A stretch of 64,000 nucleotides of DNA from a virus. This document shows, one piece after another, positions 1-64,000 of the stretch. Where the stretch lies: positions 1-64,000 of IMG/VR virus record IMGVR_UViG_3300028569_000027; one strand, written 5' to 3'. The notes beneath the pieces were generated by a model that worked only from the letters and a program-made list of their open reading frames with translations, did no database searches and was not told the origin of the DNA. How positions within the stretch are numbered: position 1 is the stretch's first letter; the number at the start of each line of letters is the position of its first letter. The translations under genes were made by a program, and so were the position numbers.

Positions 1-41
1 ATAATCAATACCGTTCATTTGGAAGAAAGTTTGCGAATTCC

Positions 42-72
42 TTGTATATATGAGCGTCTTATCTTATCTTTA
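42..72 (+). promoter_or_regulatory. host-type promoter for first gene
   Basis: TTG at 42-44, exactly 20 nt, then TATCTTTA at 65-72. This fits the Bacteroidetes -33/-7 promoter and the other early promoters of the window. The transcript would have a leader of roughly 40 nt before the gene at 119. Confidence 0.7.
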
Positions 73-118
73 AGTATAAGGGTTAGATATTTAACCAAAA
101 CATAAAAATTAATAAAAA

Positions 119-451
119 ATGGCAAAAGGAAGCACTAGGACCAAGTCGGAGAAACAAGATGCAATAATGGGACAGTTTGATGCGGTTATCCGTTCAGCAA
201 ACAGAAGTGGGTCATTTAACCAGAATGAGTCAGTAGCTCAACGCGAAGACCGTTTGCTTAAGGAATCCATTTCGTATCATAAGGCCTTTGAAAGTAAGGA
301 AGCGGCGATTGCTAAATTCGACCGCGAGAATAAGCCGGAATTTGCTTTCCGTGGTATTGACCCAGTAGCCGGGTTAGAGATGTATAAAAAGCTTAACGCT
401 GAATATAGCTCGAAACGCAAGACTTTTATTGCTTCATTTGATAAAAAGTAA
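119..451 (+). CDS. hypothetical early protein, 110 aa
   Basis: Family not recognised. A hydrophilic, charged protein with no signal peptide, membrane segment or known motif. The start codon follows an A-rich leader (TAATAAAAA) with no Shine-Dalgarno sequence, as usual for Bacteroidetes genes. It is the first gene of a tight run of small genes transcribed from the promoter at 42-72. Confidence 0.8.
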   Translation: MAKGSTRTKSEKQDAIMGQFDAVIRSANRSGSFNQNESVAQREDRLLKESISYHKAFESKEAAIAKFDRENKPEFAFRGIDPVAGLEMYKKLNAEYSSKRKTFIASFDKK

Positions 452-454
452 GAT

Positions 455-532
455 ATGTTTAAAATTGGAAATTATGAGCCGGAGGAACTAATCCTTCTAT
501 TTTTAGTCTTTATAACCCTTTGTTCACTATGA
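455..532 (+). CDS. tiny single-span membrane peptide, 25 aa
   Basis: A 25-codon frame starting MFKIGNYEPEE followed by a hydrophobic stretch (LILLFLVFITLCSL), so probably one membrane span. It begins three bases after the previous stop. Its stop codon overlaps the next start (ATGA), the usual sign of translational coupling. No function can be assigned; the context is the only support besides the hydrophobic pattern. Confidence 0.5.
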   Translation: MFKIGNYEPEELILLFLVFITLCSL

Positions 533-768
533 TAACGACAAAAAGACCTACCCCGAAAAGGGCGTATGAAATTGCCCTATTTGGCCCGCAAGGAAATGCT
601 TATTATATCATGGGGGTCGCTGAGAGTATAATGAAACAGATTAACCGGGAAATTCCTGGTAGATATGATTCAGAAGCTATTATAGCTGAGATGACATCAG
701 GTGATTATGAAAACCTGGTAGCCGTTATGGAAAAGCATTTCGGAGATTATGTAATAATGTATAGATAA
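529..768 (+). CDS. hypothetical protein, 79 aa
   Basis: Family not recognised. I chose the ATG at 529 (MITTKRPTPKRAYEIALFG) over an upstream TTG, because this ATG overlaps the stop of the preceding peptide as ATGA. The middle contains a pattern of hydrophobic residues compatible with a small alpha/beta fold. No catalytic motif is visible. Confidence 0.75.
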   Translation: MITTKRPTPKRAYEIALFGPQGNAYYIMGVAESIMKQINREIPGRYDSEAIIAEMTSGDYENLVAVMEKHFGDYVIMYR

Positions 769-772
769 TACT

Positions 773-943
773 ATGAGCGCAGAAAAAGAAGAACTTTATA
801 AGACAATTATTGCTGACGCTAAACAGCTCGGCGCGACTACCACTGATGACCTGAGGGATATCATAGGTAATCTACCAGGAGACCCGGATATTACTGGGGC
901 CGACTTTGAGATATTACGTAAAATGTTAAAGATTAAAAACTAA
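773..943 (+). CDS. hypothetical acidic protein, 56 aa
   Basis: A short acidic frame (MSAEKEELYKTIIADAKQLG...) that looks largely helical. It starts 4 nt after the previous stop and ends in TAATG, overlapping the start of the SWIM protein gene. The compact spacing on both sides supports it as a real gene. No known family recognised. Confidence 0.6.
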   Translation: MSAEKEELYKTIIADAKQLGATTTDDLRDIIGNLPGDPDITGADFEILRKMLKIKN

Positions 944-1254
944 TGAATTGGACTCCGGAATTAGTATTTGAAGGGTTGAACCCACCCGTAATCATCAGTA
1001 AGGATGTACATACAAACTATGTCGTTAATGGTGGTAAATGGTATGACGCTCCTTTAAACGTGACTCTGGATATGGTTCGAAGTCAATGGAAACGTTGGCG
1101 ACCTAAAGGGTATATCGAAAACACAGTAGCTAAATATACCAAGTTCCGGAGTAGCTCCAGTGATGCTATTTATACCGTGTCTGAACAGAACGGGTTTAAG
1201 ACCTGTGATTGCCCGGGATTCACATACAGAAAAAAGTGTAAGCACGTAAATTAA
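943..1254 (+). CDS. SWIM zinc-finger protein, 103 aa
   Basis: The C-terminus carries CDC, eight residues, then CKH: the CxCx(8)CxH signature of SWIM zinc fingers, which in other proteins bind DNA or protein partners. The N-terminal 85 residues are unassigned and rich in aromatic and basic residues (QWKRWRPKG). The start overlaps the previous stop (TAATG). SWIM modules often accompany ATPases or recombination factors; here the neighbours are only small early genes, so its partner is unknown. Confidence 0.75.
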   Translation: MNWTPELVFEGLNPPVIISKDVHTNYVVNGGKWYDAPLNVTLDMVRSQWKRWRPKGYIENTVAKYTKFRSSSSDAIYTVSEQNGFKTCDCPGFTYRKKCKHVN

Positions 1255-1259
1255 GAATT

Positions 1260-1445
1260 ATGATTACTACAGATAAAGGGGAACTTTCCCGCGAAGAAAA
1301 ACTCATCAGAATTGAAGAGATTTGCAAGAAGATGTCAAAAGGAGAATTACTGGAAGAGTTGTTATCGGTAGTTAACATGTTAGGTAATGACCTAGCCGGT
1401 ATCGCTTTTATGGAAGATATTCACGATTCACACTTTAATCAATAA
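1260..1445 (+). CDS. hypothetical protein, 61 aa
   Basis: Family not recognised. Short, strongly charged, mostly helical sequence with an acidic C-terminal half. It follows the SWIM gene by 5 nt and precedes the next gene by 1 nt, so it belongs to the same early operon. Confidence 0.7.
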   Translation: MITTDKGELSREEKLIRIEEICKKMSKGELLEELLSVVNMLGNDLAGIAFMEDIHDSHFNQ

Positions 1446-1446
1446 T

Positions 1447-1680
1447 ATGAGTAATACTAAAACTGTAATAGGTAGATTTTCTGATTATCAGAAAGCTAAG
1501 ATTTGGATTGAAGCGATGTTACCATATGACGTCGACAGGCTATTGCCCGCAGCAAACCAAATTATCAATGAAAGCTACCAATATTGCATCATATATGATG
1601 GTCTCAATAAACCTAATGGTAGAACTCTAACTATACCCAGCCCGCAACTATCTGAGAATCAAGTGGTTATAACTAATTGA
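1447..1680 (+). CDS. hypothetical protein, 77 aa
   Basis: Family not recognised. The N-terminal half (FSDYQKAKIWIEAMLPYDVD) reads like a small alpha/beta domain. Its TGA stop lies inside a TTGATAATCAA repeat (1677-1687), so the putative operator of the next transcription unit overlaps this gene's end. Confidence 0.7.
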   Translation: MSNTKTVIGRFSDYQKAKIWIEAMLPYDVDRLLPAANQIINESYQYCIIYDGLNKPNGRTLTIPSPQLSENQVVITN

Positions 1681-1687
1681 TAATCAA
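1677..1687. repeat. TTGATAATCAA repeat
   Basis: An 11-bp near-perfect palindrome (TTGAT-A-ATCAA) that recurs upstream of early promoters. Here it sits about 35 bp before the -33 element of the promoter at 1720-1750. It is a candidate operator for a phage or host repressor/activator. Confidence 0.55.
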
Positions 1688-1719
1688 AGGGATAAAATGC
1701 CGGAAAGTTTCCAAATAAC

Positions 1720-1750
1720 TTGTATTTTTCAGCCGGTATCCTTATCTTAA
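1720..1750 (+). promoter_or_regulatory. host-type promoter abutting a start codon
   Basis: TTG 1720-1722, 20 nt, TATCTTAA 1743-1750, then only TAAT before the ATG at 1755. Transcription should begin at or next to the start codon, giving a leaderless or nearly leaderless mRNA. Confidence 0.75.
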
Positions 1751-1754
1751 TAAT

Positions 1755-1961
1755 ATGAGAAAAGCTAAAGATTCATTCCAAATAGTGCCCATTAAGCTGT
1801 CCCTGGGCATAGCATACCTTCTTAAGGAAGGAAATCAAATTCACGGACAGTTCATTTCCATCCAAAAGGCTGAGCAGCGAAAGCTGAGAATATTAGCTGA
1901 CCGCGAAGAAATTAAGGTCATCAAAGAATCGGCCAATATCGAATTTAAAATCGAACAATAA
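1755..1961 (+). CDS. hypothetical protein, 68 aa
   Basis: Family not recognised. A small basic protein with alternating hydrophobic residues. It is one of the genes whose ATG lies 4 nt downstream of the -7 element, so its mRNA is predicted to lack a leader. The following gene begins 1 nt after its stop. Confidence 0.7.
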   Translation: MRKAKDSFQIVPIKLSLGIAYLLKEGNQIHGQFISIQKAEQRKLRILADREEIKVIKESANIEFKIEQ

Positions 1962-1962
1962 T

Positions 1963-2193
1963 ATGAGAACAAAAATAACAATTGACTTTAACGCGACAGA
2001 GTTTCGTAAAGTAATCGTACCGGGAACGGTAACCACAGAAAGGGGTGAAACTCTAGAATTTGAAATCGTGGCCGATGTTGATGCTATGCAACCGCAGGAC
2101 ATATGCGTTGAATGGGCTGATGCGCCGATTATAAAAAGTGAAGAGTGGGTATTGACTGATGCAATCAAACAGCAATATCTGGCGGAAAGATAA
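1963..2193 (+). CDS. hypothetical acidic protein, 76 aa
   Basis: Family not recognised. Acidic, probably beta-rich (repeated V/I/F alternation: KVIVPGTVTTERGETLEFEIV), ending in a charged helix. Immediately downstream of the previous gene and likely co-transcribed with it. Confidence 0.7.
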   Translation: MRTKITIDFNATEFRKVIVPGTVTTERGETLEFEIVADVDAMQPQDICVEWADAPIIKSEEWVLTDAIKQQYLAER

Positions 2194-2205
2194 TTACCGA
2201 TTCGT

Positions 2206-2236
2206 TTGGTAGTATGGAATAAATTACTTATCTTAA
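2206..2236 (+). promoter_or_regulatory. host-type promoter
   Basis: TTTGG with TTG at 2206-2208, 20 nt spacer, TATCTTAA at 2229-2236. It leaves a roughly 25-nt A-rich leader before the ATG at 2268. Confidence 0.7.
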
Positions 2237-2267
2237 TATTATTAGTTAAAATTAAAAATTGAAACAA

Positions 2268-2708
2268 ATGGCTAACACCACAAAATCGACAATCTTCGGA
2301 ACGTCAAAAGGATATGATATCCAAATTGGTAATGTGTATGAAAACGCAACACCGCAAACTCTTTACCCGCGTCAAGCTGCAAGAGAGCTTTGGAAAATTG
2401 AAAATGTAAATGGGTTCACCATTACAGAAATGAATAAAGCTGGTAGACGTTTTACCTGCGACTTCTTTGACGCAAACCGTAAGGTAGTGAAGACCAAACG
2501 AGTATATCGTGAATATGTTGAATCAATGATTGACCAGTTAGGATTGACTGTTCCGGATGCATCTACTGAAACCGCACCGGCTGATACCACTAAAAAGGTA
2601 ACCGCTGCAAAAGGTAAGAGTAAGAAGACTGCTAAGGGTGCTACATCTAAGGAAGTTATCGTTGATGACACACCGGACATGATTACCGAACCGTTGGAAT
2701 TCGCTTAA
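2268..2708 (+). CDS. hypothetical protein with basic low-complexity tail, 146 aa
   Basis: The ATG at 2268 (MANTTKS) was preferred over an upstream TTG because it follows the A-rich leader AATTGAAACAA. The N-terminal 85 residues look like a folded domain. Residues from about 95 onward are rich in A, T, K and P (KKVTAAKGKSKKTAKG), then turn acidic. Such tails are common in nucleic-acid-binding phage proteins, but the function is unknown. A large structured terminator follows directly. Confidence 0.75.
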   Translation: MANTTKSTIFGTSKGYDIQIGNVYENATPQTLYPRQAARELWKIENVNGFTITEMNKAGRRFTCDFFDANRKVVKTKRVYREYVESMIDQLGLTVPDASTETAPADTTKKVTAAKGKSKKTAKGATSKEVIVDDTPDMITEPLEFA

Positions 2709-2714
2709 GTCACG

Positions 2715-2799
2715 AAACCCTGGGGAAATCGATGGACACTAAGTCGCCCCCGGACGGGCACGACCACAGAAGGACTTCGCCAGTACCCAGGGTTTTTTT
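2715..2799 (+). ncRNA. structured 3' RNA / terminator with folded apex
   Basis: A 10-bp closing stem (AAACCCTGGG at 2715-2724 with CCCAGGGTTT at 2786-2795) runs into a T tract, so it ends transcription. The 61 nt inside are themselves complementary: AAGTC 2741-2745 with GACTT 2773-2777, and GCCC 2746-2749 with GGGC 2756-2759. This is more structure than a simple terminator needs and could be a small stable RNA. It matches no class I can name with confidence. Confidence 0.6.
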
Positions 2800-2838
2800 A
2801 ATCTAAATCATTAATAACTAAATAAAAGAATAACAAAT

Positions 2839-3141
2839 ATGGCAGCAGCAACAGCATCAGTAAGCGCCCCAAAAGGCAAATCAAGACAGGACTCTACATT
2901 ACCACGCGGATTCATGGAATCGCCGGAGTATTTAGCAAAGCGTGCTAATATGCAGGCCGAGGTGAATAAGTTTAATTATAAGCCCAAAGAGCGTTCGTCA
3001 GAGAAATGGAAGAAAACACCGGAGGAACGGTTGCAGTTAGCCAATCTAAAATTGCAGTTATTCACAGCAATAAGAAAACACGGAAACGACCCAAAGAAGC
3101 GCATGAATGACGCTGAGCCAATCCGGGTTACCGTTTGGTAA
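2839..3141 (+). CDS. hypothetical basic protein, 100 aa
   Basis: Family not recognised. Very basic (many K/R clusters such as YKPKERSSEKWKK), Ala/Ser-rich N-terminus and a helical C-terminal half. The composition suggests nucleic-acid binding, which is inference only. Flanked by terminators at 2715-2799 and 3172-3197. Confidence 0.75.
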   Translation: MAAATASVSAPKGKSRQDSTLPRGFMESPEYLAKRANMQAEVNKFNYKPKERSSEKWKKTPEERLQLANLKLQLFTAIRKHGNDPKKRMNDAEPIRVTVW

Positions 3142-3171
3142 AATTTTAAGAAAATATACTTTTTGATTATA

Positions 3172-3197
3172 TGCCTCACCAAAAGTGGGGCATTTTT
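3172..3197 (+). terminator. intrinsic terminator
   Basis: TGCCTCAC, loop CAAAA, GTGGGGCA, then TTTTT: an 8-bp stem with one G-T pair followed by a U tract. Confidence 0.85.
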
Positions 3198-3383
3198 CAT
3201 GAACTACCCTTCTTAGCCTTCATTTAACGGGCTAGTAGAATACCCGTAATATCTTATATCATAAGCCGTATCGATACTCTTATAAGCTCTATAAAGCACT
3301 ATCTTGTATAACTGCTTGATAATCAATTAACTATAACTAATTGATAATCAATATCATAAAGTTTCGGAAAGTTTCATTTGGCC
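3198..3383. other. gene-free regulatory stretch
   Basis: No credible coding frame on either strand. The only recognisable content is two TTGATAATCAA repeats (3316-3326, 3341-3351) just ahead of a promoter. The first half is AT-rich and contains short TATAAGC-like words but no convincing hairpin. Confidence 0.6.
3316..3351. repeat. pair of TTGATAATCAA repeats
   Basis: Two copies of TTGATAATCAA, at 3316-3326 and 3341-3351, start-to-start distance 25 bp. They lie 33 bp upstream of the -33 element at 3384. The paired arrangement resembles a two-site operator. Confidence 0.6.
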
Positions 3384-3414
3384 TTGGTCAATCGGTATCT
3401 ATCTATTATATTTA
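3384..3414 (+). promoter_or_regulatory. host-type promoter
   Basis: TTG 3384-3386, 20-nt spacer, TATATTTA 3407-3414, followed by the phrase AGTATAAGG also seen after the promoter at 42-72. Drives the gene at 3449. Confidence 0.65.
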
Positions 3415-3448
3415 AGTATAAGGGATAGAAATAAAAACCCTTCAAATT

Positions 3449-3634
3449 ATGGTTAAGAAAGTTAAAGTATTTGAAATTTATGTGTCAACTCCAAATGGTG
3501 GTTCTGAAAGGTATAATATGTCTATGATAACCGATTACACGGCCGCGTGCAAGTTACGCGATTACGTTGTTGGTAAGGTTGGTCACCCGAATGTGTATAT
3601 TATGCCAAGTACGGCTAATTGGGTAGTCTCATAA
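3449..3634 (+). CDS. hypothetical protein, 61 aa
   Basis: Family not recognised. Small mixed alpha/beta-looking protein (VKVFEIYVSTPNGGSERYNM...). Its own promoter precedes it and another promoter follows before the AAA+ gene. Confidence 0.7.
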   Translation: MVKKVKVFEIYVSTPNGGSERYNMSMITDYTAACKLRDYVVGKVGHPNVYIMPSTANWVVS

Positions 3635-3638
3635 TTAC

Positions 3639-3669
3639 TTGGTAGTGTCAATCGAATTAATTATCTTTA
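3639..3669 (+). promoter_or_regulatory. host-type promoter of the AAA+ gene
   Basis: TTG 3639-3641, 20 nt, TATCTTTA 3662-3669, then AGTATAA and an A-rich leader to the ATG at 3697. Confidence 0.7.
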
Positions 3670-3696
3670 AGTATAAACCTAATAAAAATTAAAAAA

Positions 3697-4884
3697 ATGA
3701 ATAGAATCGGAATGGTCGTCCAAGAGACGAGATTTGTAAAAGTGTATTGTAACGGCAAGGATATCTCTAAGGAGGTTCCGCAGGCCATAAGATTAGCCGC
3801 TCGTGATGCGGGTAAGGATGTTGAATGTATTGCGGGTGAGTGGGTAGTGTCCGGACAGGCTGCTACTGGTATTGTGTCTAAGCCTGATGTAGAGCTTGAA
3901 GAAGCTACTATGGTTAAGCTCAAAGCTACCGAGTCGGTCAATTCTACCGATGGTTCTATTGTGAATATTACGAACTTTGTGCATAGAGAAGCTGCCGGCT
4001 TAAAACCCTCCCACTTCTTTATCTCGGACCTTAAGTGGAAGTATTTAATAAGAGCCGTGATGCGTGGGCGCAATGTGCTTATGACTGGGCCCGCTGGGAC
4101 TGGTAAAACTATGGCAGTGAAACACGTGGTGAACGCTTTAAATCGCCCTCACTTTTACTTTAATATGGGTGCTACTCAGGACCCGAGAACGACATTGATT
4201 GGTAATACCCACTTCAAGAAAGATTCGGGAACGTATTTCGCTCAGAGTTTATTTGTGACCGCTATTCAGACTCCAAATGCTGTGATATTGCTGGATGAGA
4301 TTAGTCGTGCTCACCCCGAAGCTGGTAACTTATTAATGCCGGTTCTGGATATGAACCAGCGTTATTTGCGTCTAGATGAAAAAGACGATAGTCCGACTAT
4401 CCCAGTTGCTGAAGGTGTTTCTTTCATAGGAACTGCCAATATTGGAAATGAATATACCGGAACCAGAACTATGGACCGTGCATTGAAGGACCGTTTCTCA
4501 ACCACTATTGAAATGGAAGAACTTAACTCTTCCGAGGAGTTGCGTCTGTTGAAATTATTGTACCCTAAGGGTGATAAGCAAGTATTAGGCGCGATTGCCG
4601 ATATTGCCGGTCATACCCGTGAGAATATCAAATCTGAGAATCCTAAGGTTGGAACCACTATATCAACCCGTATGGCAGTTGAAATGGGTTCACTTAGTGT
4701 CGACGGGTTTAGTTTAGCTGAAATTGCTGATGTAACCATTTACCCATTCTATTCAGAAGAAGGTGGGGTTGACTCTGAGAGAGTTTATATGAAGCAATTG
4801 GTTCAGAAATATATCAAAACCACTGATAGCAAGCTATTCGGTGATGGTGACACTGTGGCTCCAACCACTGCTAGCCCATTCTAA
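3697..4884 (+). CDS. MoxR/CobS-type AAA+ ATPase
   Basis: Residues 110-340 form an AAA+ module. Walker A is GPAGTGKT (131-138), Walker B ILLDEIS (197-203), sensor 1 GTANIG (245-250) and an arginine-finger region RALKDRF (261-267). MoxR/CobS ATPases act as chaperone-like remodellers together with VWA-domain partners. The next gene encodes exactly such a VWA protein, so the pair probably forms one complex. The N-terminal 100 residues are a separate unassigned domain. It has its own promoter and a strong terminator (4897-4925) before the partner gene. The substrate is unknown; cobalt chelation is unlikely since no cobalamin genes are seen. Confidence 0.88.
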   Translation: MNRIGMVVQETRFVKVYCNGKDISKEVPQAIRLAARDAGKDVECIAGEWVVSGQAATGIVSKPDVELEEATMVKLKATESVNSTDGSIVNITNFVHREAAGLKPSHFFISDLKWKYLIRAVMRGRNVLMTGPAGTGKTMAVKHVVNALNRPHFYFNMGATQDPRTTLIGNTHFKKDSGTYFAQSLFVTAIQTPNAVILLDEISRAHPEAGNLLMPVLDMNQRYLRLDEKDDSPTIPVAEGVSFIGTANIGNEYTGTRTMDRALKDRFSTTIEMEELNSSEELRLLKLLYPKGDKQVLGAIADIAGHTRENIKSENPKVGTTISTRMAVEMGSLSVDGFSLAEIADVTIYPFYSEEGGVDSERVYMKQLVQKYIKTTDSKLFGDGDTVAPTTASPF

Positions 4885-4896
4885 AATTATTAGGTT

Positions 4897-4925
4897 ACCC
4901 GGGTTGAGAAATCGCCCGGGTTTTT
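4897..4925 (+). terminator. intrinsic terminator ACCCGGG/CCCGGGT
   Basis: ACCCGGG (4897-4903), 11-nt loop, CCCGGGT (4915-4921) and a T tract. The same stem is reused in the terminator at 14733-14758. Confidence 0.9.
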
Positions 4926-4931
4926 ATACGC

Positions 4932-4991
4932 CTGATAATCAAGCAGTTATACACACTCGCGTAACTAGCTGATAATCAATACCGTTCATTT
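4932..4991. repeat. two CTGATAATCAA repeats and a longer shared segment
   Basis: CTGATAATCAA at 4932-4942 and 4969-4979. The second copy is part of a 20-bp segment (4972-4991, ATAATCAATACCGTTCATTT) that also occurs at 1-20 of the window. Both occurrences precede an early promoter, so this looks like a conserved operator plus upstream element. Confidence 0.6.
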
Positions 4992-5001
4992 ACACAAATC
5001 C

Positions 5002-5032
5002 TTGTGCATTCGCCCTGGATTTACTATCTTTA
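5002..5032 (+). promoter_or_regulatory. host-type promoter of the VWA gene
   Basis: TTG 5002-5004, 20 nt, TATCTTTA 5025-5032; about 20 nt of leader to the ATG at 5053. Confidence 0.7.
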
Positions 5033-5052
5033 TAATATAAGAAATAAGAAAT

Positions 5053-7317
5053 ATGGCAAAAATTAAGAAATTTGATGAGAGTAAAAATTGGGAAACCTCG
5101 AAGTATTGGATGGGTGATATGCGTGCTAATAAGCTCTCAGGTGCCCAGGGTAGAAGTTCGAATATAGTGGAGATGGCAGCATTTCAGCGTGCTATCTCGA
5201 ATTTCGTCCGTATCACTACTGGTAAGGATATCCCGGTAAAATTTAATAATGGTTCTGTTCCCTTCACCAATGGGAAGGTGGTGACTATTTCAGCCACTAT
5301 GGATAATAAGAAGTTTGACGTGAATGTAGGATTGGCCCTGCATGAAGGTAGTCACGTGCTTTTATCTAACTTTGATTTAGTCAGTGATATTGTAGATTTA
5401 AAGGACCAACGTATCCTTGATTTTATTACGGTGTCGATGAACGAGTTAGCACCGAATGGTAAACCGTATAAAGAGCAGAGAAGAATGGGGCACGGGCATA
5501 TGCAAAAGGCTTGGGTACATCGTATTAAATCAATTCTGAATATTATTGAAGACCGTCGTATAGATAACTTTGTGTATAATGCGGCTCCAGGATATCGTGG
5601 TTATTATTTATCTATGTATGCCGAGTATTTCAACAGTGAAGTCATCGACATTGCATTGAAGTATAACCACTTCACTAAGGAAGCGTGGAAAGATTATGAG
5701 TTTCATATGACCAATATTATGAACCCGAACCGTAACCCTTTAGCTCTTAAAAAGCTCAAGGCTGTGTTCGATAAAATTGACTTGTATCACATAGGTCGTT
5801 TGAAGACCACGTCAGATGCATTTGATTTGACTCTGGAGGTTGCTGACTTAATTAAGGAGGAGCTTTTATTCAACGAATCATGGTGTGACCCACTTCCGGA
5901 ACCGGAACCAAAGTTAGAACCTGAGAAGAAGGAAGCTAAATCGTCTAAGCCAGAGAGCTCAGATGATGAAGATACTAAGGGTGATGAAGATGATTCTGAT
6001 GATGCATTAGAAGAAGAAACTAAGGAATCCGGTAAGGCTAAATCAAAGTCTAAAAAGGCTGATGAAACTGAAGAAGATGATGAAGACCCGAATTTAGATG
6101 AATTATCAGGAGATGCAAATGACCCTTTAGGTAGAGTTAATGAAGAAATGAGTGCTCCGCAATTATCACCGGACGATATGACAGAATCCGAGAAGGAATT
6201 AATTGAAAATGAGTTAGTAGATGCTATAGACCAGCAGGCTGAGTTTACCGATGGTAAGCCGACTTATAAGTCTTCTGTAGATTCTAAGGTTGATAAACAA
6301 TTGACTGCTATGGAAAAGGGTGTGGACATTATGGGTGTCGGGCCTGATGGGATGAAGAAAAAATGTGTTGTTATTAAGGAGCTTAATGAGAATATCATTA
6401 ATAACATTCCAGGCCCGTTTCATTCTAGTTTATATTATTCGTCAGAAAGGCTACGTAATGAACGCGATATTGCTGTAGCAAAAGTTGGTGGATATGATAA
6501 GTTCGACATAATGCAGTATGGCTCTTCGTATACAAATAACTGTGCCAATATTGCTGCCGGTATCCGTATGGGCAGTATGCTAGGTAGAAAGCTTAAATTA
6601 AGAAATGAGTCCAGTGAGTTATTGAATACCCGTCTCCGTGAAGGTCGTATTGATAAGCGATTGATTGCTGAAATTGGTTATGGTGCTGAAGCGGTATTTA
6701 GTAAGTTATCAGTTAAGACCATTAACCCTGTTCACATACATTATTCAATTGATGCCTCGGGTAGTATGAATGGAGCTAGATTCAATGCCGCATTAATATC
6801 AGCCGCTGCAATTGCTAAGGCAGCCAGTATGATATCAGATGTACACGTTGTGATTAGCTTTCGTTCTACAATTGACGTAGGTAGTGGTGATTGTGCATGC
6901 ACAGTTATTGGATATGATTCACATAAGAATCCGATATCGCACCTGATAAATTATATGGCCTTTATTAATACTAATTCAACCACCCCGGAAGGTCTATGTT
7001 TTGAATCTGTTCAAAAGATTATGGCTAATGACGTTAAGGGGAAAGATGGTATCTTTATTAATATATCAGACGGTGAACCGTATTTCCACAAATATAGTGG
7101 CACTGTTGCTTTCACTCATACAAGGGGTGAAGTGAATAAGATTCGTGCAGCAGGCTATAAAGTGTTATCGTATTTCGTAGGTGGTAAAGTAGGCACACCG
7201 GTAAGCTATTCATTCGAAAGAATGTATGGTAAAGATGCTAAGAACATTGACGTAACTAACCTAGCCGCATTAGCTAAGACATTAAATGAAACCTTATTAG
7301 CTCCGACATATAACTAA
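5053..7317 (+). CDS. VWA-domain protein (CobT-like) with HExxH motif
   Basis: 754 aa. The N-terminal region has HEGSH (97-101), an HExxH zinc-metallopeptidase-type motif. A highly acidic linker spans roughly 285-400 (runs of D/E, with K/S patches). The C-terminal half holds a von Willebrand A domain with the MIDAS sequence DASGS at 567-571. The layout, N-terminal helical region, acidic linker and C-terminal VWA, is that of CobT-like partners of MoxR/CobS ATPases. It presumably works with the AAA+ protein encoded just upstream. Whether the HExxH is catalytic cannot be judged; the third zinc ligand was not located. Confidence 0.85.
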   Translation: MAKIKKFDESKNWETSKYWMGDMRANKLSGAQGRSSNIVEMAAFQRAISNFVRITTGKDIPVKFNNGSVPFTNGKVVTISATMDNKKFDVNVGLALHEGSHVLLSNFDLVSDIVDLKDQRILDFITVSMNELAPNGKPYKEQRRMGHGHMQKAWVHRIKSILNIIEDRRIDNFVYNAAPGYRGYYLSMYAEYFNSEVIDIALKYNHFTKEAWKDYEFHMTNIMNPNRNPLALKKLKAVFDKIDLYHIGRLKTTSDAFDLTLEVADLIKEELLFNESWCDPLPEPEPKLEPEKKEAKSSKPESSDDEDTKGDEDDSDDALEEETKESGKAKSKSKKADETEEDDEDPNLDELSGDANDPLGRVNEEMSAPQLSPDDMTESEKELIENELVDAIDQQAEFTDGKPTYKSSVDSKVDKQLTAMEKGVDIMGVGPDGMKKKCVVIKELNENIINNIPGPFHSSLYYSSERLRNERDIAVAKVGGYDKFDIMQYGSSYTNNCANIAAGIRMGSMLGRKLKLRNESSELLNTRLREGRIDKRLIAEIGYGAEAVFSKLSVKTINPVHIHYSIDASGSMNGARFNAALISAAAIAKAASMISDVHVVISFRSTIDVGSGDCACTVIGYDSHKNPISHLINYMAFINTNSTTPEGLCFESVQKIMANDVKGKDGIFINISDGEPYFHKYSGTVAFTHTRGEVNKIRAAGYKVLSYFVGGKVGTPVSYSFERMYGKDAKNIDVTNLAALAKTLNETLLAPTYN

Positions 7318-7322
7318 GAGAT

Positions 7323-7772
7323 ATGACTATTAAGGACGAATACTTTAGACTAGTTGATTATGCATATAGACTAGGAGTCGATATTGAATACTCCGGGCGA
7401 CACGCAGAATACGATACTGATGAAGCTACTATATACATACCTAAGAAGTACTATCTAACTATGCCAGGACTAGTAATGCTACTTCATGAAGTGGGTCATA
7501 TATATCAACCCGCAGCACCATACATTATCAACAGTAAGAATGATTTAGCCGGAATGCGTCAGGCTATATTATGGTACGAGAACAATGCCTGGGATAATGC
7601 ACTAAGCATCGCGCGGGACTTGTACAACAATACAACAATTCTAGACACATTAATAAAACTAATATATAAAGACAGAAAGTATTGTATGAATGAATACACA
7701 AAAGCTATATACACATATAAGAAGTCTACAGTAAAACATATATATGAAGGATATACCCTTGATAATCAATAG
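7323..7772 (+). CDS. small HExxH metallopeptidase-like protein
   Basis: 149 aa with HEVGH at 55-59 within a hydrophobic helix (GLVMLLHEVGHIYQ), the classic zincin motif. The segment before it (DEATIYIPKKYY) matches the strand that precedes the active-site helix in ImmA/IrrE-like and anti-restriction metallopeptidases. It lies 5 nt after the VWA gene and is co-transcribed with it, making an AAA+/VWA/peptidase set. Codons are noticeably richer in ATA and CTA than in the VWA gene. Its stop codon lies inside a TTGATAATCAA repeat. Confidence 0.7.
   Translation: MTIKDEYFRLVDYAYRLGVDIEYSGRHAEYDTDEATIYIPKKYYLTMPGLVMLLHEVGHIYQPAAPYIINSKNDLAGMRQAILWYENNAWDNALSIARDLYNNTTILDTLIKLIYKDRKYCMNEYTKAIYTYKKSTVKHIYEGYTLDNQ
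7759..7769. repeat. TTGATAATCAA repeat at gene end
   Basis: Another copy of the 11-bp palindrome, overlapping the last codons of the HExxH gene and bordering the gene-free repeat region. Confidence 0.55.
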
Positions 7773-8007
7773 GTTATATAGCCCTTTAGAACCCATACAC
7801 TTTAGGGTAACCCTATAGTAGGGTATTATATTAGGGCCCTTGTTAGGGTATCTTATAGGGGTAGTTAGGGTATCCCTGTCGGTTAGTTAGGGGGCTTATT
7901 ATAATCCTTTTGGTACCCTAATAACCCCTTTAGGGCCCAAGATTAGGGTATAATATCCATGGAAACGGGGGCTAATATTGGGTATCTATAGTGCCATTAC
8001 CCTTCAC
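7773..8007. repeat. gene-free region with TTAGGGTA repeats
   Basis: No coding frame. TTAGGGTA occurs at 7802-7809, 7843-7850, 7865-7872 and 7943-7950, with an inverted TACCCTAA at 7914-7921. TTAGGGCCC occurs at 7831-7839 and again near 7929, and there are several degenerate copies. The density of one short word in both orientations resembles an iteron cluster, possibly a replication origin or a protein-binding array. I see no adjacent initiator gene. Confidence 0.7.
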
Positions 8008-8065
8008 CATCTTGAGCATAGTTTTTGCTACACAAAACAATCCTTTTGATACTTCAAGTTATGAA
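8008..8065 (+). repeat. 58-bp direct repeat, copy 1
   Basis: Starts CATCTTGAGCATA and ends ATACTTCAAGTTATGAA; the ends are conserved in copy 2 at 8087-8144 while the middle diverges. TTGA near the left end and TCAA near the right end give partial self-complementarity. Confidence 0.7.
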
Positions 8066-8086
8066 CGTTGTTATACTCCCCATCAT

Positions 8087-8144
8087 CATCTTGAGCATAA
8101 GTTTTGCAACAGAAAAATAACCGGGCAATACTTCAAGTTATGAA
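8087..8144 (+). repeat. 58-bp direct repeat, copy 2
   Basis: Second copy of the element at 8008-8065, offset by 79 bp. Both lie in the untranslated region upstream of the gene at 8215, so they may be leader RNA structures or protein-binding sites. Confidence 0.7.
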
Positions 8145-8214
8145 ACATTACATTGTAGAGCAATTAAGAGCTATTAATATAGCTCATTATATCATATTCA
8201 TTAATTAAAACAAA

Positions 8215-8511
8215 GTGGCTTATATGAGTGCTAAGGTAAAAAAGAATTACGAATTAGTGTATTACGACAATTGGCGCGGTGATTCAAATGAGATATCAAT
8301 TGCCCGTTTGAATGACGGATTAGAATCGGGTGCGTTTGAATGGTTGGGCACCGATAAGATATCGGATGAGCCGCTTGAATTTCTACACTACATATATAGG
8401 TCGTCTGCACGTGATTGTGGAATGGGCAGTGTTATCATATACCATATGACATATGATGTTCATTTGGAGTTGGGTATTATTGTTCCGATATCGTTTGGTA
8501 ATACGGTATAA
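8215..8511 (+). CDS. hypothetical protein, 98 aa
   Basis: Family not recognised. I chose the GTG at 8215 because it follows the same A-rich leader (TTAAAACAAA) that precedes other starts here; an ATG at 8224 is the alternative. Mixed composition, no signal or motif. Its 3' end overlaps the -33 element of the next promoter. Confidence 0.65.
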   Translation: MAYMSAKVKKNYELVYYDNWRGDSNEISIARLNDGLESGAFEWLGTDKISDEPLEFLHYIYRSSARDCGMGSVIIYHMTYDVHLELGIIVPISFGNTV

Positions 8512-8525
8512 GTTTATTATCTTAA
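8495..8525 (+). promoter_or_regulatory. host-type promoter for a small RNA
   Basis: TTG 8495-8497, 20-nt spacer, TATCTTAA 8518-8525. The predicted start point (about 8530) is immediately followed by a long hairpin and T tract rather than a gene. Confidence 0.7.
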
Positions 8526-8530
8526 TAATA

Positions 8531-8600
8531 TTAGTTAGAGAGTTATAGTATCCTTAGCTTATTGCGTATAGTAACGCTGTAACTTCTCTAACTATTTTTT
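8531..8600 (+). ncRNA. short hairpin RNA with its own promoter and terminator
   Basis: AGTTAGAGA (8533-8541) pairs perfectly with TCTCTAACT (8585-8593). The stem continues with GTTA/TAAC across a one-base bulge and is followed by ATTTTTT. With the promoter at 8495-8525 this defines an RNA of about 70 nt. It could be a free regulatory RNA or an attenuator controlling the lipoprotein gene at 8626. Confidence 0.6.
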
Positions 8601-8625
8601 ATTTAACAATTTAAACTAAACTATT

Positions 8626-8781
8626 ATGCTAATATTACAAACTATTAAAATTGCTGTATTAGCAGGATTTATCATACTAATAGATAGTTGTTCAAACACT
8701 AAAGAATTATATAAACATTATCAATCACTTCCAACAAGTAAAACAGATACATTTCAATTGTATTATGATTTTGTGGAGTAA
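8626..8781 (+). CDS. small lipoprotein, 51 aa
   Basis: The N-terminus is a signal peptide with a lipobox (LAGFIILIDSC, Cys 22), followed by only about 29 residues. It should be lipid-anchored to the inner or outer membrane. Phage lipoproteins of this size can act in superinfection exclusion or spanin-like roles; nothing in the sequence decides. It sits just downstream of the hairpin RNA and may be attenuated by it. Confidence 0.6.
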   Translation: MLILQTIKIAVLAGFIILIDSCSNTKELYKHYQSLPTSKTDTFQLYYDFVE

Positions 8782-8797
8782 TAAAAACTTAAAACAC

Positions 8798-9040
8798 ATG
8801 AAACAACAACTAACACCAATACCTTCGGGACAAGATTTACTTAAAATGTCTAAACAGTCTGCTTTTGATGCTGGTATGGCTTATCAAAAATCTTTAGAAG
8901 AAAAGAGTTATACATACGAAGATTTAGTTAAAGTGTTTAATTATGCTCAAGAATATACTATGGTTTCAAGATTTGCGGAAGATGGTTTTACTTTTGACCA
9001 TGATTTAACACATTTACCATCATTTGCAAAAAACCTTTAA
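8798..9040 (+). CDS. hypothetical protein, 80 aa
   Basis: Family not recognised. The ATG at 8798 (MKQQLTPIPSGQDLL) was preferred over one at 8765, because the latter lies inside the preceding gene and 8798 follows an A-rich spacer. Mostly helical and aromatic-rich. Confidence 0.65.
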   Translation: MKQQLTPIPSGQDLLKMSKQSAFDAGMAYQKSLEEKSYTYEDLVKVFNYAQEYTMVSRFAEDGFTFDHDLTHLPSFAKNL

Positions 9041-9108
9041 AATTTTGCTGATTAAGATAACTATTTCTTTCTAACATTAAACATGTCAGAGTCAGCAATA
9101 TGAATCAT

Positions 9109-9139
9109 TTGGTAATATCAACTTATTATCTTATCTTAA
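9109..9139 (+). promoter_or_regulatory. host-type promoter abutting a start codon
   Basis: TTG 9109-9111 (in TTTGGTAA), 20 nt, TATCTTAA 9132-9139, then 4 nt to the ATG at 9144. Confidence 0.8.
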
Positions 9140-9143
9140 TAAT

Positions 9144-9428
9144 ATGAAAACAAGAACATACTACTTGCCATTGGCAATAACCATTATTTCGTTAACAATT
9201 AGCGGATGTGCCTTTTACTACAAAATTAATCGACACTTTAGTCAAGGTGAACAAGTTTACATTCAAAGACGTGATGATTGTGGCCGTCCCGATAAGTTTG
9301 GTGAAGTGACAGAACAACCAAACAGTAAGGACAGTTCCGGCCGGATTATCTATAGAGTTAGAGATAGAGATGGTTGGGTAATGCCTTACTCTGAAAAATT
9401 TCTTGATTCACTAAACAATTGGTTCTAG
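9144..9428 (+). CDS. lipoprotein, 94 aa
   Basis: Signal peptide with lipobox ISGC (Cys 22) after a hydrophobic run LPLAITIISLTI. The mature part of about 70 residues is charged and beta-like (GEQVYIQRRDDCGRPDKFGEV), reminiscent of small SH3-like domains. Predicted leaderless mRNA. A periplasmic or surface role such as superinfection exclusion is possible but not shown. Confidence 0.75.
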   Translation: MKTRTYYLPLAITIISLTISGCAFYYKINRHFSQGEQVYIQRRDDCGRPDKFGEVTEQPNSKDSSGRIIYRVRDRDGWVMPYSEKFLDSLNNWF

Positions 9429-9447
9429 AAATTGTGCGGTGAATCAT

Positions 9448-9478
9448 TTGGTTGATTCACCGTAATTCCTTATCTTAA
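9448..9478 (+). promoter_or_regulatory. host-type promoter abutting a start codon
   Basis: TTG 9448-9450, 20 nt, TATCTTAA 9471-9478, 4 nt to the ATG at 9483. Confidence 0.8.
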
Positions 9479-9482
9479 TAAT

Positions 9483-9821
9483 ATGGGAAAGAAGATAAAT
9501 AATCCGGTTCTAGAGGCTGCAATCGATTGCTTTATTGAAGAAGCGAACGGTGTTATCGCTGAATATCATAAACAACATTTAAGTAATGTTCCGGCCGAAC
9601 CTATCAAAACAGCCGGAGGTAGTAAATATCTTAAACTAACCCGTAACCGGAGCGTGTGGGGCTTTATTGCCTTATGTGATGGTAAGATTGGGAAATATGA
9701 AGTCTCAGAGGGTGACTTACTAAAGGCTGCTAGTTATAATGCGCCAGCACCGGGTTATCGTGGCAATATTCTAATGAATAATTGTGCATACGGTCCATAC
9801 GGTCCATCATATTTAAACTAA
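9483..9821 (+). CDS. conserved phage-type hypothetical protein, 112 aa
   Basis: Residues 45-105 (KYLKLTRNRSVWGFIAL..., KAASYNAPAPGYRGNI) resemble a small protein family found in many phages, with a beta-rich core and an alanine/proline/glycine C-terminal segment. No enzymatic motif is visible. Own promoter, predicted leaderless. Confidence 0.7.
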   Translation: MGKKINNPVLEAAIDCFIEEANGVIAEYHKQHLSNVPAEPIKTAGGSKYLKLTRNRSVWGFIALCDGKIGKYEVSEGDLLKAASYNAPAPGYRGNILMNNCAYGPYGPSYLN

Positions 9822-9905
9822 AAAAGTTTGGTAAGTTAGATACAGTTGATTAAAGATATACAGTTTGGCTAGCAATTCGTCAGCCCTGCTTGCGTAAAAC
9901 TGATT

Positions 9906-10197
9906 GTTATGGGCTGGCACGGTTAAATTAATCTAAAATGGAATTAAAGAAACGAATTGAATTAGCAACTAAAGATACAGTTGGCTATTCAGAAGCAAGT
10001 AATAAAGAAAGTTTTATGGTTGGAGTTAGTGTTGCACTTTCTAAAGCAGAAGAACATTATGAAAGAGAGTTGACGCAGCTAAGAAGCCAAGTTGAGAATT
10101 TAAAGTCTGCCTGTAATACATATATGACAGACCTTAAAACTTTCGCTACTATTGTCAACCGTTATTCGGAGAACGACTGATAGTGCTTGCCCATAAC
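9906..10197 (+). mobile_element. integron-like cassette 1
   Basis: The unit starts with GTTATGGGC (9906-9914) and ends with the inverse GCCCATAAC (10189-10197), enclosing one small gene. Matching of a cassette's own first bases to the inverted core at its 3' end is the hallmark of integron gene cassettes. The junction with cassette 2 is an attC-like imperfect palindrome. Confidence 0.6.
9938..10180 (+). CDS. hypothetical coiled-coil protein in cassette 1, 80 aa
   Basis: Heptad-like C-terminal half (EEHYERELTQLRSQVENLKSA cut at the hinge) indicates a coiled coil. Otherwise unassigned. It is the only gene of cassette 1, starting 23 bp inside the left core and ending 8 bp before the right one, as expected for a cassette gene. 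Confidence 0.7.
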   Translation: MELKKRIELATKDTVGYSEASNKESFMVGVSVALSKAEEHYERELTQLRSQVENLKSACNTYMTDLKTFATIVNRYSEND

Positions 10198-10324
10198 GTG
10201 CCGAGTATTGCCGATGGTGGGGCATAAAACCACCAATGTTTAATTGAAATACAAAACTTAAAAATATGCAGACAGATACATTAAAAGACAAAACCCCCAC
10301 TATTGGCAATACTTTGTTATATGC
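10189..10324. repeat. attC-like recombination site 1
   Basis: Core GCCCATAAC (10189-10197) and core GTTATATGC (10316-10324) bracket a long imperfect inverted repeat. AGTATTGCCGATGGTGGGG at 10204-10222 pairs with CCCCACTATTGGCAATACT at 10295-10313. The only departures from Watson-Crick pairing are wobble-type positions. About 136 bp, within the size range of integron attC sites. Confidence 0.6.
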
Positions 10325-10556
10325 TGTTAAAAATGGGCAGTTGAAAAGGTGGTTTTACGAGTTCCAACACGGACACCCATTTCTACTATCCGAAGAATCA
10401 GACATAATTGTAGAAACAAGATTGAATGACAAAGCAAGTCAATGGATGAATGATGAACAGATTAAAGAACTCGTAAAACTTCGAGTAAAAGCAATGTATA
10501 AAAAGAAATTTCCAAATGCAAAACGGTGGTCGTTGCCCATTTTTAATTGCATATAA
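10266..10556 (+). CDS. hypothetical protein in cassette 2, 96 aa
   Basis: Family not recognised. Basic, with Trp/Phe-rich segments (LKRWFYEFQHGHPFLL). The start used lies inside attC-like site 1, so a later start is possible. The stop overlaps the right core of the cassette. Confidence 0.55.
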   Translation: MQTDTLKDKTPTIGNTLLYAVKNGQLKRWFYEFQHGHPFLLSEESDIIVETRLNDKASQWMNDEQIKELVKLRVKAMYKKKFPNAKRWSLPIFNCI

Positions 10557-10557
10557 C
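10316..10557 (+). mobile_element. integron-like cassette 2
   Basis: Begins GTTATATGC (10316-10324) and ends GCATATAAC (10549-10557). The inverted match extends further inward: TTAAAAATGGGCA on the left against TGCCCATTTTTAA (10534-10546) on the right. It contains one small gene. Confidence 0.6.
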
Positions 10558-10681
10558 GTGATGCAGCTAACCGAAGGCGGTAATTTTACAACTAAATTAA
10601 ATACGAAGCAATGAATTTCAATATACCACAAATGTTTTTACGAAGCAGGATTTACCGCTTTTGGTTAGATGCTGTTAGCGG
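10549..10681. repeat. attC-like recombination site 2
   Basis: Cores GCATATAAC (10549-10557) and GTTAGCGG (10674-10681) enclose CTAACCGAAGGCGGTAA (10567-10583), whose inverse is TTTACCGCTTTTGGTTAG (10651-10668). The two arms form a long hairpin with few mismatches. Confidence 0.6.
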
Positions 10682-10805
10682 TAGGTTTGTTCCTATTCGC
10701 TATTACATAACCGAGTTTTTCTGTTGGGTTGTCTGCGGAATAGATTTTTACAAAGACTATAAAAGGTTTTATAAAGGACAAGATAAAGGACAAAGTGTCC
10801 CTTAA
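10611..10805 (+). CDS. hypothetical protein in cassette 3, 64 aa
   Basis: Family not recognised. Aromatic-rich (RYYITEFFCWVVCGIDFY), possibly membrane-associated, with a basic C-terminus. The start is inside attC-like site 2; the stop lies beside the right core of cassette 3. Confidence 0.5.
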   Translation: MNFNIPQMFLRSRIYRFWLDAVSGRFVPIRYYITEFFCWVVCGIDFYKDYKRFYKGQDKGQSVP

Positions 10806-10818
10806 ACTTACCGCTAAC
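10674..10818 (+). mobile_element. integron-like cassette 3
   Basis: GTTAGCGGTAGGTTT (10674-10688) and AAACTTACCGCTAAC (10804-10818) are inverse copies with 14 of 15 matches. The array ends here: downstream only a weak partner (TGCAGT near 10970) to the ACTGCA at about 10819 is visible, so attC site 3 may be incomplete. Confidence 0.55.
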
Positions 10819-10849
10819 TACTGCATTGGCGAAATAAAACATAATTAAA

Positions 10850-11011
10850 ATGCTAACAATATCAACTACTTACGATTGCAAATACCAAGTCAAAGGAATG
10901 AATGAATATAAATTTGCAAAGAAGAAACTATTTAACACACAAAACAAAAATAATATTACTTATAACGGTTGCAGTTTACCCTATAAACAGAACTATTATT
11001 TTATCAATTGA
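10850..11011 (+). CDS. hypothetical protein, 53 aa
   Basis: Family not recognised. Lys/Asn/Tyr-rich small protein with two cysteines (YDCKYQ, YNGCSLPY). It directly follows cassette 3 and may be the truncated gene of a fourth cassette. AT-rich relative to the following phosphatase gene. Confidence 0.5.
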   Translation: MLTISTTYDCKYQVKGMNEYKFAKKKLFNTQNKNNITYNGCSLPYKQNYYFIN

Positions 11012-11022
11012 ATACGCTAAAA

Positions 11023-11343
11023 ATGAAAAATAAAGTAAACATTCCAACAGAAAATTGTACATGTAAATTTGTAGTAATGGATAATTACATGGGCGGTTAT
11101 AGCTTGTACGCGACTAAGTACGCTGCATATCACCGTGACGTTATTCGTTCGATTCCTTATTTGGATAATACCGGTGGATGTCTAGGTGGTGGTAGAATCA
11201 ATATTACCGATGGTAAGATTACCGCATATGGATACTCAGTAGATTTCGGTACACCGAATCAAGAAATAGTAGAATCACTGCTTAAAGAATATATTGCTGA
11301 TAAACCAATCGAACTCGTTGTAGAAATGGGTGTCGGTTACTAA
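11023..11343 (+). CDS. Janus/Ocnus-family (PHPT1-like) phosphohistidine phosphatase
   Basis: 106 aa from ATG 11023, chosen over an upstream TTG. Signature features of the family are present: AAYHRDV with the candidate catalytic His 37, GCLGGGRI (52-59), AYGYS followed by VDFG (68-76) and a terminal GVGY. In animals PHPT1 removes phosphate from phosphohistidine; bacterial and phage members are little studied. It could act on a histidine kinase or phosphorelay protein of the host, which is inference. About the usual length for the family (110-125 aa). Confidence 0.8.
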   Translation: MKNKVNIPTENCTCKFVVMDNYMGGYSLYATKYAAYHRDVIRSIPYLDNTGGCLGGGRINITDGKITAYGYSVDFGTPNQEIVESLLKEYIADKPIELVVEMGVGY

Positions 11344-11353
11344 AATTATTGAT

Positions 11354-11446
11354 ATGACAAAGTTAGACAAAGAATGGTTTAATGGTTTATTTTGGGGAGT
11401 TTTAATTACAATTGAAACAATTATTGCTTTAAGACTTATTTTTTAA
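11354..11446 (+). CDS. tiny membrane peptide, 30 aa
   Basis: MTKLDKEWFNG then a hydrophobic segment (LFWGVLITIETIIALRLIF), a single membrane span filling the C-terminus. Found between the phosphatase and HD-hydrolase genes. Small hydrophobic peptides of this type are common in phages but are hard to prove. Confidence 0.45.
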   Translation: MTKLDKEWFNGLFWGVLITIETIIALRLIF

Positions 11447-11463
11447 AATTAAAATCACACAAC

Positions 11464-12063
11464 ATGTTAAGACCAAATGCAAAAGATTTCTTTACTCGTT
11501 TACACAATGTTGAAGTAAATCAAAAATACAACAAGAAATTACCTTACTCATTCCATTTGGAAATGGTGCACGCCCAGGCATTGAAGTTTAAAGATTGTTT
11601 AAACTCGAACCAGACAGTCGCTGATAGTTTAGAACGTACATTAGCATTCGAAGGATGTTACGGTCATGATTCTATAGAAGATGCTAGACTAACGTATAAC
11701 GATATTAAGGAAAAATTCGATGAGAAACTGGCGGAGGTTATTTTTCTTTGCACAGAATTTCGTGGACGTAACAGAAGCGAACGCAAACCGGATGCATTTT
11801 ATAATGAGATGATTACCAACCGAGTAGCAGTGTTTGTCAAGTTATGTGATATCATAGCAAATGTGAAATTTTCTATATTGACCAATTCAAGTATGCTTAA
11901 GAAGGCGAGTACCGAATGGCCTAGGCAACGACGATTCTTTGAATCGTTTGTAGAGTATACACCGATGCTGACCTATTTAGACCGCTTATTTGCTTTAGAC
12001 TGCGAAGGTTATAACATTCGCATGCTAAAGCAATTTGCTTTAGAATGCGAAGGTTATTATTAG
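11464..12063 (+). CDS. HD-domain hydrolase, RelA/SpoT (Mesh1)-like
   Basis: 199 aa. Shows the metal-binding set of RelA/SpoT-type hydrolases: an early His (H31, YSFHLEMVHAQAL), HDSIEDA (H68, D69, E72, D73) and VKLCDIIANV with the distal Asp/Asn. Single-domain members hydrolyse (p)ppGpp or the phosphate of NADPH. No synthetase domain is attached. A phage could use it to lower host alarmones during infection (inference). The C-terminus holds a 24-bp direct repeat (TTTGCTTTAGA-TGCGAAGGTTAT, twice), whose second copy also supplies the start codon of the next gene. Confidence 0.75.
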   Translation: MLRPNAKDFFTRLHNVEVNQKYNKKLPYSFHLEMVHAQALKFKDCLNSNQTVADSLERTLAFEGCYGHDSIEDARLTYNDIKEKFDEKLAEVIFLCTEFRGRNRSERKPDAFYNEMITNRVAVFVKLCDIIANVKFSILTNSSMLKKASTEWPRQRRFFESFVEYTPMLTYLDRLFALDCEGYNIRMLKQFALECEGYY

Positions 12064-12629
12064 TTATAACCCTATTAGCACTAAGCTCTTATTCGGGGCC
12101 TAAGAGCGTGCTAGTTATAGGCGATAGCTTATCGTGCTATAAACCTAATGGTTGGGTCACATTAATAGCGCAACATTATGATGCTCCAATCGTAAACTTA
12201 TCGCAGGTGGGAAAAAACACCGATTGGATGCTGAATGCATTACGTAATGAGCTCCGATTGAATCATTACGATTATTCCACAGTGTTTATATACGGGGGAA
12301 TTAACGATATATTTGGTGGTCGCAAGGTTACTGATGGGGTCGATAACATTAAGCAAATGGTTGATTTATGTAATCATTATTATATTCAGCCGGTTGTTAT
12401 ATTAGGGTATGACCCGAATAAAATTAATATCAATACAAACCGAGACGGAGAAGAGCTTAACAGAAAACGCTATATCAAATATCAGCACATATTGCAAAAT
12501 CTACATTTAGTAGCCAAGATAATACCGGTTGATACTACGATAACTAGAGATTATTCTTCGGATGGGATTCATGTAAACGGTGCGGCGCAAAGGAAATTTG
12601 CTGATTGGATAGTAAATCATATGGAATAG
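12045..12629 (+). CDS. secreted SGNH/GDSL hydrolase
   Basis: 194 aa with an N-terminal signal peptide (MRRLLLVITLLALSSYSG). Block I GDS (26-28, nucleophile Ser 28), block III GGIND and block V DGIH (Asp 173, His 176) give the SGNH catalytic set. Such enzymes de-esterify or deacylate lipids and polysaccharides, so it could modify the host envelope or capsule. The start overlaps the previous gene by 19 nt in another frame, in a duplicated segment. Confidence 0.85.
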   Translation: MRRLLLVITLLALSSYSGPKSVLVIGDSLSCYKPNGWVTLIAQHYDAPIVNLSQVGKNTDWMLNALRNELRLNHYDYSTVFIYGGINDIFGGRKVTDGVDNIKQMVDLCNHYYIQPVVILGYDPNKININTNRDGEELNRKRYIKYQHILQNLHLVAKIIPVDTTITRDYSSDGIHVNGAAQRKFADWIVNHME

Positions 12630-12632
12630 TAT

Positions 12633-12663
12633 TTGGTAAATCGAAAGAAAAATCTTATCTTAA
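12633..12663 (+). promoter_or_regulatory. host-type promoter abutting a start codon
   Basis: TTG 12633-12635 (TTTGGTAAA), 20 nt, TATCTTAA 12656-12663, 4 nt to the ATG at 12668. This decides the start of the following gene. Confidence 0.8.
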
Positions 12664-12667
12664 TAAT

Positions 12668-13564
12668 ATGGAAAAAATATTTAAAAAAGGTGGATACGTT
12701 AGATGTATTCATAAATCAGATTTCTGCGAAGAGCGCGCGTATAATCAGTTTAGGTTAGGTGGTGTTTATGAAATAGCCCTTGTATTTTCTACATATGTAG
12801 AAACTGTTGAAGGTTATCGACTTTGGCATACAGGCGGTAACTATAGTATAGAATGTGAATGGGTCGGTATGGAAAAGCCGGATGAATTAGTGTTGCCTGA
12901 AAGTTGGTATATTGTTGTTACTGAGGAGAATACAAATGATGTCTCGAATTGGAGGGGATGTGGCTCGAATCTACAACCTGGTTGGTTTGCAGGTATGTAC
13001 AAATGGAGCGACAGTCTTATCGCCAAAGGTCATAATATGACAGCTACGCCACGCGATAAATGTGGACTAGAAATTACTTACGAACAATTTAAAAAATACG
13101 TATTAAAAACAAAATCAAAAAGTATGGACAAAGAAATTATTGGCTATGAAGCTCCAATGGACTTATTCGGCGGTGTTGTGAAAAAAGGAACGTTGTATAC
13201 GCCCCATGACACAACTAATCCATCCGTAGGTTGGAGCCCGAATGATTATGTAGATGGATACATACGTTGTAATTTAGTTGTTCCGGAAGAACTTGTAAAG
13301 CAATGGAATCCGGTTTATAAAGTAAAGGAGACCGATGTTGTTACAATGTCAGGTACCGTAACGGTTGTAAAGGGCAAAATTATTGCAGATGGTAAGGAAA
13401 TTACTTACGACGGCCTTAAGAACTTATATGATTATTTTGGTCCGCAAAAGTGGTACGGAATTCCGTGGGACGTTACTATTAAAGAAACAATAAAAATCGG
13501 ATGCTGGGAAGTCAGTAAGGATGATATCGCAACAATATTACGTGAATATCAAAAACTGAACTAG
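12668..13564 (+). CDS. hypothetical protein, 298 aa
   Basis: Family not recognised. I placed the start at 12668, directly behind the promoter, rather than an in-frame ATG at 12605 that would precede the promoter. Two parts are suggested: residues 1-160 rich in Trp/Cys/Gly and 165-298 with a GYEAPMDLFGGVVKKG motif followed by repeated short beta segments. No catalytic motif identified. Confidence 0.75.
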   Translation: MEKIFKKGGYVRCIHKSDFCEERAYNQFRLGGVYEIALVFSTYVETVEGYRLWHTGGNYSIECEWVGMEKPDELVLPESWYIVVTEENTNDVSNWRGCGSNLQPGWFAGMYKWSDSLIAKGHNMTATPRDKCGLEITYEQFKKYVLKTKSKSMDKEIIGYEAPMDLFGGVVKKGTLYTPHDTTNPSVGWSPNDYVDGYIRCNLVVPEELVKQWNPVYKVKETDVVTMSGTVTVVKGKIIADGKEITYDGLKNLYDYFGPQKWYGIPWDVTIKETIKIGCWEVSKDDIATILREYQKLN

Positions 13565-13568
13565 TAGA

Positions 13569-13778
13569 ATGAACTATCTTCAAAAATTAAAAGCTGATAA
13601 AGCGGCTAGAGAACATTATGAATCCGATAGCCAAAAGCTTAAGGAACTAGTGTTTGATATTAACGATTATCACGCCGCGTATGATGGTGCGTTCCTAAAA
13701 GAATTAGAAGAATTTATGGTAGAATATAAACAAAAGAAACTAAATGAGTACGACGACAGTATACCTTCTACTAATTAA
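13569..13778 (+). CDS. hypothetical helical protein, 69 aa
   Basis: Family not recognised. Highly charged and predicted helical throughout. Overlaps the next gene by 35 nt and follows the previous one by 4 nt, so it is part of the same operon. Confidence 0.7.
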   Translation: MNYLQKLKADKAAREHYESDSQKLKELVFDINDYHAAYDGAFLKELEEFMVEYKQKKLNEYDDSIPSTN

Positions 13779-14028
13779 TATATTAGTCAGCGTAATGTTT
13801 TTATTTTTGGTCACACATTTCGTTAGAATTAAAAAAGACCATAAAGCATTGCAGGCCGAATTCAGAGCATATAAAATTTTACATCATACTGAGTATGGCA
13901 AAATACATCAGTTCATGGAAGAACAGTTTACATTGAATAACCAATTGGTTAAGGCTGTTGAGATTGCGTTAGATATCAAAGATTACAAACAACAAATTCC
14001 GTATTTCGGAATTGTTGGTGAAGCATAA
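13744..14028 (+). CDS. membrane-anchored coiled-coil protein, 94 aa
   Basis: One N-terminal membrane span (LLLINILVSVMFLFLVTHF) followed by a long helix with heptad-like spacing (KALQAEFRAYKILHHTEY). Function unknown; the type I-like anchor plus coiled coil resembles spanin or accessory lysis proteins, but no partner is seen. Overlaps the upstream gene. Confidence 0.65.
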   Translation: MSTTTVYLLLINILVSVMFLFLVTHFVRIKKDHKALQAEFRAYKILHHTEYGKIHQFMEEQFTLNNQLVKAVEIALDIKDYKQQIPYFGIVGEA

Positions 14029-14044
14029 ACTAAAAAACAATATT

Positions 14045-14470
14045 ATGGGAAGTGTATTAGATACAATTCAATGTCCGAACTGCGGCAAGGACGCTCACTC
14101 GGATTTTTATTACAAAACCGGTGAAGAGTATATTAACTGTATGCACTGTGGATACGCGTATTCATTTACATTCAAGCGCGACGAAAACGGTGAGTATGAA
14201 TTAAAGGATAAAACCGTAGGCCCTTTACTAACAAATTGTATTCTTGAAGAGAAAGAATTAAAAACTCCACACGCGGCGATACAATATCAGCACAATGGTA
14301 GTGTAGGGTATTCATGTAGCTCGTTAGAAGATGCAGACGAGGAATCTAAATTCAGAGAGTTTGTTAAAACTAACACCGCTGAATTATCGATGGCAAAAAT
14401 TTCTAAATATCATAACGGTGAACACAGTGTTGAATATTTGATTGGTCAAGAAGAAGTAGAAATAGCATAA
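14045..14470 (+). CDS. zinc-ribbon protein, 141 aa
   Basis: Start at ATG 14045 (MGSVLDTIQCPNCGKD), behind an A-rich leader. CPNC (about 10-13) and CMHC (about 32-35) form a zinc ribbon. The rest is acidic with no known domain. A DNA- or RNA-binding or transcription-related role is plausible but unproven. Confidence 0.7.
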   Translation: MGSVLDTIQCPNCGKDAHSDFYYKTGEEYINCMHCGYAYSFTFKRDENGEYELKDKTVGPLLTNCILEEKELKTPHAAIQYQHNGSVGYSCSSLEDADEESKFREFVKTNTAELSMAKISKYHNGEHSVEYLIGQEEVEIA

Positions 14471-14519
14471 GTGATAAAATAAAGTTTGATGTTTCCTTGT
14501 ATTTTAGGAACTTTAACCC

Positions 14520-14528
14520 TATATTTAT
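14520..14528 (+). promoter_or_regulatory. late-type promoter motif TATATTTAT
   Basis: Exact TATATTTAT, 6 nt before the ATG at 14535. One of 14 copies of this motif found before late genes. Confidence 0.65.
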
Positions 14529-14534
14529 ATTAAG

Positions 14535-14699
14535 ATGAAAAATTTATTTAGACATATTAGTTTTAGTTGCATTCAGCCGATAGGCATGAATCGCGTCGAG
14601 GGGTTATCGAAACGTAATCTCCACACCAATTCCGATTGGGCGTATACGCAACCACTAAAAACATATCCGGGTAGATTTAAAGAAGAAGATCGTAGCTAA
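14535..14699 (+). CDS. hypothetical basic protein, 54 aa
   Basis: Family not recognised. Short basic protein (MKNLFRHISFSCIQPIG...) directly behind a late promoter motif and followed by a terminator, so it is a single-gene late transcript next to the tRNA array. Confidence 0.6.
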   Translation: MKNLFRHISFSCIQPIGMNRVEGLSKRNLHTNSDWAYTQPLKTYPGRFKEEDRS

Positions 14700-14732
14700 G
14701 AAAGCGATAAACTAATTCATATATAATTTAAG

Positions 14733-14758
14733 ACCCGGGTTAATAGCCCGGGTTTTTT
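14733..14758 (+). terminator. intrinsic terminator ACCCGGG/CCCGGGT
   Basis: ACCCGGG (14733-14739), loop TTAATAG region, CCCGGGT (14747-14753), then T tract. Same stem sequence as the terminator at 4897-4925. It separates the upstream gene from the tRNA array. Confidence 0.9.
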
Positions 14759-14788
14759 GCGTTTATATGGGTTCTAAGAAGGTATAAT

Positions 14789-14862
14789 GGGCTATTAGCT
14801 TAAATCGGTAATAGCGCTCGGTTGAAGCCCGAGAGATACAGACTCAAGGCCTGTATAGCCCG
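14789..14862 (+). tRNA. tRNA-Phe (GAA)
   Basis: Acceptor GGGCTAT/ATAGCCC, D-stem GCT/AGC, anticodon stem CTCGG/CCGAG with loop TTGAAGC. The T-arm is weak (one A-C mismatch, loop CTCAAGG). CCA not encoded. First gene of the array. Confidence 0.85.
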
Positions 14863-14900
14863 CTGAATTGTAATGTTATTTGACATATTGTAAGAAAAAT

Positions 14901-14989
14901 TGTGCGGTGCACCGAGTGGCCGATGGTAGCTGACTGTTAATCAGCCGGACGTAGTTTGTCCCGCGTGAGTTCGAATCTCACTCGCACAT
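14901..14989 (+). tRNA. tRNA with Asn anticodon (GTT) on a Tyr/Ser-like scaffold
   Basis: Anticodon stem GCTGA/TCAGC, loop CTGTTAA, so the anticodon reads GTT. However, it has a long class II variable arm (GGAC/GTCC stem) and a D-arm ACC-GAGTGGCCGAT-GGT like bacterial tRNA-Tyr. T-arm GTGAG-TTCGAAT-CTCAC. Acceptor TGTGCGG/TCGCACA contains one G-T pair and the spacing to the D-stem is one base longer than normal. No other Asn tRNA is present in the array. Confidence 0.75.
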
Positions 14990-14994
14990 CAATT

Positions 14995-15063
14995 GGGGTA
15001 GTTCCAGGGAGTTGTAGTGACTGTAAATCATAAACACGTGGCGTTCAAGTCGCCCCTATCCCT
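14995..15063 (+). tRNA. tRNA-Tyr (GTA), short variable loop
   Basis: Acceptor GGGGTAG/CTATCCC, anticodon stem GTGA/TCAT with loop CTGTAAA (anticodon GTA), T-arm GGCG-TTCAAGT-CGCC. The D-arm is degenerate and the long variable arm expected of bacterial tRNA-Tyr is missing; total only 69 nt. Confidence 0.7.
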
Positions 15064-15075
15064 CAATAATAAAAT

Positions 15076-15159
15076 GTCAAGTTCGTCTAGTTGGTAGGAC
15101 ACCACACTTTCACTGTGGAATGCGTAAGCTGCGGACGGGTTCGAGCCCCGTACTTGATA
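15076..15159 (+). tRNA. tRNA-Glu (TTC), long variable region
   Basis: Acceptor GTCAAGT/ACTTGAT, D-stem GTC/GAC, anticodon stem CCACA/TGTGG with loop CTTTCAC, T-arm ACGGG-TTCGAGC-CCCGT. The variable region is about 16 nt, unusual for Glu. Confidence 0.85.
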
Positions 15160-15165
15160 CTAAAT

Positions 15166-15238
15166 GGTGCTGCAGAATATGGAGTATTTTGCCTTCCTGT
15201 CACGAAGGAGATTGAGGGTTCGAGTCCCTTCAGTACCG
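15166..15238 (+). tRNA. tRNA-Asp (GTC)
   Basis: Acceptor GGTGCTG/CAGTACC, anticodon stem CCTTC/GAAGG with loop CTGTCAC, T-arm GAGGG-TTCGAGT-CCCTT, discriminator G as usual for Asp. Confidence 0.88.
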
Positions 15239-15260
15239 CCAAAGTAACCTTGCTAAAATG

Positions 15261-15320
15261 TCTTAGCACCTCTTAGGCAGCAATGCTCGTAAGTCGCAAG
15301 GGACGTGAAAGGTGCTAAGA
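15261..15320 (+). ncRNA. structured RNA element A between tRNAs
   Basis: Perfect 10-bp closing stem TCTTAGCACC (15261-15270) with GGTGCTAAGA (15311-15320). Inside are two small hairpins, AGC-AAT-GCT and GTC-GCAAGG-GAC. Looks cloverleaf-sized but has no T-arm and no readable anticodon. Function unknown; could be a decayed tRNA or an independent RNA processed with the array. Confidence 0.5.
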
Positions 15321-15329
15321 AACTTATTT

Positions 15330-15407
15330 GCTCTTGTACCCGTATATTGGACATAGGAACGTGCTTTTAACACGTCGAGAATGTGGGTTCGATTCCCGCC
15401 GGGAGCA
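15330..15407 (+). tRNA. tRNA-Lys (TTT)
   Basis: Acceptor GCTCTTG/CGGGAGC, anticodon stem ACGTG/CACGT with loop CTTTTAA, T-arm GTGGG-TTCGATT-CCCGC, discriminator A. Confidence 0.87.
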
Positions 15408-15443
15408 CAGGGATGATTGCGAGTTCGAGTCTCGTTGAATTGT
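15408..15443 (+). pseudogene. tRNA 3' half lying upstream of its 5' half
   Basis: Contains a possible anticodon-stem strand AGGGA (409-413 of 15 kb), T-arm GCGAG-TTCGAGT-CTCGT and acceptor 3' strand TGAATTG (15436-15442). No 5' half precedes it; the matching 5' half is downstream at 15475-15511. Either a tandem-duplication remnant or a circularly permuted tRNA gene. Confidence 0.55.
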
Positions 15444-15458
15444 AATATCCGGATATTA
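15443..15458. repeat. 16-bp perfect palindrome
   Basis: TAATATCCGGATATTA, located between the two tRNA halves. It would form an 8-bp stem with no loop in RNA, or a symmetric protein site in DNA. Confidence 0.7.
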
Positions 15459-15474
15459 CTGATGTTAAATCATT

Positions 15475-15511
15475 AGATTCATAGCTTAATTTGGTAAAGC
15501 TCCCGTTTTTT
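15475..15511 (+). pseudogene. tRNA 5' half lying downstream of its 3' half
   Basis: AGATTCA (15475-15481), TA, D-arm GCT-TAATTTGGTAA-AGC, then TCCCG and six T up to the start of tRNA-Pro. AGATTCA pairs at six of seven positions with TGAATTG of the half at 15408-15443. TCCCG pairs at four of five with AGGGA there. Confidence 0.55.
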
Positions 15512-15584
15512 CTTGGTGTAGGAAAGTTGGTAATCCGCGATATTTGGGATATCGAGACCGTGGGTTCGAGCCCCGCCACTGAGA
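15512..15584 (+). tRNA. tRNA-Pro (TGG)
   Basis: Acceptor CTTGGTG/CACTGAG, D-stem GGA/TCC, anticodon stem CGATA/TATCG with loop TTTGGGA, T-arm GTGGG-TTCGAGC-CCCGC, discriminator A. Confidence 0.88.
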
Positions 15585-15628
15585 CGCTGGTTTTAGCATT
15601 TTATACTTTAACGGAAAAATGCAAATTT

Positions 15629-15700
15629 GCCTCAGTAGTGTAATGGCTAACATTCCCGCTTCCAAACCGGGCGATTAGGGTTCGAGTCCTTACTGGGGTG
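15629..15700 (+). tRNA. tRNA-Trp (CCA)
   Basis: Acceptor GCCTCAG/CTGGGGT, D-arm GTG-TAATGGCTAA-CAT, anticodon loop TTCCAAA on a CCCG/CGGG stem, T-arm TAGGG-TTCGAGT-CCTTA, discriminator G as usual for Trp. Confidence 0.87.
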
Positions 15701-15711
15701 CTAATAAATAA

Positions 15712-15788
15712 TGGTGCGTAACCACCCTGCCTGATACGCAGGAGTAAGGTAATGGTTGTAAATGTGGGTTCAAGTCCCATCGCACCGA
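15712..15788 (+). tRNA. tRNA-Ile (GAT) with displaced D-loop
   Basis: Acceptor TGGTGCG/CGCACCG (one T-G pair), TA, then only ACCAC before the anticodon arm CCTGC-CTGATAC-GCAGG. The 21 nt between anticodon arm and T-arm contain the D-loop-like GGTAATGG. ACC (15721-15723) can pair with GGT (15748-15750), enclosing the anticodon arm. T-arm GTGGG-TTCAAGT-CCCAT is normal. Same layout as 16375-16451 and 17822-17895. Confidence 0.75.
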
Positions 15789-15804
15789 CTAAAAATTAAA
15801 TTGT

Positions 15805-15966
15805 ATGAAAGCGTACGGAGTAAGAAAAAAAGATGACGATTGCTGTCCCGGACATTCCAAATATGGAGTAGCCAGTGCAGAATGTGGTAGCCAACGCCGA
15901 GGTAAGCGTTCTAAAAATAAGGATAAAGCACGTAAAGCTAAAATGCGACAGTTAACTATAAATTAA
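15805..15966 (+). CDS. small basic Cys-containing protein, 53 aa
   Basis: MKAYGVRKKDDDCCPGHSKYG... ends in a strongly basic tail (GKRSKNKDKARKAK). The CC...H...C pattern may bind a metal, and the tail suggests RNA or DNA contact. It is encoded inside the tRNA array between Ile and Ala. Family not recognised. Confidence 0.65.
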   Translation: MKAYGVRKKDDDCCPGHSKYGVASAECGSQRRGKRSKNKDKARKAKMRQLTIN

Positions 15967-15971
15967 ATATC

Positions 15972-16133
15972 ATGGCACAAATAGGAAACAAAATTAATTC
16001 GTACCTAAATGGTGAATGGGCAAAGCATGGTCGACCTTTTGGTAAGAAACTTGCAGCACGTGTTAGGCGTATGATGGGTAAGGACGAAATTATTAAACAA
16101 TTAAAAGAAATAAAGGAGTATGGCAAAGATTGA
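15972..16133 (+). CDS. small basic protein, 53 aa
   Basis: MAQIGNKINSYLNGEWAKHG... with a basic centre (KKLAARVRRMMGKD) and helical C-terminus. Starts 5 nt after the previous stop and overlaps the next start by 14 nt, forming a three-gene island in the tRNA array. Unassigned. Confidence 0.65.
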   Translation: MAQIGNKINSYLNGEWAKHGRPFGKKLAARVRRMMGKDEIIKQLKEIKEYGKD

Positions 16134-16290
16134 CAAAAAGAAAGATAGGATTCGTGAACAAATCAGAATTCTAGGTGATGAAATGAATTCAGCGTTAACT
16201 AAAAAGACATCGAATGTTAAGGAAATAAATGTTCCGGAGCATACTAGAAAAATTTCTAAGTTAATTGATGAACTTAAATCACTAAAATAA
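16120..16290 (+). CDS. small helical basic protein, 56 aa
   Basis: MAKIDKKKDRIREQIRILGDEMNS... is a charged helical sequence, probably coiled coil. It overlaps the previous gene and ends 5 nt before tRNA-Ala, so it is co-transcribed with the tRNAs. Unassigned. Confidence 0.65.
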   Translation: MAKIDKKKDRIREQIRILGDEMNSALTKKTSNVKEINVPEHTRKISKLIDELKSLK

Positions 16291-16295
16291 TAAAT

Positions 16296-16368
16296 GGGGT
16301 ACTAGTGAAACTGGCTATCATAGTAGATTTGCATTCTACTGTTTCGGATTCGAATTCCGAGTGCTCCA
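16296..16368 (+). tRNA. tRNA-Ala (TGC)
   Basis: Acceptor GGGGTAC/GTGCTCC, anticodon stem GTAGA/TCTAC with loop TTTGCAT, T-arm TCGGA-TTCGAAT-TCCGA, discriminator A. The G3-U70 pair characteristic of tRNA-Ala is present (third acceptor pair G-T). Confidence 0.9.
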
Positions 16369-16374
16369 CTGTTT

Positions 16375-16451
16375 GCTCCCATATACCCTCAAGCTTATAT
16401 CTTGTAGAAAGGTTAATTGGTCACATAAGAGTTCGAATCTCTTTGGGAGTA
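16375..16451 (+). tRNA. tRNA-Ile (TAT) with displaced D-loop
   Basis: Acceptor GCTCCCA/TGGGAGT, TA, five bases TACCC, then anticodon hairpin CAAG-CTTATAT-CTTG (anticodon TAT). A 21-nt segment AGAAAGGTTAATTGGTCACAT with a D-loop-like TTAATTGG precedes the T-arm AAGAG-TTCGAAT-CTCTT. ACC (16385-16387) is complementary to GGT (16411-16413). Same unusual order as the Ile (GAT) and Arg (TCG) genes. Confidence 0.7.
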
Positions 16452-16459
16452 CATAATAT

Positions 16460-16532
16460 GCTTTTGTAGCTTAATTGGCAAAGCTCCCGGCTCTTAACCG
16501 GAGGAGTGAAAGTTCGAGTCTTTCCAGAAGCA
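16460..16532 (+). tRNA. tRNA-Lys (CTT)
   Basis: Acceptor GCTTTTG/CAGAAGC, D-arm GCTTAATTGGCAAAGC, anticodon loop CTCTTAA on CCGG/CCGG, T-arm GAAAG-TTCGAGT-CTTTC. Second Lys gene. Confidence 0.87.
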
Positions 16533-16541
16533 CTAAAATAT

Positions 16542-16614
16542 GGTTCCGTAGCATAGCGGCAAATGCGGTGGTTTTACATACCACATATCCAGAGTTCGAG
16601 TCTCTGCGGAACTA
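16542..16614 (+). tRNA. tRNA-Val (TAC)
   Basis: Acceptor GGTTCCG/CGGAACT, D-stem GCA/TGC, anticodon stem GTGGT/ACCAC with loop TTTACAT, T-arm CAGAG-TTCGAGT-CTCTG, discriminator A. Confidence 0.9.
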
Positions 16615-16619
16615 CAATT

Positions 16620-16692
16620 GCAATTATAGCTCAGCTGGTAGAGCGTCTCGTTGCCAACGAGAAGGTCGTGCGTTCAAACCGCATTAATTGCT
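16620..16692 (+). tRNA. tRNA-Gly (GCC)
   Basis: Acceptor GCAATTA/TAATTGC, D-arm GCTCAGCTGGTAGAGC, anticodon stem TCTCG/CGAGA with loop TTGCCAA, T-arm GTGCG-TTCAAAC-CGCAT, discriminator T as usual for Gly. Confidence 0.92.
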
Positions 16693-16697
16693 CAATT

Positions 16698-16772
16698 GCG
16701 TCATTCGCCTAATTGGCTATGGCACTACGCTTCCAACGTAGAATAGTATCGGTTCGAGTCCGATATGGCGCA
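16698..16772 (+). tRNA. tRNA-Gly (TCC)
   Basis: Acceptor GCGTCAT/ATGGCGC, D-stem GCC/GGC, anticodon stem CTACG/CGTAG with loop CTTCCAA, T-arm ATCGG-TTCGAGT-CCGAT. Confidence 0.9.
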
Positions 16773-16799
16773 CTAAAGGGTTGGTTGATGACCGAAAGC

Positions 16800-16820
16800 A
16801 ATGCTAATCACATTGCTGAC
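16800..16820 (+). ncRNA. lone anticodon-arm-like hairpin
   Basis: AGCAATG, 7-nt loop CTAATCA, CATTGCT: a perfect 7-bp stem with a loop the size of an anticodon loop, placed in the spacer before tRNA-Thr with no acceptor or T-arm around it. Possibly a tRNA remnant or processing signal. Confidence 0.4.
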
Positions 16821-16833
16821 TCTTGTGAAATTT

Positions 16834-16913
16834 GCCTTTGTGGCTCAGCGGCGACAGCACCTGTTTTGTAAACAGGGACACAAACATCGGGGGTTCGATT
16901 CCCTCCAAAGGCT
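16834..16913 (+). tRNA. tRNA-Thr (TGT)
   Basis: Acceptor GCCTTTG/CAAAGGC, D-stem GCT/AGC, anticodon stem CCTGT/ACAGG with loop TTTGTAA, T-arm GGGGG-TTCGATT-CCCTC. Variable region of about 12 nt is longer than usual. Confidence 0.9.
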
Positions 16914-16922
16914 CATTAATAT

Positions 16923-16995
16923 ACCGATGTAGTTCAGCCGGAAGAACACTCGTTTCATACACGAAAGGTCGCAGATTCGAATACTGCCATCGGTA
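16923..16995 (+). tRNA. tRNA with CAT anticodon (Met or Ile2)
   Basis: Acceptor ACCGATG/CATCGGT, D-arm GTTC-AGCCGGAA-GAAC, anticodon loop TTCATAC on TCGT/ACGA. A normal first pair (A-T) argues against an initiator. Whether C34 is lysidinylated to read AUA cannot be told, although an Ile (TAT) gene already covers AUA. Confidence 0.88.
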
Positions 16996-17007
16996 CTAAT
17001 TTTAAAT

Positions 17008-17094
17008 TGCATTATCGCCTAACTGGCAGGGCACGGGGCTTTGAATCCCGCAGTCGAAAGACTCTCGGTCTAGGTTCGAATCCTAGTGGTGCAA
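17008..17094 (+). tRNA. tRNA-Gln (TTG), extra variable-arm hairpin
   Basis: Acceptor TGCATTA/TGGTGCA, D-stem GCC/GGC, anticodon stem CGGGG/TCCCG with loop CTTTGAA, T-arm CTAGG-TTCGAAT-CCTAG. The 19-nt variable region holds a hairpin AGTC-GAAA-GACT, a class II feature not expected for Gln. Confidence 0.87.
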
Positions 17095-17139
17095 CATAGT
17101 TTTCGGTTTCGTTTCATGCTTCTATGAAAACGAACATTT

Positions 17140-17229
17140 GGAAAAGTCAACCGAAATTGGTATCGGCCCCGTCTTGAAAACGGGTCATCGCTGCAAGGTG
17201 GTGTGAGGGTTCGAGTCCGTCCTTTTCCG
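17140..17229 (+). tRNA. tRNA-Ser (TGA)
   Basis: Acceptor GGAAAAG/CTTTTCC, D-stem CCGA/TCGG, anticodon stem CCCGT/ACGGG with loop CTTGAAA, long class II variable arm, T-arm GAGGG-TTCGAGT-CCGTC, discriminator G. Confidence 0.9.
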
Positions 17230-17235
17230 CAACAT

Positions 17236-17310
17236 GGAGTATGTAGATTTAATGGTAGAACGCTGGGTTGTGAACCTTGTAGTTGGCAGTTCGACTCTGC
17301 TCATACTCCC
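17236..17310 (+). tRNA. tRNA-His (GTG)
   Basis: Acceptor GGAGTAT/ATACTCC with discriminator C as expected for His, anticodon loop TTGTGAA, T-arm GCAG-core TTCGACT. The anticodon stem has a mismatch and the base before G1 is T, so the extra G(-1) would have to be added after transcription. Confidence 0.82.
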
Positions 17311-17316
17311 CATAAT

Positions 17317-17390
17317 GCTCCGGTAATCCAACGGAAGAGATATCAGACTTAAACCCTGTACAGGTGTGGGTTCGAATCCCACTCGGAGCA
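17317..17390 (+). tRNA. tRNA-Leu (TAA), short variable loop
   Basis: Acceptor GCTCCGG/TCGGAGC, D-stem ATC/GAT, anticodon loop CTTAAAC on a weak stem (CAG/CTG core), T-arm GTGGG-TTCGAAT-CCCAC. It lacks the long variable arm of normal bacterial tRNA-Leu, as does the Leu (TAG) gene, to which it is clearly related. Confidence 0.78.
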
Positions 17391-17417
17391 CGAAGTAAGG
17401 AAGTAGTTCCCCACGTG

Positions 17418-17478
17418 GCCCCGCGTTGGATGAATGAAAATTAGTCCCTTATGAAGTATTGTAAAATGCAAGCGGGGC
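17418..17478 (+). ncRNA. structured RNA element B between tRNAs
   Basis: GCCCCGC (17418-17424) pairs perfectly with GCGGGGC (17472-17478), enclosing 47 AT-rich nt. No T-arm or anticodon can be recognised. Comparable in size and position to elements A and C. Confidence 0.45.
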
Positions 17479-17483
17479 GCTTT

Positions 17484-17571
17484 GGAAAGGTAAGCATAAT
17501 GGTACTGCCGCGCATTGCTAATGCGTTCATCGTCGTAAGATGGTGTGAGAGTTCGAGTCTCTTCCTTTCCG
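17484..17571 (+). tRNA. tRNA-Ser (GCT)
   Basis: Acceptor GGAAAGG/CCTTTCC, D-arm GCA-TAATGGTAC-TGC, anticodon stem GCGCA/TGCGT with loop TTGCTAA, class II variable arm, T-arm GAGAG-TTCGAGT-CTCTT, discriminator G. Confidence 0.9.
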
Positions 17572-17574
17572 CTA

Positions 17575-17650
17575 TGAGAGAATATGGGGTTAAAGTACCC
17601 ATGCGATAGCCTGGCCAGCATTCGTTCCGTTCTAAGTTAAGGCGCTCTCA
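17575..17650 (+). ncRNA. structured RNA element C between tRNAs
   Basis: TGAGAG (17575-17580) with CTCTCA (17645-17650) forms the closing stem. Inside are a hairpin ATGGG-loop-CCCAT and a palindrome CTGGCCAG. tRNA-sized but without T-arm or recognisable anticodon. Confidence 0.45.
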
Positions 17651-17655
17651 GTTAT

Positions 17656-17729
17656 GCACCTGTAATTCAATTGGACAGAAGAACAGTTTTCTAAACTGTA
17701 TGCTGTGGGTTCGAGTCCCGCCAGGTGCT
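17656..17729 (+). tRNA. tRNA-Arg (TCT)
   Basis: Acceptor GCACCTG/CAGGTGC, D-stem TTC/GAA, anticodon stem ACAGT/ACTGT with loop TTTCTAA, T-arm GTGGG-TTCGAGT-CCCGC. Confidence 0.9.
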
Positions 17730-17740
17730 CAAAATAATAT

Positions 17741-17814
17741 GGTCCAGTATCCCAACGGAAGAGGAAATAGTTTTAGAAACTATACAGGTGTGGGTTCGAA
17801 TCCCACTTGGACTA
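17741..17814 (+). tRNA. tRNA-Leu (TAG), short variable loop
   Basis: Acceptor GGTCCAG/TTGGACT, D-stem TCC/GGA, anticodon stem ATAGT/ACTAT with loop TTTAGAA, T-arm GTGGG-TTCGAAT-CCCAC. Variable loop only about 6 nt (ACAGGT) instead of the class II arm. Confidence 0.85.
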
Positions 17815-17821
17815 CCAAAAT

Positions 17822-17895
17822 ATTCCCGTAATGGCGCTGTCTTCGAAACAGTATGTGCATAATGGATAATGTGAGTTCGAGTCTCACCGGGGATA
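17822..17895 (+). tRNA. tRNA-Arg (TCG) with displaced D-loop
   Basis: Acceptor ATTCCCG/CGGGGAT, TA, five bases ATGGC, then anticodon arm GCTGT-CTTCGAA-ACAGT. An 18-nt segment with D-loop-like CATAATGG precedes the T-arm GTGAG-TTCGAGT-CTCAC. ATG (17831-17833) is complementary to CAT (17858-17860). Total length (74 nt) is normal, so the D-arm-sized and variable-loop-sized segments have effectively swapped places. Confidence 0.75.
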
Positions 17896-17901
17896 CTAAA
17901 T

Positions 17902-17974
17902 GCTTCTGTAGGCTAATTGGATAAACCACTACATTACGGATGTTGGATTTCGAGTTCGAGTCTCGATGGAAGCG
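17902..17974 (+). tRNA. tRNA-Arg (ACG)
   Basis: Acceptor GCTTCTG/TGGAAGC, anticodon stem CTACA/TGTTG (one mismatch) with loop TTACGGA, T-arm TCGAG-TTCGAGT-CTCGA, discriminator G. Confidence 0.87.
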
Positions 17975-17991
17975 CTGACAAAATAATATAA

Positions 17992-18231
17992 ATGAAAACT
18001 ACAACAGAACGAGATAGATTATTTGCTAAAACTCTTGCTAATTTAATACTGGGACCTATGTCTGAATATTGTAACAAGAATAAAATTCCATTTGATGAAC
18101 TTCCTCTTATGCCCGGACAAGGAGCTGAGGTAGTTGAATTAATTATTGACAATAAAATATCGTTTAGTAATGCTAAAATTTTATTAAATATATTATATGA
18201 ACAAAATTTAGCAAGAACGACAAAAAATTAA
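17992..18231 (+). CDS. stand-alone GatB/YqeY-type tRNA-binding domain, 79 aa
   Basis: The whole protein resembles the C-terminal helical domain shared by GatB and YqeY. LANLILGPMSEYC matches the AANWI..EL helix, and AEVVELIIDNKISFSNAKILL matches the conserved 'LIELI..G.IS...AK' segment. In GatB this domain holds Glu-tRNA(Gln) for transamidation. Full GatB is about 480 aa, so only the tRNA-contacting part is present. Its place between tRNA-Arg and tRNA-Cys supports a role in handling the phage tRNAs. Confidence 0.65.
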   Translation: MKTTTERDRLFAKTLANLILGPMSEYCNKNKIPFDELPLMPGQGAEVVELIIDNKISFSNAKILLNILYEQNLARTTKN

Positions 18232-18234
18232 TAC

Positions 18235-18310
18235 GGCTAGGTACCTAATGTTGGTAAAGGGATATGTCTGCAAAACATAGTTAACACCAGTTCGATTCTG
18301 GTTCTATCCT
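18235..18310 (+). tRNA. tRNA-Cys (GCA)
   Basis: Acceptor GGCTAGG/TCT-ATCC with one C-T mismatch, D-stem CCT/AGG, anticodon stem TATGT/ACATA with loop CTGCAAA, T-arm ACCAG-TTCGATT-CTGGT, discriminator T as required for Cys. Last tRNA of the array. Confidence 0.87.
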
Positions 18311-18316
18311 CGAATA

Positions 18317-18324
18317 ATATTTAT
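18317..18324 (+). promoter_or_regulatory. late-type promoter motif ATATTTAT
   Basis: ATATTTAT, 10 nt before the ATG at 18335. Confidence 0.55.
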
Positions 18325-18334
18325 AATTAAATAA

Positions 18335-18811
18335 ATGGTCATGGAATTACAATTCAAAAGTTTAACCGACAGAAAAGACGTCGACTTAATTCAATACATT
18401 ACTGATTATACAAAGTCAAACGCTGACGTAGAAATTTACGTTGGGTGTGACTCGCAAGTGCACGGCCGTAATATTGATTATGGTATTGTCGTAATATTGC
18501 ACAAGCCGCACGCGGGTGGGCACGTACTATACACTGAAGTTCAAACTAATAGAATTAAAGGTAAACCGACTGAAAATTTATTCACGCGGTTATGGCAAGA
18601 AGTCGAATTTTCTCTAACCATTGCCGAGCGATTAAGAGCATCGGATATTAAGGTTAAGTATATTGACGTAGACTTAAACCCAGACCCTAGATGGGGTTCT
18701 AATACGGTGTTACGTGCGGCTATGGGCTACGTGGAATCTATGGGATACATTCCTAGATGTAAACCGGATGCATGGTCAGCCAGTTACTGCGCCGACAAAA
18801 TATGTAAGTAA
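18335..18811 (+). CDS. DUF458/YkuK-family RNase H-like protein, 158 aa
   Basis: Residues around EIYVGCDSQVHGRNIDYGIVV carry the first acidic strand of an RNase H-like fold. TRLWQEVEFSLTIAERL and KVKYIDVDLNPDP then KPDAWSASYCAD continue the YkuK (DUF458) pattern. The family is about 150-170 aa and is presumed to be a nuclease, but no activity has been established that I know of. Downstream of the tRNA array and behind a late motif. Confidence 0.75.
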   Translation: MVMELQFKSLTDRKDVDLIQYITDYTKSNADVEIYVGCDSQVHGRNIDYGIVVILHKPHAGGHVLYTEVQTNRIKGKPTENLFTRLWQEVEFSLTIAERLRASDIKVKYIDVDLNPDPRWGSNTVLRAAMGYVESMGYIPRCKPDAWSASYCADKICK

Positions 18812-18815
18812 AAGT

Positions 18816-18862
18816 TTGGTAAATCAAATGGTTTTAATTATCTTTCTAAGGTAATTAAAACC
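18816..18862 (+). promoter_or_regulatory. promoter overlapped by an 11-bp inverted repeat
   Basis: TTG 18816-18818, 20 nt, TATCTTTC 18839-18846. GGTTTTAATTA (18830-18840) and TAATTAAAACC (18852-18862) form a perfect inverted repeat centred on the -7 element, so a bound regulator would block the promoter. An 11-codon frame (18870-18905, MNSGELLIFVW) follows and overlaps the next promoter's -33 element. Confidence 0.6.
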
Positions 18863-18898
18863 TTTACATATGAATAGTGGTGAGTTATTAATATTCGT

Positions 18899-18929
18899 TT
18901 GGTAATTCATATGAAATTTCTTATCTTTA
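18899..18929 (+). promoter_or_regulatory. host-type promoter abutting a start codon
   Basis: TTG 18899-18901, 20 nt, TATCTTTA 18922-18929, 4 nt to the ATG at 18934. Confidence 0.8.
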
Positions 18930-18933
18930 TAAT

Positions 18934-19101
18934 ATGACAAAGAAAGAAGAAGAGAAATTAAAAAAATATATTCCGCCTAAAAAGTACACCGGTGAATATC
19001 GTTTTAGTATAAAGTATTGTCCGGGATATGAAGGATATATACCAGAAAATCTAACTCATGAAGTTTGTAAATACTGTGGACAAATAAGTTATTATCATTA
19101 A
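18934..19101 (+). CDS. small protein with CxxC, 55 aa
   Basis: MTKKEEEKLKKYIPPKKYTG... with Cys 29 and a C-terminal CKYCG. Possibly a single-zinc protein. Predicted leaderless; stop 1 nt before the HAD gene. Family not recognised. Confidence 0.65.
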   Translation: MTKKEEEKLKKYIPPKKYTGEYRFSIKYCPGYEGYIPENLTHEVCKYCGQISYYH

Positions 19102-19102
19102 T

Positions 19103-19675
19103 ATGAAGCATAATTTTCCAGATAAAATAATTTTCTTAGATGTAGACGGTGTAATTTGTGTTGGTCACGACCATTACAGACATTTTAACCAAATATGTTT
19201 GGAGCTACTTCAAGAAATAATTGACGCTACGGGCGCAAAAATTGTTGTATCGTCGTCGTGGCGTGACTCTGATTCTGTTCGAATGAAGGCTAACTTCTTA
19301 GAGCATGGGTTTACTGAGAAATTATGGGGAGAAGTAATTGATATTACAATTCGTGGATATTCACATATTATTAAAGGGTCTAAACTACCTATTGTTAGGG
19401 GTAACGAGATTAAAGCATGGGTAGATACAAAAATGATTTACCCGTGGCACTCAGACCCTTCTCTAGATAAACAATATCAAATTCTTAGAGAGGATGGTAG
19501 TTTTAAAATAATGAATTCTAATAAATTAGGAGTTGATTTTAGCTACGTAATATTAGATGATGACGCTGATATGCTATATGAACAACGAAATCATTTTATT
19601 CAAACAGGTGCTATGTTCGGGTTATCAATATATGACCGGGATAACGCAATAAAAATATTGAATTATGGAAAGTAA
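19103..19675 (+). CDS. HAD-family hydrolase (HAD_SAK-like), 190 aa
   Basis: Motif I FLDVDGV (nucleophile and acid/base Asp near residues 12-14), motif II SSSWR, and motif IV YVILDDDADM give a HAD phosphatase. The SSSWR, RGNEI and ILDDDADM wording matches the HAD domain found in 'Swiss army knife' RNA-repair proteins and related phage enzymes. Likely removes phosphate from a nucleotide or polynucleotide end. Overlaps the next gene by 11 nt. Confidence 0.8.
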   Translation: MKHNFPDKIIFLDVDGVICVGHDHYRHFNQICLELLQEIIDATGAKIVVSSSWRDSDSVRMKANFLEHGFTEKLWGEVIDITIRGYSHIIKGSKLPIVRGNEIKAWVDTKMIYPWHSDPSLDKQYQILREDGSFKIMNSNKLGVDFSYVILDDDADMLYEQRNHFIQTGAMFGLSIYDRDNAIKILNYGK

Positions 19676-19880
19676 AATTCTAGGCTACGCCTTTTTAGGT
19701 GCTGGTAAAATTTGTTTGGTTGTAGTTGAAACTGAATATGATGGTGAGAAAGCATACATTGGAGTTCCGCGTATAATGGGGGCGTCTGACGAAGATATTC
19801 GTTGGACAGCTGATTGGAGAAGCTTCATTCCATTAGAAGAAGCAAAATTGTTAATTTCTAAAATGGGAACTTACTTATGA
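19665..19880 (+). CDS. hypothetical protein, 71 aa
   Basis: Family not recognised. Beta-rich N-terminal half (GYAFLGAGKICLVVVETE), acidic centre and amphipathic C-terminal helix. Overlaps the HAD gene, suggesting a common function or simple compaction. Confidence 0.7.
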   Translation: MESKILGYAFLGAGKICLVVVETEYDGEKAYIGVPRIMGASDEDIRWTADWRSFIPLEEAKLLISKMGTYL

Positions 19881-19892
19881 AACTTTTAACAA

Positions 19893-20015
19893 ATGATGAA
19901 TCTATATAAATGTAAACACTGCGGTAAAATCGTTGAACGCGATAGCATTAAAGCTTGGATAAAAAGCTGGTGTGAAGTTACTGATAAATTTACTCGTCTT
20001 ATAAAACAAAAATAA
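19893..20015 (+). CDS. small zinc-finger-like protein, 40 aa
   Basis: MMNLYKCKHCGKIVERDSIK begins with CKHC and has one more Cys (WCEV), ending in a basic helix. Possibly a half zinc ribbon. Short, supported by operon spacing (12 nt after, 3 nt before neighbours). Confidence 0.5.
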   Translation: MMNLYKCKHCGKIVERDSIKAWIKSWCEVTDKFTRLIKQK

Positions 20016-20018
20016 ACT

Positions 20019-20255
20019 ATGCAAGGTGTATTAAGTAAAAACGAATCCGGTTGGGTTGTTACCCATATATATCACGAACAGAATACGTTGTCGGGGATAC
20101 CGCTTCCCGTGCTCCCCGAACAACAATCAACTGCACACCATTTTCACATTAACGGAAATTGTATATTTGACGTTGTAGATGAATTTACAAACCCGGAACT
20201 ATATAAAGATATTCCGTGGGGCGAAGGTATGGAATATGCTAAACTGAAAAATTAA
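20019..20255 (+). CDS. hypothetical protein, 78 aa
   Basis: Family not recognised. Contains a His-rich stretch (STAHHFHINGNCIFDV). No signal peptide. Last gene of its operon before the next promoter. Confidence 0.65.
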   Translation: MQGVLSKNESGWVVTHIYHEQNTLSGIPLPVLPEQQSTAHHFHINGNCIFDVVDEFTNPELYKDIPWGEGMEYAKLKN

Positions 20256-20256
20256 C

Positions 20257-20287
20257 TTGGAAAGCTCACATAAATAACTTATCTTAA
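20257..20287 (+). promoter_or_regulatory. host-type promoter
   Basis: TTG 20257-20259, 20 nt, TATCTTAA 20280-20287; leader of roughly 20 nt to the ATG at 20314. Confidence 0.7.
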
Positions 20288-20313
20288 TATTATTATTTAA
20301 CCAAATCAATTAT

Positions 20314-20526
20314 ATGTACATCGAAGTAATCGTAGAATTCCAAACCGATAACGGTAACGGTAAACTTAAAAAGAACCGTGAATCTTATTTAGTAGACGCT
20401 ATGACAGTGACAGAAGCTGAAGCTTTAGTTCACAGCCATTTCAAAACCAGCGTTGCCCCATTTGAAGTAAAAAGTGCAAAAGTATCTAGAGTTCTAGATA
20501 TTATCAAAAGTAAAACCGCAGCGTAA
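20314..20526 (+). CDS. DUF4494-like protein, 70 aa
   Basis: The sequence pattern IEVIVEFQTDNGNGK...SYLVDAMTVTEAEALV...FEVKSAKVSRV matches DUF4494, a short family found mainly in Bacteroidetes and their phages, which supports the host assignment. Function unknown. Stop and next start overlap by one base (TAATG). Confidence 0.7.
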   Translation: MYIEVIVEFQTDNGNGKLKKNRESYLVDAMTVTEAEALVHSHFKTSVAPFEVKSAKVSRVLDIIKSKTAA

Positions 20527-20894
20527 TGAAATTAAACCACAAACTCCCAATTGGGCAGACCGTTGTATTTGAAACATACAACAAGTATAAGGTCGGAAAG
20601 ATTATTGATGTACGACCTACGACAAAACGTATTGAATATACGGTATACGGCGAGGACGGAAAGATTTATGAGGCGATGCCGAATAGAGTTGATGGTACGA
20701 ATCGAATTGATGTTCGATTAACAAAAATATTCTGTAAAAAGAATAACATCGTATTAGATGACGTAGCCGCGGAATTTGCTAGAAATATTCGTACGACACA
20801 TGTTGTATCAGAAGCTGATGCTACCGATTTGTCGACATTTGATGCGCAGTTAGGCGAAAAGGCAGAAAAAGTTCCGGCCGAATCAGAAAATTAG
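20526..20894 (+). CDS. hypothetical protein with KOW/SH3-like N-terminus, 122 aa
   Basis: Residues 5-60 (PIGQTVVFETYNKYKVGKI, then strands) look like a small beta-barrel of KOW/SH3 type. A similar phrase (VGDTVVFSRFGREHTGII) starts the protein at 22219. C-terminus acidic and disordered. Function unknown. Confidence 0.65.
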   Translation: MKLNHKLPIGQTVVFETYNKYKVGKIIDVRPTTKRIEYTVYGEDGKIYEAMPNRVDGTNRIDVRLTKIFCKKNNIVLDDVAAEFARNIRTTHVVSEADATDLSTFDAQLGEKAEKVPAESEN

Positions 20895-20902
20895 ATATTT
20901 AT
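20895..20902 (+). promoter_or_regulatory. late-type promoter motif ATATTTAT for tmRNA
   Basis: ATATTTAT ends 9 nt before the first base of the tmRNA (20912), about where a start point would be expected, so the RNA may need little or no 5' trimming. Confidence 0.6.
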
Positions 20903-20911
20903 TTTACCATT

Positions 20912-21272
20912 GGGGGCGACTGGAATAGATTGGCTAAGAATGGTAAACAATTAGGTGCGTGATTGATACAGTACACGTTAAAAATTGGTATTAACAATAA
21001 ACGTAGAAAAATCTACATTTACATTCGAAGATGCTATGGCATTTGTATCGAGTGAAGAGTTAGTGTTGGCTTAGTAACAGAACACACTCCCATCTATGGG
21101 TCAAATAGAAGTTTTACTTGTTTTCACAAAACGAGTTGGTGGACCGTTGATTGTAACCCAATCAGCCCTAATTATTTTGGAGAGCTAATAAGATTAAACT
21201 CTAACCTAAACCTATAAATAAATTGTTTGCGAGTTGTAGAGCAAGACCGGGGTTCGAAACCCCGCGCCTCCA
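20912..21272 (+). ncRNA. ssrA: tmRNA (transfer-messenger RNA)
   Basis: The 361-nt gene has a complete tRNA-like end. Acceptor GGGGGCG (20912-20918) pairs with CGCCTCC (21265-21271), the discriminator is A, and the T-arm is CGGGG-TTCGAAA-CCCCG. The D-like segment GACTGGAATAGATTGGC matches the conserved tmRNA phrase GACTGGATTCGAC. CCA is not encoded. An internal frame ends TTG GCT TAG TAA (two stops, 21072-21077). A likely tag from GCA at 21039 reads AFVSSEELVLA; a longer tag is possible because the frame is open from 20982. Length matches bacterial tmRNA (about 360 nt). A T tract follows at 21275-21290. Confidence 0.88.
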
Positions 21273-21312
21273 CAGTTTTTATTTTTTTTTTAACCAAACC
21301 AAATACAAGTAC

Positions 21313-21456
21313 ATGAAAAAAGTTTTCTTGATTCTAACCGTATTAGTGTTCGCAATCACATCGTGCAAACAAACGCCTTCAGCCGAAGTATCCGTTAGTT
21401 CAGCAGATACCACAGTTGTAGCGGTAGATACCGTAGCTGTTGATTCCGTTCAATAA
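21313..21456 (+). CDS. small lipoprotein, 47 aa
   Basis: Start ATG 21313 (an upstream frame would run through the tmRNA end). Signal peptide MKKVFLILTVLVFAITSC with lipobox ITSC (Cys 18). The mature part is low-complexity in V, A, S, D and T. Typical of small lysis- or exclusion-related phage lipoproteins, function unknown. Confidence 0.65.
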   Translation: MKKVFLILTVLVFAITSCKQTPSAEVSVSSADTTVVAVDTVAVDSVQ

Positions 21457-21466
21457 TGACGATAAT

Positions 21467-21499
21467 GTGATGTCGATACTATAACGGTATCGACATCAC
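21467..21499. repeat. 13-bp perfect inverted repeat
   Basis: GTGATGTCGATAC (21467-21479), 7-nt loop, GTATCGACATCAC (21487-21499). No U tract follows, so it is not a standard terminator. It may protect the 3' end of the lipoprotein mRNA or bind a regulator. Confidence 0.75.
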
Positions 21500-21500
21500 C

Positions 21501-21686
21501 ATGTTAAACAACAATTTTATGAAACAGATTTATAACAAAGTACATAATGTATTCACCGATTCTATTGGTTGGATTCTTGTAGAGGCCGCAGTGATTGTAT
21601 CTAACTTAGGGTGTACCGATGTGGCTGACTCTATGTATGATACCGGCTGCAATTGGTACAATAAATACATTCACCCAGATGAATAA
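21501..21686 (+). CDS. hypothetical protein, 61 aa
   Basis: Family not recognised. An ATG at 21519 is an alternative start. A central weakly hydrophobic helix (GWILVEAAVIVSNLG) could associate with membrane. Overlaps the next gene by 8 nt. Confidence 0.6.
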   Translation: MLNNNFMKQIYNKVHNVFTDSIGWILVEAAVIVSNLGCTDVADSMYDTGCNWYNKYIHPDE

Positions 21687-22182
21687 AATTTTAGTAACCG
21701 GTGGCTTCGGCCGATTAGGATTACCGTTAGTAAATGAATTAGTCGGCCCCAATTTAGTTTATGTTATAGACAACATGAACAACCCTGATTCATTAGAGCG
21801 ATTCGGACAAATAAATTTCAGAGCTAAGATTACATACACTGATATCGTATACAGCCAGCATATTTGGAATGATGTGAAATTTAATACTGTAGTACATTTA
21901 GCTACGTATACCGATGAAACAAATGCTGATGCTGATTATACAAAAGTATTTAAAGATTGTATCTTAGGAACAATGCACATTATTAAGCGGTGTATTAAGG
22001 ATGGTAGTAAATTAATTTACGTTGACTATTCTAGGGATTCAAATAGATTTCTAAAATTCATGCACGACGATATTATTCGAATGTTAGCATTCTACTCAGA
22101 ATCTGGTTTAGATTTTGTTGTTGTACCTTCGAAGGATTTGATAAATGATGACATTCGTAAATCGATTATTTCCGCAATATAA
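21679..22182 (+). CDS. short NAD(P)-binding epimerase-like protein, 167 aa
   Basis: Start ATG 21679 (MNKILVTGGFGRLGLPLV). GGFGRLG is the GxxGxxG nucleotide-binding loop of the extended SDR/UDP-sugar epimerase group, and VVHLATYTD matches the following strand. At 167 aa it is about half the usual length. The Tyr/Lys catalytic pair is not in its usual context (KLIYVDYSRDSNRF only loosely resembles it), so it may be a reduced or non-catalytic form. Confidence 0.75.
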   Translation: MNKILVTGGFGRLGLPLVNELVGPNLVYVIDNMNNPDSLERFGQINFRAKITYTDIVYSQHIWNDVKFNTVVHLATYTDETNADADYTKVFKDCILGTMHIIKRCIKDGSKLIYVDYSRDSNRFLKFMHDDIIRMLAFYSESGLDFVVVPSKDLINDDIRKSIISAI

Positions 22183-22183
22183 T

Positions 22184-22214
22184 TTGGATAATCAAAAGAA
22201 AAACTATATCTTTA
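22184..22214 (+). promoter_or_regulatory. host-type promoter abutting a start codon
   Basis: TTG 22184-22186, 20 nt, TATCTTTA 22207-22214, 4 nt to the ATG at 22219. Confidence 0.8.
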
Positions 22215-22218
22215 ATAT

Positions 22219-22419
22219 ATGGCTAAATTAAATTGTAAAGTCGGAGACACCGTTGTATTCAGTCGATTCGGACGTGAACATACAGGTATTATTACTAAAG
22301 AGTATGAACGAGCTGCGGGTCAATATTGGGTACGAGATACCGCGGATGGGACTCACTATCCAGCAGTAACAGTCGGTGTACCGAGTTCATATACAAATAT
22401 TACTTCAATTGTAAAATAA
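22219..22419 (+). CDS. KOW/SH3-like small protein, 66 aa
   Basis: VGDTVVFSRFGREHTGIITKEYE resembles the N-terminus of the protein at 20526 and small beta-barrel domains. No known function. Predicted leaderless; stop overlaps the next start (TAATG). Confidence 0.65.
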   Translation: MAKLNCKVGDTVVFSRFGREHTGIITKEYERAAGQYWVRDTADGTHYPAVTVGVPSSYTNITSIVK

Positions 22420-23018
22420 TGCAGATGAAACAGGTACAACAATTTTTTAGTACGCATAAATTTTATTTGTTACATTTAGATACACTATCGCAACGACATA
22501 TTAAAGTCGCGCCAATTATGTTTCTATTTTTACTGATAAACACGTTATGTGTATTTACTGGGTTTGTTAGTTCTCGAATAATCGGTTTAGATATCGAGAA
22601 ATTCACTACAGAGCAGAAAATTTATATCATTAATGATTTAGATAAGTTCTCACCTACCGCATATAAGCAGGCTATGCTAGATTTACACATAAAATTTCCT
22701 AGGGTAGTATTTTCACAAGCAATTTCCGAATCTAAACACTTCACATCATCCGTTTTTATTGAAAATAATAATTCATTGGGGATGAAAGAAGCTACATTCA
22801 GGCCTACAAATAACATTGGTACGAACAGGAATCACGCAAAGTATAACACGTGGCGCGACTGTCTGGTTGATTATGCATTATGGCAATCATTTCATCTTAA
22901 GAACATTCACTCGGAGCAGGGGTATCTACAGTTATTGGCTTCAGCCGGGTATGCTGCGGACACAAATTATATAGCCCTTATAAAGAGCAATCTAGACAAA
23001 TTTGACAAAGTAAAATAA
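22419..23018 (+). CDS. membrane-anchored glucosaminidase (endolysin candidate), 199 aa
   Basis: Start ATG 22419 (MQMKQVQQFFSTH), overlapping the previous stop; a longer in-frame start lies inside the upstream gene. One N-terminal membrane span (VAPIMFLFLLINTLCVFTGFV). Residues about 95-199 resemble the glucosaminidase (LYZ2) family: QAISESKHFTSSVF with the candidate catalytic Glu, NNSLGMKEA, then YNTWRDCLVDYALWQ. It would cleave peptidoglycan glycan strands. The signal-anchor may hold it in the inner membrane until lysis. Confidence 0.8.
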   Translation: MQMKQVQQFFSTHKFYLLHLDTLSQRHIKVAPIMFLFLLINTLCVFTGFVSSRIIGLDIEKFTTEQKIYIINDLDKFSPTAYKQAMLDLHIKFPRVVFSQAISESKHFTSSVFIENNNSLGMKEATFRPTNNIGTNRNHAKYNTWRDCLVDYALWQSFHLKNIHSEQGYLQLLASAGYAADTNYIALIKSNLDKFDKVK

Positions 23019-23019
23019 T

Positions 23020-23337
23020 ATGACTACAAAAGTAAAAGACCCTATTAAAGCACTTGCTAAGGCAAAAGCGAGCGTGCTAATGTACTATCCGGGGGCAAAG
23101 GTAAGTAAAGAAGGGAACGAGTTCACAATTATTGATACTGTGGAAGATGATTTAGATATTCTTCAAGAATATTTTTTACCATATGCACCATCCGCAGACG
23201 ATGCTTGGCATAGAGCGGCCTTGACTGTGAAGACCACACAAAATTTTAATCGTACACACCCAGAAAAAATGTCTCTAGAATTCGAAGAAGAGAAGATGGT
23301 ACGACTAAATAAAAGACGCACTAAGAAGCAGCGGTAG
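23020..23337 (+). CDS. hypothetical basic protein, 105 aa
   Basis: Family not recognised. Mixed alpha/beta N-terminal part and a very basic C-terminus (KMVRLNKRRTKKQR). Adjacent to the glucosaminidase gene (1 nt). Confidence 0.65.
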   Translation: MTTKVKDPIKALAKAKASVLMYYPGAKVSKEGNEFTIIDTVEDDLDILQEYFLPYAPSADDAWHRAALTVKTTQNFNRTHPEKMSLEFEEEKMVRLNKRRTKKQR

Positions 23338-23359
23338 TAATTTACATCATACTATATAC

Positions 23360-23367
23360 ATATTTAT
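23360..23367 (+). promoter_or_regulatory. late-type promoter motif ATATTTAT
   Basis: CATATTTATTTT, motif ends 15 nt before the ATG at 23383. Confidence 0.55.
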
Positions 23368-23382
23368 TTTAAAGTATTTAGT

Positions 23383-23679
23383 ATGATAGCGATAGATTTT
23401 GATAAGTTTCAAACCGATGCTGACTTTGAACTGTGGTTAGAATCTGAGGACGGTTATAAAGTAGTCGACCATGTATACGAAGTTATTATACATTCATTAG
23501 GCGGGGCAAATAGACATATCCCGGTTATAATGAAAAAGTATGATGATGGGAGTGTATATTCTATCGATATGAAAAACATCAACGGGTTCTGTATAAAGGC
23601 TCTAAAGTTATATCTAGAATTAGAGGAGTATGAAAAATGTAACAAATTACAACAAATATTAACTAACAAAAACAAATAA
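23383..23679 (+). CDS. hypothetical acidic protein, 98 aa
   Basis: Family not recognised. Acidic alpha/beta protein (MIAIDFDKFQTDADFELWLESEDG) with a C-terminal helical pair. First gene behind a late promoter motif. Confidence 0.7.
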   Translation: MIAIDFDKFQTDADFELWLESEDGYKVVDHVYEVIIHSLGGANRHIPVIMKKYDDGSVYSIDMKNINGFCIKALKLYLELEEYEKCNKLQQILTNKNK

Positions 23680-23681
23680 TC

Positions 23682-24182
23682 ATGGAATTAAATTTTCAAT
23701 TTTTCGTAGAAATTGTATTGATATTAGCACTCCTAGCATGTGCAGTCTATATTCAACGTCTACGCACTATCATTAATAGCTACTTTGCCGATACAAAGAA
23801 CAAAGAAATAATTATCGAGGCGCTACAATTGGCATATACAAAGTTAGAAAATAAAACAGATGAGGCGCAGGTAATAATTACTAAGGCTAATGATGAGATG
23901 CTACCGGACCAACATGTTCACGTCGACTCTGAGATGGTTGATTTACCGAGCCCGGCTAATGAAACGTTAAGTGTGATTTGGATTGCAGAATCACCGGTAG
24001 TAACTAGTACAGAAAAAGATATAAACACTGAGAGTGTAGACGACGACAACCCATTCACTATTAAGTTGAATAGTTTTCTGGCGAAGAGTCCGACTACTAA
24101 AAAGAAACCAGCTGTTAAAAAGAAGCTTGCCGCGAAAAAGAAACCGGCAAAGAAGAAAACTACGCCTAAGAAAAAGCATTGA
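23682..24182 (+). CDS. membrane protein with histone-H1-like lysine tail, 166 aa
   Basis: One N-terminal membrane span (FVEIVLILALLACAVYI), a helical region to about 75, an acidic linker, and a C-terminal tail of KKP/KKKLAAKKK repeats (about residues 140-166). Lys/Ala/Pro repeats of this kind bind DNA nonspecifically in histone H1-like proteins. A membrane-tethered DNA-binding tail might attach phage DNA to the membrane, which is inference. Confidence 0.65.
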   Translation: MELNFQFFVEIVLILALLACAVYIQRLRTIINSYFADTKNKEIIIEALQLAYTKLENKTDEAQVIITKANDEMLPDQHVHVDSEMVDLPSPANETLSVIWIAESPVVTSTEKDINTESVDDDNPFTIKLNSFLAKSPTTKKKPAVKKKLAAKKKPAKKKTTPKKKH

Positions 24183-24193
24183 GGTATTGACTA

Positions 24194-24598
24194 ATGGGAC
24201 TAAATGCTGACGAACTTTTTAACGCTCTTGAATTAGACTGTGATGTACAAGTTTCGGCATCAGCAGTAGTCACTGCGGTGCAATTTAACGAAGATGTGGC
24301 GGTTATAGCTAAATATTATATGGATAACAAGGTACCGCTATCATTCAGCCGGGCTGATTTATTCAGCGTCACTCCATATACCACTAAAGTTATAAAAAAT
24401 AATGTCCGGTCTAAATTAACGTATCTCATACGATTAATGGACGAATTTGCGGAACTAGGAAACGGTTCAGAACTTTCCGACGATAAAGCAATTATTCAAT
24501 TGTGCTTAGATAAGGTCGATAAAGATTACAGTTTAACTACAATATGTATCGATGAATTGAATCGAATTCATTCTAGGTATTCTTCTGACGTTTCATAG
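24194..24598 (+). CDS. hypothetical protein, 134 aa
   Basis: Family not recognised. Acidic, predicted all-helical (LNADELFNALELDCDVQV...). No motif. Located in a late operon together with the lysine-tail membrane protein. Confidence 0.7.
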   Translation: MGLNADELFNALELDCDVQVSASAVVTAVQFNEDVAVIAKYYMDNKVPLSFSRADLFSVTPYTTKVIKNNVRSKLTYLIRLMDEFAELGNGSELSDDKAIIQLCLDKVDKDYSLTTICIDELNRIHSRYSSDVS

Positions 24599-24606
24599 AT
24601 ATTTAT
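24599..24606 (+). promoter_or_regulatory. late-type promoter motif ATATTTAT
   Basis: GATATTTATATTAA; motif ends 13 nt before the ATG at 24620 and overlaps the end of the previous gene. Confidence 0.6.
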
Positions 24607-24619
24607 ATTAAACCACATT

Positions 24620-25012
24620 ATGAAAACTGACGGGTCTTTGTTATTTATCAGTGAATCGGATTATAAATTTATTCATGCTCTACCTGACGATGAGAAAATT
24701 TTATGTTTATTCGACGTGTGGCTTTCAGATTCAACAGAACTTCCCGATACAATGCCTTCCTTTGAGGAATTAATTGATATGTCAATTATTAATCCTGATA
24801 CAGCTAACATAGTAATAACTCCTAATATGGCTGTCATTAACGGTGAGAGCTACAAATTAGTTAGAGACGCAGTATCCCATCTATTTTCATACGGATTTGT
24901 ATTAGAGCGTATTATAATAAGTAACAATCGACTACGAGATACTTTTCAAAGACAAAAGTATTGTCTGGTGTATAGCATCAAAGGTGTAGTAAATCCTATT
25001 TCGGCCAACTAA
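24620..25012 (+). CDS. hypothetical protein, 130 aa
   Basis: Family not recognised. Acidic N-terminal half and a mixed C-terminal half (NRLRDTFQRQKYCLVYSIKG). Single gene between two late motifs. Confidence 0.7.
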   Translation: MKTDGSLLFISESDYKFIHALPDDEKILCLFDVWLSDSTELPDTMPSFEELIDMSIINPDTANIVITPNMAVINGESYKLVRDAVSHLFSYGFVLERIIISNNRLRDTFQRQKYCLVYSIKGVVNPISAN

Positions 25013-25015
25013 TTT

Positions 25016-25093
25016 TATATTTATTAATATACCTGTCCACATTATGATTGAGTTCAGTGCATAGGTGGGCGCCCCGTAAGGCGCCTTTTTTTT
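25016..25093 (+). ncRNA. possible short late RNA (promoter plus terminator)
   Basis: Late motif TATATTTAT at 25016-25024 is followed after about 45 nt by a terminator, GGCGCC (25068-25073), 6-nt loop, GGCGCC (25080-25085), eight T. No gene fits between (only a 6-codon frame). The transcript would be about 60 nt, or this is simply an insulating terminator with a fortuitous motif. Confidence 0.45.
25067..25093 (+). terminator. intrinsic terminator GGCGCC/GGCGCC
   Basis: GC-rich 6-7 bp stem with loop CCGTAA and an eight-base T tract. Confidence 0.88.
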
Positions 25094-25109
25094 ACTTTAA
25101 ATTTTCATT

Positions 25110-25361
25110 ATGCAAATTGATTCTAGAAGAATACTCACTCACAACAATTGTAAGTATGTAATTGTACGAATGATTCGTGATGACGAAAATCCAATCATCG
25201 ATTCATGGAATTCGTTTCTAAATACGGATATTGCTTTGAAACATAACGGTGTAATACATTTCTGTCGGTTAATTCAAGAACCTGATGAGTTAGAATACAT
25301 TACCACCGAATTAACCGTTACGGACGATAAAGTTGAAGAAGTGCTTGGTGAAGCGAAATAA
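25110..25361 (+). CDS. hypothetical protein, 83 aa
   Basis: Family not recognised. Beta-rich N-terminal part with one Cys (NNCKYVIVRMI), acidic C-terminus. No clear promoter motif directly upstream. Confidence 0.65.
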   Translation: MQIDSRRILTHNNCKYVIVRMIRDDENPIIDSWNSFLNTDIALKHNGVIHFCRLIQEPDELEYITTELTVTDDKVEEVLGEAK

Positions 25362-25487
25362 TTTAATTATATTTTATAATTTTATAAATAATAATTAAAA
25401 ACATAATACTTAAATAATTAAGTTAATAATATAAATAATTAAATTAATTTAGGTGCACTTTATATTTATTAATAAATCGACGTTGTT
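25362..25487. other. very AT-rich intergenic segment
   Basis: The first 90 bp are almost pure A/T with repeated TTAATTA/ATAATTAA words. No gene or stable hairpin. It ends in a late promoter motif at 25461-25469. Such DNA is easily melted or bent. Confidence 0.6.
25461..25469 (+). promoter_or_regulatory. late-type promoter motif TATATTTAT
   Basis: Exact TATATTTAT; ends 18 nt before the ATG at 25488. Probably drives the operon containing ClpP-like protease, late sigma and baseplate genes. Confidence 0.65.
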
Positions 25488-25667
25488 ATGCGACATAAGG
25501 AATTTGTGATTACTCGAGTGGATGCTCAAATTAATCTGATTGAAAATTTAAAGAAAACGATTGACGGTAACGTCATATCAAAAGACGATGCGTTAAAAAC
25601 ATTAACTAATATCCAAAAGACTTTGGAACTGGTGGTGGAACGTGTCGACTTAGAATCTGATGAATAA
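25488..25667 (+). CDS. hypothetical helical protein, 59 aa
   Basis: MRHKEFVITRVDAQINLIEN... is a charged, probably coiled-coil protein. Overlaps the following membrane protein gene by 8 nt. Unassigned. Confidence 0.65.
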   Translation: MRHKEFVITRVDAQINLIENLKKTIDGNVISKDDALKTLTNIQKTLELVVERVDLESDE

Positions 25668-26670
25668 TGGTATAATATTAAAATACTCAACTGGTATATC
25701 GGCGTTACTGTTAGCGTCGGTAGCCGCTTACTTCTCGATAACAGGTTTATCTAAATTATTTGCAGGTACTGGTACGGCTATTATCATAATGGCATCGGTA
25801 TTAGAGCTCAGTAAATTGGTTACTGTTTCGTATCTGTATAGATACTGGAAAAGTACATCAACTCTATTAAAATTTTATTTAACGGTAGCTGTTACTATTC
25901 TAATGATAATTACTTCATTAGGTATTTTCGGGTTTCTAACTGCTGGATATCAAGGTACTAAAACTCAATTTGAACTTTCGAATACATCTACAGTATCTTC
26001 AATTAACAAGAAGCAATCAATTGATAATAAAATTGAAACTATAAAAAGTTCAATATCAACTAATTCTCAAAGAATTACTAGATTAAATGCTTTACGTGAT
26101 AATGCTGAAAATAGAATTAATCAATCCTTTGATAAAAATAAATTCTCAGTAAGTAATAAACAATCAAACGCTGCGTCTAATATTGATAAAGAAATTAAGA
26201 TTCTAAATAATAAAATTGATACCTTAGAATCAACCATCAACACTCTCCAGGACAGCAGTTCAGCGATACAGTTACTAATTATGCAGTCTAAATTACAGAA
26301 TGAAAGTTCGACCGAGCTAGGCCCGTTAGTTTATGTCTCAAATATTACGGGTATTTCTTTAGATACTATTACAGGAATATTGATATTATTATTCATATTC
26401 GTATTTGACCCGTTAGCTGTCGTGTTATTAATTGTATTTAATAAACTATCCATGGATTCTATACCTGTGACTGTATTAGAACCCCATATAGAACCTTCCC
26501 CAGCACCGGAATATAAAGATATACCTGAACAGGAAACTGTAGCTGTTAAACCTGTTAGCGATATTCAAGAAGAAATAATAAAATTCAAGGACGAGTTAGA
26601 AGCCCCAGTCACTAAGAAGCAAGAGTCACCACGCAATAACAAACCTAAGTTATACGGTGATACAAGATAA
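25660..26670 (+). CDS. polytopic membrane protein with coiled coil, 336 aa
   Basis: Three N-terminal membrane spans (about residues 10-30, 35-55 and 70-95), a long coiled-coil region (about 105-200, K/N/I/L heptads), a fourth span near FDPLAVVLLIVFN, and a proline/glutamate-rich tail. T4-like phages of environmental origin encode similar membrane proteins of unknown role next to late genes; holin or virion-membrane roles are guesses. Confidence 0.7.
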   Translation: MNNGIILKYSTGISALLLASVAAYFSITGLSKLFAGTGTAIIIMASVLELSKLVTVSYLYRYWKSTSTLLKFYLTVAVTILMIITSLGIFGFLTAGYQGTKTQFELSNTSTVSSINKKQSIDNKIETIKSSISTNSQRITRLNALRDNAENRINQSFDKNKFSVSNKQSNAASNIDKEIKILNNKIDTLESTINTLQDSSSAIQLLIMQSKLQNESSTELGPLVYVSNITGISLDTITGILILLFIFVFDPLAVVLLIVFNKLSMDSIPVTVLEPHIEPSPAPEYKDIPEQETVAVKPVSDIQEEIIKFKDELEAPVTKKQESPRNNKPKLYGDTR

Positions 26671-26682
26671 CGGAGAATTTTC

Positions 26683-26713
26683 TTGTAAATAATCAAAATT
26701 TACCTTATAATTA
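26683..26713 (+). promoter_or_regulatory. probable host-type promoter
   Basis: TTG 26683-26685, 20 nt, TATAATTA 26706-26713 and 3 nt to the ATG at 26717. The -7 element departs from the usual TATCTTWA. Confidence 0.5.
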
Positions 26714-26716
26714 GAT

Positions 26717-27358
26717 ATGACAGATAAAAACAAACTATACGATGAACGGTTACCGAAGTCTGAAATAGAGCAAACAGCTAGCCCAGACAGTGATTGGATT
26801 GTTGCAGACGATTATTCAATTTATAAAGAGATTGAATATGGTGTCAGTATCGACGATTCGATTATATACTTAAATGGTGATATTGTTCAAGGATTTCTGA
26901 TAGACTTCATTATGAAAGTCCGGCTCATTTTAAACAACCGCAACCCGGAGTTTAAATTAGACCCGATTACATTAGTTATCAACTCAGATGGTGGTGAAGC
27001 GTATGAAGCACTTGGTATGATTGATTATATTCAAGGGTTAGATGTTAAGGTTAATGCGATTGCACGAGGCCGGGCAATGTCCGCAGCGGCGTTATTGTTA
27101 ACATGTGCAACCGGTACTAGAGCAGCGAGTAAACATACTCACATAATGGTACATGAACTTAGCTCCGGTGGCGGTGGTTCTGCTTCGGACATCAAAACTC
27201 ACGCAAGTCATATCGACCAGCTGGATACATTATTGTATGAATTATTAGGGAAGTATACCAAATTCCCATCTACACATTGGCAGTCTATGGCACGTAAGGA
27301 TTATTACATGACCGCAGAGAAGGCAGTTGAAATGGGAATTATTGACCAATTAGTTTAA
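26717..27358 (+). CDS. ClpP-like serine protease, 213 aa
   Basis: Fold landmarks of ClpP/crotonase-type proteases are present: VINSDGGEAYEALGMIDYIQ, the nucleophile in GRAMSAAALLL (Ser 122), and IMVHELSSGG (His 146). In tailed phages such proteases often mature the capsid. Here a separate prohead protease exists (63641), so this one may have another substrate. It could also process the adjacent membrane protein or host proteins. Confidence 0.85.
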   Translation: MTDKNKLYDERLPKSEIEQTASPDSDWIVADDYSIYKEIEYGVSIDDSIIYLNGDIVQGFLIDFIMKVRLILNNRNPEFKLDPITLVINSDGGEAYEALGMIDYIQGLDVKVNAIARGRAMSAAALLLTCATGTRAASKHTHIMVHELSSGGGGSASDIKTHASHIDQLDTLLYELLGKYTKFPSTHWQSMARKDYYMTAEKAVEMGIIDQLV

Positions 27359-27359
27359 T

Positions 27360-28115
27360 ATGTTATCAGAAGACCAAATAATACAAAATTGGAAAACCTT
27401 TACGGTTATGGTTCACTCATTCAACAGACCTGGTCTAGTTGAATTATATACTGACTTAGCTAATAGGATAACGAAGGCCCCGGCATCATCTACAACATAT
27501 CACCACAATGCCTTTCCCGGCGGATACGTAGACCATGTACTCCGCGTGATTCAGATAGCCGAGAAACTATACACCACGTGGAAAGCAGAAAATGCGGACG
27601 TGGATGGATTTACATTAGATGAATTATTATTTGTCGCGTTAAATCATGATTTAGGAAAAATAGGTTTTCCGGGCGAAGGTAATGAACACTATCAATTTAA
27701 TGACTCTGAGTGGCATAGAAGAAACCAGGGTAAGGTATATAAATCAAATACAAATATACCATTCGCTGAAGTACCTGATTTATCAATATTTCTATTACAG
27801 CATTACGGTGTTAAACTTACCTGGAATGAATTTCTAGGAATTAAAGTTCATGATGGGTTATATAATGATGCTAATAAACCATATCTAATTGCAAAGTCTG
27901 AGGGAAGTAAATTAAAAAATAGTTTACCAGTTATCATTCATCATGCAGACCATATGGCAACGATTATCGAACATGCTTTATGGAAGCTAACCGGCGGTGA
28001 AGAACCTACTATGGTTAGTAAAGATATCAACCATAAAAAAACTAGAATTAAAAAAATGGTAAATATAGAGGTCGACTCGGGTATTACATCAGCAATAAAC
28101 AATATATTTGAATAA
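27360..28115 (+). CDS. HD-domain phosphohydrolase, 251 aa
   Basis: HHNAFPGGYVDHVLRV (His 59) and FVALNHDLGKIG (His 96, Asp 97), with a late HHADHMA, form the HD metal site. Such proteins hydrolyse nucleotides or cyclic nucleotides; T4-like phages frequently carry one near the late sigma gene. The stop/start junctions on both sides are tight (1-nt gap, then a 1-nt overlap with the next gene). Confidence 0.85.
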   Translation: MLSEDQIIQNWKTFTVMVHSFNRPGLVELYTDLANRITKAPASSTTYHHNAFPGGYVDHVLRVIQIAEKLYTTWKAENADVDGFTLDELLFVALNHDLGKIGFPGEGNEHYQFNDSEWHRRNQGKVYKSNTNIPFAEVPDLSIFLLQHYGVKLTWNEFLGIKVHDGLYNDANKPYLIAKSEGSKLKNSLPVIIHHADHMATIIEHALWKLTGGEEPTMVSKDINHKKTRIKKMVNIEVDSGITSAINNIFE

Positions 28116-28453
28116 TGGAAATATTACATACGATAATTACTGTATTACTAATTATATACGGTAGCGTAACGACATACTTAGTAATTAATATGCTTTTACG
28201 GGAAGAAGCATTGGAAGAATTCTACGAGACAAAAACAGAACTTCTGGAAACACAGTTAGTTAACGTTAAAATAAAAGTAGAAGAAACTGTAGTGCGGTTG
28301 AAAGAAGTCGACATTAGAGGTTCATTTGAAGCTGATGATGAAGTAGGATTTGCATTCCAAGATATCAAAAAATTAAACGAAGAATTACTATCGTTTATAG
28401 TTACATATAATCAAAAATCTACAGAAAATGCCGAGAAAGCCGGGACCGAATAG
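28115..28453 (+). CDS. small membrane protein with cytoplasmic helix, 112 aa
   Basis: One N-terminal membrane span (IITVLLIIYGSVTTYLVINML) followed by a charged helix to about residue 100. Overlaps the sigma factor gene by 26 nt. Function unknown; similar TM-plus-helix proteins flank the sigma gene in some T4-like phages. Confidence 0.65.
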   Translation: MEILHTIITVLLIIYGSVTTYLVINMLLREEALEEFYETKTELLETQLVNVKIKVEETVVRLKEVDIRGSFEADDEVGFAFQDIKKLNEELLSFIVTYNQKSTENAEKAGTE

Positions 28454-29207
28454 TTCAAAATATTACTTTACAGAAGACACTGAGAAAGCTATTATAAGAT
28501 ATAATGGTAGCAAGGATGCTAGAGAACGAAACTTATTATACTCTAATCATATCAGATATGCATTAGATAAGTTAGCCGAAAATCTAATTCACAGGTTTAA
28601 GTTTAAGCATTTTGATATTCCATATGAAGATGTTAAACATGAAACGGTTGCGCATTTAAACGAAAAGTTGGATAAATTTACACCTGAAAAGGGGAAGGCA
28701 TTCAGTTATTTTTCTATCGTAGCAAAAAATTATTTGATAAATGAGAATAATACTAACTACGCACATTTTAAGAATACCGATGATTTGCTAGTAGTCGATG
28801 ACCGTCGTACGGTGATGAATGAAATCGCGAGGGAGAATAAAATCGAAGATGAAAAAGAATTCATGGACCTATTTGTTGATTATGTTGAGGCGAACCTACA
28901 ATCGTTCACAATGCAAGTCACGAATACGAAGAGTGGTAAAGTATCAAATATACGACTATTTGAAACGCAACTAGATTTGTTAATGGCCGACTCAATATTA
29001 GAATTATTTAGACGTAGAGCAAATATTGAGGTATTCAATAAAAAGGCGTTATATATTCTAATTAAAGAGCGGTGCAATTACGACAAAACTCAAGAGATTA
29101 CCAAAATTTTAAAACGGGTAGAGCTATTATATAAGGATATATTTCTTAACTGGAGTAAAACCGGTAGAATTACCACACAATATTTAAAATCTTATAATTA
29201 TAAGTAG
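28428..29207 (+). CDS. gp55-like sigma factor for late transcription, 259 aa
   Basis: Residues 28-110 align with T4 gp55 and sigma region 2. LAENLIHRFKFKHFDIPYED corresponds to gp55's 'LSKRFNF...' helix, VKHETVAHLNEKLDKFTPEK to the next helix, and KAFSYFSIVAKNYLINENN to the core-binding/-10 recognition helix. It is longer than T4 gp55 (185 aa). It would redirect host RNA polymerase to late promoters; the repeated (T)ATATTTAT motif of this window is the likely target. T4 gp55 recognises TATAAATA, so specificity has changed if this holds. Embedded in the late operon. Confidence 0.78.
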   Translation: MPRKPGPNSSKYYFTEDTEKAIIRYNGSKDARERNLLYSNHIRYALDKLAENLIHRFKFKHFDIPYEDVKHETVAHLNEKLDKFTPEKGKAFSYFSIVAKNYLINENNTNYAHFKNTDDLLVVDDRRTVMNEIARENKIEDEKEFMDLFVDYVEANLQSFTMQVTNTKSGKVSNIRLFETQLDLLMADSILELFRRRANIEVFNKKALYILIKERCNYDKTQEITKILKRVELLYKDIFLNWSKTGRITTQYLKSYNYK

Positions 29208-29208
29208 T

Positions 29209-29649
29209 ATGGATATTCACGATGAATTATTTAAGGGTAGAAGTTTCAGCGAAATATTAAAGGATATTCACGATAACTCGAAGAAGAAAGACCGTCAGAT
29301 TAACCTATTAATCGCCGAGCTTAAGCCGTTAATTAAGAATATCGGTGATGCAACTATCGTAGTACCGTTAATTAAGGAGTATTTAGATATTTCTGTTCGT
29401 AATGATGACCATATCGTAAAATTAGCAGCCGTTGCTCAGCGATTAATATCGGCAGCTGGTAAGGCTGACACGGTAGGGAACGATTTCACATTATCAGAAG
29501 CAGAAAAAGCTGATTTGATGCGTGATGTTAAAGCATTAGATGCAGGTGACCAATTTGTGGAGAAAACCATACATAATATTCAGAATGAAGCACTAGCTCT
29601 TAATGGAATAAATGAATCTTTAGACGAACAAACCGATGTCGCTGTTTAA
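29209..29649 (+). CDS. hypothetical protein downstream of late sigma, 146 aa
   Basis: Helical, charged, no known family recognised. T4 late transcription also needs a small co-activator (gp33), and the position directly after the sigma gene makes this a candidate. I see no sequence signature to support that. Overlaps the hub gene by 14 nt. Confidence 0.6.
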   Translation: MDIHDELFKGRSFSEILKDIHDNSKKKDRQINLLIAELKPLIKNIGDATIVVPLIKEYLDISVRNDDHIVKLAAVAQRLISAAGKADTVGNDFTLSEAEKADLMRDVKALDAGDQFVEKTIHNIQNEALALNGINESLDEQTDVAV

Positions 29650-30793
29650 AATACGAGGTGAGAATGTACAAATTATACCTGCAAAGGTTAAGGAGGTTTA
29701 TTACAAAGATGATAAACCTGAAAGTACATTTTACATTACGGCATTAATACTCGATGGCGCATCGTCAGAACGTCAAGTTAATGCTCGACCATTATTCGTA
29801 AATAATAAACAGTTACCGTTAGAAGGTGAAACGGTGTTACTAATTGGTACAGTAAGCAGTTATTCATCAGGTTTAGGAGCAAATGAAGATTTGTATTATA
29901 TCGGTATAATTAATCTTCAAGGTAATGTACATCATAATTCATTACCTAATGCTAATGAAATAGAGACTCAAACACAGGCCGGTGGTGATTCTGCAAATTA
30001 CCAAACCGGTAACGCTGGTAGCACTACCAAAAAAGAAAAAGCAAAGGTTGATAAGAATTTTCCTGAATCTAAAACCGTAAAGTCACTACAACCATATATT
30101 GGTGACGTGCTATACGAAGGCCGGTTTGGGAATAGTATTAGATTAACTAGTACATTAAAGAGTTATAACGGCTATACAAAACAACCTAATTGGAATAAAG
30201 CTAACGGTGCCGAAGGTGACCCGTTAATGATAATTCGAGTTAGTAAACCTACTCAAAATACAAATAAGAGTAACGACTTCATTACTGAGGATTTTAAGAA
30301 AGATGACTCGTTTATTTTATTACAATCATCACAGGGCATTGACTTTGAACCGGCATCAACCGTTACCGATTCTATCAAGAATCAAAAATTAGATTCATGG
30401 AACACGGGAAAGAAGTTTTCAGGTAAGCAAATACTAATATCATCAGGAAGAATTATATTCAATTCAACTCAGAACGAGATAATAGCATTTGCTAAAAAAG
30501 GAATTGGTTTATCGTCAGCAGATTCTATTTCATTAGATGCTCAAAAGAATATTGAGTTGAATGGTAATAAAATAATGTTGGGTAAAGATGCTGACGAACC
30601 GTTAATTTTAGGTAAGAAATTTAAAGATTGGATGGATGACTTTATAGATGCGTTAGGTAAAATGACCGCAATAACTGCTATGGGTCCATCATCACCATTT
30701 CAATCATCTCCACAGTGGCCACAGATACAGGCACTCAAACAACAGTTTGAAAATAATCTAAGTCAATTAGCATACACGAAAAAATCTAAGTAA
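29636..30793 (+). CDS. baseplate hub/spike protein, gp5-like OB fold, 385 aa
   Basis: The N-terminal part resembles the OB-fold region of phage spike/hub proteins. The segment PYIGDVLYEGRFGNSIRLTST and the C-terminal run of short beta repeats (GRIIFNSTQNEIIAFAKKG, then LDAQKNIELNG) suggest a trimeric beta-helical spike. No lysozyme domain is evident, unlike T4 gp5. It sits immediately before the gp25- and gp6-like genes. Confidence 0.75.
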   Translation: MSLFKIRGENVQIIPAKVKEVYYKDDKPESTFYITALILDGASSERQVNARPLFVNNKQLPLEGETVLLIGTVSSYSSGLGANEDLYYIGIINLQGNVHHNSLPNANEIETQTQAGGDSANYQTGNAGSTTKKEKAKVDKNFPESKTVKSLQPYIGDVLYEGRFGNSIRLTSTLKSYNGYTKQPNWNKANGAEGDPLMIIRVSKPTQNTNKSNDFITEDFKKDDSFILLQSSQGIDFEPASTVTDSIKNQKLDSWNTGKKFSGKQILISSGRIIFNSTQNEIIAFAKKGIGLSSADSISLDAQKNIELNGNKIMLGKDADEPLILGKKFKDWMDDFIDALGKMTAITAMGPSSPFQSSPQWPQIQALKQQFENNLSQLAYTKKSK

Positions 30794-30833
30794 AACTTTT
30801 TGAAATCATAATTATATAAAAGACTTATTAATT

Positions 30834-31298
30834 ATGGATTCAAAAACATTTCTTGCAGCTCTTCGAACAATTATTCGTGAAGAAGTAACGAAAGCCGTAC
30901 GTAACGAGGTTGGTAGAGTATTAACTGAGGGCGCCTCACATCCTACACCTGTAGAACGCGCAGTGCAAATACGCCGTTCTGTAGAACATGCAGTACAAAC
31001 ACGCCGCCCGATAGCACAAAAACCAAAATTTAAAAACCCGATGCTTAACCAGCTATTAGAAGGTGTGGCGCCTGCCCCGTCTGATGAAGCGAAAGTTGGA
31101 TTTGAAGAGTGGCCGACAATGCAATATGCAGGAAATCCGACACGTGGTATCTCGAATTCATATAAAAAAGGTCCAATCAATGCCGCACCTGAGGGTGTGA
31201 ATATAGCCGCGATTGAACGTCAAGCTCCGGAAGTAGCTGCAGCATTAACAAGAGATTATCGTTCGTTAGTAAAAGCGATGTTAAAACCTAAAGCTTAA
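30834..31298 (+). CDS. hypothetical structural protein, 154 aa
   Basis: Helical N-terminus and a short internal repeat (VERAVQIRRSVEHAVQTRRP). Proline- and alanine-rich middle. Located between hub and gp25-like genes, so probably a baseplate or tail component; no family recognised. Confidence 0.65.
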   Translation: MDSKTFLAALRTIIREEVTKAVRNEVGRVLTEGASHPTPVERAVQIRRSVEHAVQTRRPIAQKPKFKNPMLNQLLEGVAPAPSDEAKVGFEEWPTMQYAGNPTRGISNSYKKGPINAAPEGVNIAAIERQAPEVAAALTRDYRSLVKAMLKPKA

Positions 31299-31300
31299 TA

Positions 31301-31762
31301 ATGGCAACTCGTCGTCGGGAGGAAATATCATATAATCTAATAGATTTACAGCCGAATATAGCTGTCGGAATTAAACTACCGTTTAGTACACGAACCGGTG
31401 GATTATTCGCATTATCATATTCAACCGAAGAACAAGGTATATCGAATTTAAAAAATCTATTGTTAACTCGTACTGGTGAACGATATATGTTACCAAATTT
31501 TGGGACGGACATTTATGATACTGTATTTGAAAACAACGTAGATGATTTACCGATAATCCTACGGGATAGTATATCATCAGCAATCGCTTTTTGGTTACCG
31601 TACATAATTATTAACGACCTTACAGTAACACGAACTTCTAAGTATGAATCAGACCCTATAGGTCACGCAATTCAAATTAGCTTAACCGTTCAAGTGGGCT
31701 CTAGAGGCGCAAATGTACCAATAACAATTATCGTAACACCGTCGTCAATAACAATAACATAA
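31301..31762 (+). CDS. gp25-like baseplate wedge protein, 153 aa
   Basis: LPFSTRTGGLFALSYSTEEQ and NLLLTRTGERYMLPNFGTD are the hallmark segments of the GPW/gp25 family (the RTGER box included). In T4, gp25 sits at the inner baseplate and connects wedge and sheath. Length is typical. The stop overlaps the next start by one base (TAATG). Confidence 0.92.
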   Translation: MATRRREEISYNLIDLQPNIAVGIKLPFSTRTGGLFALSYSTEEQGISNLKNLLLTRTGERYMLPNFGTDIYDTVFENNVDDLPIILRDSISSAIAFWLPYIIINDLTVTRTSKYESDPIGHAIQISLTVQVGSRGANVPITIIVTPSSITIT

Positions 31763-33645
31763 TGGCAGAAACACATGATATAAAGTATTTAGGTAAAGAT
31801 TTCAATCAGTTACGCACTAACTTGATTGAATTCGCACGTAATTACTTTCCGAATACATATAATGATTTTAATGAATCATCCCCGGGCATGATGTTTTTAG
31901 AAATGTCGGCATACGTAGGCGATGTATTAAGTTTTTACACTGATAAACAATTAAAAGAATCATTTTTAATTTCTGCGGAGGAAAAAACTAATTTGTATTC
32001 GTTAGCACAATCGTTAGGTTATAAAGTAAAAAATAAAATAGCCAGCTCAGTTGATTTAGATGTATTTCAGCTACTACCGTCTACAACATCGGGCAGCGCC
32101 ATTGTACCGGATTGGTCATATGCATTAAACATACCAGCTGGTATGACAGTTAAATCCAAATCAACTGGTGCGGAATTTAGAACTTTAGACACTGTAAGTT
32201 TTTCACAGCTAAGTAATATGCCGGGCTCAAATGTATCAGTATATCAAATTAATGAAGTTACTAATCAAGCGGAGTATTACTTATTAAAACATTCTGTGAA
32301 GGCGATTGCCGGAAACGTTAATACCACTACGTATAGTTTTGGTAACGCTAAACGGTTTGATAAAATATCATTAAGCGATACAAATATAATCGACATTGTT
32401 GATATTGTAGACTCTGATAATAATGTGTGGACAGAAGTCCCTAATTTAGCACAAGACACTGTATTTGAAACAGTATCTAACGTATCACAGAATGACCCGA
32501 GCTTATCACAATTTAATTTAACCGTACCGTATTTATTAAAGTTAAAGAAAACCGCCCGTCGGTTTATAACACGATTTAGAACGGATGGTACCTTGGATAT
32601 ACAATTCGGAGCAGGTATTTCAGCTGATTTAGATGAGGAAATAATTCCGAACCCGGATAATGTAGGCTCAGGACTACCGAATCTACAGTTGCAATATGAC
32701 CAACCGTTAGACCCGTCGAACTTCATGTATACTAGAAGCTATGGTCTAGCTCCATCAAATACAACGTTAACGGTAAGATATACAACGGGTGGTGGCCTAC
32801 AATCAAACGTCCCGGCATTCGACCTAACAGATATAGTAGGATTGACATTCGATATTAATGAGACCGGACTTAATGCTGGATTGCAGGGCCAAATAAAAGC
32901 GTCAGTTGCATGTACTAACCCTAAGCCAGGAACTGGCGGTAAGGACGAAGAGAGTTTAGATGATGTTAGAAATAACGCAATGTCATACTTTGCCGCACAG
33001 AATAGAGCAGTAACCGACCAAGATTATATTATTCGTGCATATTCAATGCCACCTAGATTCGGTGCAGTAGCTAAGGCATTCATTATTCAAGATTCGCAAA
33101 TCGACCCAGTAACCAATTTGGGTATTTCGAACCCCTTAGCACTCAATCTATACTGTGTAGGGTATGACACTAATGGGAATCTTACTCAATTAAACTCCGC
33201 TGTAAAAGAGAACCTAAAGACCTATATAGGGCAATATCGTATGCTAACCGATGCTATAAACATTCGAGACGCGTATATTATTAATATCGGTATAGAATTT
33301 GAAGTGATTTGTTTACCGGACGCAAATTCGAATGAAGTTTTACTTAAATGTATTAATGCATTAAAGTCGTATTTCGATATTCGAAAATGGCAAATTAATC
33401 AGCCAATAATATTGTCAAAATTGAACACGTTATTGGACCAAGTAGCCGGTGTACAGACGGTAGTAAAAGTTGAATTAAGTAATTTATATAATGCAGACCT
33501 AGGATACTCTGGAAACGTGTATACTATTTCAAGCAGTGAAGGTGGGTCAACTCGTAATGGGGTTGTATACCCTAGTTTAGACCCATCTATATTTGAAGTT
33601 CGATTCCCCAGTAATGATATTAAAGGCCGCGTAGTAAGTTTATGA
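31762..33645 (+). CDS. gp6-like baseplate wedge protein (baseplate J family), 627 aa
   Basis: The N-terminal segment SPGMMFLEMSAYVGDVLSFYTD followed by NLYSLAQSLGYK is diagnostic for gp6-like/baseplate J wedge proteins, and the central VRNNAMSYFAAQNRAVTDQDYI is also typical. It forms the ring of the baseplate with the gp25-like protein. Length close to T4 gp6 (660 aa). Confidence 0.9.
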   Translation: MAETHDIKYLGKDFNQLRTNLIEFARNYFPNTYNDFNESSPGMMFLEMSAYVGDVLSFYTDKQLKESFLISAEEKTNLYSLAQSLGYKVKNKIASSVDLDVFQLLPSTTSGSAIVPDWSYALNIPAGMTVKSKSTGAEFRTLDTVSFSQLSNMPGSNVSVYQINEVTNQAEYYLLKHSVKAIAGNVNTTTYSFGNAKRFDKISLSDTNIIDIVDIVDSDNNVWTEVPNLAQDTVFETVSNVSQNDPSLSQFNLTVPYLLKLKKTARRFITRFRTDGTLDIQFGAGISADLDEEIIPNPDNVGSGLPNLQLQYDQPLDPSNFMYTRSYGLAPSNTTLTVRYTTGGGLQSNVPAFDLTDIVGLTFDINETGLNAGLQGQIKASVACTNPKPGTGGKDEESLDDVRNNAMSYFAAQNRAVTDQDYIIRAYSMPPRFGAVAKAFIIQDSQIDPVTNLGISNPLALNLYCVGYDTNGNLTQLNSAVKENLKTYIGQYRMLTDAINIRDAYIINIGIEFEVICLPDANSNEVLLKCINALKSYFDIRKWQINQPIILSKLNTLLDQVAGVQTVVKVELSNLYNADLGYSGNVYTISSSEGGSTRNGVVYPSLDPSIFEVRFPSNDIKGRVVSL

Positions 33646-34724
33646 TAGTAGCAATAAAACCTAATCGAAGTGCAACAATGTATGAAGACATGCCCATAAA
33701 AAATACGGGTTTGGATGAAATACTTGAAATTACTAAAATAGCTTCTGCGAGTTTATACTCAGAGTCCAGACCCGTGCTATATTTTAATACAACTGATATA
33801 ACGCAAGTGTTATCAGATTATGGTGTTTCAATATCTAATGTAACGTGTTCATTAATTATGAATACTGTTCAAATGTCCGAGGTGCCGATTAATTACACCA
33901 TAGCAGTCAATGCTATCAGCGGTTCTTGGACAAATGGTACCGGACGTTTTGCAGATACCGAATTATCAGGCGGTATATCATGGACATATAAGGCCGGCGA
34001 AACATCGTCACCGTGGATGACATCTAGTTTTGCCACCGGGTCGACCGGTACATATAATGTAACACCTGGCGGTGGTACCTGGTATACAGCGAGTGCGGCC
34101 ACACAGTCGTTTTCATTTAAACAGGATAATGACTTAAGCGTTAATATATCCGGTATCGTGAGAGCATGGCTGACCGGTTCAATATCTAATGATGGCGTTA
34201 TTGTTAGATTATCAAATGTGGCGGTGACTGATTATCTATTACCGACAAATATTCAATTTTATAGTGCGAATACGCACACAGTATACGGCCCTAGTTTACG
34301 CCTAGAATGGAACAGTGTTACCGAATTTATAACCGGTAGTTTAGTATCTATTGATATAGAAGATAATCCAATTATTTATCTATCTGGATTCAAGGGCGAA
34401 TATAAACCAAATGTTAAGATTAGAGCATTTGTTCGTAGCAGACCAATGTATCCTAGACATACATTCGCACAAAATTCCGATTATACAACTGTAAAGTATT
34501 TACCGTCCACATCTTATTATAAGATTGTAGATGCCGCTACTTTAGAAACAGTAGTAGATTATAGCGAAGGTACAAAGCTGTCATGTAATACTAATGGAAA
34601 TTATTTTGATTTCTCATCTACAGTATTATATCCTGAGAGATTTTATAAATTTGAATTCAAAGTTGTTTATAGTGGTACGACTGAATATTTTGCCGATAAT
34701 TACATGTTTAAAATAGTCAATTAA
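33642..34724 (+). CDS. baseplate/tail protein with DNRLRE-like domain, 360 aa
   Basis: Residues about 70-180 contain SWTNGTGRFADTELSGGISWTYK and WYTASAATQSFSF, which match the beta-sandwich (DNRLRE/Disaggregatase-like) domain often attached to phage baseplate and fibre proteins. The rest is beta-rich. The gene overlaps gp6 by 4 nt and probably encodes an outer wedge component. Confidence 0.65.
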   Translation: MIVAIKPNRSATMYEDMPIKNTGLDEILEITKIASASLYSESRPVLYFNTTDITQVLSDYGVSISNVTCSLIMNTVQMSEVPINYTIAVNAISGSWTNGTGRFADTELSGGISWTYKAGETSSPWMTSSFATGSTGTYNVTPGGGTWYTASAATQSFSFKQDNDLSVNISGIVRAWLTGSISNDGVIVRLSNVAVTDYLLPTNIQFYSANTHTVYGPSLRLEWNSVTEFITGSLVSIDIEDNPIIYLSGFKGEYKPNVKIRAFVRSRPMYPRHTFAQNSDYTTVKYLPSTSYYKIVDAATLETVVDYSEGTKLSCNTNGNYFDFSSTVLYPERFYKFEFKVVYSGTTEYFADNYMFKIVN

Positions 34725-35746
34725 TGTACGATTCATATAAGTTAATAACAAACCCCACCGTTACAATCACCGATACGAATATTAATCGTAATAGCCTAGG
34801 CTATATGGTTTTAGATAATCAACAATCGGTAGGAATTCCGATAGTAACAAAGTTATATGATTATCAAAAGTATGTTGAAATAATTGATACTATATTCACA
34901 GAGTTATTCCCTAACGATGTACAACCATTAAGTACAGTTGACCTAGAGTCGCAATTAGCAATATTACAATCACAGTTAAGTGGTAGTAATCAAGAAAACT
35001 CGACGTTACAATCGATAATAGATGGATTGTTACAACCAGGCGGTGAACCTGAAATGTGGCGAACTAGAAAGACATTTAAACGCGTTGTGGATTCGAATAA
35101 GGGTACGTATACTCTAGGATTTCCGATAATAAATACTTGGAGCGACACGAAATGGGGACAACACGCGGGTGCAGTAATGCAGGTTCTAGGACCAACAGTT
35201 AGTGATGCGGAACAGGTATTAATTAATGAATTCTACAGTATGGTGCAAGGATTCACAACATATCTAAATAATAATCCAAATGATATTACCAACTTAGAAG
35301 TTGCTACATTCTTAAACGAAAGCGAAATCCCGGGATATGTAATTAATATCCCAGGAAGTGGCGCCCCATATGCCCCATCAGCTATTACCAATCCAATTAT
35401 ATTTAGGTTACAAAATTCACCGGCAGTACCGAATGTTTTAGAACAGGAGATTAACATATTGTCAATGTCTGATTTACCGTATTGTTACAGAACAATCAAC
35501 CCGGATACGCAGTTACCATGGATTCAGAATATACAACAATTTAGAGCATTATGTAAGAAAATCGTATATTGGGTTAGGGTACTATCCAGTAACAACGTTG
35601 TAACAAATAATATCAATCTGAGATTGCATCCCCCTTCATCGCCGGCAGTCGATATTACGACCCAGTTTAGTACTATCAGCGAATATGAAAATAATCCTGT
35701 ATATAATATCACTAACAAAGAGACTTATTATCTAGATATTCCTTAG
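34724..35746 (+). CDS. hypothetical baseplate-region protein, 340 aa
   Basis: No family recognised. Contains a short coiled coil (VDLESQLAILQSQLSGSNQE) near residue 70. Its start overlaps the previous stop by one base. Position between wedge proteins and the giant 1370-aa protein implies a structural role. Confidence 0.7.
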   Translation: MYDSYKLITNPTVTITDTNINRNSLGYMVLDNQQSVGIPIVTKLYDYQKYVEIIDTIFTELFPNDVQPLSTVDLESQLAILQSQLSGSNQENSTLQSIIDGLLQPGGEPEMWRTRKTFKRVVDSNKGTYTLGFPIINTWSDTKWGQHAGAVMQVLGPTVSDAEQVLINEFYSMVQGFTTYLNNNPNDITNLEVATFLNESEIPGYVINIPGSGAPYAPSAITNPIIFRLQNSPAVPNVLEQEINILSMSDLPYCYRTINPDTQLPWIQNIQQFRALCKKIVYWVRVLSSNNVVTNNINLRLHPPSSPAVDITTQFSTISEYENNPVYNITNKETYYLDIP

Positions 35747-35750
35747 GATA

Positions 35751-35758
35751 ATATTTAT
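35751..35758 (+). promoter_or_regulatory. late-type promoter motif ATATTTAT
   Basis: AATATTTATTACTAT; motif ends 6 nt before the ATG at 35765. Confidence 0.6.
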
Positions 35759-35764
35759 TACTAT

Positions 35765-36391
35765 ATGACTACATTTTTTTATAAAGATAATACCGGTAAT
35801 TACAAATTTACCCCGGAAGGTGATTTGGTTGTAAAGATACTACGCGAAAGAGATAACGCGTGGATTATGAATCAAGATTATGTTTTGGGATGGTTCAAGG
35901 GTATGAATATAGAGCCAGGTCCTGAGAATGTGATAGAATTCGCAGACGAATTACAAGAATATGTAACCATAAATAATAAGAAAAGCATATGGGGCGGGAC
36001 AATTAATACCGGCGAATACGTTAAATGGAATTATTACGCGCAGGAATCTAGACCCAATGGGAAGAATATAGTAGATGACCAATTTATCCAAACTAGAGTT
36101 CTTAAATTAAAAGACCCGCAATCAGGCCACACTGAATATGTTGGTAGAGTCTTAGCGTTTAATTATGTTACATTATATCAAAATACAGCAGCAATTGCCA
36201 CATTATTTGGAAGCTTTGATGGCACGTCACCGGAAGCTAGCTCCCACGTGTTAGCCTGGTTTAAGGGTGTGAATTTAGCGCCCACACTAGCATTGGTCGA
36301 GATATATTCAAACTACATCAAAGCGTATTTGGAAGACCCTAGAAAAGAGCTAGACACTAATATCGATATTGGTATATTCTTAGTTAAATAA
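35765..36391 (+). CDS. hypothetical structural protein, 208 aa
   Basis: Family not recognised. Contains two related WFKGMNIEP / WFKGVNLAP segments, at about residues 43 and 160, pointing to an internal duplication; a similar WFIGANIKITP occurs in the next protein. Probably a tail or baseplate component. Confidence 0.7.
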   Translation: MTTFFYKDNTGNYKFTPEGDLVVKILRERDNAWIMNQDYVLGWFKGMNIEPGPENVIEFADELQEYVTINNKKSIWGGTINTGEYVKWNYYAQESRPNGKNIVDDQFIQTRVLKLKDPQSGHTEYVGRVLAFNYVTLYQNTAAIATLFGSFDGTSPEASSHVLAWFKGVNLAPTLALVEIYSNYIKAYLEDPRKELDTNIDIGIFLVK

Positions 36392-36397
36392 TATTGA

Positions 36398-39300
36398 ATG
36401 TTACCATACACAAATGATGATACTTTAGTAGCAATACAAAACTTACCCGCAAATGGTACGTATTACGATAGTAACGCCGAATTTTTAATACCGGCAAGTT
36501 ACTACGATGTAATGGATATTCCGACGTGTAATTTAGAGTTACATGTATACGACTTAGTAGGGAATTATTTAACGGGGACTTCTGCTGTCGACCCAAATAA
36601 TTGGTACATATCACCAAATTCGAATTCAAATCAAACGAATGTTCTAACAATTAACTTAGAAAAGGCGTGTAATGATTTAGGATTATTACGTGGACAGTAT
36701 GTTACCGTTATAAATTTACATAAGCGGGAAGTAGGCGATATACAATCACCTAGTTACTTCATAAAGACTTTATCAACTTCACGTACTGAGTTACGTCTTG
36801 CTCCGGTCGAGGCATCAACACCAATTGGTTTAGACTTTCAACAGTTCGCATCTGATTATATTCAGCATAAGGACTTTGCGATAAACAAACTAAATAGAGT
36901 ATTTCCGGTATATGATTCAGGTGATGTATCATACGGACAAACAAACAGTGGTGTATCAATACCGATATTTTATTTTACTGATAACGCAATTCGATTCGCA
37001 TTCGATAAATTCGTTACCAATCAGGCTACAAACCCTGCAATATATAATGGTAGCACATTTATTGCGATAAATGATTATCAGACGTACACAAATTATTTAG
37101 CTGCGACAGTGTCGCAGGTAGCAGCTACCGTAGCTTGGTTTATCGGAGCAAATATTAAGATTACACCGGCATCTATAGAAAAATTTGCACTTGAGCTGAT
37201 TAACTATAGTAATTCGTTGGCTGTATTAGAATATACAGCGATACAAGACCTAGCTAATTTACTAAAGATTCAAGACTTTTGGAGACGAAATACAGACGGT
37301 ACATATAAACATATTGGCCAGCCGTATTTTAATGATACCACTTTAATAAACGCGGGATATTCAATATTACCGTATTTATACCCGGCTGACTATATTCTAA
37401 ATTTTGGTAATAACAATATTGCTAAGGTAGTTAATTTTGCATTTGAATCTACCGGAACGATGTTAGTAAAGTTGGCGAATCCGTTGGATATTCAATTCAA
37501 TGAATTGGACCGATTATGTATTGCGTCTGAATTAATTAGACCGCTTGTAGAAAAGATTCTACTGGTTAATATACTACAGGCTATATCCGGTAATACATTA
37601 CGTGGGCCGAACTTTGATATTGATGTAGAAGAAGCGCAAAGTATCGCAACGAGTCTTAAATCATGGAACGATTTATTATCGGCAAACGTAAATACTAATC
37701 AGCAGATTATTGATAAATACTTTAGCGGTAGCTTAAACGGTATTGATTTGAATATCAATTACAGCGAGTTTAGTAACTTTGTGCATTTTAGTTCTGCAGA
37801 AGAACGTGTAGCTAATTTCAAGTATAAGTTACAGCTGATAGAATACTACACCGATAGACTAAATACTCTAGCCGTAGCGACCGGGTCAATTGACACCAAT
37901 TCAATTGAAGCAGTCAATAAACGTAATAATATTATAAGCGGTTTTGACGACTTTGAAAAGTACTTATTCTACGAACCAACCGGTAGTCAATTATACACGC
38001 ATCAATCATGCTCAATACAACCGTGGCCAAAACAAAATATTAGCTCGGGTAGTATCACATACATAAATCAGGTGAGTACAACAGGAAGTGTTACTCAGAC
38101 GTATTATGATGACGTTATTCAACAGGCGCAGACATTCGACAGATTTAATATACATTCACTACGTAATGCAGTACCGGTACATATTAATGTAGATGAATTT
38201 AATGCGGAGTATGTACTGTTTGTTGATATGATAGGACATTACTATGATATTATCTGGTCATACATACATTATTTGACACAAGTTAATGGTCGCCAAGAAC
38301 ATCCGGCAGATGGTATGAGTCAAGATTTAGTATTTAGTGTCGCCAAATCATTGGGGTTAACGATGTATAGCGGCAAGAGTGCTAAAGATTTGTGGACGTA
38401 TGCATTAGGCTTAAATGATACTGGTGAGTATATAACGACTGGCAGTCTACAATCATTATCAGGTGAGGAATCGACTAAAGAAGTATGGCGCCGGCTAATC
38501 AATAACTTACCATACCTATATAAAACCAAGGGTACTGCGCGTAGTATTAAAGCGTTGTTAACGTGCTATGGAATTCCGACTACAATATTAAACATTAAAG
38601 AGTATGGCGGAGTCAATGCGGAACAAAACGATTTACAGCCATTGTATATACATGATGTATATTCATATGCAAAAGCTTTTGCACCTCGTGACTCGAAGGA
38701 TGTAGTAGGTACACCATGGCAGCCTCTCATTAGAAATCAATATAATCTATCCGGAAGTACCGTACAATACCCCGACGCTATAGAGTTTAGAGTACGAACT
38801 GATGACAACTATTCATATTCAATTGGCACGCATTATTCATTACTGCGTACGCATAATTATTTTAGTGCTAGTCCGATATGGAATCAAATACAAGACCAAT
38901 GGGACCAACCTAATTCATCTACTGGTTCTGGTATAGCGCCTAGATTGCTTGACCCGTTGATTGAAGTTACATTTAAACCAATAAACGCCCACTCTGGGAG
39001 TATTCATCTGTTTATATCAGGAAGTGATGGGTACAAATCAGCGTCAATTGATGATGTGTGGATGTTTGATAATAATTGGTTAAACGTTTTAGTACAACGC
39101 GGTGTATCGACAGACGCGACGGCATCAAATCAACAGTATACTTTAAAATACCAAAAAGGGCTTTATGGTAAAATTGTCGCATCGGGTAGTTCGACAATCG
39201 ATTTATCAACCACATCAAGTAGCGGGTCGTATACCACATCATGGTCAACGGGCAGTGTAATCACGTGGGGTATGGGCGGGACGAATACAGCGACCAGTAT

Positions 39301-40510
39301 ATCCGGTAATGAAACGGAAGATTTTAATGGGTTGCTTCAAGAAATTCGGTATTGGTATGATACACTAACTGATGATACTATATCTACCCATACACTATCA
39401 CCTAGTTCATATAACGGAAATCAACATTATTCAGCGTATTATGACCTAGCATATAGAGCGTCATTAACTAGAAAACCAACTGAAACCGGGTCATTCTATT
39501 TAGCACAAACATATTCGCAACATCCTAATCAATCTATAAACAGTGGTTTATCAGTAATATATGCTAGGTATTCTAGCTCAGCGGCGGTACCGTTTGAGGG
39601 TGTCGAAGAAACATACTATACTCGGTATGCAGATTTAACCGCTCATAACATATACTCTGATAAAGTTCGCATAGAGTCGCAATCATTAAGTGCACCACTA
39701 AGTTCTGATAGACGTGTTACAGTTAGTTCTTTTGATAGAAATTCAACAGACTCAAATAAGTTAGGAATTTATTTTTCGCCACAAAACGGAATTAATGATG
39801 ATATAGTAGCACATACTGGGTATCTATCATTAGACGATTATATTGGCGACCCTAGAGACCAGTACAAACCACAATACACGCACCTAAGTCAATTACAGGA
39901 TGAATATTGGAAAAAGTATCAGAATAAAAATGACTTTGCCGCGTATTTCCGTGCATTATCTTTATACGATTTATCTGTATTTAAGCAGATTAAGAAATTC
40001 GTACCGGCTCGAGCAAATTTAATTTCCGGTATACTAGTAGAGCCTAATCTTTTAGAAAGATATAAAGCTCGTACAATAAAATTACCTGAGGTAGAAAATT
40101 TACTGCAGAATGCATCTATTGATGCGTCGGAACATATCAATGCGGAGGGTATATATGACCCTAGTATTAGCATTTTGTTAGCTATGCCATCATCTATGTC
40201 CGGGTCTAGTGTAATCGGAGTTTTAGGTAATATCATTACCACATATACAATTGATACAACGCCGTATACTATCGGTTCGTACGACCCGAATACTAACATT
40301 ACATCACAGCCGAACGTCGTAATGAATAATCTCGATGACTACAGTTTATCTGACGGTTGGATAATAGGTGCACAGAGTACTAGTGCGAATTGGAATTCAC
40401 CTAGTCCGGACACATATGATAATGGGCCGGTAGTAGTCACCACCACAGCTAATCCCAATTACATAATAACTCAACCACCCGCTTGGGATGGGACTCTGCA
40501 AATGCTATAA
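36398..40510 (+). CDS. giant baseplate/tail protein, 1370 aa
   Basis: Largest gene of the window. A WFIGANIKITP segment near residue 247 is shared with the upstream protein. The central part (about 690-760) has KEVWRRLINNLPYLYKTKGTARSIKALLTCYGIP, a phrase found in large wedge/tail proteins of T4-like environmental phages. Later regions are Ser/Thr/Gly-rich beta sandwiches (lectin-like). It may be the gp7-type wedge or a peripheral adhesin carrier; the sequence alone does not settle which. Confidence 0.7.
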   Translation: MLPYTNDDTLVAIQNLPANGTYYDSNAEFLIPASYYDVMDIPTCNLELHVYDLVGNYLTGTSAVDPNNWYISPNSNSNQTNVLTINLEKACNDLGLLRGQYVTVINLHKREVGDIQSPSYFIKTLSTSRTELRLAPVEASTPIGLDFQQFASDYIQHKDFAINKLNRVFPVYDSGDVSYGQTNSGVSIPIFYFTDNAIRFAFDKFVTNQATNPAIYNGSTFIAINDYQTYTNYLAATVSQVAATVAWFIGANIKITPASIEKFALELINYSNSLAVLEYTAIQDLANLLKIQDFWRRNTDGTYKHIGQPYFNDTTLINAGYSILPYLYPADYILNFGNNNIAKVVNFAFESTGTMLVKLANPLDIQFNELDRLCIASELIRPLVEKILLVNILQAISGNTLRGPNFDIDVEEAQSIATSLKSWNDLLSANVNTNQQIIDKYFSGSLNGIDLNINYSEFSNFVHFSSAEERVANFKYKLQLIEYYTDRLNTLAVATGSIDTNSIEAVNKRNNIISGFDDFEKYLFYEPTGSQLYTHQSCSIQPWPKQNISSGSITYINQVSTTGSVTQTYYDDVIQQAQTFDRFNIHSLRNAVPVHINVDEFNAEYVLFVDMIGHYYDIIWSYIHYLTQVNGRQEHPADGMSQDLVFSVAKSLGLTMYSGKSAKDLWTYALGLNDTGEYITTGSLQSLSGEESTKEVWRRLINNLPYLYKTKGTARSIKALLTCYGIPTTILNIKEYGGVNAEQNDLQPLYIHDVYSYAKAFAPRDSKDVVGTPWQPLIRNQYNLSGSTVQYPDAIEFRVRTDDNYSYSIGTHYSLLRTHNYFSASPIWNQIQDQWDQPNSSTGSGIAPRLLDPLIEVTFKPINAHSGSIHLFISGSDGYKSASIDDVWMFDNNWLNVLVQRGVSTDATASNQQYTLKYQKGLYGKIVASGSSTIDLSTTSSSGSYTTSWSTGSVITWGMGGTNTATSISGNETEDFNGLLQEIRYWYDTLTDDTISTHTLSPSSYNGNQHYSAYYDLAYRASLTRKPTETGSFYLAQTYSQHPNQSINSGLSVIYARYSSSAAVPFEGVEETYYTRYADLTAHNIYSDKVRIESQSLSAPLSSDRRVTVSSFDRNSTDSNKLGIYFSPQNGINDDIVAHTGYLSLDDYIGDPRDQYKPQYTHLSQLQDEYWKKYQNKNDFAAYFRALSLYDLSVFKQIKKFVPARANLISGILVEPNLLERYKARTIKLPEVENLLQNASIDASEHINAEGIYDPSISILLAMPSSMSGSSVIGVLGNIITTYTIDTTPYTIGSYDPNTNITSQPNVVMNNLDDYSLSDGWIIGAQSTSANWNSPSPDTYDNGPVVVTTTANPNYIITQPPAWDGTLQML

Positions 40511-40523
40511 ATTCAACTAGTAC

Positions 40524-40532
40524 TATATTTAT
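40524..40532 (+). promoter_or_regulatory. late-type promoter motif TATATTTAT
   Basis: Exact TATATTTAT, then TTAAAATAAAAC; ends 22 nt before the ATG at 40555. Confidence 0.65.
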
Positions 40533-40554
40533 TTAAAATAAAACAATTACAATA

Positions 40555-41238
40555 ATGGGCTATTTAGATAACACCAGCGTAACCGTTGATGCAATATTAA
40601 CCAAAAAAGGCCGTGAGCTCTTAGCAGCTGGCTCTGTAGATTTTCAAATTACACAATTTGCAGTAGGTGACGATGAAGTAGATTATACTTTATGGAATCC
40701 GAACCACCCTAATGGTACTGATTATTACGGTACCGTAATTCAAAACATGCCATTGTTAGAAGCATTTCCGGACGAAACACAAGTACTTAGATATAAGTTA
40801 ATCACTTTACCTAAGAACACTACTAAAATACCGGCAATATCTGTAACAAATACATCATATACGTATACATATGTATTAAGTACGCCGGACATAATAACCC
40901 CGTCGACTATTAACATTACTAACGGTAACCTAACCTTAGGATATACAGCAATTTTATCTGATAGTACATGGTTTGATTTGCAGGTCGGAGCAGCTGTTTC
41001 GAACGCACCACAGGCACCGTCATTTATTGGTGATGTGCAGTCTAATCAGACAGTAACTAAGTCAGGTTTATCATTTACTATTAAACCAAAACAAATTCCA
41101 AACATCGGACAAGGATTTGGTGACCAAACCGCGACTCTTACTATAATAGGTAATGAAACCGGTGGACAAATAACAATTAATTTGAAGGTTAAGGCTGGCT
41201 ATACAGTAACAGGACCACCGGTATTACCAACATTCTAG
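40555..41238 (+). CDS. tail/fibre structural protein, 227 aa
   Basis: The N-terminus (MGYLDNTSVTVDAILTKKGR, then ELLAAGSVDFQITQFAVGDDEV) is typical of a family of structural proteins in T4-like phages, thought to form fibre or baseplate attachments. The remainder is beta-rich. Behind a late promoter. Confidence 0.7.
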   Translation: MGYLDNTSVTVDAILTKKGRELLAAGSVDFQITQFAVGDDEVDYTLWNPNHPNGTDYYGTVIQNMPLLEAFPDETQVLRYKLITLPKNTTKIPAISVTNTSYTYTYVLSTPDIITPSTINITNGNLTLGYTAILSDSTWFDLQVGAAVSNAPQAPSFIGDVQSNQTVTKSGLSFTIKPKQIPNIGQGFGDQTATLTIIGNETGGQITINLKVKAGYTVTGPPVLPTF

Positions 41239-41284
41239 AAATTATATAAACTCAACCATTAACTCAATATCGTATACATAATCT

Positions 41285-42514
41285 ATGGCAACTCTACAGA
41301 CCGGAACACCATTCAACCCAAATAATTCAAACACCGGTACCGGACTAACTCCGAGTACTACTAACTTTAATCAATATAACCAAGGGTACCAAGATGGATT
41401 AAACGCGGCAATTGCTAGTTTGAATACTGCAAATAATGGAAAGACATTTTCGCAGCTTAACGTAGCCACCGATGTCAAGGAAAAACAAATCAAGATTATA
41501 TCTCGAGGAATTTGGACCAACGATTCATCTGCACTAACCACATTTTGGACGGGTTCGCAGACAAGTACCCAGCAGGCATATTTTTATTCGGTATGGGATG
41601 GCAATCCATTTACGTCTGGGTCACTAAGTCAATTTGCCGTATCATACGGACATCGTGCAGGTAGTGGTAGTGCAACTACCGCTGCATCAACAGAGAGACC
41701 GACAAAAGCGATATATTCGCAGATGAAATTAGTTGCATTGTCGCCCGGTGATTCGGTGTTCACATTCAATAGCGGTAGTACAACGCAGAATTCTAACTCT
41801 ATATATGCATTGACTATTAATAGAGCTAGAATTAAGGACTCATTAGACCCAGGTAATTGGGAAATGTATTTAGCTACGTTAAGCGGCTCAGCTGTGCCTA
41901 ACAACGTACATACCGGTTCGAATGTTAGAGTAAAGGGTGACGGTTCTACAATTAGCGTCATTGATGATAGTAGTATAACTACTTCCGTAGATATGACAAA
42001 TGCCGGAGCAAGATATAATATTATAAGCGGCTCAATAAACGGTGGTGCATATGTTAATGCCTCAGGTAGATATGATTATTACGGACTAGCATATCCGGCA
42101 CTAGGATTACTTATATACAACGGAACTACATTAGATGAGCAATTAGGATTTAATACCGTGTCCGGTAGCACGTCCGGAGATAATGCATACAAACTATATA
42201 CGTCGATATCAGGTGCGGCCGCTATTAGTTCAACCAAAGCGTTTACTGCTAGAAACAATGAAAAAACTGTTTCAAGTCATTATTTTGTTAGATTAAAAAA
42301 TGGCGATTTTAACTACAGTAACAATACCACATTTGTAACGGGTAGCGATGGTGCATTATCCAATATAGATTTCGTAGCAGACCCGCAAGTGTTTATTACT
42401 ACAATCGGTTTATATAATAGTAAGTATGAATTATTAGCCGTAGCTAAATTATCTAGACCACTTCTTAAGAATTTTGAAACCGAGCAATTAGTTAAGGTTA
42501 AGTTAAATTTTTAA
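41285..42514 (+). CDS. tail fibre/structural protein, 409 aa
   Basis: Gly/Ser/Thr-rich beta protein. The last 45 residues (TTIGLYNSKYELLAVAKLS...) recur nearly unchanged at the end of the next protein, so both share an assembly or attachment module. No enzymatic motif. N-terminal YQDGLNAAIASL may contact the virion. Confidence 0.7.
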   Translation: MATLQTGTPFNPNNSNTGTGLTPSTTNFNQYNQGYQDGLNAAIASLNTANNGKTFSQLNVATDVKEKQIKIISRGIWTNDSSALTTFWTGSQTSTQQAYFYSVWDGNPFTSGSLSQFAVSYGHRAGSGSATTAASTERPTKAIYSQMKLVALSPGDSVFTFNSGSTTQNSNSIYALTINRARIKDSLDPGNWEMYLATLSGSAVPNNVHTGSNVRVKGDGSTISVIDDSSITTSVDMTNAGARYNIISGSINGGAYVNASGRYDYYGLAYPALGLLIYNGTTLDEQLGFNTVSGSTSGDNAYKLYTSISGAAAISSTKAFTARNNEKTVSSHYFVRLKNGDFNYSNNTTFVTGSDGALSNIDFVADPQVFITTIGLYNSKYELLAVAKLSRPLLKNFETEQLVKVKLNF

Positions 42515-42527
42515 ACAATAGTTTTGT

Positions 42528-44336
42528 ATGCCCAATTATGGAGTTTTTAAACGGATACCACCATATGATATTTCACGTACGAAGTTTAATACGTACAAGA
42601 ATTGGTCATTAACTAAACTAAACTTCCTATCCGCCAGTGTAGCGGACGATTCACACGTAACATACCTTTCTGCCGTTCAACCAAACCCAGCCAATTACTA
42701 TGGCGGGGTCGTAACGTACGGTTCATCGCAATCAGCGAATGATAATAAGAATGTGTCGGTTACAAATAATTACCTAGATTCAGAATATTACGCATCCGCA
42801 GTTTGGTATAGCTTAAATCATCTATATTATAACGACCCGTATTCATATAATTCATACGGGAATCTGACACATGGCCAAGCAAGCAAAAACCTATACTGTA
42901 CGGCATCTGTAATATCAATACCGCAGAAGTTGTTTGGCGATACAGTAAAACCGGGTAGTGTATCTTTAAATATTCAAGGACTATTTACGTCAGCATCATT
43001 TTCCGCATCATTTCAAGACGACGGCTTTGGTAATTTAATTGATACTAGTTTATCAGCTTCTGTCGGACAAGTCAATAATAAATTATATCTAGGTTTTAAT
43101 GAATTTAAGTATAATGCCCCCACAGAGTATAACATACCATTTTCTGATTTCTCGATTACAACCCGAGAGGTAACATATACTGACTCGGATATAGTACATA
43201 TGTGGTCTGATAGTGGGAGTCTAATACAAATACAATCAGGTTCTATAGGATTATGTGCAACATTCGTAAGTTCTAGTTATATACAAATTAGGGAGAATGG
43301 TCCGACACCTTTTACTTCGAAAGTATTAAGCCCTGAGATAAATGAAAATTTTGCTTTATCATTTTGGATATTCGTTGATACGAATCTAGCCTCGGTATCA
43401 GGCGCAAGCTACAATACCGTTATTTCTAAACGTCGCGAAGGCTTATGGTATGTCAATACTAATGGGATAGTACAATATACTGAAATAGATTATGATACAA
43501 ATAAGTTTCCGTATGAGATACGAATAACGGCAACCGGTAGTGCATTCCAACCAAATTTTAATGCATTCGAATTACAAGGTGTGCGGTCAGACGGGACGAA
43601 CTCGACAACGATTACTCATAACATATACGCAGGTGTATCGGGTTCGATATATCGCGATAACAAGCCGCGAAATGCGTATCACATTGTATATCAGAAATCA
43701 GGGTCAATGATGGAATTGTATGCTGACGGTGTACTGTCTAGTACGACAGCCGATACCGCTGTATTTAACTTTAACAATAATTGTGATTTATTTTTAGGTA
43801 ATCTAGGTAAGAATCACGGTGGTTTCGCCGGTACGTTGGACGAGATTAATTTCTTTAATAGAGCTCTAACGGCAGCAGAGATATTACAATTATCCGGGCA
43901 CACTAATTCAATCAATAATAACGTGGTTGGTAACGTATTTTATGAACACGGTATAGTCGTTATTTCAGACCCTAGACCAAAATATAACGCGATATCAAAA
44001 TATGCAAGTAGCTGGAACGGATTGACACCCGGTGGACCTGGCGCGTATAATAAATTTGACGTTACATATAAATCAAAGTTACCTATAGAAGAAGTAGAGA
44101 TACTATGTAGACTACGAGAAGATGAATTCACATTTTCAAATAATCCTACAATATTAAAGGACTATCGATATCCAGATGTAATAAGTGATGTAACCGGGTC
44201 ATATTGGACACCATATGTAACCACTATCGGATTATATAACGACAAAGCTGAGTTACTAGCCGTTGCAAAATTAGGTAACCCAGTACCAAAGCTTACAACC
44301 GCAGACCTGAATTTTTTAATTAGGTTTGATATCTAA
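42528..44336 (+). CDS. LamG/ConA-like tail protein, 602 aa
   Basis: FALSFWIFVDTNL and GGFAGTLDEINFFNRALTAAE (residues about 280-460) are the signature ends of a LamG/concanavalin-like carbohydrate-binding domain. The C-terminus shares the TTIGLYN.K.ELLAVAKL module with the upstream protein. A receptor-binding or decoration role is likely. Confidence 0.8.
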   Translation: MPNYGVFKRIPPYDISRTKFNTYKNWSLTKLNFLSASVADDSHVTYLSAVQPNPANYYGGVVTYGSSQSANDNKNVSVTNNYLDSEYYASAVWYSLNHLYYNDPYSYNSYGNLTHGQASKNLYCTASVISIPQKLFGDTVKPGSVSLNIQGLFTSASFSASFQDDGFGNLIDTSLSASVGQVNNKLYLGFNEFKYNAPTEYNIPFSDFSITTREVTYTDSDIVHMWSDSGSLIQIQSGSIGLCATFVSSSYIQIRENGPTPFTSKVLSPEINENFALSFWIFVDTNLASVSGASYNTVISKRREGLWYVNTNGIVQYTEIDYDTNKFPYEIRITATGSAFQPNFNAFELQGVRSDGTNSTTITHNIYAGVSGSIYRDNKPRNAYHIVYQKSGSMMELYADGVLSSTTADTAVFNFNNNCDLFLGNLGKNHGGFAGTLDEINFFNRALTAAEILQLSGHTNSINNNVVGNVFYEHGIVVISDPRPKYNAISKYASSWNGLTPGGPGAYNKFDVTYKSKLPIEEVEILCRLREDEFTFSNNPTILKDYRYPDVISDVTGSYWTPYVTTIGLYNDKAELLAVAKLGNPVPKLTTADLNFLIRFDI

Positions 44337-44345
44337 ATTTACAGT

Positions 44346-44750
44346 ATGGCGAAAAAAAGAAACATGTCCAAGAGATGGGTTGCAAAGAAACATGGATTTC
44401 GTTCGGGTACTGAGATGGAAGTATCGCAAAACCTAAAAGACCGGAAGATTAAATTTGAATATGAAACTCTAAAAATAGAGTATGAAGTACCGCCTAGAAA
44501 AGCAAAATACACGCCGGATTTTATATTAGATAACGGTATTATATTGGAAGTGAAGGGACGTTTCTTCGCAGCGGATAGAAAGAAGATGTTATTGGTAAAG
44601 ATGCAGAACCCGAAATTAGATATTCGATTCTTATTTACTAATTCTAAAATGAAGATTACGAAAAGCAGTAAAACAACATATGGTGATTGGTGCGATAAAA
44701 ATGGATTTCAATACGCAGACACCACTGTCCCAAACTCATGGGTACGTTAG
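44346..44750 (+). CDS. T7-type endonuclease I (Holliday junction resolvase), 134 aa
   Basis: Matches the phage endonuclease I family over the full length. FRSGTEMEVS carries the first catalytic Glu, KYTPDFILDNGIILEVKGRF holds the PD-(D/E)xK core (Asp, then E-V-K), and SKTTYGDWCDKNGF is a conserved tail. It resolves branched DNA before packaging. Length typical (about 130-150 aa). Confidence 0.93.
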   Translation: MAKKRNMSKRWVAKKHGFRSGTEMEVSQNLKDRKIKFEYETLKIEYEVPPRKAKYTPDFILDNGIILEVKGRFFAADRKKMLLVKMQNPKLDIRFLFTNSKMKITKSSKTTYGDWCDKNGFQYADTTVPNSWVR

Positions 44751-44770
44751 GAATTATGAAATATAATTCT

Positions 44771-44780
44771 TATATTTTAT
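44771..44780 (+). promoter_or_regulatory. possible late-type motif variant
   Basis: TATATTTTAT, one T longer than the consensus, 6 nt before the ATG at 44787. Confidence 0.35.
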
Positions 44781-44786
44781 GGTATA

Positions 44787-45722
44787 ATGGAGAGACTAAT
44801 TGAATTACTAGAAAATATACTGGGCCAAGGTAAAACCACGAATCGTGGCAATCACGCATTCCGGTGTCCATTCTGCAATTCCAATGAAAAAAAATTAGAA
44901 GTACAAATTACTAGTTCTATAGAAGGGGAGAATCATTTCCACTGTTGGAAATGCAACGCTTCCGGTAAAAAGTTAATTAATCTTCTTAAACGACTACAGC
45001 AGCCACGTGAAATAATATCCGAACTACTGGCGATTCTAAACATATCGTCGAAGTATAATGATAAAGATACCAGCGAGTATGCTGCTCGAATCGTTAGATT
45101 ACCGGATGAATATCACCCACTGTGGAAGAACACTAACAGCGTTGAACAAAAGAACGCGTTAAAATATTTGATTCATGATAGAAAGATTTCAATATCGGAG
45201 ATAATTAAGTACAATATCGGGTTTTGCGAACGCGGGCAATATGGGAAAATGATTGTCGTGCCTAGTTATAACGATAACGGTGTCTTAAATTATTTTGTTG
45301 GTAGGTCATATTATCAGACGGATGGGTTTAGACATAAGAACCCTAACATAAGTAAGGATATTATAGGATTCGAATTATTCGTTAATTGGAATTATCCAAT
45401 CGTATTAGTTGAAGGTGTATTTGATGCGATGGCAATCAGAAGAAATGCTATACCATTATTTGGGAAGACTATATCAGAAGAATTACGAAAGAAAATCATA
45501 GATAATAAGGTAACCGAAATATACATCTGCTTGGATAAAGATGCTCAGAAGCAAGCTCTAGAACATGCAGAAGAATTTATGGATAATGGTATAAACGTAT
45601 TTTTCGTTGACCTACAACAGAAGGACCCTGCGGAAATTGGTTTTGAAAAGATGACACAAATTATTAAAGATACACAGCCGCTAACATTTAATAGGTTAGT
45701 TGAGTATAAATTAGAATTATGA
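44787..45722 (+). CDS. DnaG-type primase (zinc finger plus Toprim), 311 aa
   Basis: Zinc finger CPFC (27-30) and CWKC (53-56) near the N-terminus. The Toprim region starts at IVLVEGVFDAMA, continues with YICLDKDAQ and ends KDPAEIG. It would synthesise RNA primers at the phage fork. No helicase domain is attached. It overlaps the Mre11-Rad50 gene by 4 nt. Confidence 0.88.
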   Translation: MERLIELLENILGQGKTTNRGNHAFRCPFCNSNEKKLEVQITSSIEGENHFHCWKCNASGKKLINLLKRLQQPREIISELLAILNISSKYNDKDTSEYAARIVRLPDEYHPLWKNTNSVEQKNALKYLIHDRKISISEIIKYNIGFCERGQYGKMIVVPSYNDNGVLNYFVGRSYYQTDGFRHKNPNISKDIIGFELFVNWNYPIVLVEGVFDAMAIRRNAIPLFGKTISEELRKKIIDNKVTEIYICLDKDAQKQALEHAEEFMDNGINVFFVDLQQKDPAEIGFEKMTQIIKDTQPLTFNRLVEYKLEL

Positions 45723-48700
45723 TAAAAGTAAAAAAGATTGACACCGCACTCACTGAAATCGACAAAATATTTCACATCTCAGATGTACATATCCGAAACC
45801 TTAAACGGCATATAGAATATTCCGAGGTTTTCGAACGTATTTATACATACATTCGGAAAAATCGTACCGAGAATAGTGTGATATTTTTAGGCGGCGATAT
45901 TGTCCATGCTAAAACGGATATGACACCGGAATTAGTAGATATGACCCAGAAGTTTTTAAAGTCATGTGCCGATTTATGTTACACAATATTGATTACCGGA
46001 AATCATGATTTGAATCTAAATAATAAAAATCGATTAGATGCATTAAGTCCAATCGTAAAGGCAATCAATCATGATAAACTAATCTATCTTAAAGATGGCG
46101 GCGTATATCACATTGCTGATATTCACTTCACGGTAATGGGTGTGACACAACGACCTGACGAGTTTATTAGAGCCAGTCAATTCGATGCACCGTATAAAAT
46201 CGCTTTGCACCATGGAGCAGTTGATACTAGTGTAACCGATACCGGCCACGTGCTATCAAATAAACACGTTACTACGGCAATGTTCGCAGGGTATGATTTA
46301 ACATTACTTGGTGATATACACGTACCGGCTCAATATCTAAATAAGGAGAAGACCATTGCATATCCAGGGTCCACCATTCAACAAAATTATGCTGAAGCGA
46401 AGGACCATGGTCTACTAGTATGGGACGTGAAATCTAAAACTTCAAATTTTGTAGTAATACCGAATGATTATTGTTACTATACGTTAGATGTTGAAAACGG
46501 TCAATATATACTACCCGATACTTTGCCTAAGAATTTACGGCTTCGGTTACGAGTGATAAACACTTCTGCAGCGGATATTAAACCTATTCTAGCAGATGCA
46601 AAATCTAAATACAACGTATTAGAAACCCCAGTACAAAAGGTTGCTAATTTTTCACCTACCGGGGTATTATCATCTAAAATTAGTTTAGGTGATGTACGAG
46701 ACATAGAATTCCAAAATCAATTGATATCAGAGTATCTAAAAAGTACACTTAATACCACCGATGATATCATCGACGGTGTTAAACATGTTAATAGAACATG
46801 TAACACGCTTCTACAAAAATTAGAAGTTAGTAGGAATACTGTATGGATTCCTAAAATGTTCACATTTTCAAATATGTTTAGTTACGGTGAGAATAACGTT
46901 ATTGACTTCACTAAATTAAAAGGGTTGTATGGATTATTCGCGCCTAACGCCGCAGGTAAATCGACTTTATTTGAAGCGTTATCGTTTTGTATATTCGATA
47001 AATGTAACAGAACGTCTAGGGCTGAACACGTATTAAATAACCGTAGCACTGAATTTTTTGGTAAATTCGAATTTGATATTGGTGATAAATCGTACGTTAT
47101 CGAACGGACTGGGCAGCAACGAAAGGACCACGTTAGAGTTATCGTAAATTTCTATACGATATCAGAATCAGGGGAGATGCAATCTTTAAACGGTAAAGAG
47201 CGTAGCGATACAAATAAAATAATTCGGACATATCTAGGCACATATGAAGATTTCGTTTTAACATCATACTCCGTGCAAAATAATAACACGGGATTCATTG
47301 ATATGGGACAACGAGAGCGTAAGGAATTATTAGCTCAGTTTCTAGACTCGGATATTTTTGAACATCTATATAAGGTTGCTAATGAGGAGAGTAAAGAATT
47401 AGCATCAGTTATTAAAGACCTTAATAAACAAAACCTAGACACTAAATTAGCCGACACGTTAAAATTACTTGGTAAGTCTAGTTTACAATTAGAAACGGCT
47501 AAGCAACAGAAAGAATCTAAGGAGTCCGAAATTCACTCGATATTTGAACTTATAAGCTTATTATCAGGGGAGTTAGTTCCATTAAGTATAAACAACAGTG
47601 ACCTTGATGAATTGACGGTACAACGAACAAATATTGAATATGCTATACGGAAGGATGTCGACAGTCGTACTAGTGTTGAGAATAAATTATTATTACTACA
47701 GAAGGGGTTAGTTACCAACCGGACACAATTATCTAGTATTAATTTGGAAGAAATTACGGCTGGTGTAGCGCATAAACATACTGTTCAAGTTAAGTTAGAT
47801 AATTTACATTCAGCGTTACGTCACCTAGTTATCGATATACAACACAAAGAGCAGAAATTAGCAAAGCTGGATAAACTAGAATACGATGAAAATTGTTCAT
47901 ATTGTATGAATAATATTTTTGTGAAAGATGCTATCGAGACAAAACAGTCGTTGAAGGTCGACGTTAATAACAAGTTAACTTTACAACAGGGGATACTAGT
48001 TTTAGAAACTGAACTAGATATGTTCCCTGATTATGATAGCAAAAAATTACTATACGCTTCGATTGATTCCCATATTAAAACTACCGAATCTGAGATTCTT
48101 CGTGTCGAAAATGAAAAGCTTCGATTGGATAGCAATATTGATACCAGATTAGCAAATCTTCAAAAGATTAATGATGATATTAGGTTTTGTGAGGAACATT
48201 CCGATGCAATTAAGAAAAACGGCGATACAAATAAATTGATTACCCATAATCGCTCTTTAATTAACGACCTTAAAGCAGAGTTACAAAATATAGAAACGCT
48301 CTTAAATGAGTGCTTATACGGTCATACATTAAATGTTAGTAAACGCGACCATATGGTGCAGGAAATGGCGCGTTTAGCACAATTACAAAAGGAGTTTAAT
48401 TACTACCAGCTGTATATGACAGCGTTTTCTAGAGATGGTATTCCATATCAATTGATAACGAAAGCGTTGCCGAAAATTGAAACGGAAGTGAATAACATTT
48501 TAAGTCAGGTCGTTGATTATCAAATACATTTTAATTCAGATGGTAAAAATATCAATGCATACATCGTATATGATACTGAAAAGTTTTGGCCATTAGAATT
48601 ATCGTCAGGTATGGAAAAATTTGTCGCATCATTAGCGATTCGAACTGCTTTGATTAATATTTCTAGTTTACCTAGACCGCCATTCTTAGTAATAGATGAG

Positions 48701-48877
48701 GGTATGGGTAATTTAGATGCTGAAAATCTAAATAATATGTACGTATTATTTGATTACCTTAAAACACAGTTTGAATACATGGTTGTAGTGTCACATATAG
48801 ATACTATACGCGACATGGTAGATTCTCTTATTGAAATCGTTAAAGTTAATGAAAAATCATCAATAATTTACGATTGA
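45719..48877 (+). CDS. single-chain Mre11-Rad50 (SbcD-SbcC) fusion, 1052 aa
   Basis: N-terminal 370 residues are an Mre11/SbcD nuclease: HISDVHI (19-25), GGDIVHAK, TGNHDLN (94-98) and LGDIHVPAQ. From about 380 it is Rad50/SbcC: FSNMFSYGENNVIDF, Walker A PNAAGKST (409-416), long coiled coils, a zinc hook CSYC (726-729), signature SSGMEKF (about 962) and Walker B LVIDEG. In T4 these are two proteins (gp47, gp46) that process DNA ends for recombination-dependent replication. Here they are one uninterrupted frame, fixing a 1:1 ratio. Confidence 0.92.
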   Translation: MIKVKKIDTALTEIDKIFHISDVHIRNLKRHIEYSEVFERIYTYIRKNRTENSVIFLGGDIVHAKTDMTPELVDMTQKFLKSCADLCYTILITGNHDLNLNNKNRLDALSPIVKAINHDKLIYLKDGGVYHIADIHFTVMGVTQRPDEFIRASQFDAPYKIALHHGAVDTSVTDTGHVLSNKHVTTAMFAGYDLTLLGDIHVPAQYLNKEKTIAYPGSTIQQNYAEAKDHGLLVWDVKSKTSNFVVIPNDYCYYTLDVENGQYILPDTLPKNLRLRLRVINTSAADIKPILADAKSKYNVLETPVQKVANFSPTGVLSSKISLGDVRDIEFQNQLISEYLKSTLNTTDDIIDGVKHVNRTCNTLLQKLEVSRNTVWIPKMFTFSNMFSYGENNVIDFTKLKGLYGLFAPNAAGKSTLFEALSFCIFDKCNRTSRAEHVLNNRSTEFFGKFEFDIGDKSYVIERTGQQRKDHVRVIVNFYTISESGEMQSLNGKERSDTNKIIRTYLGTYEDFVLTSYSVQNNNTGFIDMGQRERKELLAQFLDSDIFEHLYKVANEESKELASVIKDLNKQNLDTKLADTLKLLGKSSLQLETAKQQKESKESEIHSIFELISLLSGELVPLSINNSDLDELTVQRTNIEYAIRKDVDSRTSVENKLLLLQKGLVTNRTQLSSINLEEITAGVAHKHTVQVKLDNLHSALRHLVIDIQHKEQKLAKLDKLEYDENCSYCMNNIFVKDAIETKQSLKVDVNNKLTLQQGILVLETELDMFPDYDSKKLLYASIDSHIKTTESEILRVENEKLRLDSNIDTRLANLQKINDDIRFCEEHSDAIKKNGDTNKLITHNRSLINDLKAELQNIETLLNECLYGHTLNVSKRDHMVQEMARLAQLQKEFNYYQLYMTAFSRDGIPYQLITKALPKIETEVNNILSQVVDYQIHFNSDGKNINAYIVYDTEKFWPLELSSGMEKFVASLAIRTALINISSLPRPPFLVIDEGMGNLDAENLNNMYVLFDYLKTQFEYMVVVSHIDTIRDMVDSLIEIVKVNEKSSIIYD

Positions 48878-48892
48878 AATAATTATTGATAT

Positions 48893-51217
48893 ATGATTAG
48901 AAAAACAGCCGCTCGTAAATATTTAGAAACCGGTAATGTGTTAATAGAGGACACGTCACCGATGTCTAACAATTATTTTAAGATTGTCACTCTTTCTGAT
49001 ACGTTGCATGGTGGAAAAAACATTATAAGGCTTCAGGGCTCTACAAATTTAGAGATAAACAAACAAATTTTTATTGAAGTATTAGATGCTAACAATAATA
49101 CGGTGTACCATGAAGTTACTACTGTATTGGAAGATGACGGTTCACGTGTAGTATCAATATGGGTATATCCGGAAACAGGTCCGGGCCCGGGAACTATTAC
49201 ATTAGTCGGTACCGCACTTAACGACTTAACCGGTAACCAAATTCCTGAACGACTTCGTACCACTCCGAACCTTCGATGGCGTAAACAAGTAACGATTAAT
49301 CCGTTGAATAAAAATTCATCTGGGATAGTTTATAACACAGCACCGACTGTGTCTATTACTGAGATACAAAAACCACTTATTACTCGTAGTTATCAGGGCT
49401 CAGGTGACCGGTTTAGTACTTATTCGTTTTATACGTCGTCTAGTTTTACATACACAAATTATAATAATTCACCGACGTTAACCTTAGATAATCCAACAAT
49501 TGGTGTTAAGACGTTCCTAGGAAGTATGCTATCTGGGACAGTATATGTCTCCGCATCATTCTTTACAAGTACAACTCCGGAAACTACCTCAAACGTACGA
49601 ACACCGAATGTGTATAGTTCTAGTATAGATAAAGTATTGAATTCATATATTGTTCGATTAGCGACTCCTTTTGAATCACCGCGCACAGATATACGAGGCA
49701 CGCAAACCATCAGAACCGGAAACATAGTCGGTGATATTGCGGTACGGTATGAACAGGATGCTTCAACAACTGATGTGACACGCTCAGACGGGGCAGCGTT
49801 AACGGGCTCAGTAGCATTATTAACTATTTCCAATTTGTCACCTGAAACAGGCGACGTGAACAGAGTACATGTATACCTTAAAAAAAATAGCACCGCTGGG
49901 TTGATTAAATCGTTTAAGGGATATGAATCACCCGGAGCATATGTAAAAGTAGCTGATACCGCTGTACAAGCGAGAGAAGTTTTACTGAATGATACAGTAT
50001 CAACAGTAGATACACCTATAGGTAGAGTGGATACGGCTGCTGCATTTAATAAATGGACGCAGGGGTTATCATCAACACTAGCAGTCAGCGGCTCAGTGTT
50101 TACCAGCAGAAGTGCATATCCATTAGTAAATGCTATAGGATTCAATAGTGCATCCGGTACACCTACATTATTTGGTGAATATGATTATTTTACATTAAAA
50201 ACTAGTGGGTCATATGAATTTAATGCGGGTACTACATATAACCTAAACTTTGATGCGATTGTTCAAAGTAATACAAACTTTAATGCAGCCGCGGGTTACT
50301 ATTCCTTAGATATAGTATTATCAGGTAGTGCATGTGTTGATACGTACTTAGACTTGTCTCATACTAAGTATATCGGTGGTATCACTAAATCTGACGGGTA
50401 TATGTTCGAAGATAATTCTTTTGATTTCACCGTACCAGCAACAGGTACCGCACAATTAGTGTTTATACTACGTGCGGGAATGTGGTCATTTTCTGATATT
50501 AGTATTCGACCAATACAGGAATCAGGATTCACACCTAATAAATTAGAGCTAGTATTTCCTATAGAAGATTATATTGGTGAAACGTATGATGTAAAAGTAG
50601 AATATTGCGATTATATGGGTAACCGGTCCGATACGATATCCGAGATTAAGGATTTTAAATTTACACCGACTACATTCCGAGCAACATCTATTACTGCCGG
50701 TTCGGTATACGCTGATAATATCAGTGCATCCGGGTCAATATCACTAAACAATCACAAATTGTTCAATTACGGACAATTTATCAGTAATGTTGAACAGTCT
50801 TGTTCAGCCAATACGCGTACGGTGATAACTTACGAAACACAATCATTTATTGATAGTATTAACCTTATCTCTGGGTCACAATTACAGTTCGTGAACTCGG
50901 GCAAGTATCTACTGGCGGCCAGCGTTCAATATTATAACACGGCTAACACCGACATTATTTTTGATACTTGGGCAGCGCTTAATGGTACGGATATACCTTC
51001 ATCCACTAGCAGATTCGAACTACATAAAATAGGTGGTTCGAACGGATACATAGCATCTACATATACACTTATGTGTACCGTAAGCGCTAGTCAGTATGTA
51101 CAATTATATTGGGCATGCAATGCAAATACGGGCCGTCTATTACCATTTCCGGTAGGTACGGTACCTACACACCCATCTGCACCATCTGTAAGATTAGAAA
51201 TTTCGCAAGTTGCGTAA
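48893..51217 (+). CDS. virion structural protein, 774 aa
   Basis: Ser/Thr/Gly-rich, beta-strand-rich throughout (GSGS, SGSA, SASGS phrases), as in fibre or adhesin proteins. The C-terminal part (from about 615, ADNISASGSISLNNHKL...) resembles trimeric C1q/fibre-head-like domains. No enzyme motif recognised. Confidence 0.65.
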   Translation: MIRKTAARKYLETGNVLIEDTSPMSNNYFKIVTLSDTLHGGKNIIRLQGSTNLEINKQIFIEVLDANNNTVYHEVTTVLEDDGSRVVSIWVYPETGPGPGTITLVGTALNDLTGNQIPERLRTTPNLRWRKQVTINPLNKNSSGIVYNTAPTVSITEIQKPLITRSYQGSGDRFSTYSFYTSSSFTYTNYNNSPTLTLDNPTIGVKTFLGSMLSGTVYVSASFFTSTTPETTSNVRTPNVYSSSIDKVLNSYIVRLATPFESPRTDIRGTQTIRTGNIVGDIAVRYEQDASTTDVTRSDGAALTGSVALLTISNLSPETGDVNRVHVYLKKNSTAGLIKSFKGYESPGAYVKVADTAVQAREVLLNDTVSTVDTPIGRVDTAAAFNKWTQGLSSTLAVSGSVFTSRSAYPLVNAIGFNSASGTPTLFGEYDYFTLKTSGSYEFNAGTTYNLNFDAIVQSNTNFNAAAGYYSLDIVLSGSACVDTYLDLSHTKYIGGITKSDGYMFEDNSFDFTVPATGTAQLVFILRAGMWSFSDISIRPIQESGFTPNKLELVFPIEDYIGETYDVKVEYCDYMGNRSDTISEIKDFKFTPTTFRATSITAGSVYADNISASGSISLNNHKLFNYGQFISNVEQSCSANTRTVITYETQSFIDSINLISGSQLQFVNSGKYLLAASVQYYNTANTDIIFDTWAALNGTDIPSSTSRFELHKIGGSNGYIASTYTLMCTVSASQYVQLYWACNANTGRLLPFPVGTVPTHPSAPSVRLEISQVA

Positions 51218-51233
51218 CTTACCAATATCCTTA

Positions 51234-51241
51234 ATATTTAT
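51234..51241 (+). promoter_or_regulatory. late-type promoter motif ATATTTAT
   Basis: AATATTTATTGTAT; ends 5 nt before the ATG at 51247, and decides that start over the TTG at 51241. Confidence 0.6.
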
Positions 51242-51246
51242 TGTAT

Positions 51247-53523
51247 ATGATTAAGAAAGTAATAGCTATATTCCCGGGGAGATTTCAACCATTTTGTAAG
51301 CACCACGCTGCAACTTTTATGTGGTTACAAAAGCAGTTTGGTACCAATAATACATTCATAGTAACTTCTGATAAAGTCGTACGACCGAAATCACCATTAA
51401 ACTTTAAGGAAAAGGAAGCTATTATTGATATGTATAAGTTAGGTAGCAAGGTTATTAAAGTAACAAATCCGTATAAGCCGGTCGAGTTACTTAATAAGTT
51501 CGACCCTAAAACTACCGCAGTCGTATTTATGGTAGGTAAGAAAGATATGGAAGAAGACCCTAGATTTTCTATGAAACCGAAGGCAGACGGTAGCCCGTCA
51601 TATTTTCAACCATATGAAAAGAACAAATCGAATCTAGAAGGTTTTGATAAACATGGATACCTAATTATTGCACCGCATATCTCATTAAATGTACCGGGAT
51701 ACGGTGAAATGTCAGGCACTCAGGTTAGAAAAGCATTGGGGGATAAAATGCGCACTGCGACACAAAAGAAAGCGATATTTCAATCTATATTTGGTTGGTA
51801 TTCTCCTACGTTAGCTAATTATGTTATCAATAAATTTTCGAATTTAGAAGAAGATAAAATACCAGGTGGTTTAGCTGCAAACAAAACATTACAAGATGTC
51901 GCAAAGCATCATGATTGTGATATCGAAATGCTATCAATGCAATTAACTAAAGGTATTAATATAGAGCTTGAACACACTACTGACCAAGATATCGCTCAAG
52001 AAATAGCTTTGGACCATCTTTGGGAAGACCCACAATATTATACGAAATTAGTACATGTAGAAGAAGCTGTTTTAACGAAACCATGGTGGGACGCTGTATT
52101 GACTGAAAGTTTAGTTGACCACGCACAGAATGAATTAGAATTAGCGGGTTTATTTGATAAAGATGCTGACTACGGTGGTATGATAGGAAAGGCCGTCCTG
52201 GACCTGATGAAAACATTCGCTGACCAAGGACACTCAGGTATGTCTGCAATGTGGGTACGAGATTTATTTAATAAGTTAGGTAACTACGAAAATTTAACTC
52301 CGATAACATCAGACCCTAAGGAATGGGAGGATGTTACTGCTGCAGGTATAGGAACCAGTAATGGTACGTTATGGCAAAACAGAAGAAACCCAGCTATATT
52401 TTCTATAGATAAAGGTAACAGCTGGTACAATGTAAATGATACTCAGCTGAAAGATGGCCTATTAATAGTCCTTAATAAAATGAAATACTTACATTATATT
52501 ACGGAAGGCGGTGCAGCCGGTCATATGGCGCACATATTCGATATAGAGTGGGTAAAGACAGGGGATGATATTATCACGGCATTTAATAAATGTGTTGATT
52601 ACTTAGAAAAGGGTACCGGCGCACTAAAAATTGATGGGGTAAATGCCTCTGTCAGATTAGTAACTGTAGACGGTAAGAAACAGTTTGTATTAGATAGAGG
52701 TTCTAATAAAGAATTAGATGTCAAGGGTGTTACTAAAGCCGATTTATTAAATCGATTTGGTGATGGTCACGGTATGATAATAATCGGAACAAAAGTTCTA
52801 GATGTATTTAATCAAGCAATACCAAAGATTCAAACAGAACTAAAATCATTAGGACTATGGGATAATCCAAACATAATGTTTAATGTAGAGTATGTATCAG
52901 GACAAACAAACGTTCTGCAGTATGAAAAGAACTTTATTGCTATTCACGGCCTATTAGAGCTAGTACAAGCGACACCTACGCGTAGGGTAACTAAAGAAAT
53001 TTCATATTCTAAGAAAACTTTAGCAACATTGGTGCAGAAAATGGCACCAGTAGCCGACATCAATAAATTTAAGATATACGGCGTTATCCCAACTACGCTG
53101 GAACATAAGGCAAATTTTACCGAGGCGTTAAATAAGAAATACACGATTAACTTGACTGTAGATAAGGCTGTCACCCGGTCGTTACAAAAACTACTATCTA
53201 ATTTAGACATACCTAAAAATCAAGTTATTGATTGGAACGGTAAAAAGGTTAGCCCGGTTAGTAAGGAGGTATTTACCAGTATACTTAAAGGTGTACCAAT
53301 AATGGATAATACTAAACAGGTTAAATTAGCGGTTGCCGGGTTTGTTACATACCTAGCTACCATGGAATTAGGTGATGCAGTATTAAAATCATTGACATCA
53401 CCGTTAGGTCAGGTTGAGAATCAAGAAGGTGTAGTAATTAGAGATAAGAGCATTTCCGGCAAACCTGTTAAAATCACCGGCAAGTTTATACTAAAAGGTT
53501 TGGCGTCTAGTTTCCAAAAATAG
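51247..53523 (+). CDS. nucleotidyltransferase fused to a polynucleotide ligase-like domain, 758 aa
   Basis: Residues 1-200 look like a cytidylyltransferase/NMN-adenylyltransferase: FPGRFQPFCKHH (the HxGH-type loop, 9-20) and MSGTQVRKAL for the ISSTxxR-type motif. A middle region is unassigned. From about 440 there is a covalent nucleotidyltransferase: motif I KIDGVN (Lys 461), FNVEYVSG (motif III/IIIa) and EGVVIRD with ITGKFIL (motifs IV-V). This is the RNA/DNA ligase pattern. A NadM-like plus ligase combination suggests NAD or RNA-end repair, possibly of tRNA. Confidence 0.7.
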   Translation: MIKKVIAIFPGRFQPFCKHHAATFMWLQKQFGTNNTFIVTSDKVVRPKSPLNFKEKEAIIDMYKLGSKVIKVTNPYKPVELLNKFDPKTTAVVFMVGKKDMEEDPRFSMKPKADGSPSYFQPYEKNKSNLEGFDKHGYLIIAPHISLNVPGYGEMSGTQVRKALGDKMRTATQKKAIFQSIFGWYSPTLANYVINKFSNLEEDKIPGGLAANKTLQDVAKHHDCDIEMLSMQLTKGINIELEHTTDQDIAQEIALDHLWEDPQYYTKLVHVEEAVLTKPWWDAVLTESLVDHAQNELELAGLFDKDADYGGMIGKAVLDLMKTFADQGHSGMSAMWVRDLFNKLGNYENLTPITSDPKEWEDVTAAGIGTSNGTLWQNRRNPAIFSIDKGNSWYNVNDTQLKDGLLIVLNKMKYLHYITEGGAAGHMAHIFDIEWVKTGDDIITAFNKCVDYLEKGTGALKIDGVNASVRLVTVDGKKQFVLDRGSNKELDVKGVTKADLLNRFGDGHGMIIIGTKVLDVFNQAIPKIQTELKSLGLWDNPNIMFNVEYVSGQTNVLQYEKNFIAIHGLLELVQATPTRRVTKEISYSKKTLATLVQKMAPVADINKFKIYGVIPTTLEHKANFTEALNKKYTINLTVDKAVTRSLQKLLSNLDIPKNQVIDWNGKKVSPVSKEVFTSILKGVPIMDNTKQVKLAVAGFVTYLATMELGDAVLKSLTSPLGQVENQEGVVIRDKSISGKPVKITGKFILKGLASSFQK

Positions 53524-53543
53524 TGTTAACTATACTTATTCTA

Positions 53544-53552
53544 TATATTTAT
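53544..53552 (+). promoter_or_regulatory. late-type promoter motif TATATTTAT
   Basis: Exact TATATTTAT followed by ATAAAAATTAAAAG; ends 16 nt before the ATG at 53569. Confidence 0.65.
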
Positions 53553-53568
53553 ATAAAAATTAAAAGTT

Positions 53569-54210
53569 ATGGCAAAATCAAACGCAGATTCAAAGTTACG
53601 TAATATTGATGCGATTAAAAAGATGCTTTCGGGCACGCATCAATTCCAAACAAAGACGAGTGTATCGTTTCAAGATATAACAGCACCTGCACCTGATAGA
53701 CAGGTGGGTGATGTGTGGACTGATAAGGACGGTATAGAGTGGGAGCAAAGAAAAGGTTACAAGATGAATAAAGGTAAGTTTGATGATTTACGTGCGGAAC
53801 TTAATTCGTTTCCAAAATGTAGAAAAGAAACGTGTACTTGTATTAAACCTGAGAGATTAGACTATAAGATGCGCGGTCTACACGGTATGTGTTTTGACTG
53901 CGTAGTAGATATGGAACATGATTTAAAGATAACCGGGAAGTATGCTGAGTATGAGCGGAATAAAATGAAGAAGAATGCAATGGGGTGGTTAAAGGATAGT
54001 GAACAAGAAGTTATTGCATTAAAAGTAGCAGTAACAAAGGCCCCGGAGTTCGTAACGGTAGATGGTCAGGTAAATAAATGGGAAATGCAATATGACCCGG
54101 AAAAAATGGCCGCATCAATCGACGCACAATTTAATGAGATGAAATCAAATATTTTTAAAAATTACGGCGTTACAGAGGAAGAATTTATAGAATTTAAACA
54201 ATCACAATAG
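53569..54210 (+). CDS. zinc-binding hypothetical protein, 213 aa
   Basis: Central cysteines FPKC, TCTC and MCFDC (about 83-119) make a zinc site. The N-terminal PDRQVGDVWTDKDGIEWEQR is a small beta segment. T4-like environmental phages carry a comparable protein near the terminase. Exact role unknown. Confidence 0.7.
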   Translation: MAKSNADSKLRNIDAIKKMLSGTHQFQTKTSVSFQDITAPAPDRQVGDVWTDKDGIEWEQRKGYKMNKGKFDDLRAELNSFPKCRKETCTCIKPERLDYKMRGLHGMCFDCVVDMEHDLKITGKYAEYERNKMKKNAMGWLKDSEQEVIALKVAVTKAPEFVTVDGQVNKWEMQYDPEKMAASIDAQFNEMKSNIFKNYGVTEEEFIEFKQSQ

Positions 54211-54792
54211 ATGTTGCATACGATGGTACAATCAGTAATGACTTTGGCTATAAGTTTAATAACTATTATAGGAAGTCTGTTCGCATTTGTAAAGTGGGCT
54301 TGGCCACCAATAGTGAATTATTTGGAGCGATATGTGTATTATCATAAAACAGGTGTACACGTAATTAGAGATATCGAAGCGAATTTTGGTAGAGAAGCCG
54401 GTAGAGCTATTCGAGACATTCTAATGACACGTGGCTCAGAGCTAATTTTAGATGAGGCTAGGTTAGATATTATTGAAAACGCTGTAGGCCTCGGTATTTA
54501 CATATGCGACCCCGCAGGAAGGTGTACGTATGCAAATAAGACATTAGCAAAGATGTTCGGTATGCAGCAGCACGATATGTTAGGATACGGTTGGTTTCAC
54601 CCGATAGTAGACAAACCCAAAGCTTTCACTAATTGGAATTTCTCAATTGATAATAACGTACCATATATGGATGTATATGATATCATTGTACAAGGGGAAA
54701 CAAAACGAATCAGTACTGAAGCGGAATACAGTGAAGCTGGTTCGGTAATTATAGGATTTGTAGGTATCGCAAAAGAAATAAAACAAAAATAA
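54211..54792 (+). CDS. membrane-anchored PAS-domain protein, 193 aa
   Basis: An N-terminal membrane span (MTLAISLITIIGSLFAFVKWAW) is followed by a linker and a PAS fold at about 85-190: IIENAVGLGIYICDPAGRCTYAN and KMFGMQQHDMLGYGWF are classic PAS strand and loop wording. No kinase or other output domain. Starts directly after the previous stop. PAS domains sense ligands, redox or light; why a phage would place one in the head operon is unclear. Confidence 0.78.
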   Translation: MLHTMVQSVMTLAISLITIIGSLFAFVKWAWPPIVNYLERYVYYHKTGVHVIRDIEANFGREAGRAIRDILMTRGSELILDEARLDIIENAVGLGIYICDPAGRCTYANKTLAKMFGMQQHDMLGYGWFHPIVDKPKAFTNWNFSIDNNVPYMDVYDIIVQGETKRISTEAEYSEAGSVIIGFVGIAKEIKQK

Positions 54793-54795
54793 AAA

Positions 54796-55149
54796 ATGGC
54801 AGATTTAGTATCACAGCAGCTAGAAAAGGCATCAGAAGATTTGCGTCAAGCAATGCAAGTTCATGCCAAAATTAATATTCAACTACAAACCTTAAAATCT
54901 AAGTTTGTCGGTGCCTCTAATCCATTAACTAAGGAAAAGATGAAACCGTTATTAATCGCGGCGACTCGCAAGGAAAAATTAGCTAAAGCTGCATTGGCCC
55001 GCGCGGAGAGTATATTTCAAGATACACTAAAAACTGAACCGGAGGAAATGGTTGACCTATTAGACCATAAACTTAAAGAACATTATCTACGTCTATTAAT
55101 TCGTGGTAAGCTTAAAGAACATAAGAATGAATCCCAAAGTAAAAGATAA
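54796..55149 (+). CDS. hypothetical coiled-coil protein, 117 aa
   Basis: All-helical with heptad-like spacing (ASEDLRQAMQVHAKINIQLQ). No family recognised. Its end overlaps the next gene by 23 nt. Late packaging operon. Confidence 0.65.
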   Translation: MADLVSQQLEKASEDLRQAMQVHAKINIQLQTLKSKFVGASNPLTKEKMKPLLIAATRKEKLAKAALARAESIFQDTLKTEPEEMVDLLDHKLKEHYLRLLIRGKLKEHKNESQSKR

Positions 55150-55399
55150 CACCATTCACGTTGATGAAGCTTCATGGCCTGAGTTTGAAAAAATAGCAAA
55201 CGGTAATCATGTATTATACGACGCGACGATTTCAAAGCAATTCAAGGGCCATACACAGGTAGAGTTTTATTCAAAAAATGATTACATTAAAGTAAAGACG
55301 TTACTCAATAAACGTAATATACCGTATAAAGATAGATTCTCAGAATCTATCAGAACTCTAATACAAACTGTGATACGGGAATATCTCGCAGATAAATAG
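55127..55399 (+). CDS. hypothetical protein, 90 aa
   Basis: Start ATG 55127 (MNPKVKDNTIHVDEASWPE) chosen over an upstream GTG at 55103. Small alpha/beta protein with no known motif. Confidence 0.65.
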   Translation: MNPKVKDNTIHVDEASWPEFEKIANGNHVLYDATISKQFKGHTQVEFYSKNDYIKVKTLLNKRNIPYKDRFSESIRTLIQTVIREYLADK

Positions 55400-55415
55400 G
55401 ATATCTTAAGATTTC

Positions 55416-55424
55416 TATATTTAT
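55416..55424 (+). promoter_or_regulatory. late-type promoter motif TATATTTAT
   Basis: Exact TATATTTAT; ends 13 nt before the ATG at 55438, upstream of the terminase operon. Confidence 0.65.
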
Positions 55425-55437
55425 AGTAAAGTGATAT

Positions 55438-55677
55438 ATGGCATTAGCCCCACCTGTTCTACAACAACAAATTCAAGCGGCCTTTTTAAAGGCATTTAAT
55501 AACAAGACAGCTACACCGGAAGCGTGTGCAGCCCAAGTCGCTGCTGACCTTACGATTGCAATCGATGCATACATAAAAACCGCACAAGTTCAACCCGGAC
55601 AATTGGTAGTCGGCTCAGGTGGCGCCATCCCCGGTCCAATGGCCGGAGCTACTACAACCCCAGGTACATTATTCTAA
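55438..55677 (+). CDS. small alanine-rich protein before terminase, 79 aa
   Basis: Helical, Ala/Gln-rich N-terminal part and a Gly/Pro/Thr tail. Its position just before terL could be that of a small terminase or a minor head protein, but no DNA-binding motif is seen. Confidence 0.6.
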   Translation: MALAPPVLQQQIQAAFLKAFNNKTATPEACAAQVAADLTIAIDAYIKTAQVQPGQLVVGSGGAIPGPMAGATTTPGTLF

Positions 55678-55678
55678 T

Positions 55679-56515
55679 ATGGCTACACAAGTAAACTATA
55701 AGGAAATAATCAAACAGGAATACAAGAAGTGTCTACAAGACCCTGTGTATTTCATGAAGCGGTATTGTATTATTCAACATCCGCAACGCGGTAAGATACC
55801 GTTCAACCTATTCCCATTTCAGGAGAAAACATTAAGTGACTTCTATAATTTTGACTATAACATCATATTAAAGTCGAGACAGCTAGGGATATCAACTCTA
55901 TGTGCTGGATACGCTCTATGGCTTATGATTTTCTTCTCGGATAAAAACGTAATGGTAATAGCTACAAAGCAAGATACGGCAAAGAATCTGGTAACTAAAG
56001 TGCGTGTTATGTGGCAGAATTTACCATCATGGTTAAAGGGCACTGAACCGGACGAGCATAATAAATTATCTATGCGATTTAAGAATGGTTCGCAAATCAA
56101 AGCTGTAACCACATCATCAGATACCGGTCGTTCAGAAGCACTATCATTACTTATTGTGGATGAGGCAGCCTTTATTGATAACATTAGAGAAATTTGGGGA
56201 GGTTCACAACAAACCTTAGCAACCGGTGGTAAAGCGATTATATTATCAACACCTAACGGTACCGGTAACTTTTTCCATGAAACGTGGGAAGATGCTGAGT
56301 TAAATCCTAAAACTAGATTTCACCCAATCAAATTACACTGGACTGTTCATCCGGAACGAAACCAAGCTTGGCGCGATAAACAGGATGAAATTCTAGGGCC
56401 TAGATTAGCCGCTCAAGAGTGTGTTTCCGGTAATTCGTCTATATTTATAGTAGATAATGAAACCGGAATGGAAGAACAATTAACGATTAAACAACTATAT
56501 GACCGACTTAGCTAA
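55679..56515 (+). CDS. terL: large terminase N-terminal half with N-intein
   Basis: Residues 1-247 are the ATPase domain of a T4-type large terminase: Walker A SRQLGIST (66-73), Walker B SLLIVDEAAF and coupling motif LSTPNGTG. At Cys 248 the reading changes to a short N-intein of 31 residues (CVSGNSSIF...LYDRLS), after which the frame stops. The matching C-intein and nuclease domain are encoded at 57469. The short N-intein ending in LYxRL resembles the atypically split AceL-TerL intein. Protein splicing in trans would restore a 529-aa terminase. Confidence 0.9.
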   Translation: MATQVNYKEIIKQEYKKCLQDPVYFMKRYCIIQHPQRGKIPFNLFPFQEKTLSDFYNFDYNIILKSRQLGISTLCAGYALWLMIFFSDKNVMVIATKQDTAKNLVTKVRVMWQNLPSWLKGTEPDEHNKLSMRFKNGSQIKAVTTSSDTGRSEALSLLIVDEAAFIDNIREIWGGSQQTLATGGKAIILSTPNGTGNFFHETWEDAELNPKTRFHPIKLHWTVHPERNQAWRDKQDEILGPRLAAQECVSGNSSIFIVDNETGMEEQLTIKQLYDRLS

Positions 56516-57479
56516 TGTCCGCATGTTATGTTGTAAAGTGTGTGGGTATCAAAATAAACAGTTATTTCAACATATCCGGTCAGTTCACAAAATGTCAACG
56601 GCTGATTATCGAAAGATGTATGGTTGTGATGAAATTATGCAAATAGGATTTGCTCCGCCAAAACAGTCTACTGTTAATAAACATAACTCCGCAACCGTTA
56701 AATTATCGTATATTAATATTCAAAAACAGTTAGCGAATATTAGTGCACTATCAGCGAATGATACTCGAGATTTGCTCATACATAACAATTATTATCTAAA
56801 ATTTTTAGGTAAATCAAAACAAAAATCACTTCGTGTTGAAAATATACAGTTATATAAATCGGTATATGAGAATACAAGAATATTAGATAATTTAGTTAAT
56901 ATACACCCAACTCGAGGATTCACGTATCGAATAAAGTTTATTGTCGAATATAATTATAACATTGATAAAATACGATGTATATGCGGTAAGTACACATTCT
57001 CAACAATGTGTCGTGGTTGCGTGTCAAAAACATCTACCATAGACTGGTATAAGCGTAAATACCCTGATAGTTATATGACAAAGTATGAACACCGATTAAT
57101 ATCTGACAAGTTATTAGGCTATTCATATTCTAAGGTTAGTCAAAAATTATTTAATTCAATATATTATAAATTACGTACTACCATCAATGATGTGATGTAC
57201 TACGGAGAGTTAAACTCTGAGTGGAAAATATTTCTCACTGACGATGAACGACAAATAGCTAACCAATCTATGTATTGTTTAGATTTTAAATATAAAGATA
57301 AAAATATTGAATTTGATAGTGACTTCGGGAGGTTTCCTAAAGACTCTAGATATGTAGCAGTTCGTGATAGTATATTGAAAGCTCGTGGTATGAGCATTTT
57401 ACGAGTTGACGAGCGTGAATATGTTAATAATCATGATGAAACATTAAATAAATGCATTAACTTTATAAATGATAATTAA
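56499..57479 (+). CDS. homing endonuclease between split terminase halves, 326 aa
   Basis: The N-terminus has a Cys2-His2-like finger (LCCKVCGYQNKQLFQHIRSVHKM) and a MucR-like phrase TADYRKMYG. The C-terminus (KNIEFDSDFGRF, then RDSILKARGMSILRVDERE) looks like a Vsr/EDxHD-type nuclease core, the class described for endonucleases sitting inside fractured intein genes. It overlaps the N-half by 17 nt and the C-half by 11 nt. An internal ATG at 56523 is an alternative start. It would promote spread of the split-intein locus. Confidence 0.78.
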   Translation: MTDLANVRMLCCKVCGYQNKQLFQHIRSVHKMSTADYRKMYGCDEIMQIGFAPPKQSTVNKHNSATVKLSYINIQKQLANISALSANDTRDLLIHNNYYLKFLGKSKQKSLRVENIQLYKSVYENTRILDNLVNIHPTRGFTYRIKFIVEYNYNIDKIRCICGKYTFSTMCRGCVSKTSTIDWYKRKYPDSYMTKYEHRLISDKLLGYSYSKVSQKLFNSIYYKLRTTINDVMYYGELNSEWKIFLTDDERQIANQSMYCLDFKYKDKNIEFDSDFGRFPKDSRYVAVRDSILKARGMSILRVDEREYVNNHDETLNKCINFINDN

Positions 57480-58644
57480 GAACACCAAGTATAGCGTATT
57501 AACACCATCCGGATATAAGTCATTTGATGGTATAAAATCCACGAATGTTACCAGTTCATTAACGTTTATGTATGAAAATGGTACATCAATTTCATGCTCT
57601 GAAAATCATAGATTTATAGTAAACTCGACTGAGGTGTATGCTAGTGATTTACGAACCGGCGATGTCGTTGTGAGTACGTCCGGTGATTTAGAAATTATCG
57701 ACATTACAAAAAATAGTGACAGCTGTGAATTATTTGATATTGTGGGAGTTACCGACGGGAATATATTTTTTGTAAACGATATATTAAGTCATAATTGTGA
57801 TACCGACTTCGTGTCATCCGGAGCGACATTGATAGAGGGTGACTTATTGAAATGGTATTCGGATACAACAGTTAAAGACCCGGTTGAAATGCGCGGGTTC
57901 GATAAAAATATATGGATTTGGGAGTACGCTGACTATACAAAACAGTATGTGGTATCAGCCGACGTTGCTCGAGGAGATGGGAAGGATTATTCAGCATTTC
58001 ACGTACTTGATGTTGAAACATTGACGCAGGTTGCTGAATACAAAGGACAAATAGGTACAACCGAATTCGGGCATATGTTAATAGCAATTGCATCTGAATA
58101 TAATAATGCATTATTGGTTGTAGAAAATGCTAACGTTGGTTGGGCGACAATTCAGCCGATAATCGATAACAATTATGAAAATCTATTCTATTCAGCAAAT
58201 GATTTAACTGTAGTCGACGTGCACGCACAATTGGCTAAGGGATACGATTTAAAAGATAAAAATTCAATGAAACCCGGGTTTAGTACAACTACTCGTACGA
58301 GGCCACTATTGATTTCTAAGTTAGAAACGGTGATGCGCGAACGCGTACTTACAATTCGCAGTAAACGGTTAATGTCCGAATTAAATGTATTCATATGGAA
58401 AGGTGAACGTGCGGAGGCACAGGCAGGTAAAAATGATGATTTAGTTATGAGTATGGCAATCGGCTTATGGGTTCGTGACACGACGTTTAAACTACGCCAG
58501 CAGGGTTTAGATTTAACTCGTATGACACTAGATAGAATCGGTAAATCTCAGCCCATGATAATTAGCACCGGTGCAGCAAAACAAACCGGTTGGTCTATGA
58601 ACACAGGCAACGGTCAACAGGAAGATTTATCATGGTTACTGTAG
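57469..58644 (+). CDS. terL: large terminase C-terminal half with C-intein
   Basis: Residues 1-109 are a long C-intein: block B-like SCSENHRFIV, block F-like NIFFVNDILSHN, ending in Asn 109, with Cys 110 as first extein residue. The extein (110-391) is the RNase H-like nuclease of the terminase: SADVARGDGKDYSAF with the first Asp, VVENANVGWATI with Glu, and the basic C-terminal region. It must be joined to the ATPase half to package DNA. Confidence 0.9.
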   Translation: MIIKNTKYSVLTPSGYKSFDGIKSTNVTSSLTFMYENGTSISCSENHRFIVNSTEVYASDLRTGDVVVSTSGDLEIIDITKNSDSCELFDIVGVTDGNIFFVNDILSHNCDTDFVSSGATLIEGDLLKWYSDTTVKDPVEMRGFDKNIWIWEYADYTKQYVVSADVARGDGKDYSAFHVLDVETLTQVAEYKGQIGTTEFGHMLIAIASEYNNALLVVENANVGWATIQPIIDNNYENLFYSANDLTVVDVHAQLAKGYDLKDKNSMKPGFSTTTRTRPLLISKLETVMRERVLTIRSKRLMSELNVFIWKGERAEAQAGKNDDLVMSMAIGLWVRDTTFKLRQQGLDLTRMTLDRIGKSQPMIISTGAAKQTGWSMNTGNGQQEDLSWLL

Positions 58645-58674
58645 TTTCATAATTATGGTAGTACAATAAAATTC

Positions 58675-58683
58675 TATATTTAT
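58675..58683 (+). promoter_or_regulatory. late-type promoter motif TATATTTAT
   Basis: Exact TATATTTAT; ends 29 nt before the portal gene. Confidence 0.65.
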
Positions 58684-58712
58684 TATTGTATTCGATATAT
58701 TAAATAAAACTC

Positions 58713-61700
58713 ATGGCAGAAAAATCATTATATAGTAGATTAAAAAGAATCTTTAGCAATAACGTTATTGTTCGTAGAATTGGAAAGAACGAATTACGAG
58801 TTGTTGATAATGATGCGTTACAGTCATCAGGTAATCTAAATGTAAGTCGATATATTGACAGATTCACACGGCTACACGGAGTTAAGGCCGGTACGTCTAC
58901 ATATAACAATAACTATAATTACTACAGTGCTAAGACCGAGTTATATACCGATTACGAGGTAATGGATATGGACTCTATTATTAATAGTGCATTAGACATT
59001 TATGCAGATGAATGCTTATCGGGTGATACTAGGATACCGTTATTGGATGGTAGCACATCGACCATTAAAGAGTTATATGATAACAATACCACAGATATAT
59101 GGTTATACGGATTAGATTCTGACGGAACCATGAAACCGACTCGTGCTTCACATGTAGCATGTAATGGTGTTAAGCCCGTGTATAAATTAACTTTAGAAGA
59201 TGGTACAGAAATAAAATGTACAGATAATCATATATGGGTTAATTCGTTTAATAATTTAATAGAAACTAAAGATATTCAAGTCGGGGACGGTATCTACGCG
59301 CTACAAACAAAATTAAGCGATTCACCCAAAATGTCAGGCTATTTGATGATAGAAAATGGGGATGGGTATGAATACGTACATAGAATTGTTGCTCAAAAAG
59401 ACCCGATATTATTAGAGCAAAGAAAAACTAAAAACGATTCACCGGTAATACACCATTCATCATTTAATAAACTTAATAATCGACCAGATAAGCTACAATG
59501 GTTAAATTGGGTAGAACATAATAAAGTGCATGCCGATTTTAATAGACAAATTTGGTCTGATAAGAGTATTATTCATGAATATAAGGATAAAATACGAGCC
59601 GGCCACGCTAAATATTGGACGCAGCAACGTCGAAAAGATGTGTCAATACGTCAAAGTGCGTATATGCATAAATTGATGTCGTCATTATCAAAAGAAGATA
59701 GAATAGACATATATAGTCATCCCGGCGCGAAAAACGGAATGTATAAAAACGGCGATAAAGTCTCAGGTAACAAAAATGGTCGATATTTACATACTGCGTT
59801 TAGAGCAGACCAACTTAGTATACCCGATTTTCTTCGGTTTGTATTTGATGAGAAAAATGTTAAAAGTATCGGTGGTAAAACTGCGAATTGTCGCTTGGTA
59901 GATTTGTTGTCAGAATACACGAATTTACCCGTACTTGATACTGAGTGTGCGATTGTAAGTACTAACATATGTACATATCTAAAATGTGATACAATCAAAA
60001 AAGCTGGAACGTACTATTTTATACAAAAGAATTCGAGAGCGTTGTCAGATATTCGAGAGAGATTACTAGTTTCTGATACTAGAAGATTTTCTGCTATATG
60101 CTCCCAGTTATCATTAGATAAACATAAAGTATATTCAGCAATTATAGGATTGGGATATAAAAATTTAGATGCATTTATCAACACGTCAAATCATAAAGTT
60201 ATTGGTATTGAATACGTCGGCGAAGAGCTAGTATATGATATTGTAAATGCTGGGGATAACCATTTATTTGCAATTGAATGTAATGATGGGTCAAAATTGT
60301 TTACGCATAATTGCGTTATGAAAGATGAATTCGGTCAGGTATTAACGATAAAATCTGACGATGAACGTATTAGAAAAATTCTAGATAACTTATTCTTTGA
60401 TATTCTAAATGTCGACTTTAATTTATGGCCATGGGTTAGAAATATGTGTAAATACGGTGATTTCTACCTTAAATTAGATATACAAGAAACCATTGGTATA
60501 GTTAACGTCGTACCAATGTCTTCATATGAAATGGTTCGCGAAGAAGGTTCCGACCCGAATAACCCATATCATGTACAGTTCTCTAATATGAACTATAAGA
60601 ATATTAAATGGGAAAATTTCGAGGTAGCCCATTTTAGAATGTTATCGGATTCAAACTTTTTACCATATGGCAAATCAATGCTAGAGGGTGCTAGAAAAGT
60701 ATGGAAACAATTAACTCTTATGGAGGATGCGATGCTTATCCATCGTATAATGAGAGCGCCTGAAAGACGTGTATTCAATATTGATATCGGTAATATACCG
60801 CCTAATGAAGTTGATGGGTATATGCAAAAGGTAATTAATCAAATGAAAAAAGTACCTTTCGTTGATGAGAGAACCGGTGATTACAATTTAAAGTTTAACC
60901 TACAAAACATGTTGGAAGATTACTATCTTCCTAAACGTGGACAAGCTTCTGGTACATCGATTGAATCATTACCGGGTATGGAATTTACTGGTATTACCGA
61001 TATCGAATATCTTCGTAATAGAATGATGGCCGGACTTAAAGTACCAAAATCGTTCCTAGGATATGAAGAAGGTGTATCAGGTAAAGCTACATTAGCTGCA
61101 CAGGATGTTAGATTTGCGAGAACAATTGAAAGAATTCAACGGATTATTATTTCCGAATTAACCAAGATAGCAATTGTGCATTTATATTCACAAGGATTCG
61201 AAGGAATTGATATGGTGAATTTTGAAATCACTATGACGTCACCATCTGCTATATACGAACAGGAAAAGATTGCTCTATGGACGTCTAAGACTGATTTAGC
61301 TAAATCTATAGCTGATGGCAAATTAATGCCGAAAGAGTGGGTGTACGAAAATATATGGGATTTCACAGATGAACAAATCGAGAAAATTCAAGCTGGTAAT
61401 ATTGAAGATGCTAAACAAGCATTTAGAATGACTTCAATTGAAGAGAATGGCGAAGACCCGGCTAATCCTGTTGGAGCCGGTGCCGAAGATGATGCCGCAG
61501 CAGAAGATGGTGGCGATGAAGCCGCACCTGCCGCGGATGATAAGGAATCACCAGCTGTTGACAATCCATTTAAAGAAGAAGGTGTTGAAGTACCAAAAGG
61601 TGGTTGGCCTGGAGCAGGTCGTCCGAAGGAACCAAAAAAATATGGTACCAACCGTTCTATTAATGATAGAGACCCGTTAGGTCGTGAAGCGTGGCATAAT

Positions 61701-61859
61701 GCGTCTAAAGAAAACAGACGCGATAAGTCTCGTGTAGAAGGTATTATGAAATCGTATAATCTTAAGCCACGCAAGAAAATCACAACACCATTAATCACTG
61801 AAACGATTAAGTCCGGTTCATTAATGGATGAAAATTCCTTGTTAGATAGTGAAATGTAG
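58713..61859 (+). CDS. portal protein interrupted by an intein with HNH endonuclease
   Basis: Portal (gp20-like) exteins are residues 1-100 and 534-1048 (615 aa joined). DSIINSALDIYADE runs up to the insertion and CVMKDEFGQVLTI continues after it. The intein spans Cys 101 to Asn 533 (433 aa): CLSGDTRIPLLDG (block A), CTDNHIWV (block B) and NHLFAIECNDGSKLFTHN (blocks F/G). Between them lies an HNH-type endonuclease (VIHHSSFNKLNNRPDKLQWL...EHNKVH). The extein C-terminus is acidic and Ala-rich, then basic. Confidence 0.92.
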   Translation: MAEKSLYSRLKRIFSNNVIVRRIGKNELRVVDNDALQSSGNLNVSRYIDRFTRLHGVKAGTSTYNNNYNYYSAKTELYTDYEVMDMDSIINSALDIYADECLSGDTRIPLLDGSTSTIKELYDNNTTDIWLYGLDSDGTMKPTRASHVACNGVKPVYKLTLEDGTEIKCTDNHIWVNSFNNLIETKDIQVGDGIYALQTKLSDSPKMSGYLMIENGDGYEYVHRIVAQKDPILLEQRKTKNDSPVIHHSSFNKLNNRPDKLQWLNWVEHNKVHADFNRQIWSDKSIIHEYKDKIRAGHAKYWTQQRRKDVSIRQSAYMHKLMSSLSKEDRIDIYSHPGAKNGMYKNGDKVSGNKNGRYLHTAFRADQLSIPDFLRFVFDEKNVKSIGGKTANCRLVDLLSEYTNLPVLDTECAIVSTNICTYLKCDTIKKAGTYYFIQKNSRALSDIRERLLVSDTRRFSAICSQLSLDKHKVYSAIIGLGYKNLDAFINTSNHKVIGIEYVGEELVYDIVNAGDNHLFAIECNDGSKLFTHNCVMKDEFGQVLTIKSDDERIRKILDNLFFDILNVDFNLWPWVRNMCKYGDFYLKLDIQETIGIVNVVPMSSYEMVREEGSDPNNPYHVQFSNMNYKNIKWENFEVAHFRMLSDSNFLPYGKSMLEGARKVWKQLTLMEDAMLIHRIMRAPERRVFNIDIGNIPPNEVDGYMQKVINQMKKVPFVDERTGDYNLKFNLQNMLEDYYLPKRGQASGTSIESLPGMEFTGITDIEYLRNRMMAGLKVPKSFLGYEEGVSGKATLAAQDVRFARTIERIQRIIISELTKIAIVHLYSQGFEGIDMVNFEITMTSPSAIYEQEKIALWTSKTDLAKSIADGKLMPKEWVYENIWDFTDEQIEKIQAGNIEDAKQAFRMTSIEENGEDPANPVGAGAEDDAAAEDGGDEAAPAADDKESPAVDNPFKEEGVEVPKGGWPGAGRPKEPKKYGTNRSINDRDPLGREAWHNASKENRRDKSRVEGIMKSYNLKPRKKITTPLITETIKSGSLMDENSLLDSEM

Positions 61860-61867
61860 AAATTGTA

Positions 61868-61876
61868 TATATTTAT
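61868..61876 (+). promoter_or_regulatory. late-type promoter motif TATATTTAT
   Basis: Exact TATATTTAT followed by ATTAAATC; ends 30 nt before the ATG at 61907. Confidence 0.65.
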
Positions 61877-61906
61877 ATTAAATCATACTAACCGAAAGGT
61901 AAACTC

Positions 61907-62746
61907 ATGAAAAAACTCCGACATTCTAAATTTAAGAATACCGGTATTTTGTTTGAAATGTTAGTCAGACAAATTGCCGCAGATACACTTAACAATAAAA
62001 GTTCAAAGTCTATCGACCTTATAAAGAAGTACTTTAAACAAGGTACTGAGCTATCAAAAGAATTGGAGCTATATCAAACTCTAGTTAAAGAAAAATTCAA
62101 CTCTGAATCGAAAGCTACACAATTATTAGAAGCAGTAGTTGCTTCACAAAGGCATTTGAATCAGTCAAACCTGAATAAGCAGAAATATAACTTAATTAGA
62201 GAAATACAAAAGAATTATATTATAGAAGATTTCTTCAAAGCAACCGTTTCTAATTATAAGGAATTAGCGTCTATATATAAAGTGTTCGAATATAATATGG
62301 CAGATAATCCGGCCGACATAACTAGAACTAGACACACAATCATTGAACATATTTCAGCTGTAGGTAAAAAGCCAGAAGTTGCACAATTATCTGAGTTCAG
62401 TAAACAAGATAAAGATATTAGATTATTAACATACAAACTATTAGTTGATAAGTTTAATACCAAATATTCAAACCTAGATACCGCTCAGAAGAATACTCTC
62501 CGTGAATACATAAATAATGTGAATAACACAGTAACATTAAAATCATTTGTATCCGCGCAGGTACCTAAAATGCAAGCTTTGATTAAAAAGTATTCAGCCA
62601 ACGTTACCGATAAAGTAACTAAAATTAAACTAGCTGAAACGATTTCGTTATTAGAAAAACTAAAAACGGTTAAGGTTGTAAAAGATAATCACATCTTATC
62701 GATGTTACGTTATTACGAATTAATTAAAGAACTTAAAAAGGTATAA
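61907..62746 (+). CDS. hypothetical head-operon protein, 279 aa
   Basis: All-helical, lysine-rich (MKKLRHSKFKNTGILFEML...). No known family named with confidence; similar-length helical proteins occur between portal and prohead protease in T4-like environmental phages. Could be a scaffold/core component. Confidence 0.7.
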   Translation: MKKLRHSKFKNTGILFEMLVRQIAADTLNNKSSKSIDLIKKYFKQGTELSKELELYQTLVKEKFNSESKATQLLEAVVASQRHLNQSNLNKQKYNLIREIQKNYIIEDFFKATVSNYKELASIYKVFEYNMADNPADITRTRHTIIEHISAVGKKPEVAQLSEFSKQDKDIRLLTYKLLVDKFNTKYSNLDTAQKNTLREYINNVNNTVTLKSFVSAQVPKMQALIKKYSANVTDKVTKIKLAETISLLEKLKTVKVVKDNHILSMLRYYELIKELKKV

Positions 62747-63043
62747 ATGGCAACAATAGATTCAGGGGACGGATATTCAAATGCATCAGCTAATAAGCGT
62801 GATGCTATCAACCGTAGAAACAATAGTACCGCAATTCTTGTAACAACAGCTAATTCACCGTATACTGTATCAGGCAGCGTACCGACTAATATTGCATTGA
62901 CATGTAATACAGGTACTGCGGGTACCGGTTCATTATCAAGTGGTGGCACGATTAGCTTAGGGTCGCTGCAGGTAGGGGCTATTTATCCATTATCATTATC
63001 GAATGTTATAGTAACAGCAGGTTCGGTAAATCTATTATACTAA
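62747..63043 (+). CDS. small beta-rich head protein, 98 aa
   Basis: Gly/Ser/Thr-rich beta-sandwich-like sequence (SGSVPTNIALTCNTGTAGTG). Starts directly after the previous stop (TAAATGG). A capsid decoration or head-fibre role is plausible from composition and position. Confidence 0.6.
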   Translation: MATIDSGDGYSNASANKRDAINRRNNSTAILVTTANSPYTVSGSVPTNIALTCNTGTAGTGSLSSGGTISLGSLQVGAIYPLSLSNVIVTAGSVNLLY

Positions 63044-63045
63044 TT

Positions 63046-63636
63046 ATGGCGAAGTATTTAAACGAAATGATATCTAGAATTCGCTTAGACGAGAAAGAGC
63101 AACTACCCAAAGATATTTTAGCATCACAGGGGGTTGAAATAGATGATGAAGACCTTCAAGAAATGTCTGATTCATCAGGGGCGGGACCATATAGTACACC
63201 ATTCGCCTTCGGTAAAGCATCAGATAAATCAATTGAATCGTTAGGATATAAGAAGGTTAAAAAGAAACCAGGTGTAAATGTAGTTAAAGAAGATTCTGAA
63301 TTCATGAAAGTGTCTAAACAAATGCACTTGACTGAGGTATCTTATAAAGATTACAAGAATGACCCAACCAGCTCTTCTAAATTTAAGTTGAATAACGCAA
63401 TTAAGGAAATTAATAGCAGATTATTTCAAGTAGAGCGATATCTTAAGCAGAATCGTAAACTAAAAGAGGAGGAAAATTTAGGAACGGATGAATATTGGAA
63501 ATCAACTGCACATAAATTAGTTAAAATGAACGAGCGAGTTCGCAATTTATATAAAGAAATTAAGAATTTTGGACTAGAAGAAGTTATGAAACAAATTCAA
63601 GAAGCTGAGCAATTAGCTCAAGAATCTAAAAGATAA
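63046..63636 (+). CDS. hypothetical helical protein (scaffold/core candidate), 196 aa
   Basis: Charged and helical, with a coiled-coil C-terminal half (AIKEINSRLFQVERYLKQNR). Its place immediately before the prohead protease is typical for core or scaffold proteins of T4-like phages. No direct sequence proof. Confidence 0.65.
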   Translation: MAKYLNEMISRIRLDEKEQLPKDILASQGVEIDDEDLQEMSDSSGAGPYSTPFAFGKASDKSIESLGYKKVKKKPGVNVVKEDSEFMKVSKQMHLTEVSYKDYKNDPTSSSKFKLNNAIKEINSRLFQVERYLKQNRKLKEEENLGTDEYWKSTAHKLVKMNERVRNLYKEIKNFGLEEVMKQIQEAEQLAQESKR

Positions 63637-63640
63637 AATT

Positions 63641-64000
63641 ATGAAGCAATTACTCGTAGATTATTTACCATTTCAAATAAGCCCGCAACAGATTAATGAA
63701 GCGATGGCCCAAAACGGTGGCCGGTTACTCGTAAAAGGTATTTTACAACGTGCGGACGCGGAAAACCAAAATGGTAGAAGATATCCTAGACCGATATTGC
63801 AACGTGAAGCGGTAAAATATACCGAGTCAATTAAGCAACGCCGTGCATTAGGGGAATTAGACCACCCAGATTCTGCGGTGGTCAATCTTAATAATGTATC
63901 ACACAATATTATTGAGATGCATTGGGACGGTAATGATTTATTAGGAACTGTAGAAGTATTGACTACACCTGCAGGAAACATATTACGTGAGCTATTCAAG
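63641..64000 (+). CDS. prohead protease, gp21-like (partial, runs off the window)
   Basis: First 120 codons of an open frame. NGRRYPRPILQREAVKY and ALGELDHPDSAVVNLNNVSH contain the conserved catalytic His (75) and Ser (87) region of T4 gp21-type prohead proteases, which mature the capsid by cleaving core and shell proteins. The remainder and the major capsid gene are expected just beyond the window. Confidence 0.88.
   Translation, partial: MKQLLVDYLPFQISPQQINEAMAQNGGRLLVKGILQRADAENQNGRRYPRPILQREAVKYTESIKQRRALGELDHPDSAVVNLNNVSHNIIEMHWDGNDLLGTVEVLTTPAGNILRELFK

What the first reader, a model, noticed from the sequence alone, without database searches (positions are those of the whole stretch)
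15712..17895. Three tRNA genes with anticodon arm and D-loop in swapped order
Ile (GAT) 15712-15788, Ile (TAT) 16375-16451 and Arg (TCG) 17822-17895 share one odd layout. After the acceptor and TA come only 5 nt, then a clean anticodon arm, then 18-21 nt containing a D-loop-like word (AATGG or AATTGG), then a normal T-arm. In all three, the first bases after TA are complementary to three bases just before that D-loop word: ACC/GGT, ACC/GGT and ATG/CAT. The third pair differs in sequence but keeps pairing, which looks like covariation. So the anticodon arm appears nested inside the D-stem. I know of no tRNA class with this order.
Basis: partly seen in the sequence, partly recalled or inferred. 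Interest (0 to 1): 0.82.

Follow-up and report, generated by a model that had tools for sequence, protein, structure and literature searches.

The report
Phage tRNAs with rearranged strand order
Three phage tRNA genes, and about 200 relatives found in other phages, encode the normal parts of a tRNA in a different order along the chain yet keep the pairings that hold a tRNA in its L-shape, a chain order for which I found no precedent among tRNAs.

Summary
Genes at 15712-15788 (Ile GAT), 16375-16451 (Ile TAT) and 17822-17895 (Arg TCG) run acceptor - U8A9 - half D-stem - anticodon arm - other half D-stem - D-loop - T-arm. Pattern scans and a structural filter found 199 distinct genes of this kind in 142 loci. 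Further members sit, mostly unannotated, in cultured Pseudomonas, Vibrio, Mycobacterium, Microbacterium and Streptomyces phages. RNAalifold returns this structure unprompted. The swapped D-stem covaries through all four Watson-Crick pairs, and the tertiary Levitt pair 15-48 covaries as A-U or G-C (141 of 145 in an unbiased subset). Best reading: a non-circular permutation of the tRNA chain in which canonical segment 10-21 sits after position 47 and the tertiary core is kept. Every credible member but one reads Arg or Ile codons (the exception has a UCA anticodon). Arg members keep A20 (139/141), the ArgRS determinant. Ile members keep A73 and mostly U20. About half the Arg genes encode CCA, and the genes tend to fill gaps in the phage's canonical tRNA set. 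Decoding is therefore likely but untested. No report of such tRNAs was found; preprints were not searchable.

The parts
15712..15788 (+). Chain-permuted tRNA-Ile(GAT), 77 nt including discriminator A73
   Evidence: R1 model 73.4 bits; structure; absent from ARAGORN as a correct call
15721..15723 (+). D-stem first strand ACC (canonical positions 22-24), pairs with 15748-15750
15726..15742 (+). anticodon arm CCTGC-CTGATAC-GCAGG, anticodon GAT
15748..15763 (+). D-stem second strand GGT, then A14 A15 U16 G18 G19 U20 and the rest of the D-loop up to U48 (Levitt pair A15-U48)
16375..16451 (+). Chain-permuted tRNA-Ile(TAT), 77 nt including discriminator A73
   Evidence: R1 model 60.8 bits
16385..16387 (+). 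D-stem first strand ACC (positions 23-25), pairs with 16411-16413
16389..16405 (+). anticodon arm TCAAG-CTTATAT-CTTGT, anticodon TAT
16411..16426 (+). D-stem second strand GGT, then U13 A14 A15 UU G18 G19 U20 and the rest up to U48
17822..17895 (+). Chain-permuted tRNA-Arg(TCG), 74 nt including discriminator A73
   Evidence: R1 model 69.2 bits
17831..17833 (+). D-stem first strand ATG, pairs with CAT at 17858-17860
17836..17852 (+). anticodon arm GCTGT-CTTCGAA-ACAGT, anticodon TCG
17858..17870 (+). D-stem second strand CAT, then A14 A15 U G18 G19 A20 (arginine determinant) and the rest up to U48
14789..18311 (+). tRNA cluster in which the three permuted genes lie, same strand, among 22 canonical tRNAs counted by ARAGORN plus one Phe(GAA) found only by Rfam

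Best explanation
These are functional tRNAs whose chain is permuted in a non-circular way. Canonical connectivity is 9 -> 10-13 -> 14-21 (D-loop) -> 22-25 -> 26 -> anticodon arm -> 44-47 -> 48 -> T-arm. Here it is 9 -> 22-25 -> 26 -> anticodon arm -> 44-47 -> 10-13 -> 14-21 (D-loop) -> 48 -> T-arm. Strand polarity in the D/anticodon stack is unchanged, so the same L-shape can form: D-stem (10-12 with 23-25), 15-48 Levitt pair, U8-A14, and G18G19 facing the T-loop. Shown here: the secondary structure, its covariation, the 15-48 covariation, and the isotype-specific bases. Inferred: RNase P processing (acceptor and T-arm are intact), CCA completion where it is not encoded, charging by host ArgRS (A20, C35) and IleRS (A73, anticodon, U20), and decoding of Arg and Ile codons during infection. 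The three short jumps the permutation needs (9 to 22/23, 44-47 to 10, 21 to 48) join residues that touch in canonical tRNA through the 9-12-23, 10-25-45 and 15-48/8-14-21 contacts. That last point is from established knowledge of tRNA structure and was not modelled here.
For: RNAalifold returns the nested D-stem unprompted, -30.12 kcal/mol with 19 of 20 pairs showing double changes. Covariation score 1.020 against 0.249 shuffled and 0.12-0.18 slid; for D-stem plus Levitt alone 0.783 against 0.211 and at most 0.153. Levitt pair on loci whose search pattern left position 48 free: A-U 103, G-C 38, other 4. Among 199 distinct genes the base before position 48 (A21 equivalent) is A in 190, A9 is present in 200 of 201 Arg/Ile candidates, and the 44-47 linker is most often 4 nt, the canonical length. 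N20 is A in 139/141 permuted Arg and not A in 55/58 permuted Ile, Fisher 8e-43; canonical tRNAs in the same loci show the same split, Arg A 105/109 and Ile U 42/48. A20 is the main bacterial arginine determinant, said to be unique among tRNA families, and D20 and the discriminator are Ile determinants (PMC9976931). Ile discriminator A in 53/53; encoded CCA in 76/142 Arg genes. Canonical tRNAs of the same anticodon co-occur 20 times against 36 expected, 0 of 5000 permutations as low. In the window the permuted genes are the only Ile tRNAs found in an otherwise broad set, and Ile codons are 77 per 1000.
Against: No transcript, processing or charging data were available. Free-energy folding of single sequences does not reliably give the swapped D-stem, which is only 2-4 bp. 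Some members have a mismatch at one D pair (12 of 58 at columns 14-37). About half of the Arg and nearly all Ile genes lack an encoded CCA. Of 142 Arg genes 51 have U73, not the A/G73 of the E. coli arginine set.
Confidence: 0.87

Rival explanations
1. A tRNA-shaped RNA that keeps the tRNA core but does not decode: for example a decoy for tRNA-cleaving defence enzymes, or a competitor for ArgRS and IleRS.
For: It would explain why only two isotypes use the topology and why canonical Arg or Ile tRNAs sit in the same cluster in some phages. Phage tRNAs are known to counter tRNA-targeting defence (PMC11555353), although there by supplying working tRNA.
Against: Anticodon loops are normal (U33 imposed by the scan; A37 in 197/199). 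CCA is often encoded. The anticodons tend to complement, not duplicate, the canonical set. In the window they are the only Ile tRNAs found.
Confidence: 0.07
2. A D-armless tRNA with a long variable region; the complementary triplets are incidental.
For: D-armless tRNAs exist in animal mitochondria (general knowledge; see PMC2797822). The helix is only 2-4 bp.
Against: All four Watson-Crick pairs occur at the middle D pair with no mismatch in 58 diverse sequences, and sliding the partner destroys it. The D-loop word, A21, N20 and the 15-48 pair are conserved.
Confidence: 0.03
3. A precursor that is cut and religated into a canonical cloverleaf, as in circularly permuted or split tRNA genes.
For: Gene rearrangement with later repair is known for some tRNA genes (reference 17 in PMC10085705). 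A predicted RNA-repair HAD protein is encoded nearby at 19103-19675.
Against: An internal segment would have to be moved, not the two halves exchanged. No linker or spliceable intron is left over: 44-47 is the canonical length and the acceptor ends already face each other. The covariation is for pairs in the gene order itself.
Confidence: 0.02
4. Decayed pseudogenes or assembly artefacts.
For: tRNA debris is present in the cluster (15408-15510).
Against: About 199 independent genes with preserved stems, plus members in cultured phages Bitten, ventosus, Pumpernickel, Zooman, Cosmo, Mildred21 and D260.
Confidence: 0.01

Closest known systems
Canonical elongator tRNA (Rfam RF00005), isotypes Arg and Ile
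   Same: 7-bp acceptor, T-arm with TTCRA, anticodon arm, U8, A14, R15-Y48, G18G19, A21, A20 in Arg and U20/A73 in Ile, often encoded CCA
   Different: D segment 10-21 lies after the anticodon arm; the D-stem closes around the anticodon arm
Non-circularly permuted hammerhead ribozymes (PMC10085705)
   Same: Same principle: blocks of one RNA fold reordered along the chain, 3D arrangement kept
   Different: Self-cleaving ribozymes; the paper states that only circular permutations were known before it and does not describe this for tRNA
Circularly permuted tRNA genes
   Same: tRNA gene with parts in unusual order
   Different: There 3' and 5' halves are exchanged and the canonical tRNA is restored by circularisation; here the acceptor ends are in normal place and an internal segment is moved
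tRNA mimics with permuted backbones: bacterial Y RNA, TYMV tRNA-like structure (PMC11472068)
   Same: Superpose on tRNA only if chain order is ignored; TYMV is scored there as a non-circular permutation
   Different: Those are mimics within larger RNAs; these are free-standing tRNA genes with a plain acceptor stem and a full anticodon arm
D-armless mitochondrial tRNAs
   Same: No D-arm between position 9 and the anticodon arm
   Different: The D-stem and D-loop exist but elsewhere in the chain

Membership tests
Canonical tRNA (cloverleaf) | 7-bp acceptor stem closed directly by a 5-bp T-arm with TTC loop | tested here: met
   Acceptor 99% and T-stem 99% of cells paired across 58 sequences; partly imposed by the search patterns
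Canonical tRNA (cloverleaf) | Anticodon arm with 7-nt loop, U33, purine 37 | tested here: met
   A37 in 197/199; U33 and purine 37 imposed by the scan
Canonical tRNA (cloverleaf) | D-arm hairpin between position 9 and the anticodon arm | tested here: not met
   5-6 nt only; D-stem spans the anticodon arm
Canonical tRNA (cloverleaf) | Tertiary core: 15-48 Levitt pair, U8-A14, G18G19, A21 | tested here: met
   15-48 covaries A-U 103, G-C 38, other 4; A21 equivalent 190/199; U8, A14 and GG were imposed by the scan
Canonical tRNA (cloverleaf) | Isotype identity: A20 for Arg, A73 and U20 for Ile | tested here: met
   determinants from PMC9976931. A/G73 for Arg is met only in part (U73 in 51/142)
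Canonical tRNA (cloverleaf) | Transcribed, matured, aminoacylated, used by the ribosome | not testable with these tools
   no RNA or biochemical data held
Circularly permuted tRNA genes | 3' half upstream of 5' half, joined by a linker | tested here: not met
   acceptor 5' strand is first and 3' strand last in all members
D-armless tRNA | No D-stem or D-loop | tested here: not met
   covarying D-stem and conserved D-loop
Non-circularly permuted RNA | Same fold elements in non-cyclic order with tertiary contacts kept | tested here: met
   by covariation of the D-stem and 15-48; no 3D structure
allo-tRNA (8/4 or 9/3 acceptor/T) | 8/4 or 9/3 split of the 12-bp branch | tested here: not met
   7/5 in the consensus structure; the 7/5 split was also assumed by my scanner

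The most novel reading that the evidence does not exclude
A phage-spread class of tRNA in which the chain itself is non-circularly permuted while the L-fold, Arg/Ile charging and decoding are kept, and which was selected because it escapes host enzymes (tRNA-cleaving defence or modification enzymes) that read the canonical D-arm connectivity. The class is established here by covariation; charging and decoding are inferred; the reason for selection is speculation.
Probability: 0.3. Interest if true: 0.97.

Novelty: new variant of a known kind. Interest (0 to 1): 0.93.

Why it matters
The order acceptor, D, anticodon, variable, T is treated as universal for tRNAs, apart from arms being lost, and annotation programs assume it. 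A natural class that keeps the core contacts but reorders the chain shows that the tRNA fold tolerates non-circular permutation. Before this, the literature I could search described natural non-circular permutation for hammerhead ribozymes and viral tRNA mimics. It also means phage tRNA inventories are incomplete: ARAGORN gave no overlapping call for 185 of 199 of these genes, mostly Arg and Ile. It makes testable how ArgRS, IleRS, RNase P, modification enzymes and tRNA-cleaving defence systems read a tRNA whose D-arm is connected differently.

Tried and rejected
Single-sequence energy folding was uninformative for so short a D-stem. Protein-based retrieval of close relatives gave three loci (L004-L006) with canonical tRNAs only. 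The pattern with G15 and C48 returned mostly unrelated sequence; the swapped model found one member in 100 of those loci. Because constrain position 48, they were left out of the unbiased Levitt count. A nearest-blast lead to E. coli phage ESCO41 did not hold: the swapped model gives no match there. The idea that the UCA-anticodon member in L021 marks a recoded phage was not supported: long reading frames nearby are open under the standard code. Paper searches for tRNAs of this order found none.
Full report
What is in the window. The region 14789-18311 is a tRNA cluster on the + strand of an 80-kb IMG/VR virus record. The phage's portal-region protein is closest to Microcystis phage Mel-JY01 and Flavobacterium immuto phages. 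ARAGORN lists 23 tRNAs; one of them is a misread of the first swapped gene. Rfam adds a tRNA at 14789, whose loop TTGAAGC reads as Phe(GAA).

Relatives. A structural scan of two unrelated huge-phage records pulled in by the tRNA region (LR745206, LR756502) found the same layout with different D triplets: CCC/GGG, CAG/CTG and CGA/TCG. Pattern scans of IMG/VR and of 85,000 cellular genomes, filtered by acceptor, anticodon and T stems but not by D-pairing, gave 215 unique candidates. Of these, 199 distinct genes in 142 loci are Arg or Ile with U8A9 and at least one D pair. A covariance model built from 58 of them (R1) gives 60-83 bits to most members tested and usually below 37 bits to canonical tRNAs. 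A few matches of 37-43 bits do not look like members. Named carriers are Pseudomonas phages Bitten and ventosus, Microbacterium phages Pumpernickel and Zooman, Mycobacterium phage Cosmo, Vibrio phage D260 and Streptomyces phage Mildred21. Only the last is annotated at the gene, as tRNA-OTHER. In cellular genomes they are rare: 3 of 398 genomes in one order. One such locus has a phage tape-measure gene nearby and another a Hoc-like phage protein.

Structure. RNAalifold, given only the alignment, returns the swapped structure. For the whole structure 97.4% of cells pair, covariation score 1.020, against 0.249 for shuffles and at most 0.184 for slid partners. For the D-stem plus the 15-48 pair alone the score is 0.783, against 0.211 shuffled and at most 0.153 slid. 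The middle D pair takes all four Watson-Crick forms with no mismatch. Mapping onto canonical numbering, the first D strand corresponds to 22-25, followed by 26 and the anticodon arm; then 44-47; then the second D strand 10-13 and the D-loop T-A14-R15-N-G18-G19-N20; then 48 and the T-arm. This mapping predicts a Levitt pair between the purine after A14 and the base before the T-stem. On loci whose search pattern left position 48 free it is A-U in 103, G-C in 38, other in 4. The base before 48 is A in 190/199 (A21 equivalent) and the 44-47 linker is most often 4 nt. So the chain is permuted but the core contacts are kept.

Function. Excluding canonical tRNAs misread by the scanner, all credible members but one read Arg (UCU, UCG, ACG, CCU, GCG) or Ile (GAU, UAU, CAU; the last is inferred to be lysidine-type Ile2). 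In a scan with no anticodon constraint all 20 model hits above 43 bits are Arg or Ile by my reading of the loops. The exception has anticodon UCA (L021). Position 20 is A in 139 of 141 Arg and not A in 55 of 58 Ile genes, the same split as in canonical tRNAs of the same loci (105 of 109 Arg A20; 42 of 48 Ile U20). A20 is the main bacterial ArgRS determinant; D20, the discriminator and the anticodon are IleRS determinants (PMC9976931). Ile discriminator is A in 53 of 53; Arg discriminators are A, U or G; CCA is encoded in 76 of 142 Arg genes. Anticodons of permuted genes overlap the canonical set of the same locus less than expected (20 against 36, 0 of 5000 permutations). Part of that could come from how loci were sampled, since loci were fetched by anticodon. 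In the window the permuted genes are the only Ile tRNAs found, in a phage whose Ile codons are 77 per 1000.

Mechanism. I conclude with high confidence that this is a permuted tRNA fold, and with moderate-to-high confidence that it is charged with Arg or Ile and decodes. Why the topology exists and why only Arg and Ile use it is open. Both synthetases inspect position 20 in or near the elbow, which may be a clue. Escape from tRNA-cleaving defence is possible (phage tRNAs are known to counter such systems, PMC11555353) but untested.

Biases to keep in mind. The scans imposed the words GTARYGG and GTTCRANTC, so A14, G18G19 and the T-loop are not independent evidence. Searches also constrained position 48. 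D-pairing, position 9, 20, 21, 73, CCA, and 48 were not imposed. The 199-gene set used for several counts did require at least one D pair.

Novelty. Paper searches found no tRNA of this order. The nearest ideas are non-circularly permuted hammerhead ribozymes (PMC10085705) and permuted tRNA mimics (PMC11472068). Preprints and most subscription papers were not held, so a prior report cannot be excluded.

Noticed in passing
L021:440-527: One member has anticodon UCA (would read UGA) with A20 like the Arg members; a related UCG gene is at L146:8200. Nearby genes use the standard code.
   Followed up: partly
L021:1073-4748: Reading frames that look like a polynucleotide kinase (1073-2041) and a T4-type RNA ligase (3618-4748) lie beside the permuted tRNA; in Pumpernickel and Zooman (L449, L450) an RtcB-like ligase lies about 2 kb away. 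The L021 assignments are by eye.
   Followed up: no
window 19103-19675: Protein with a HAD domain of RNA-repair proteins (HAD_SAK_2) just downstream of the tRNA cluster.
   Followed up: no
window 15261-15320, 17418-17479: Long-armed structured stretches between tRNA genes with no Rfam gathering match; z-scores near -2.
   Followed up: partly
window 15408-15510: Pieces of tRNA (a T-arm-like and a D-arm-like stretch) that look like decayed copies.
   Followed up: no
window 14789-14862: tRNA-Phe(GAA) found by Rfam but missed by ARAGORN.
   Followed up: partly
window 20912-21275: Phage-encoded tmRNA (Rfam 54.7 bits).
   Followed up: no
L015:13235, L139:7170, L149:8578: Some members carry about 10 extra nt between position 20 and 48, in one case around GCC-GAAA-GGC, which looks like a small extra hairpin in the D-loop.
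   Followed up: no
L002:13929-14007: Diverged permuted Ile(GAT) copy beside the Arg member (49.4 bits); its T-arm looks altered.
   Followed up: partly
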